A stretch of 10,859 nucleotides of DNA. It comes from a candidate division WS6 bacterium GW2011_GWC2_36_7. Its GTDB lineage: Bacteria > Patescibacteriota > Dojkabacteria > SC72. The first letter of the stretch is position 1. The number at the start of each line of letters is the position of its first letter. The notes beneath the pieces are model-generated. The model was given only the letters and a program-made list of their open reading frames with translations, was not told the DNA's origin and made no database searches. The translations under genes and the position numbers were made by a program. The stretch lies in contig LBSF01000013.1 of NCBI GenBank assembly GCA_000991805.1, forward strand, positions 2,551-13,409. Reading direction: 5' to 3'. This document shows, one piece after another, positions 1 through 10,859 of the stretch.

Positions 1-509
1 GCAAGTGTCCCAGCTATTTTCTTTTGTAATTTCTCCCCACTTACTTTTTTATGAGATTTTTTGTATTTTCTTAATATTTCTTTTTCATAATCTATAATGA
101 TTGGTTTAAATGTTCTTGCATAGATACCAGGTGCAAATTTAGATAGATGTCCATATTGGGTTATTCTTCCTCCTTTAACACCACATACTTTTTCAGGATG
201 GAATATTTGAATGAAATATCCAAGTCCATTTCCTTGTGGTAGGCCTTTGTAAAGCATCAATGTTTTGTCTTCGTTCAATGTTGGATATCTATGATAGCTG
301 GCTACCAAGTATCCACTGGCACTTGCATATACTGGCGTTCCCCATTTACATGCATAGTCTATTCCTTTGTGGAAGTAGTGTCCTCTTACACTTAGTTCCT
401 GCTTTGAATAGAGGAAGCCCTCCGTTATGCGGTAATCAGACTTAATGGGGTATTTTAAGTATTTGGTATTTTTAATATTTGGCTCGTATCTTTGTTTTAT
501 TGTAGCCAT
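1..509 (-). CDS. M23-family (LytM-like) zinc metallopeptidase, partial
   Basis: Reading inward from ATG at 509, 169 codons run open to the left edge. An in-frame TGA lies just upstream of the ATG, so this is the first possible start. M23 enzymes cut peptide cross-links in peptidoglycan using zinc. Visible signatures are HKGID (H47, D51: the HxxxD zinc motif), GTPVYASASGYL (57-68, the usual strand after it) and YGHLS (119-123, H121 matching the catalytic His). The final HxH motif would lie beyond the edge. About 30 lysine-rich residues sit between YGHLS and the VSGEKLQ stretch, longer than in many M23 domains. No signal peptide is visible: the N-terminus is basic and polar. It is divergent from the NYN gene at 601. 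Family assignment is firm; the cellular target is inferred. Confidence 0.9.
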   Translation of the reverse strand, partial: MATIKQRYEPNIKNTKYLKYPIKSDYRITEGFLYSKQELSVRGHYFHKGIDYACKWGTPVYASASGYLVASYHRYPTLNEDKTLMLYKGLPQGNGLGYFIQIFHPEKVCGVKGGRITQYGHLSKFAPGIYARTFKPIIIDYEKEILRKYKKSHKKVSGEKLQKKIAGTL

Positions 510-514
510 ATATC

Positions 515-520
515 ATTATA
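515..520 (-). promoter_or_regulatory. -10 box (TATAAT) of the M23 peptidase gene
   Basis: A perfect TATAAT on the minus strand lies 5 nt before the ATG at 509. Transcription would begin at or next to the start codon, predicting a leaderless mRNA. No Shine-Dalgarno sequence precedes the ATG, which agrees. No good -35 is seen at 16-18 bp. Confidence 0.5.
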
Positions 521-600
521 TCACTATCTAAGGCTTATTTTTATTTCATCAAAATTTAATTTCTATTTTGTACCATATATATTTATTTAAGAAATATATT

Positions 601-1116
601 ATGAAAAAGAAAGAAATAGTTTATGCGTTTATAGATAGCCAAAATCTTAATTTGGGTTTAGGAAATGATGTTTTTAAAAACGGGAAATTAAAATACAAGG
701 GCTGGAAGCTAGACTTCAGAAGATTGAGGGTGTATCTAAAGGAGAAATACAAGGTAGAGAAATGCTTTCTATTCATTGGTAATATCCCTGGGAATAGGCA
801 TTTGTATAAATATCTAAAAGATTCGGGTTATATATTAATTTTCAAACCAACACTTAGAATAGGAAAAGAAAAGATTAAAGGAAATGTAGATGCAGAGTTA
901 GTGCTCCATACGATGATTGAGATAAAGAATTTTCAAAAAGCCATAATAATATCGGGTGATGGTGATTTCTATTGTCTTGTTAAATATCTTAAAGAAAAGG
1001 GGAAGCTAGGATATCTTTTAATACCAAATAATTTTGCATATTCAAGTTTATATTCAGTATTTAAAGAAGATATTAGATTCTTAAATGATTTGAATAATAA
1101 ACTTGGAAGAAAGTAA
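601..1116 (+). CDS. NYN-domain (PIN-like, LabA/DUF88-type) putative ribonuclease
   Basis: The 171-residue protein has the order of acidic motifs typical of NYN domains, the PIN-like fold found in bacterial LabA/DUF88 proteins and eukaryotic RNases. They are FIDSQN near the N-terminus (D12, N15), NVDAEL in the middle (D97) and SGDGDF late (D120, D122), followed by a LVKYLKEKGK helix. Such proteins are expected to be metal-dependent ribonucleases. A second conserved Asp normally six residues after D97 is His103 here, so activity may be altered. I chose ATG 601 rather than an in-frame TTG at 568 because FIDSQN then sits at the normal distance from the start. The gene is divergent from the M23 peptidase and precedes an unknown gene on the same strand. 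Substrate is unknown. Confidence 0.8.
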   Translation: MKKKEIVYAFIDSQNLNLGLGNDVFKNGKLKYKGWKLDFRRLRVYLKEKYKVEKCFLFIGNIPGNRHLYKYLKDSGYILIFKPTLRIGKEKIKGNVDAELVLHTMIEIKNFQKAIIISGDGDFYCLVKYLKEKGKLGYLLIPNNFAYSSLYSVFKEDIRFLNDLNNKLGRK

Positions 1117-1122
1117 AAAAAT

Positions 1123-1164
1123 GGGAGTGTTGCTTGCAGTACGAAATCTGCAACCTTCCCTCCC
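1123..1164 (+). other. Imperfect GC-rich inverted repeat (hairpin) after the NYN gene
   Basis: Two 17-nt arms (1123-1139 and 1148-1164) flank an 8-nt loop. Outer GGGAG/CTCCC and inner TTGCAG/CTGCAA pair perfectly, with four mismatched positions between. It starts 6 nt after the NYN stop codon. No T-tract follows on the plus strand, so it is not a standard intrinsic terminator. It may cap the 3' end of the NYN transcript. Its GC content is clearly above the surroundings. Confidence 0.4.
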
Positions 1165-1230
1165 TCGTGATATGTTATTATCTCATTTGCATATATTTAG
1201 GTCAATGAGAGTTCATATATATTTCTATGA

Positions 1231-1236
1231 TATACT
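1231..1236 (+). promoter_or_regulatory. -10 box (TATACT) before the unknown gene at 1243
   Basis: TATACT (5 of 6 to consensus) ends 6 nt before ATG 1243, again predicting an mRNA that begins at or beside the start codon. No convincing -35 is seen at the matching distance. Confidence 0.35.
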
Positions 1237-1242
1237 TAAAAT

Positions 1243-1719
1243 ATGTATTGGGAACTACCTAAAGACGAACATTGTGTATATGAAGCTCTTTCTGCAATTG
1301 CAGATGAAAGGATTACTCTCAATGAGAATAGAGATGGTGCCAAATGCATTTCTACCTCTAAAGGGAAATTCTATACTATCTCCTACGATTCTCAAACCAA
1401 ATCAATTATGAGCAATGATAATATGGCATATTACAATAGCCGTATTAGCTATCCAATAATCGCATTTTTAATGTTATGGGGAGAGATAGAATATGGAGAT
1501 TGGATTTTAAATGACCTAAAGGGAATATATTGGAAACAGATAAATCAGAAGTTTAAAAATGATTTTATGAAAGCTGTTGATTTTGTATTGGTTGATTTAG
1601 ATAAACAAGGCAAAGATATTGAATTGATTAAGAAAGAAATAGAGAGAATATATAAACAGGTGCGTAATTTAAAATTAGAGATGCTTGGTGAAAAGACATT
1701 TCCACCTCAAGCGTATTAA
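1243..1719 (+). CDS. Hypothetical protein, 158 aa
   Basis: I do not recognise this protein. The first half (about residues 1-70) is mixed and polar, and has KGKFYTISYD that looks like beta strands. The middle has a hydrophobic stretch YPIIAFLMLWGEIEYGDWIL (about 69-88), too interrupted by charges to be a clear membrane span. The second half is helical and charged, with a likely coiled coil around KDIELIKKEIERIYKQVRNL. There is no signal peptide. It has a possible private -10 box. Its TAA is 2 nt before the start of the UDG-like gene, so the two are almost certainly cotranscribed and may work together. Function cannot be assigned. Confidence 0.65.
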   Translation: MYWELPKDEHCVYEALSAIADERITLNENRDGAKCISTSKGKFYTISYDSQTKSIMSNDNMAYYNSRISYPIIAFLMLWGEIEYGDWILNDLKGIYWKQINQKFKNDFMKAVDFVLVDLDKQGKDIELIKKEIERIYKQVRNLKLEMLGEKTFPPQAY

Positions 1720-1721
1720 CT

Positions 1722-2354
1722 ATGTTAGATGAAAGTATTTTAAACGATTTTAACAAACTTCAAAATATACATGGTGAACCTACCTTAGATTCCATAATCA
1801 GTGGTGGTCAATATATAAACCCCGATATATGCTTCATCTTCATGAACCCCACTGGCCGTAATATTGCTGCTGAGAAATTATGGACATCAATTAAATCTCC
1901 TTGGTTAGGTACAAAGAATGTATGGAATATATTTTTCAAATTAAATATGTTAGATGAAGAGATATATATAGAGATATTAAAAAGAAAACCAATGGAATGG
2001 GACTATGATTTTGCAAATAGGGTGTATGAGGATATTACTAATAGAGGGATATATATAACCAATTTGGCGAAATGTACGCAATTAGATGCTAGACCATTAC
2101 CTAACAAGGTGTTTAAAGAATATTTAGATCTGTTATTTAAAGAATTAGATATGGTTAAACCTAAGAAGATTGTTACATTTGGAAATCAAGTGAGTAGTAT
2201 ATTCTTAGATACAAATATATCTGTATCTAAGGATAGGAAGAAGATATTTATGAAAAATAATATTCCTACATTGCCTGTATATTATCCTGTGGGTCAGGGT
2301 AGAAGGAATATGGATTTAGCGGTAGAGGATATTGAGTGGTTTATGAATAATTAG
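1722..2354 (+). CDS. Uracil-DNA glycosylase superfamily-like protein
   Basis: The 210-residue protein has the layout of the UDG superfamily, whose members excise damaged bases such as uracil from DNA. DICFIFMNPTGRN (35-47) matches motif 1 of the GxNPG type, with N42 as the candidate water-activating residue. IYITNLAKC (110-118) matches the next core strand. PKKIVTFGNQV (147-157) matches the strand before the late motif. LPVYYPVGQGRR (184-195) occupies the place of the usual HPSxxR loop, but with Tyr188 where His is expected. The core spacing fits the fold; the changed motif makes substrate or even activity uncertain. It starts 2 nt after the unknown gene. Its TAG interleaves with the TAA of the convergent regulator gene (sequence TTAG), leaving no room for a terminator. 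Confidence 0.65.
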   Translation: MLDESILNDFNKLQNIHGEPTLDSIISGGQYINPDICFIFMNPTGRNIAAEKLWTSIKSPWLGTKNVWNIFFKLNMLDEEIYIEILKRKPMEWDYDFANRVYEDITNRGIYITNLAKCTQLDARPLPNKVFKEYLDLLFKELDMVKPKKIVTFGNQVSSIFLDTNISVSKDRKKIFMKNNIPTLPVYYPVGQGRRNMDLAVEDIEWFMNN

Positions 2355-3010
2355 AGAACATAATTAGAAATCTGAGAATATTCAGAATAGATTTCCCATT
2401 CCTTTCTTAGAATACACATATCAATTTCTTTCCACCTATTATCTAACTTTTCTATCTCTTCGATACTTAGTAACTTCATATTGGGTTGTAAATTTCCAAG
2501 CTGTTTCAATTTAACATTGTAAACAACAAAGGCATCACTAAATATTAGCTTTCCTTCCGTGTTCGTTACATCCTTCATATGCAAAGATTCGAAAACAGGT
2601 GGCTCATATGTAAAACCAGTTCCTAATTCTTCATTTAAAATTCTTTCAAATTCATTTTGTAATTTCGCATTGTGATATGGTCTCCCATTAGGAAGATTAA
2701 AATATGGTTCTTTAGCATTATCATGACTCTTGAAAATGTATTTCCCATCATATTCACATATAAACCCTACGACCAAAGGTTTTGGTATTAACTCTGACAA
2801 ATTATTAATATCAAATTCTTGAGTCTTCTTTATTCCATCAAATGTAACTGTATATACATCTCCAACCTTTGAGATTAATCCCAAGCTTTGTAATTGTTTA
2901 AGGTGGAATACTACATTATCGTCCGAATCAAATCCTTCAGTCAAAGTTGAATATTTCTGATTATTTTCTTTTATTAATCTTTTGATTAATAGCTTTTGTA
3001 TTGTATGCAT
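2351..3010 (-). CDS. Transcriptional regulator: N-terminal winged helix plus C-terminal pseudo-Nudix domain
   Basis: Residues 1-65 form a winged helix: helices around 3-14 and 31-43, then LGLISKVGDVYTVTFDG, the usual wing of ArsR/MarR-like folds. Residues about 76-215 form a Nudix domain. Its box (109-131) keeps exact GX5EX7REUXEEXGU spacing, G109, R123, E127, E128 and G130. However, the Glu at +6 is Ala115 and the Glu of RE is Ile124. Reduced or absent hydrolysis is likely, as in Nudix-based sensors. NrtR repressors join the same domains in the opposite order and respond to ADP-ribose; a nucleotide-diphosphate ligand here is inference. ATG 3010 lies 5 nt after a TATAAT. A perfect inverted repeat lies between it and the divergent VOC operon, so autoregulation is likely. 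The 3' end overlaps the UDG-like gene. Confidence 0.75.
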   Translation of the reverse strand: MHTIQKLLIKRLIKENNQKYSTLTEGFDSDDNVVFHLKQLQSLGLISKVGDVYTVTFDGIKKTQEFDINNLSELIPKPLVVGFICEYDGKYIFKSHDNAKEPYFNLPNGRPYHNAKLQNEFERILNEELGTGFTYEPPVFESLHMKDVTNTEGKLIFSDAFVVYNVKLKQLGNLQPNMKLLSIEEIEKLDNRWKEIDMCILRKEWEIYSEYSQISNYVL

Positions 3011-3015
3011 GGTTA

Positions 3016-3021
3016 ATTATA
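3016..3021 (-). promoter_or_regulatory. -10 box (TATAAT) of the regulator gene
   Basis: A perfect TATAAT on the minus strand sits 5 nt before ATG 3010, the same arrangement as at the M23 gene, predicting a leaderless transcript. The region where a -35 would fall (3039-3044) lies inside the inverted repeat at 3027-3046, so a bound protein would block RNA polymerase. Confidence 0.55.
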
Positions 3022-3026
3022 CATTT

Positions 3027-3046
3027 TAGTGTACAGAACTACACTA
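3027..3046. promoter_or_regulatory. Candidate operator: perfect 7+6+7 inverted repeat
   Basis: TAGTGTA, six bases, then TACACTA. The arms are perfect and include G/C bases, unlike random AT palindromes. The size suits a dimeric winged-helix repressor. It lies in the 91-bp divergent region between the regulator and the VOC-VOC-Nudix genes, next to the regulator's -10 box. It also lies upstream of a plus-strand TGTAAT (3055-3060) that could serve the VOC operon. Binding by the neighbouring regulator is inferred. Confidence 0.5.
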
Positions 3047-3101
3047 GAGAGATTTGTAATTGCAAGAGATAATTACAATATTAATTTTAATTATTAAGGT
3101 T

Positions 3102-3472
3102 ATGAAAATAGAAAAACTTTTTGCAATTTGTTTGCTTGTTGATAGTTATGAGAAATCTCTTAATTTCTATACTAATGTCTTAGGTTTTAAGGTTAATTCA
3201 AAAGATGGGGTATTTACAGATTTCAAATTAGGAGAAACTAGTTTAGCTATATTTCAAAAGATGGAGCAGAGGGTATGTTTCCAAAGAAATATATGAAGGT
3301 AGGTGGGAGTGCGGTTATAGCTTTCCAGGTTTCTAATTTAGAAAAGTTTTGCAAGAGTATTGAGGAAAAGAACGTAACGATATTCGAAGGACCAAAAACT
3401 ACTGAATGGGGACAAAGGGTTGCATATATACAAGATCCAGATTCTAATATTATTGAGATATCTGAGAGCTAA
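3102..3472 (+). pseudogene. VOC-superfamily (glyoxalase/bleomycin-resistance fold) protein, frameshifted
   Basis: Two overlapping frames together encode one VOC protein. ATG 3102, with AAGG 6 nt upstream, gives MKIEKLFAICLLVDSYEKSL and NFYTNVLGFKV, the classic first module. This frame degenerates after FQK at 3258. The other frame continues with KDGAEGMFPKKYM and ends with AYIQDPDSNIIEISES, the classic VOC C-terminus with the metal-ligand Glu. Adding one A to the A-run at 3256-3259 restores a 123-residue protein, the same length as the next gene. VOC proteins include glyoxalases, thiol transferases and drug-binding resistance proteins; the usual first-strand His is absent, so the reaction is unknown. 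The break may be a sequencing error in a homopolymer or a true mutation. First gene of the operon divergent from the regulator. Confidence 0.8.
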
Positions 3473-3481
3473 GAGTAAAAT

Positions 3482-3507
3482 TGAATATATAATCTAATAT
3501 ATATTCA
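3482..3507. repeat. Perfect 10-bp inverted repeat with 6-nt spacer before the second VOC gene
   Basis: TGAATATATA, six bases (ATCTAA), then its exact complement, ending one base before ATG 3509. A perfect TATAAT (3488-3493) lies inside it. It could be an operator over an internal promoter, or an RNA hairpin covering the translation start. Being almost all A/T, chance is more likely than for the 3027 repeat. Confidence 0.4.
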
Positions 3508-3508
3508 T

Positions 3509-3880
3509 ATGTATAACAGCATCTCTGCAATATTAATATGGTCTGAAGATTACAAAAAATTAGCAGACTGGTACCAAGAGAAGTTTGGTTTTGAAACTAT
3601 TGAAGAATTAAATCATCCAGATGATACAGGTAGAGCATTAAGAGTAGGTACTTCGTATCTATGGATTGGTAGACATTCAGAGGTACATGGTAAGAACCAG
3701 GATCCATTTAGAATCATGTTTAATATTGCTGTTGATTCAGTAGAGACAAGTTTTAAAGATTTACAAAGTAAGGGTGTTCGTTTCATTGCTGAACCATTTA
3801 AAGCTCCGTTATCTGAGAAATACTTTGCAACTATGGAAGATCTTGATGGTAACACAGTGCAATTAATAGGACAAAAATAA
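3509..3880 (+). CDS. VOC-superfamily (glyoxalase-fold) protein
   Basis: The 123-residue, two-module VOC protein begins with ISAILIWSEDYKKLADWYQEKFGFE, the usual strand and helix with the FYxxxLGF-like signature. The second module starts at FRIMFNIAVDSVETSFKDLQSKG, and the protein closes with MEDLDGNTVQLIG, the standard D-x-DGN ending. The first-strand His and the C-terminal Glu used as metal ligands in many VOC enzymes are not present (Gln replaces Glu). It may bind a ligand without metal catalysis, as drug-sequestering family members do. It follows the frameshifted VOC gene after 36 nt containing a perfect inverted repeat, and precedes the Nudix gene by 3 nt. Substrate unknown. Confidence 0.85.
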   Translation: MYNSISAILIWSEDYKKLADWYQEKFGFETIEELNHPDDTGRALRVGTSYLWIGRHSEVHGKNQDPFRIMFNIAVDSVETSFKDLQSKGVRFIAEPFKAPLSEKYFATMEDLDGNTVQLIGQK

Positions 3881-3883
3881 CAG

Positions 3884-4459
3884 ATGGATTCTAATCAGAA
3901 GCTAAGAGAGGAACTCCAGAAATATAAACCATATAATGCTCAAGAAGTTAAGGATAAGGAAGTAATGCTTAAATATTTTGAAGTGTTTGACGATGTATTA
4001 ACAAGGAATAACGAAATAGCACACTTTTCCAGCTCTGCTTTTGTTTTAAATAAAGAAAGAAACAAGATACTACTGGTTTTTCATAATATTCTGAATTCTT
4101 GGAATTTTGAAGGTGGTCGTGCCGATGGAGATGCCGATTTGCTTGGTGTTGCAATTAAGGAAGTTAAAGAAGAAACGGGTTTAAAAAACGTTATTCCGTT
4201 AACAAAAGATTTCTTTACGATAAATATCTTGCCTGTATCTCAACATACGAGAAAAGGGAGAGAAGTCTCCGCACATCTACACCTCAATGTAGCATACGTC
4301 TTTGAGGCTGACGAGAAAGAACCCATACAGATAAATGAGGATGAGAATAGTGGTGTTAAATGGGTTGATATTAAAGATTTCTTAGAGATCACAAATAACT
4401 CTCGTACCTACGCAAAGGGATTAGCAAAAATGAAAGACGAAGAATTTCTGCCTAAGTAA
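3884..4459 (+). CDS. Nudix hydrolase
   Basis: The 191-residue protein carries a Nudix box at 78-100 (GGRADGDADLL followed by KEVKEETGL). E93, E96 and E97 supply the usual Mg-binding acids; Lys92 replaces the common Arg. The GG-x-ADG-x-x-DLL form is shared by a Nudix subgroup typically given as GGHADG. Nudix enzymes hydrolyse nucleoside diphosphates linked to another group, such as ADP-ribose or damaged NTPs; the substrate here cannot be read from sequence. An N-terminal helical extension (1-45) precedes the domain. It starts 3 nt after the second VOC gene, so it is cotranscribed. Its 3' end lies 9 nt from the convergent NYN gene. An active enzyme paired with a divergent degenerate-Nudix regulator suggests a shared ligand. 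Confidence 0.88.
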   Translation: MDSNQKLREELQKYKPYNAQEVKDKEVMLKYFEVFDDVLTRNNEIAHFSSSAFVLNKERNKILLVFHNILNSWNFEGGRADGDADLLGVAIKEVKEETGLKNVIPLTKDFFTINILPVSQHTRKGREVSAHLHLNVAYVFEADEKEPIQINEDENSGVKWVDIKDFLEITNNSRTYAKGLAKMKDEEFLPK

Positions 4460-4468
4460 GCTATATAG

Positions 4469-5002
4469 TCAAAACAAATAAAATTCGTCTAGATCTCTTC
4501 TTGATAATAAGACATAATCAGAGCAGATATTAATTAATGCTCTACTTGGTTTGTGCTTGAAACCAACATATGTAACTTGTTTTCCAAGTTTCTGTACCTG
4601 TTTAATGGCAGGTATAAGGTCTGTGTCTGATGAAATTAAAATTATTCTATCAATCCTGTTTTCGTAACTATTGATTAGCATATCAACAGCTATCTGTATG
4701 TCGACACCCTTCTCATGCATAACCCCATTACTCTCTAGCAAATATCCCAGAGAATACTTAATATTTTGTGATGAAAGATATTTAAAAAGTTTTTGTTGCT
4801 TGGCATGCAACTTTCTTGTATGAAAATCTGTTTTAGTTCTTACAGCACCAATATAGTAGATGGTCGAAATATTTTTGTGTTTGGCTGCAATATGTGTTGT
4901 GAACTTTTGGAAATTGAAATTCAGTTGATTATCTAAACCGAGATCTTTCAGCTTAAAGTAGAAATTGCTTTCATCAATTAGAATTACGGATGTTTGGGGC
5001 AT
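4469..5002 (-). CDS. NYN-domain (LabA/DUF88-like) putative ribonuclease
   Basis: The 177-residue protein has complete NYN acidic motifs: VILIDESN (D10, N13), KGVDIQIAVD (D101, D107) and ISSDTDLIPAI (D126, D128), then a GKQVTYVGF strand. These residues bind metal in PIN-like nucleases. It belongs to the same family as the 601 gene but is clearly divergent, and it keeps the Asp that the other has changed to His, so it is the better candidate for an active enzyme. I chose ATG 5002. A TTG at 5053 would add 17 residues, but it overlaps the -10 region of a strong promoter, and that stretch encodes a hairpin instead. It ends in TGA 9 nt from the Nudix gene, showing TGA is a stop here. RNA target unknown. 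Confidence 0.8.
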   Translation of the reverse strand: MPQTSVILIDESNFYFKLKDLGLDNQLNFNFQKFTTHIAAKHKNISTIYYIGAVRTKTDFHTRKLHAKQQKLFKYLSSQNIKYSLGYLLESNGVMHEKGVDIQIAVDMLINSYENRIDRIILISSDTDLIPAIKQVQKLGKQVTYVGFKHKPSRALINICSDYVLLSRRDLDEFYLF

Positions 5003-5011
5003 AAGAAAATT

Positions 5012-5041
5012 GCCTACAAACAACCATGGGTTCTTGTAGGC
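5012..5041 (-). promoter_or_regulatory. 5'-leader hairpin before the second NYN gene (possible attenuator)
   Basis: Perfect 8-bp arms GCCTACAA (5012-5019) and TTGTAGGC (5034-5041) enclose an inner 4-bp AACC/GGTT stem with a three-base loop. On the minus strand the stem is followed by AATTTTCTT and then ATG 5002. It could be a 5' stabilising hairpin, an attenuator, or the gatA terminator reused as a leader; the U-run is short. Confidence 0.5.
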
Positions 5042-5053
5042 GGGTTCACTCAA

Positions 5054-5082
5054 ATTATATCAACAAGGGTATTCCTTGTAAA
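5054..5082 (-). promoter_or_regulatory. Sigma-70-type promoter of the second NYN gene
   Basis: -35 TTTACA (5082-5077, 5 of 6), exactly 17 bp spacer, -10 TATAAT (5059-5054, perfect), on the minus strand. Predicted transcription start is near 5047, giving a leader of about 45 nt that contains the 5012-5041 hairpin. This is the best complete promoter in the window. Confidence 0.7.
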
Positions 5083-5118
5083 TATATTTATACCATCTAA
5101 ATATGAAATTTCTTTGAA

Positions 5119-6561
5119 CTAGAGATTTAGTATTAGTCTTCCAACCCCATCTTCAACACCTTGTCCAAGATGTAACAATGTTTGTTCATCAAAATGTTTT
5201 CCTATGAACTGTATACCAGTAGGCATACCATTAGACAAACCAGAAGGAACTGTTAATCCAGGTAATCCAACCTCAGAACTACCTTCTGCTAATACATCAG
5301 CAATTTCTCCAAACAATGGATTGTCTGCATCCTTGTCTCTTAACGCAACAGAAGGAGTAGTAGGAGCCACTATAGCATCATATTTACCCAATACATTCTC
5401 TAAATCTTCTCGTATTAACTGTCTAACCTGTTCTGATTTTCTAAAGTATTCATCTGCATATCCAGCAGAGAGAGAGAATGTTCCAGTCATTATTCTTCTC
5501 TTGGCTTCTTCTCCAAATCCTTCTCCTCTAGTAGATTCATAGAATATTTTTACATTTTCATTCTTACTTCCTTCTAAACCATATCTAGTACCATCGTATC
5601 TAGCTAAGTTTGAGGATACTTCGCTCCTACAAGTGATGGTATACACGGCTATACCATACTTGGGATCCATAATGTTTACCTCTTCCACTATGGCACCTAA
5701 ATTTCTTAATATATTTACTGAATTTTCAAAATTCTTTCTAACACCTTCTTCAATATCTAAGTCTAGATATTCTTTTGGTAATGCTAATCTCATTCCCTTA
5801 ATCTTATTCACATCCAACTGTGCTAAATAGTCCTGGATTGGGAGTTTTGAAGATGTAAAATCATGTGGATCATATCCTGCGATAATGCCAAGCATATATG
5901 CTGCATCCTTTACTGTTTTAACTATTGGTCCTGGACAATCCAAGGATGATCCCATTGCCAATACTCCATACCTTGGTACTCTTCCATATGTTGGTTTAAG
6001 TCCTACAGTTCCACACCACGAGGATGGTAATCTGATGGATCCTGCGGTTTCTGTCCCTAGAGAGCCTGTACATAGGTCTGCAGCTATTGCAGTAGCAGAA
6101 CCTCCACTTGATCCTCCAGGTAGTGTTTCTTTGTTCCAAGGGTTTCTAGTAGGTCCATAGTAGGATGTAATGGTTGATGATCCGTGACAGAACTGATCGA
6201 GATTGGTTTTACCAAGGATTATAGCTTCTTCATTTAGTATTCTCTTAGTTACAGTTGATTCATATACTGGGGTATATCCATCTAATATGTGTGATGCGCA
6301 TGTGGTTAATATATCTTTAGTTGAGAATACATCTTTAACAGCAATTGGTATACCAGCTAGTTTTTTGTCTTTTAATGTTTCAAAGTTGTTGTCAAAATCT
6401 TCTGCTTTCTTTAATGCATTTTCAGCGTCTACTGTAATGAATGCATTGAGTTCTTCATCTAACTTGCTGATTCTTTGGAGATAGTAATTAGTTACTTCTT
6501 TAGCAGATATATTTTTTGCGAGGAGTTTTTCTCTGAGTTCTGTAATGCTAAGATTTTCCAC
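5119..6561 (-). CDS. gatA: Aspartyl/glutamyl-tRNA(Asn/Gln) amidotransferase subunit A
   Basis: GatA is the amidase of the GatCAB complex, which releases ammonia from Gln or Asn to amidate Glu-tRNA(Gln) and Asp-tRNA(Asn) in the cytoplasm. The 480 residues match the family's normal length. The amidase-signature triad is clear: K76 in IPIAVKD, S152 in PGGSSGGSA and S175 in TETAGSIRLPSS. The block TVGLKPTYGRVPRYGV follows, and the C-terminus has LPGLTVPSGLSNGMPTGIQFIG, as in true GatA. The start is GTG 6561, giving the usual short N-terminal helix MENLSITELREKL; a TATATT lies at 6580-6575 on the same strand. gatB and gatC are not in this window. It is a housekeeping gene bordering the accessory block. 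Confidence 0.95.
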   Translation of the reverse strand: MENLSITELREKLLAKNISAKEVTNYYLQRISKLDEELNAFITVDAENALKKAEDFDNNFETLKDKKLAGIPIAVKDVFSTKDILTTCASHILDGYTPVYESTVTKRILNEEAIILGKTNLDQFCHGSSTITSYYGPTRNPWNKETLPGGSSGGSATAIAADLCTGSLGTETAGSIRLPSSWCGTVGLKPTYGRVPRYGVLAMGSSLDCPGPIVKTVKDAAYMLGIIAGYDPHDFTSSKLPIQDYLAQLDVNKIKGMRLALPKEYLDLDIEEGVRKNFENSVNILRNLGAIVEEVNIMDPKYGIAVYTITCRSEVSSNLARYDGTRYGLEGSKNENVKIFYESTRGEGFGEEAKRRIMTGTFSLSAGYADEYFRKSEQVRQLIREDLENVLGKYDAIVAPTTPSVALRDKDADNPLFGEIADVLAEGSSEVGLPGLTVPSGLSNGMPTGIQFIGKHFDEQTLLHLGQGVEDGVGRLILNL

Positions 6562-6600
6562 CTGTTGTGTTAAGAATATATTAATTACTATGCAATTCTA

Positions 6601-7179
6601 TCAAAGAATCCACAAAATGAGAATGGATATTGTTGCGCATACTAATGTTCCTACGATGGTTTGCATGACGGTATGTTTTTTTAGTATAACTCTTGAGGCT
6701 GCTATGAATGGTGTGAAGAGGAATATCAATGGTAATGCTGTGGCATATGGGAAGAGGTAGAGTAATGTAAAGAACAGGAGTGTGGAAAATGTCATATGTC
6801 CACTCATTTTCCAGTACAAATTAACTATGGTTAACACACATGTCGCAACAAAAACATTTAATGTTATATGTATTAACGTACTGTCTTTGAGTAAAATGGT
6901 TAATACAAAAAGTAAAAGATATCCTATTGTAACAATTGAAAAGTATGGTGGTCTCTCCTCCCTTTTTGTAAATTCATAGTCAGAGATCTTTCCCATTTTC
7001 CTTAGGATCAAAAATGGAGCTATGGTTATGACTAGGTAGAGGAATGGAAAGAGAATTTTGTAGAGAATGTTCACATCTGATATTACAAAGGCTATTGTTG
7101 GAGCAAATATTATGGTAAGAAAGCCATTGAACATTTCGGAAACTATTCTTGCTATTTGGGGTAGTATATTCTTTTTCAT
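6601..7179 (-). CDS. PAP2-superfamily membrane phosphatase
   Basis: The 192-residue protein has about six hydrophobic spans (roughly 18-35, 40-60, 80-97, 101-122, 130-158 and 172-191). The PAP2 motifs lie between them: KREERP (72-77), SGH (126-128) and SRVILKKH (162-169) with H169 as the nucleophile. The Asp that normally follows H169 by four residues is Gln173, and motif 1 has shorter K-to-RP spacing than the KX6RP consensus. Family members dephosphorylate lipid phosphates such as undecaprenyl or phosphatidyl compounds at the membrane; the exact substrate is not deducible. ATG 7179 follows a TACAAT at 7195-7190. It ends 39 nt before gatA, in the same orientation. Confidence 0.82.
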   Translation of the reverse strand: MKKNILPQIARIVSEMFNGFLTIIFAPTIAFVISDVNILYKILFPFLYLVITIAPFLILRKMGKISDYEFTKREERPPYFSIVTIGYLLLFVLTILLKDSTLIHITLNVFVATCVLTIVNLYWKMSGHMTFSTLLFFTLLYLFPYATALPLIFLFTPFIAASRVILKKHTVMQTIVGTLVCATISILILWIL

Positions 7180-7211
7180 ATATCTTTCTATTGTAGCTTA
7201 GATGGAAAGAG

Positions 7212-7240
7212 AAAAAAAGGCACAGTTGCCTGTGCCTTTC
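7212..7240 (-). terminator. Intrinsic terminator of the Ig-repeat surface protein gene
   Basis: Perfect 9-bp stem AAAGGCACA/TGTGCCTTT (7216-7224 with 7231-7239), 6-nt loop, then seven T on the minus strand (A-run 7212-7218, partly within the stem). It lies about 20 nt past the stop codon of the large gene and before the PAP2 gene, so the two are separate transcription units. Confidence 0.9.
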
Positions 7241-7260
7241 CTGAGACTAAAATATATTCC

Positions 7261-10200
7261 CTATTTTATATTATTCTCTTTGTCTTCCTCTTCCCTTCTT
7301 CTTCTAGCTATTAAGAAGATTATGAAGGAGAGTAGTGTTGCTCCACCTAGTGCATATACCCACCATGGGATTGGTTTCCTTGTGGATTCCTCTTGAGTGG
7401 AATCTTCTGCACCTTTAACTTCCTCTTTGGTTACAACAGGTGAGGTAGTTTCTTCTTCAGTGGTTTGTGCTCCTTGTACTGCTTCTGGTGTTAAAGTTGC
7501 TACTGTTGCTGCACCTCTTACTGCTTGCTGAGGTACTGCTGCAACTACTACACTTGATGCATATGGATCATTTCCTTCAACTATTGTATTGGAGTCACTT
7601 CTATTTCCAGCTGTATCTACTACATAGTATGTGAAGGTATGTGTTCCTACGCTTAATGTATTGATTAAAGCCGTTATATCCCAACTGTATCCTGTTCCAA
7701 ACAATGGTAAGCATGTTTGGGTGTTTGTATCTATTACATAACAGACTTGAGATAGCTCGGTGTTATCACTTAATGCTAGGGATCTTGGTGTTGTGTCTCC
7801 TGTTTGGAAGGAAAGAGCTGAAAGAACTTGTGCTTCTGGGTTGGTTTTATCTATCTTCACTTCATCAGATGTTTGTACTGCTTCTAAATTACCCGCCATA
7901 TCTTCAGAGTAGAAGGTTATTGTATTCAACCCTTCTGTAGATACAATTACTGTATTTCCTTCTTGTTCAGTTCCACCATTTAATGAATAGTAGGTTCTGT
8001 AACAACCACTACCATCAGTATCGGTACAAGCTAAGGTTACTGTTACGTCAGTATTGTGCCAGAGAAAGTCTATACCTGATGCGGTGGTTACTGGAGTTGT
8101 TTTGTCATATGTAATTGTATATGGCTCACTTTCAGGACTTTCATTACCTGCCATATCTATAGTTTTTACATAGATAACATATTTACCTTCGCCATGTCCA
8201 AATGAACCAGATCTAGTATGTGGATTTCCACCAGATACCCAGTTTGAAGTCCAATCAATGTCTGGAGTTCCATCTGCAGGGGTGAAAATGTATCTAATAC
8301 TGTATGCAGCTATTCCTGCACCTGTGCTATTTACATATGCTGTGTCATCTCCACCTGTCCAATTTACTGTTATCGCATTTACATTAGTAAATGCCGTAGT
8401 GTTTGTTATCACGGGCTTTGATGGCGCGGTTGTATCATAGTAGTAGTGTACCCATGTACTCCATGCTCCTTCATTTCCTGCATTATCAAATGCTTGTACT
8501 CTGAAGCTTACACCACCTTGTTCGTTACTATTTGGAATATGGTTTCTTTGGCTTGCTGTTGTTGTTCTGTATGGTGCACCTGGGAATGTATGACCATCAT
8601 CATATACATATTCTACTTTGTATGATGCTATTCCAGATACATCTGTTGCATTTGTCCAATCGTTTAGAATAGGGGTGCTCTTGAAGTATTGCTCAGATGT
8701 AGGAGATACAATTGAAGGTGTTGTAGGTGCTGTTGTATCTATTATGAACGGAATAGAGTGTGTTGTTGATGTTATATTTCCAACCTTGTCTACTGTTCTG
8801 ATATTGAAATACCATGTACCATCTGAAAGAGAACGACTAGTTATGTGTGTAGCATCTGCTGGTAACCAGTTAAAGAACCCTATTGATGGAGTTTCTGGTG
8901 CATGAGTGAATGAGTAGAAATATCCTGCGACACCACTTAATTCATCATTAGCTCCGCTAAAGACCATATCGATAGTTCTATCTCTATTTGGTGCTGATGT
9001 GTGTGATGTTGAACTTACTGCTGGATCTATTGGGTCTTCATTGTCCCATATGAATGAATCTGCAATTCCAATTCCAGGAAAATCTTGTACATGATCCCAA
9101 GCTAATGGGGTTACTGTGTATTGAACGCCATTGCTCATTGATGGAAGAGAGTTGGTAAGTACCCAGTGACTTGTTCCCAGAACATCTTGAGTCCCTGGCA
9201 AGTATGTCCAGGAGCTATTACCTGTCCAATATTTACCATCACTGCTTCTTCTCATAGTTAATTTAACATCAGAGATTCTGCTTACAGTATCAGAAGCTGT
9301 TCCATGAATGAATGGTAAGCTATTAGGTCCGTAGTATTCGTTAGCTATCATTGCTTCAGATTGAGGAAGGGCTTTGTCTACTTTTCTTTCAACGACCGTT
9401 GAAGTCTTGGTATTCCCAGCTTTGTCATTAACCCTAACTCTAATATCTAGACTTTGGTTGTCATACAATATGAAGCTTGGTACTCCAAATCTACATTTAT
9501 CATTCATAAACATACCAGGAGTCCAAGTTGTGCCATTAAGTGTATATTCACAGGTTGATCCTTTTATTCCACTTAATGAATCATCTGCTCTGACAGAAAT
9601 TGTAAATCCATAGTAACCATTTACATATCTACTGAGGTAATCTTCTTCAATGTTTATATTCCCAAATGTTGGTCTTGTTGTATCGTATACAATTCTATTC
9701 ATTCGTGGGCTATGTTCTGTGTTACCAGCTTGATCTGTTGCTTCTGCCTTTACATCAAAAGTTCCTTGATATGGAGGTGTCCATGTCTTTGACCAGTTAA
9801 ATGTTGAGCTGTTAGATGTGTTTGTTTGGGTTTCAATCAAAATCCAATTTGAAGAATTTGTATTTTTGTAATACAAGTTTACCCCAGTAACACCATTTAC
9901 ATCATTTGAGACTCCTTGCAAGAGAATACTTGAGTTATGGTATGTGTTAGCTTGATTTTGAGTGAATTGGGATACTGGTGCGGTTGTATCTACAGTAAAC
10001 TTTAATCCTAATACATCTCTAAATTGATTTATTGTAGGGATATCCTTTCTAGTAGCATTATCATATACCTGATGTGTCATGTAGTATGTTCCTTCTGGTA
10101 GGGTAGATACACAATCTGTAAACTGTCTTTGTGTAGTTAATGTGAATGGATTCCCAGAAAGTTCGACAAGATTTGGATTTTGTCTCCAGCTACAATATGC

Positions 10201-10689
10201 TTGCTTTCCATTCTGTGAAAATGCAAATGATCCGTTATCCTGAGCTTGGAAGATTACAAATGAATCCCAATATAGCTCCGAGGATGGGGTAGAGTCAGTA
10301 TATGTTCCTGTGAAGGATAGTTGACTGACACTTTGTACAAATGCTTGAGCTCCTAGTACTGCTGATCCATTTTTGTAATGTATATATGTTGCTGTTGGTG
10401 CATTAGTATCTATCGTTATAGATTGTGTTGTCGTTTTGCTATTCCCAACATCATCAGTTGCTACAATTTGCATGTCATATGTTCCATCTGGAACAATATT
10501 TGTTACATTTGCTTCCCAAGCGCTTCCATTGATTACGGCATTGTATGTTACTGAGTTTATAGTAAGAGTTACACTTGATGTATCTGCACTTGCTATTCCT
10601 CCAATGATAGTTGGTGTGTTGTAGTTTGTGACAAATTTATTAACTACTGAGCTATTTGGATATTTTATTCCTGTTGTAGTTACATCTGC
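7261..10689 (-). CDS. Giant multi-Ig-like-domain surface protein with C-terminal membrane anchor, 5' end missing
   Basis: Numbering runs from an internal ATG at 10473. Nine linker motifs of the type D(T/K)TxP occur at residues 22, 162, 264, 366, 477, 579, 680, 790 and 875. Most are preceded about ten residues earlier by a D-x-(A/V)-GN motif. This marks tandem Ig-like/beta-sandwich modules of mostly 101-111 residues. The C-terminus has an acidic Thr/Glu linker (about 1003-1034), a membrane span WWVYALGGATLLSFIIFLIA (1037-1056), then RRRR and a short charged tail: a typical stop-transfer anchor. The Ig repeats are thus outside the cell, probably for adhesion or cell contact. Coding continues upstream of 10473 in the same frame (NTPTIIGGIASAD..., WEANVTNIVPDGTYDM) with no ATG, GTG or TTG before an in-frame TGA at 10738-10740. 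The true N-terminus and signal peptide are absent; I end the gene where the coding strand appears to switch. Confidence 0.88.
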   Translation of the reverse strand, partial: ADVTTTGIKYPNSSVVNKFVTNYNTPTIIGGIASADTSSVTLTINSVTYNAVINGSAWEANVTNIVPDGTYDMQIVATDDVGNSKTTTQSITIDTNAPTATYIHYKNGSAVLGAQAFVQSVSQLSFTGTYTDSTPSSELYWDSFVIFQAQDNGSFAFSQNGKQAYCSWRQNPNLVELSGNPFTLTTQRQFTDCVSTLPEGTYYMTHQVYDNATRKDIPTINQFRDVLGLKFTVDTTAPVSQFTQNQANTYHNSSILLQGVSNDVNGVTGVNLYYKNTNSSNWILIETQTNTSNSSTFNWSKTWTPPYQGTFDVKAEATDQAGNTEHSPRMNRIVYDTTRPTFGNINIEEDYLSRYVNGYYGFTISVRADDSLSGIKGSTCEYTLNGTTWTPGMFMNDKCRFGVPSFILYDNQSLDIRVRVNDKAGNTKTSTVVERKVDKALPQSEAMIANEYYGPNSLPFIHGTASDTVSRISDVKLTMRRSSDGKYWTGNSSWTYLPGTQDVLGTSHWVLTNSLPSMSNGVQYTVTPLAWDHVQDFPGIGIADSFIWDNEDPIDPAVSSTSHTSAPNRDRTIDMVFSGANDELSGVAGYFYSFTHAPETPSIGFFNWLPADATHITSRSLSDGTWYFNIRTVDKVGNITSTTHSIPFIIDTTAPTTPSIVSPTSEQYFKSTPILNDWTNATDVSGIASYKVEYVYDDGHTFPGAPYRTTTASQRNHIPNSNEQGGVSFRVQAFDNAGNEGAWSTWVHYYYDTTAPSKPVITNTTAFTNVNAITVNWTGGDDTAYVNSTGAGIAAYSIRYIFTPADGTPDIDWTSNWVSGGNPHTRSGSFGHGEGKYVIYVKTIDMAGNESPESEPYTITYDKTTPVTTASGIDFLWHNTDVTVTLACTDTDGSGCYRTYYSLNGGTEQEGNTVIVSTEGLNTITFYSEDMAGNLEAVQTSDEVKIDKTNPEAQVLSALSFQTGDTTPRSLALSDNTELSQVCYVIDTNTQTCLPLFGTGYSWDITALINTLSVGTHTFTYYVVDTAGNRSDSNTIVEGNDPYASSVVVAAVPQQAVRGAATVATLTPEAVQGAQTTEEETTSPVVTKEEVKGAEDSTQEESTRKPIPWWVYALGGATLLSFIIFLIARRRREEEDKENNIK

Positions 10690-10859
10690 AGTTAAAAGTG
10701 ATAATGCTGATGATAATTTAATTAATGATATTTCTAATCAAGTAATTACTTCATCAAGTTCATCAATTTTAAATACAGAATCTGATAAAATTAAAATTAA
10801 AGCAGAACAAAAGATATTAGATTTAGAAAATTCATCAAATGCAAGTGAAGTAAAAACAC
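10628..10859 (+). CDS. Possible partial plus-strand ORF at the right edge, Ser/Asn/Asp/Lys-rich
   Basis: A plus-strand frame opens after a TAG at 10622 and runs from GTG 10628 to the edge. From about 10691 its codons look genuinely coding, rich in GAT, AAT, TCA and AAA: SAVKSDNADDNLINDISNQV, a serine run, then a charged helix-like KIKIKAEQKILDLE. Before 10690 it merely mirrors the Ig gene on the other strand, so the GTG is probably not the real start. The segment FGYFIPVVVTSAV could pass as a short hydrophobic signal but is likely antisense coincidence. No family is recognised. It may be the remnant of another secreted protein joined here. Confidence 0.35.
   Translation, partial: MTNLLTTELFGYFIPVVVTSAVKSDNADDNLINDISNQVITSSSSSILNTESDKIKIKAEQKILDLENSSNASEVKT

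Follow-up and report, generated by a model that had tools for sequence, protein, structure and literature searches.

A probable Patescibacteria regulator with a winged helix and a pseudo-Nudix domain, and its predicted operator opposite a conserved VOC gene

The window analysed here, a stretch of 10,859 nucleotides from the candidate division WS6 bacterium GW2011_GWC2_36_7, encodes a predicted regulator with an N-terminal winged helix (wHTH) and a C-terminal Nudix domain whose catalytic box is degenerate (Table 1). We estimate a probability of roughly 70% that this protein acts locally, as a one-component transcription factor, through a dyad next to its own start codon, with the pseudo-Nudix domain as sensor, and that it represents a degenerate branch of a wHTH-Nudix family. 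The domains, the loss of the box and the conservation of both the dyad and the neighbouring gene are directly visible in the sequences. The constant partner of the regulator is the divergent VOC1 gene, not the Nudix enzyme of the window. To our knowledge little is known about gene regulation in ultra-small CPR bacteria.

Table 1. Features of the regulator locus (positions in the window)
Feature	Position	Strand	Basis
Regulator, N-terminal winged helix and C-terminal pseudo-Nudix, 219 aa	2351..3010	-	ORF, family matches, models
Winged-helix DNA-binding domain, about residues 1-67	2810..3010	-	L006 orthologue model, invariant residues
Pseudo-Nudix domain, about residues 78-217	2360..2779	-	
Degenerate Nudix box, about residues 109-131	2618..2686	-	strict box and RExxEE missing across clade
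Predicted operator TAGTGTACAGAACTACACTA	3027..3046	.	16/18 scored positions of TAGWGTAGTnnACTACACTA, regulator strand
Second inverted repeat TTGTAATT-9-AATTACAA	3054..3078	.	nothing beyond chance
VOC1, orthologue of conserved divergent VOC	3102..3472	+	frame broken near 3260
VOC2, Glyoxalase PF00903	3509..3880	+	E 5.8e-12
Nudix enzyme, 3fcm type	3884..4459	+	PF00293 2e-11; 3fcm_A E 9.4e-52; KExxEExG core kept

The initial annotation had read this gene as a winged helix fused to a degenerate Nudix domain, and family matches, structure models and the missing box all agree with it. Among 16 regulator family members HTH_45 was matched in 12 and NUDIX in eight (E up to 0.1); the winged helix of the window protein itself falls under Pfam's cut-off. 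Residues D31, N32, V34, F35, H36, K38 and L40 of the winged helix are invariant in the 16-row alignment, and the model of the L006 orthologue has an N-terminal part made up of H3-14, H20-23, H33-43 and a wing (E46-49/E52-55). Residues 1-30 of the window regulator model are of low confidence (block pLDDT 51-57). Fold searches with both models gave match lists filled by the Nudix domain, with no solved-structure match to the winged helix, and the window regulator used as a single-sequence query found no PDB relative. The strict Nudix box GX5EX7REUXEEXGU occurs in 0 of the 17 VOC-clade regulators, which group together in the tree with support 94/97 (43 rows, built without minus-strand loci), and RExxEE is missing from all 17 and also from L150. 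The Nudix domain of the window-type regulator has presumably lost its activity; because the EE pair of the box survives in part of the rows, including that of the window, residual activity may persist.

Impaired Nudix sensors joined to winged helices are known from the NrtR family (SoNrtR; BtAraR), which also uses a palindromic operator and has the Nudix-like domain at the N-terminus and the winged helix at the C-terminus (PMC4666351). The window regulator shares the impaired Nudix domain, the winged helix and a predicted palindromic operator with these proteins, but it differs from them in the operator itself, in having a VOC gene as conserved neighbor, and in having the winged helix first and the Nudix domain last, an order found in all 16 aligned rows and both structure models. 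That the order is opposite to NrtR had already been noted, and the further proposal of an arrangement independent of NrtR also looks correct, because the nearest relatives are wHTH-Nudix proteins of the same order, many of them box-intact. Members of the NrtR family control NAD or pentose genes, with ADP-ribose, NAD or a sugar as effector. It is very unlikely that the protein is a true NrtR-family regulator answering to ADP-ribose or NAD, given the opposite domain order and an NrtR score that is tied with those of many ordinary Nudix rows; inspection by eye of the genes directly flanking the 11 loci also turned up no NAD or pentose gene. A gene two ORFs downstream at L150 may be NAD synthetase-like, judging from its GISGGVDSA motif. 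The ADPr-linked conflict systems, predicted to give immunity by counteracting ADPr enzymes of viruses, likewise contain Nudix-HTH transcription factors, in which a Nudix sensor fused to an HTH serves as a one-component negative regulator (PMC9503650), whereas the clade of the window regulator neighbours VOC and repair-type genes. Our literature search of titles and abstract openings found no Nudix regulator with an N-terminal winged helix.

The inverted repeat previously noted between the divergent genes holds up in part. As sequence, the repeats are at chance level, with arms of at least 8 found in 107 of 1000 shuffles, so inverted repeats per se were rejected as evidence. The second repeat was also rejected as a conserved element, a similar repeat upstream of the regulator being seen in L002 only. 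What stands is the first repeat, a 20-bp dyad present at every one of the 11 distinct orthologous loci for which DNA is available (window, L002-L009, L066 and L150). Its distance from the start codon of the regulator ranges from -1 to 21 nt in the window, L003-L009 and L066, and it lies beside this codon at 10 of 11 loci overall; at L002 it is nearer the divergent gene (32 nt, as against 81 nt from the regulator start). The dyad of the window is placed 16 nt ahead of the regulator's start codon and 55 nt ahead of VOC1, a position that would allow action in both directions. The observed dyad score was reached in 0-6 of 1000 shuffles per locus at ten loci, with a consensus derived from the same loci that it scores. 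L150 alone is independent, and its dyad matches the consensus at 18/18 positions; it was the one new locus among five matches of a later regulator search whose criteria had been fixed in advance, the others (L147, L148, L149 and L015) being L003, L007, L009 and L005. The regulator start was set at a conserved MH. The frame of L003, L008 and L066 is open further upstream of this MH, and an earlier start there would therefore place the dyad inside the gene; the L008 and L066 dyads score 15/18 with the start codon in the slice and 11/18 without it. A palindromic predicted operator at its own locus is a feature of the VOC clade.

The end of the dyad falls within -1 to 21 nt of the start codon at 10 of the 11 VOC-clade loci, and the element could also be an RNA hairpin or a translational element rather than a protein operator. 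We consider this very unlikely, as the loop would be only 2 nt, the mismatched positions 4/17 are mostly A and A (7/10 and 8/10) and would not pair, and the L002 dyad is 81 nt from the regulator start. In addition, sites of at least 14/16 in the wider family described below lie 32-69 nt upstream in 17 of 18 cases in a first sample and 17 of 17 in a fresh one.

The protein operator that we favor appears to be confined to the locus. A scan of 12 genomes allowing up to 3 mismatches gave 0-2 matches per strand and genome, no more than the 0-3 of a reversed-pattern control, and a regulon beyond the locus was rejected on these counts. The same scan recovered the own-locus site in 7 of 9 regulator-bearing genomes, those of the L002 and L003 genomes being too weak to appear. 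Among the recovered ones, the two sites of G297 and that of G399 have 3 mismatches each, a level where controls also match. Of six inspected sites away from a regulator five are within ORFs and one (L080) is intergenic. A sigma-70 scan between the regulator and VOC1 found 2 candidates against a shuffle mean of 4.2, and we therefore claim no promoter positions.

On the other side of the dyad, the divergent VOC1-VOC2-Nudix cluster is present as originally described, with VOC1 frame-broken in the assembly by either decay or an assembly error. Both VOC genes match the Glyoxalase/bleomycin-resistance family, VOC1 as two pieces (3102-3260 and 3260-3469) that separately match Glyoxalase models and share 65% and 61% identity with the unbroken L004 VOC. 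VOC2 has 21-23% identity to the two VOCs matched at other loci. The first strand of the VOC proteins reads NCLLV/VCLLV in most rows, and the non-window rows retain the glutamate of a C-terminal WEIS/WEVS; these are candidate positions for the metal ligands of enzyme members. A VOC gene is divergent from the regulator at 9 of 11 loci, in several Patescibacteria lineages, with L002 and L008 having another divergent gene, and the genome of L008 has another copy of the regulator, L066, opposite a VOC. In the window it is this conserved partner, VOC1, whose frame is broken.

This neighborhood bears on a simpler explanation, in which the regulator controls its own gene alone and the VOC across from it merely travels along. 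At 10 of 11 loci the dyad is indeed closer to the start of the regulator, and no neighbour is broadly shared in the wider family. However, the recurrence of the divergent VOC orthologue across lineages argues against it, as does its distribution in the window's class, where the two best VOC matches (4.5e-45 and 4.2e-37) are in the two other regulator-bearing genomes and four regulator-less genomes match more weakly (1.1e-15 to 1.4e-21, a range shared by the window's own broken VOC1 pieces). We thus regard autoregulation alone as rather unlikely.

Less probable still is the design proposed in the initial annotation, a dead sensor and a live Nudix enzyme of one operon that share a ligand; in such a design the enzyme would clear the signal. 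The window's Nudix gene does close the divergent cluster (intergenic gaps of 36 and 3 nt) and, as the annotation held, most of its box is intact. A different Nudix gene is divergent in L008, and Nudix-like ORFs were seen by eye next to this gene and about 3 kb away in L005 and L007. Nevertheless, the window-type Nudix adjoins the regulator in the window alone, and at none of the other 10 loci, the view at L002 and L150 being limited by contig or locus ends. BLAST against ORFs within 3.5 kb at L002-L009 gave a single match of 23 residues (L005, E 0.005), and reading L066, and about 1.5 kb on each side at L150, revealed no such gene. Of the 85 genomes of the class just 6 hold this Nudix type (E<=1e-20), and among the three that carry a VOC-clade regulator only the window's own has it; the VOC facing L066 also speaks against a Nudix partner. 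The shared-ligand pair is thus unsupported, because the conserved partner is VOC1 and the Nudix is beside the regulator only in the window; what does recur among homologues is the divergent VOC and the dyad.

The VOC clade is homologous over both domains to a wider set of Patescibacteria wHTH-Nudix proteins (hhalign probability 99.8, E 9.3e-30, 203 columns). These match NUDIX plus HTH_45/DUF7347, have the same domain order and a length similar to the regulator, and appear in the sources mainly as NUDIX, or where named as 'NUDIX domain-containing protein' (Candidatus Dojkabacteria); the family is apparently large and little described. In contrast to the VOC clade, they often keep the strict box (25/45 and 28/30 in two samples), share no broadly conserved neighbour (the largest cluster of similar neighbours is 5) and, where a dyad is present, have it mostly 32-69 nt upstream. 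A related 20-bp dyad scoring at least 14/16 was found upstream in 18/44, in-gene in 0/44 and downstream in 0/43 members of the first sample (45 loci, less L052 with too short an upstream). With criteria set beforehand, fresh genomes gave 17/25, 0/25 and 0/25; this count includes a broken gene (L122) and leaves out 5 of 30 loci from genomes already seen, whose scores (13, 8, 11, 13 and 13) are all below 14. When 19 whole genomes, chosen mainly among those already having a good site, were scanned with up to 1 mismatch, 14 had a site and five gave none, 12 of the 14 having exactly one, just upstream of a family gene, while the reversed-pattern control gave 0 in all 19. Several of these genomes hold 2-4 family members yet one site only, and the other copies are therefore without this form of the dyad. 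An unrestricted search for 20-bp dyads in the 44 upstreams gave a weak signal, with 8/44 having at most 15/300 shuffles as good. Dyads with TAGT/ACTA-type outer half-sites near the gene's own start are thus found in the VOC clade at 11/11 loci, in its own variant, and in part of the wider family. Many wider-family members have no dyad.

DNA binding, dimerisation, the direction of control and ligand sensing we infer from sequence. A homodimer of the regulator would bind the dyad via the N-terminal winged helix and would act both ways, probably repressing its own gene and keeping the VOC operon down or switching it. The Nudix fold at the C-terminus, in which the RE glutamate and further positions of the box are lost, is most likely the ligand sensor. 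The signal would probably be nucleotide-like or a reactive damage product, because VOC, HhH-GPD DNA glycosylase, Nudix and SelR/MsrB-like genes accompany the VOC-clade regulators. As to origin, the regulator would be a degenerate branch of a family in which many relatives keep the box and have a related dyad in front of their own gene. Most likely, the wider family consists of Nudix proteins that control themselves, and in one of its branches catalytic residues were lost and a VOC damage-response gene was gained. A stronger version, for which we see somewhat less than an even chance, is that one polypeptide is both Nudix hydrolase and repressor of its own gene at a single genomic dyad, and that in one branch catalytic residues were lost, the operator shifted to the start codon and a dedicated switch for a VOC/DNA-repair damage response arose independently of NrtR. 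If true, this would be a path in which an enzyme regulates itself and the dead enzyme then regulates its neighbor, with a domain order opposite to NrtR. The two stages, box-intact proteins with their own dyad and box-degenerate ones facing a neighbor, form a series relevant to how metabolic enzymes become transcription factors, and as the regulator family comes with a likely operator the protein-DNA pair is directly testable.

A tandem triple of degenerate wHTH-Nudix genes in G402 (L065), with no VOC-clade operator (best 10-12/18) and no VOC seen across its 8.5-kb contig, was excluded from the counts.

The regulator was compared across 11 distinct orthologous loci with DNA, namely the window, L002-L009, L066 (a second copy in the genome of L008) and L150. 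The initial annotation had suggested looking for conserved neighbours around regulator homologues, and the constant partner is a VOC1 orthologue, which is divergent from the regulator at nine of these loci (the window, L003, L004, L005, L006, L007, L009, L066 and L150). The divergent gene is HhH-GPD-like at L002 (25.9 bits, slightly below the 26.2 cut-off), and at L008 it is another Nudix gene, not a VOC gene. The window-type Nudix gene is present in 6 of the 85 genomes of the window's class and adjoins the regulator only in the window, so that, with VOC at 9/11 loci, the pairing of a pseudo-Nudix regulator with a live Nudix enzyme that was initially proposed looks like a local addition. By eye, Nudix-like ORFs of different kinds can be recognized at a distance of ~3 kb in L005 and L007 and, in L008, next to the first Nudix gene. 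The window's own genome (568 kb in 57 contigs, 73% complete) has four NUDIX matches above cut-off, the window gene among them. VOC1 is not a single open frame in this assembly, reflecting either decay or an assembly error, and intact orthologues are present at other loci. The partner that is conserved elsewhere is frame-broken in the window, and a second, distant VOC gene and the Nudix gene come after it.

Coordinates of features in the window and at related loci
Feature	Locus	Position	Strand or orientation	Remarks
Regulator	window	2351-3010	(-)	ORF, 219 aa
Predicted operator	window	3027-3046		20 bp
UDG-superfamily gene	window	1722-2354	convergent with regulator	4-nt overlap at regulator's end
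VOC1	window	3102-3472	faces regulator	two pieces, searched separately, each match Glyoxalase models
VOC2	window	3509-3880	faces regulator	after VOC1
Nudix gene	window	3884-4459	faces regulator	after VOC2
NYN-domain gene	window	601-1116	(+)	
NYN-domain gene	window	4469-5002	(-)	
Long open frame	window	7261-10473	(-)	1070 aa
VOC and HhH-GPD-like gene	L095	97-3064		
VOC and HhH-GPD-like gene	L099	79-3259		
VOC and HhH-GPD-like gene	L096	1501-2861		
Tandem wHTH-Nudix genes	L065 (G402)	3284-5485		three genes, degenerate

Additional genes on the VOC side include an HhH-GPD gene in L003 and L006 (the closest PDB match of the L003 protein is an 8-oxoguanine-DNA-glycosylase, E 1.2e-11), a SelR/MsrB-like gene ~0.5 kb further on in L004, a peptidase S51 in L005, and a HAD hydrolase in L007 and, by resemblance, in L009 and L150. 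These partners suggest oxidant or electrophile damage as a candidate theme. The UDG-superfamily gene of the window may be part of this theme. Elsewhere in the class, VOC relatives follow a TetR-like gene in the company of genes for a deaminase and an HhH-GPD-like protein (L095 and, by resemblance, L099), or immediately precede a similar HhH-GPD-like gene that has no Pfam match (L096); the Pfam check covered the L095 glycosylase and deaminase and the L096 glycosylase-like gene. The operator was not found at L095, L096 or L099, where the best scores were 11-12/18. This suggests that VOC-glycosylase is a module placeable under different regulators. A zinc-ribbon-like protein is also encoded beside the TetR-like gene and deaminase near the VOC gene in L095 and L099.

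One inverted repeat between the divergent genes is conserved. Specifically, CTAGAGTAGTnAACTACACTA-like sequences stand before the regulator start codon (regulator orientation), and ten loci scored against TAGWGTAGTnnACTACACTA gave 14-18/18, values that shuffles equalled in 0 to 6 of 1000 cases; columns 1-3, 5-7, 14, 15 and 18 are identical in all ten. Assuming a start at the conserved MH (the frames of L003, L008 and L066 are open further upstream), nine of the ten scored loci have -1 to 21 nt between the end of the predicted operator and the regulator start. Its distance to the divergent start is 32-78 nt at the nine non-window loci and 55 nt in the window. On the regulator side the exception is L002, with a gap of 81 nt, and its site is 32 nt from the divergent gene. 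A scan of 12 genomes with up to three mismatches recovered the own-locus site in 7 of the 9 regulator-bearing genomes, missing the weaker sites of the L002 and L003 genomes, and gave six other places, all with three mismatches, which is the control level, and five of them within ORFs. Three predictions (operator, divergent VOC and no RExxEE) were fixed before 372 further genomes were searched; the one new orthologue, L150, has an 18/18 operator at 4 nt, a divergent VOC gene and no RExxEE.

The VOC-clade alignment also matches many lower-scoring Patescibacteria proteins, found in 115 of 379 phylum-sample genomes at E up to 0.001, a count in which many weak matches span the Nudix part only. Most of the proteins that were examined over their whole length have 205-275 aa, with the winged helix at the N-terminus and the Nudix domain at the C-terminus. 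The strict Nudix box is present in 25/45 and 28/30 proteins of two sets, and a profile comparison of the VOC clade with this wider family aligned both domains (E 9.3e-30). The wider-family profile matches 684 proteins; among the 120 matches listed, the given source names are NUDIX-type (one is unreadable) and three add 'predicted transcriptional regulator'. In the tree the VOC clade forms a single group (support 94/97, slightly below the tool's starred level), adjoined by the degenerate G402 triple. These three tandem genes at L065 lack the VOC-clade operator. At L112 and L116, wider-family genes with an intact or near-intact box are followed by genes beginning MPELPEVETI, a start that resembles that of Fpg/MutM.

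A related dyad is present in wider-family upstream regions. When scored at >=14/16, TASTNAARTNNAYTTNASTA occurs upstream in 18/44, in-gene in 0/44 and downstream in 0/43, with a consensus derived from these same loci. Repeating this with the criterion fixed, in previously unseen genomes, gave 17/25 upstream, 0/25 in-gene and 0/25 downstream, after five loci from already-seen genomes, all scoring <14, were set aside; the 30 proteins of this set share 42-91% identity (median 51) and are thus not fully independent. In a scan of 19 genomes, chosen mainly for a good site and allowing up to one mismatch, the site was present in 14. Twelve have exactly one, each directly upstream of a known family gene, G222 has two, G281 has four and five have none; a reversed-pattern control gave 0 in 19/19. 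Several of these genomes have 2-4 family members, and other copies therefore lack this form of the dyad.

On the simplest reading, the Nudix protein regulates itself: its winged helix would bind the protein's own promoter and the Nudix domain would sense a nucleotide-like signal, which box-intact members may also hydrolyse. In the VOC branch catalytic positions have been lost, which would leave a sensor, and because the dyad is located at the start codon within the divergent promoter, a single site could act on the regulator and VOC alike. PMC6800001 states that an NrtR represses its own gene, and PMC9503650 describes Nudix-HTH regulators as ADPr sensors. The initial view of an NrtR-like switch with reversed domains holds in that the regulator resembles NrtR/AraR, as presented in PMC4666351, in combining an impaired Nudix sensor, a winged helix and a palindrome; unlike them it does not have the defining domain order given there, and hence is not a member. 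No regulator with the reversed order (wHTH first, Nudix last) was found in the literature searched by title and abstract start.

Two NYN-domain genes also flank the window locus, one on each side. By eye, the long open frame further along has many similar repeats and a membrane-anchor-like C-terminus, and its product is probably a surface protein.
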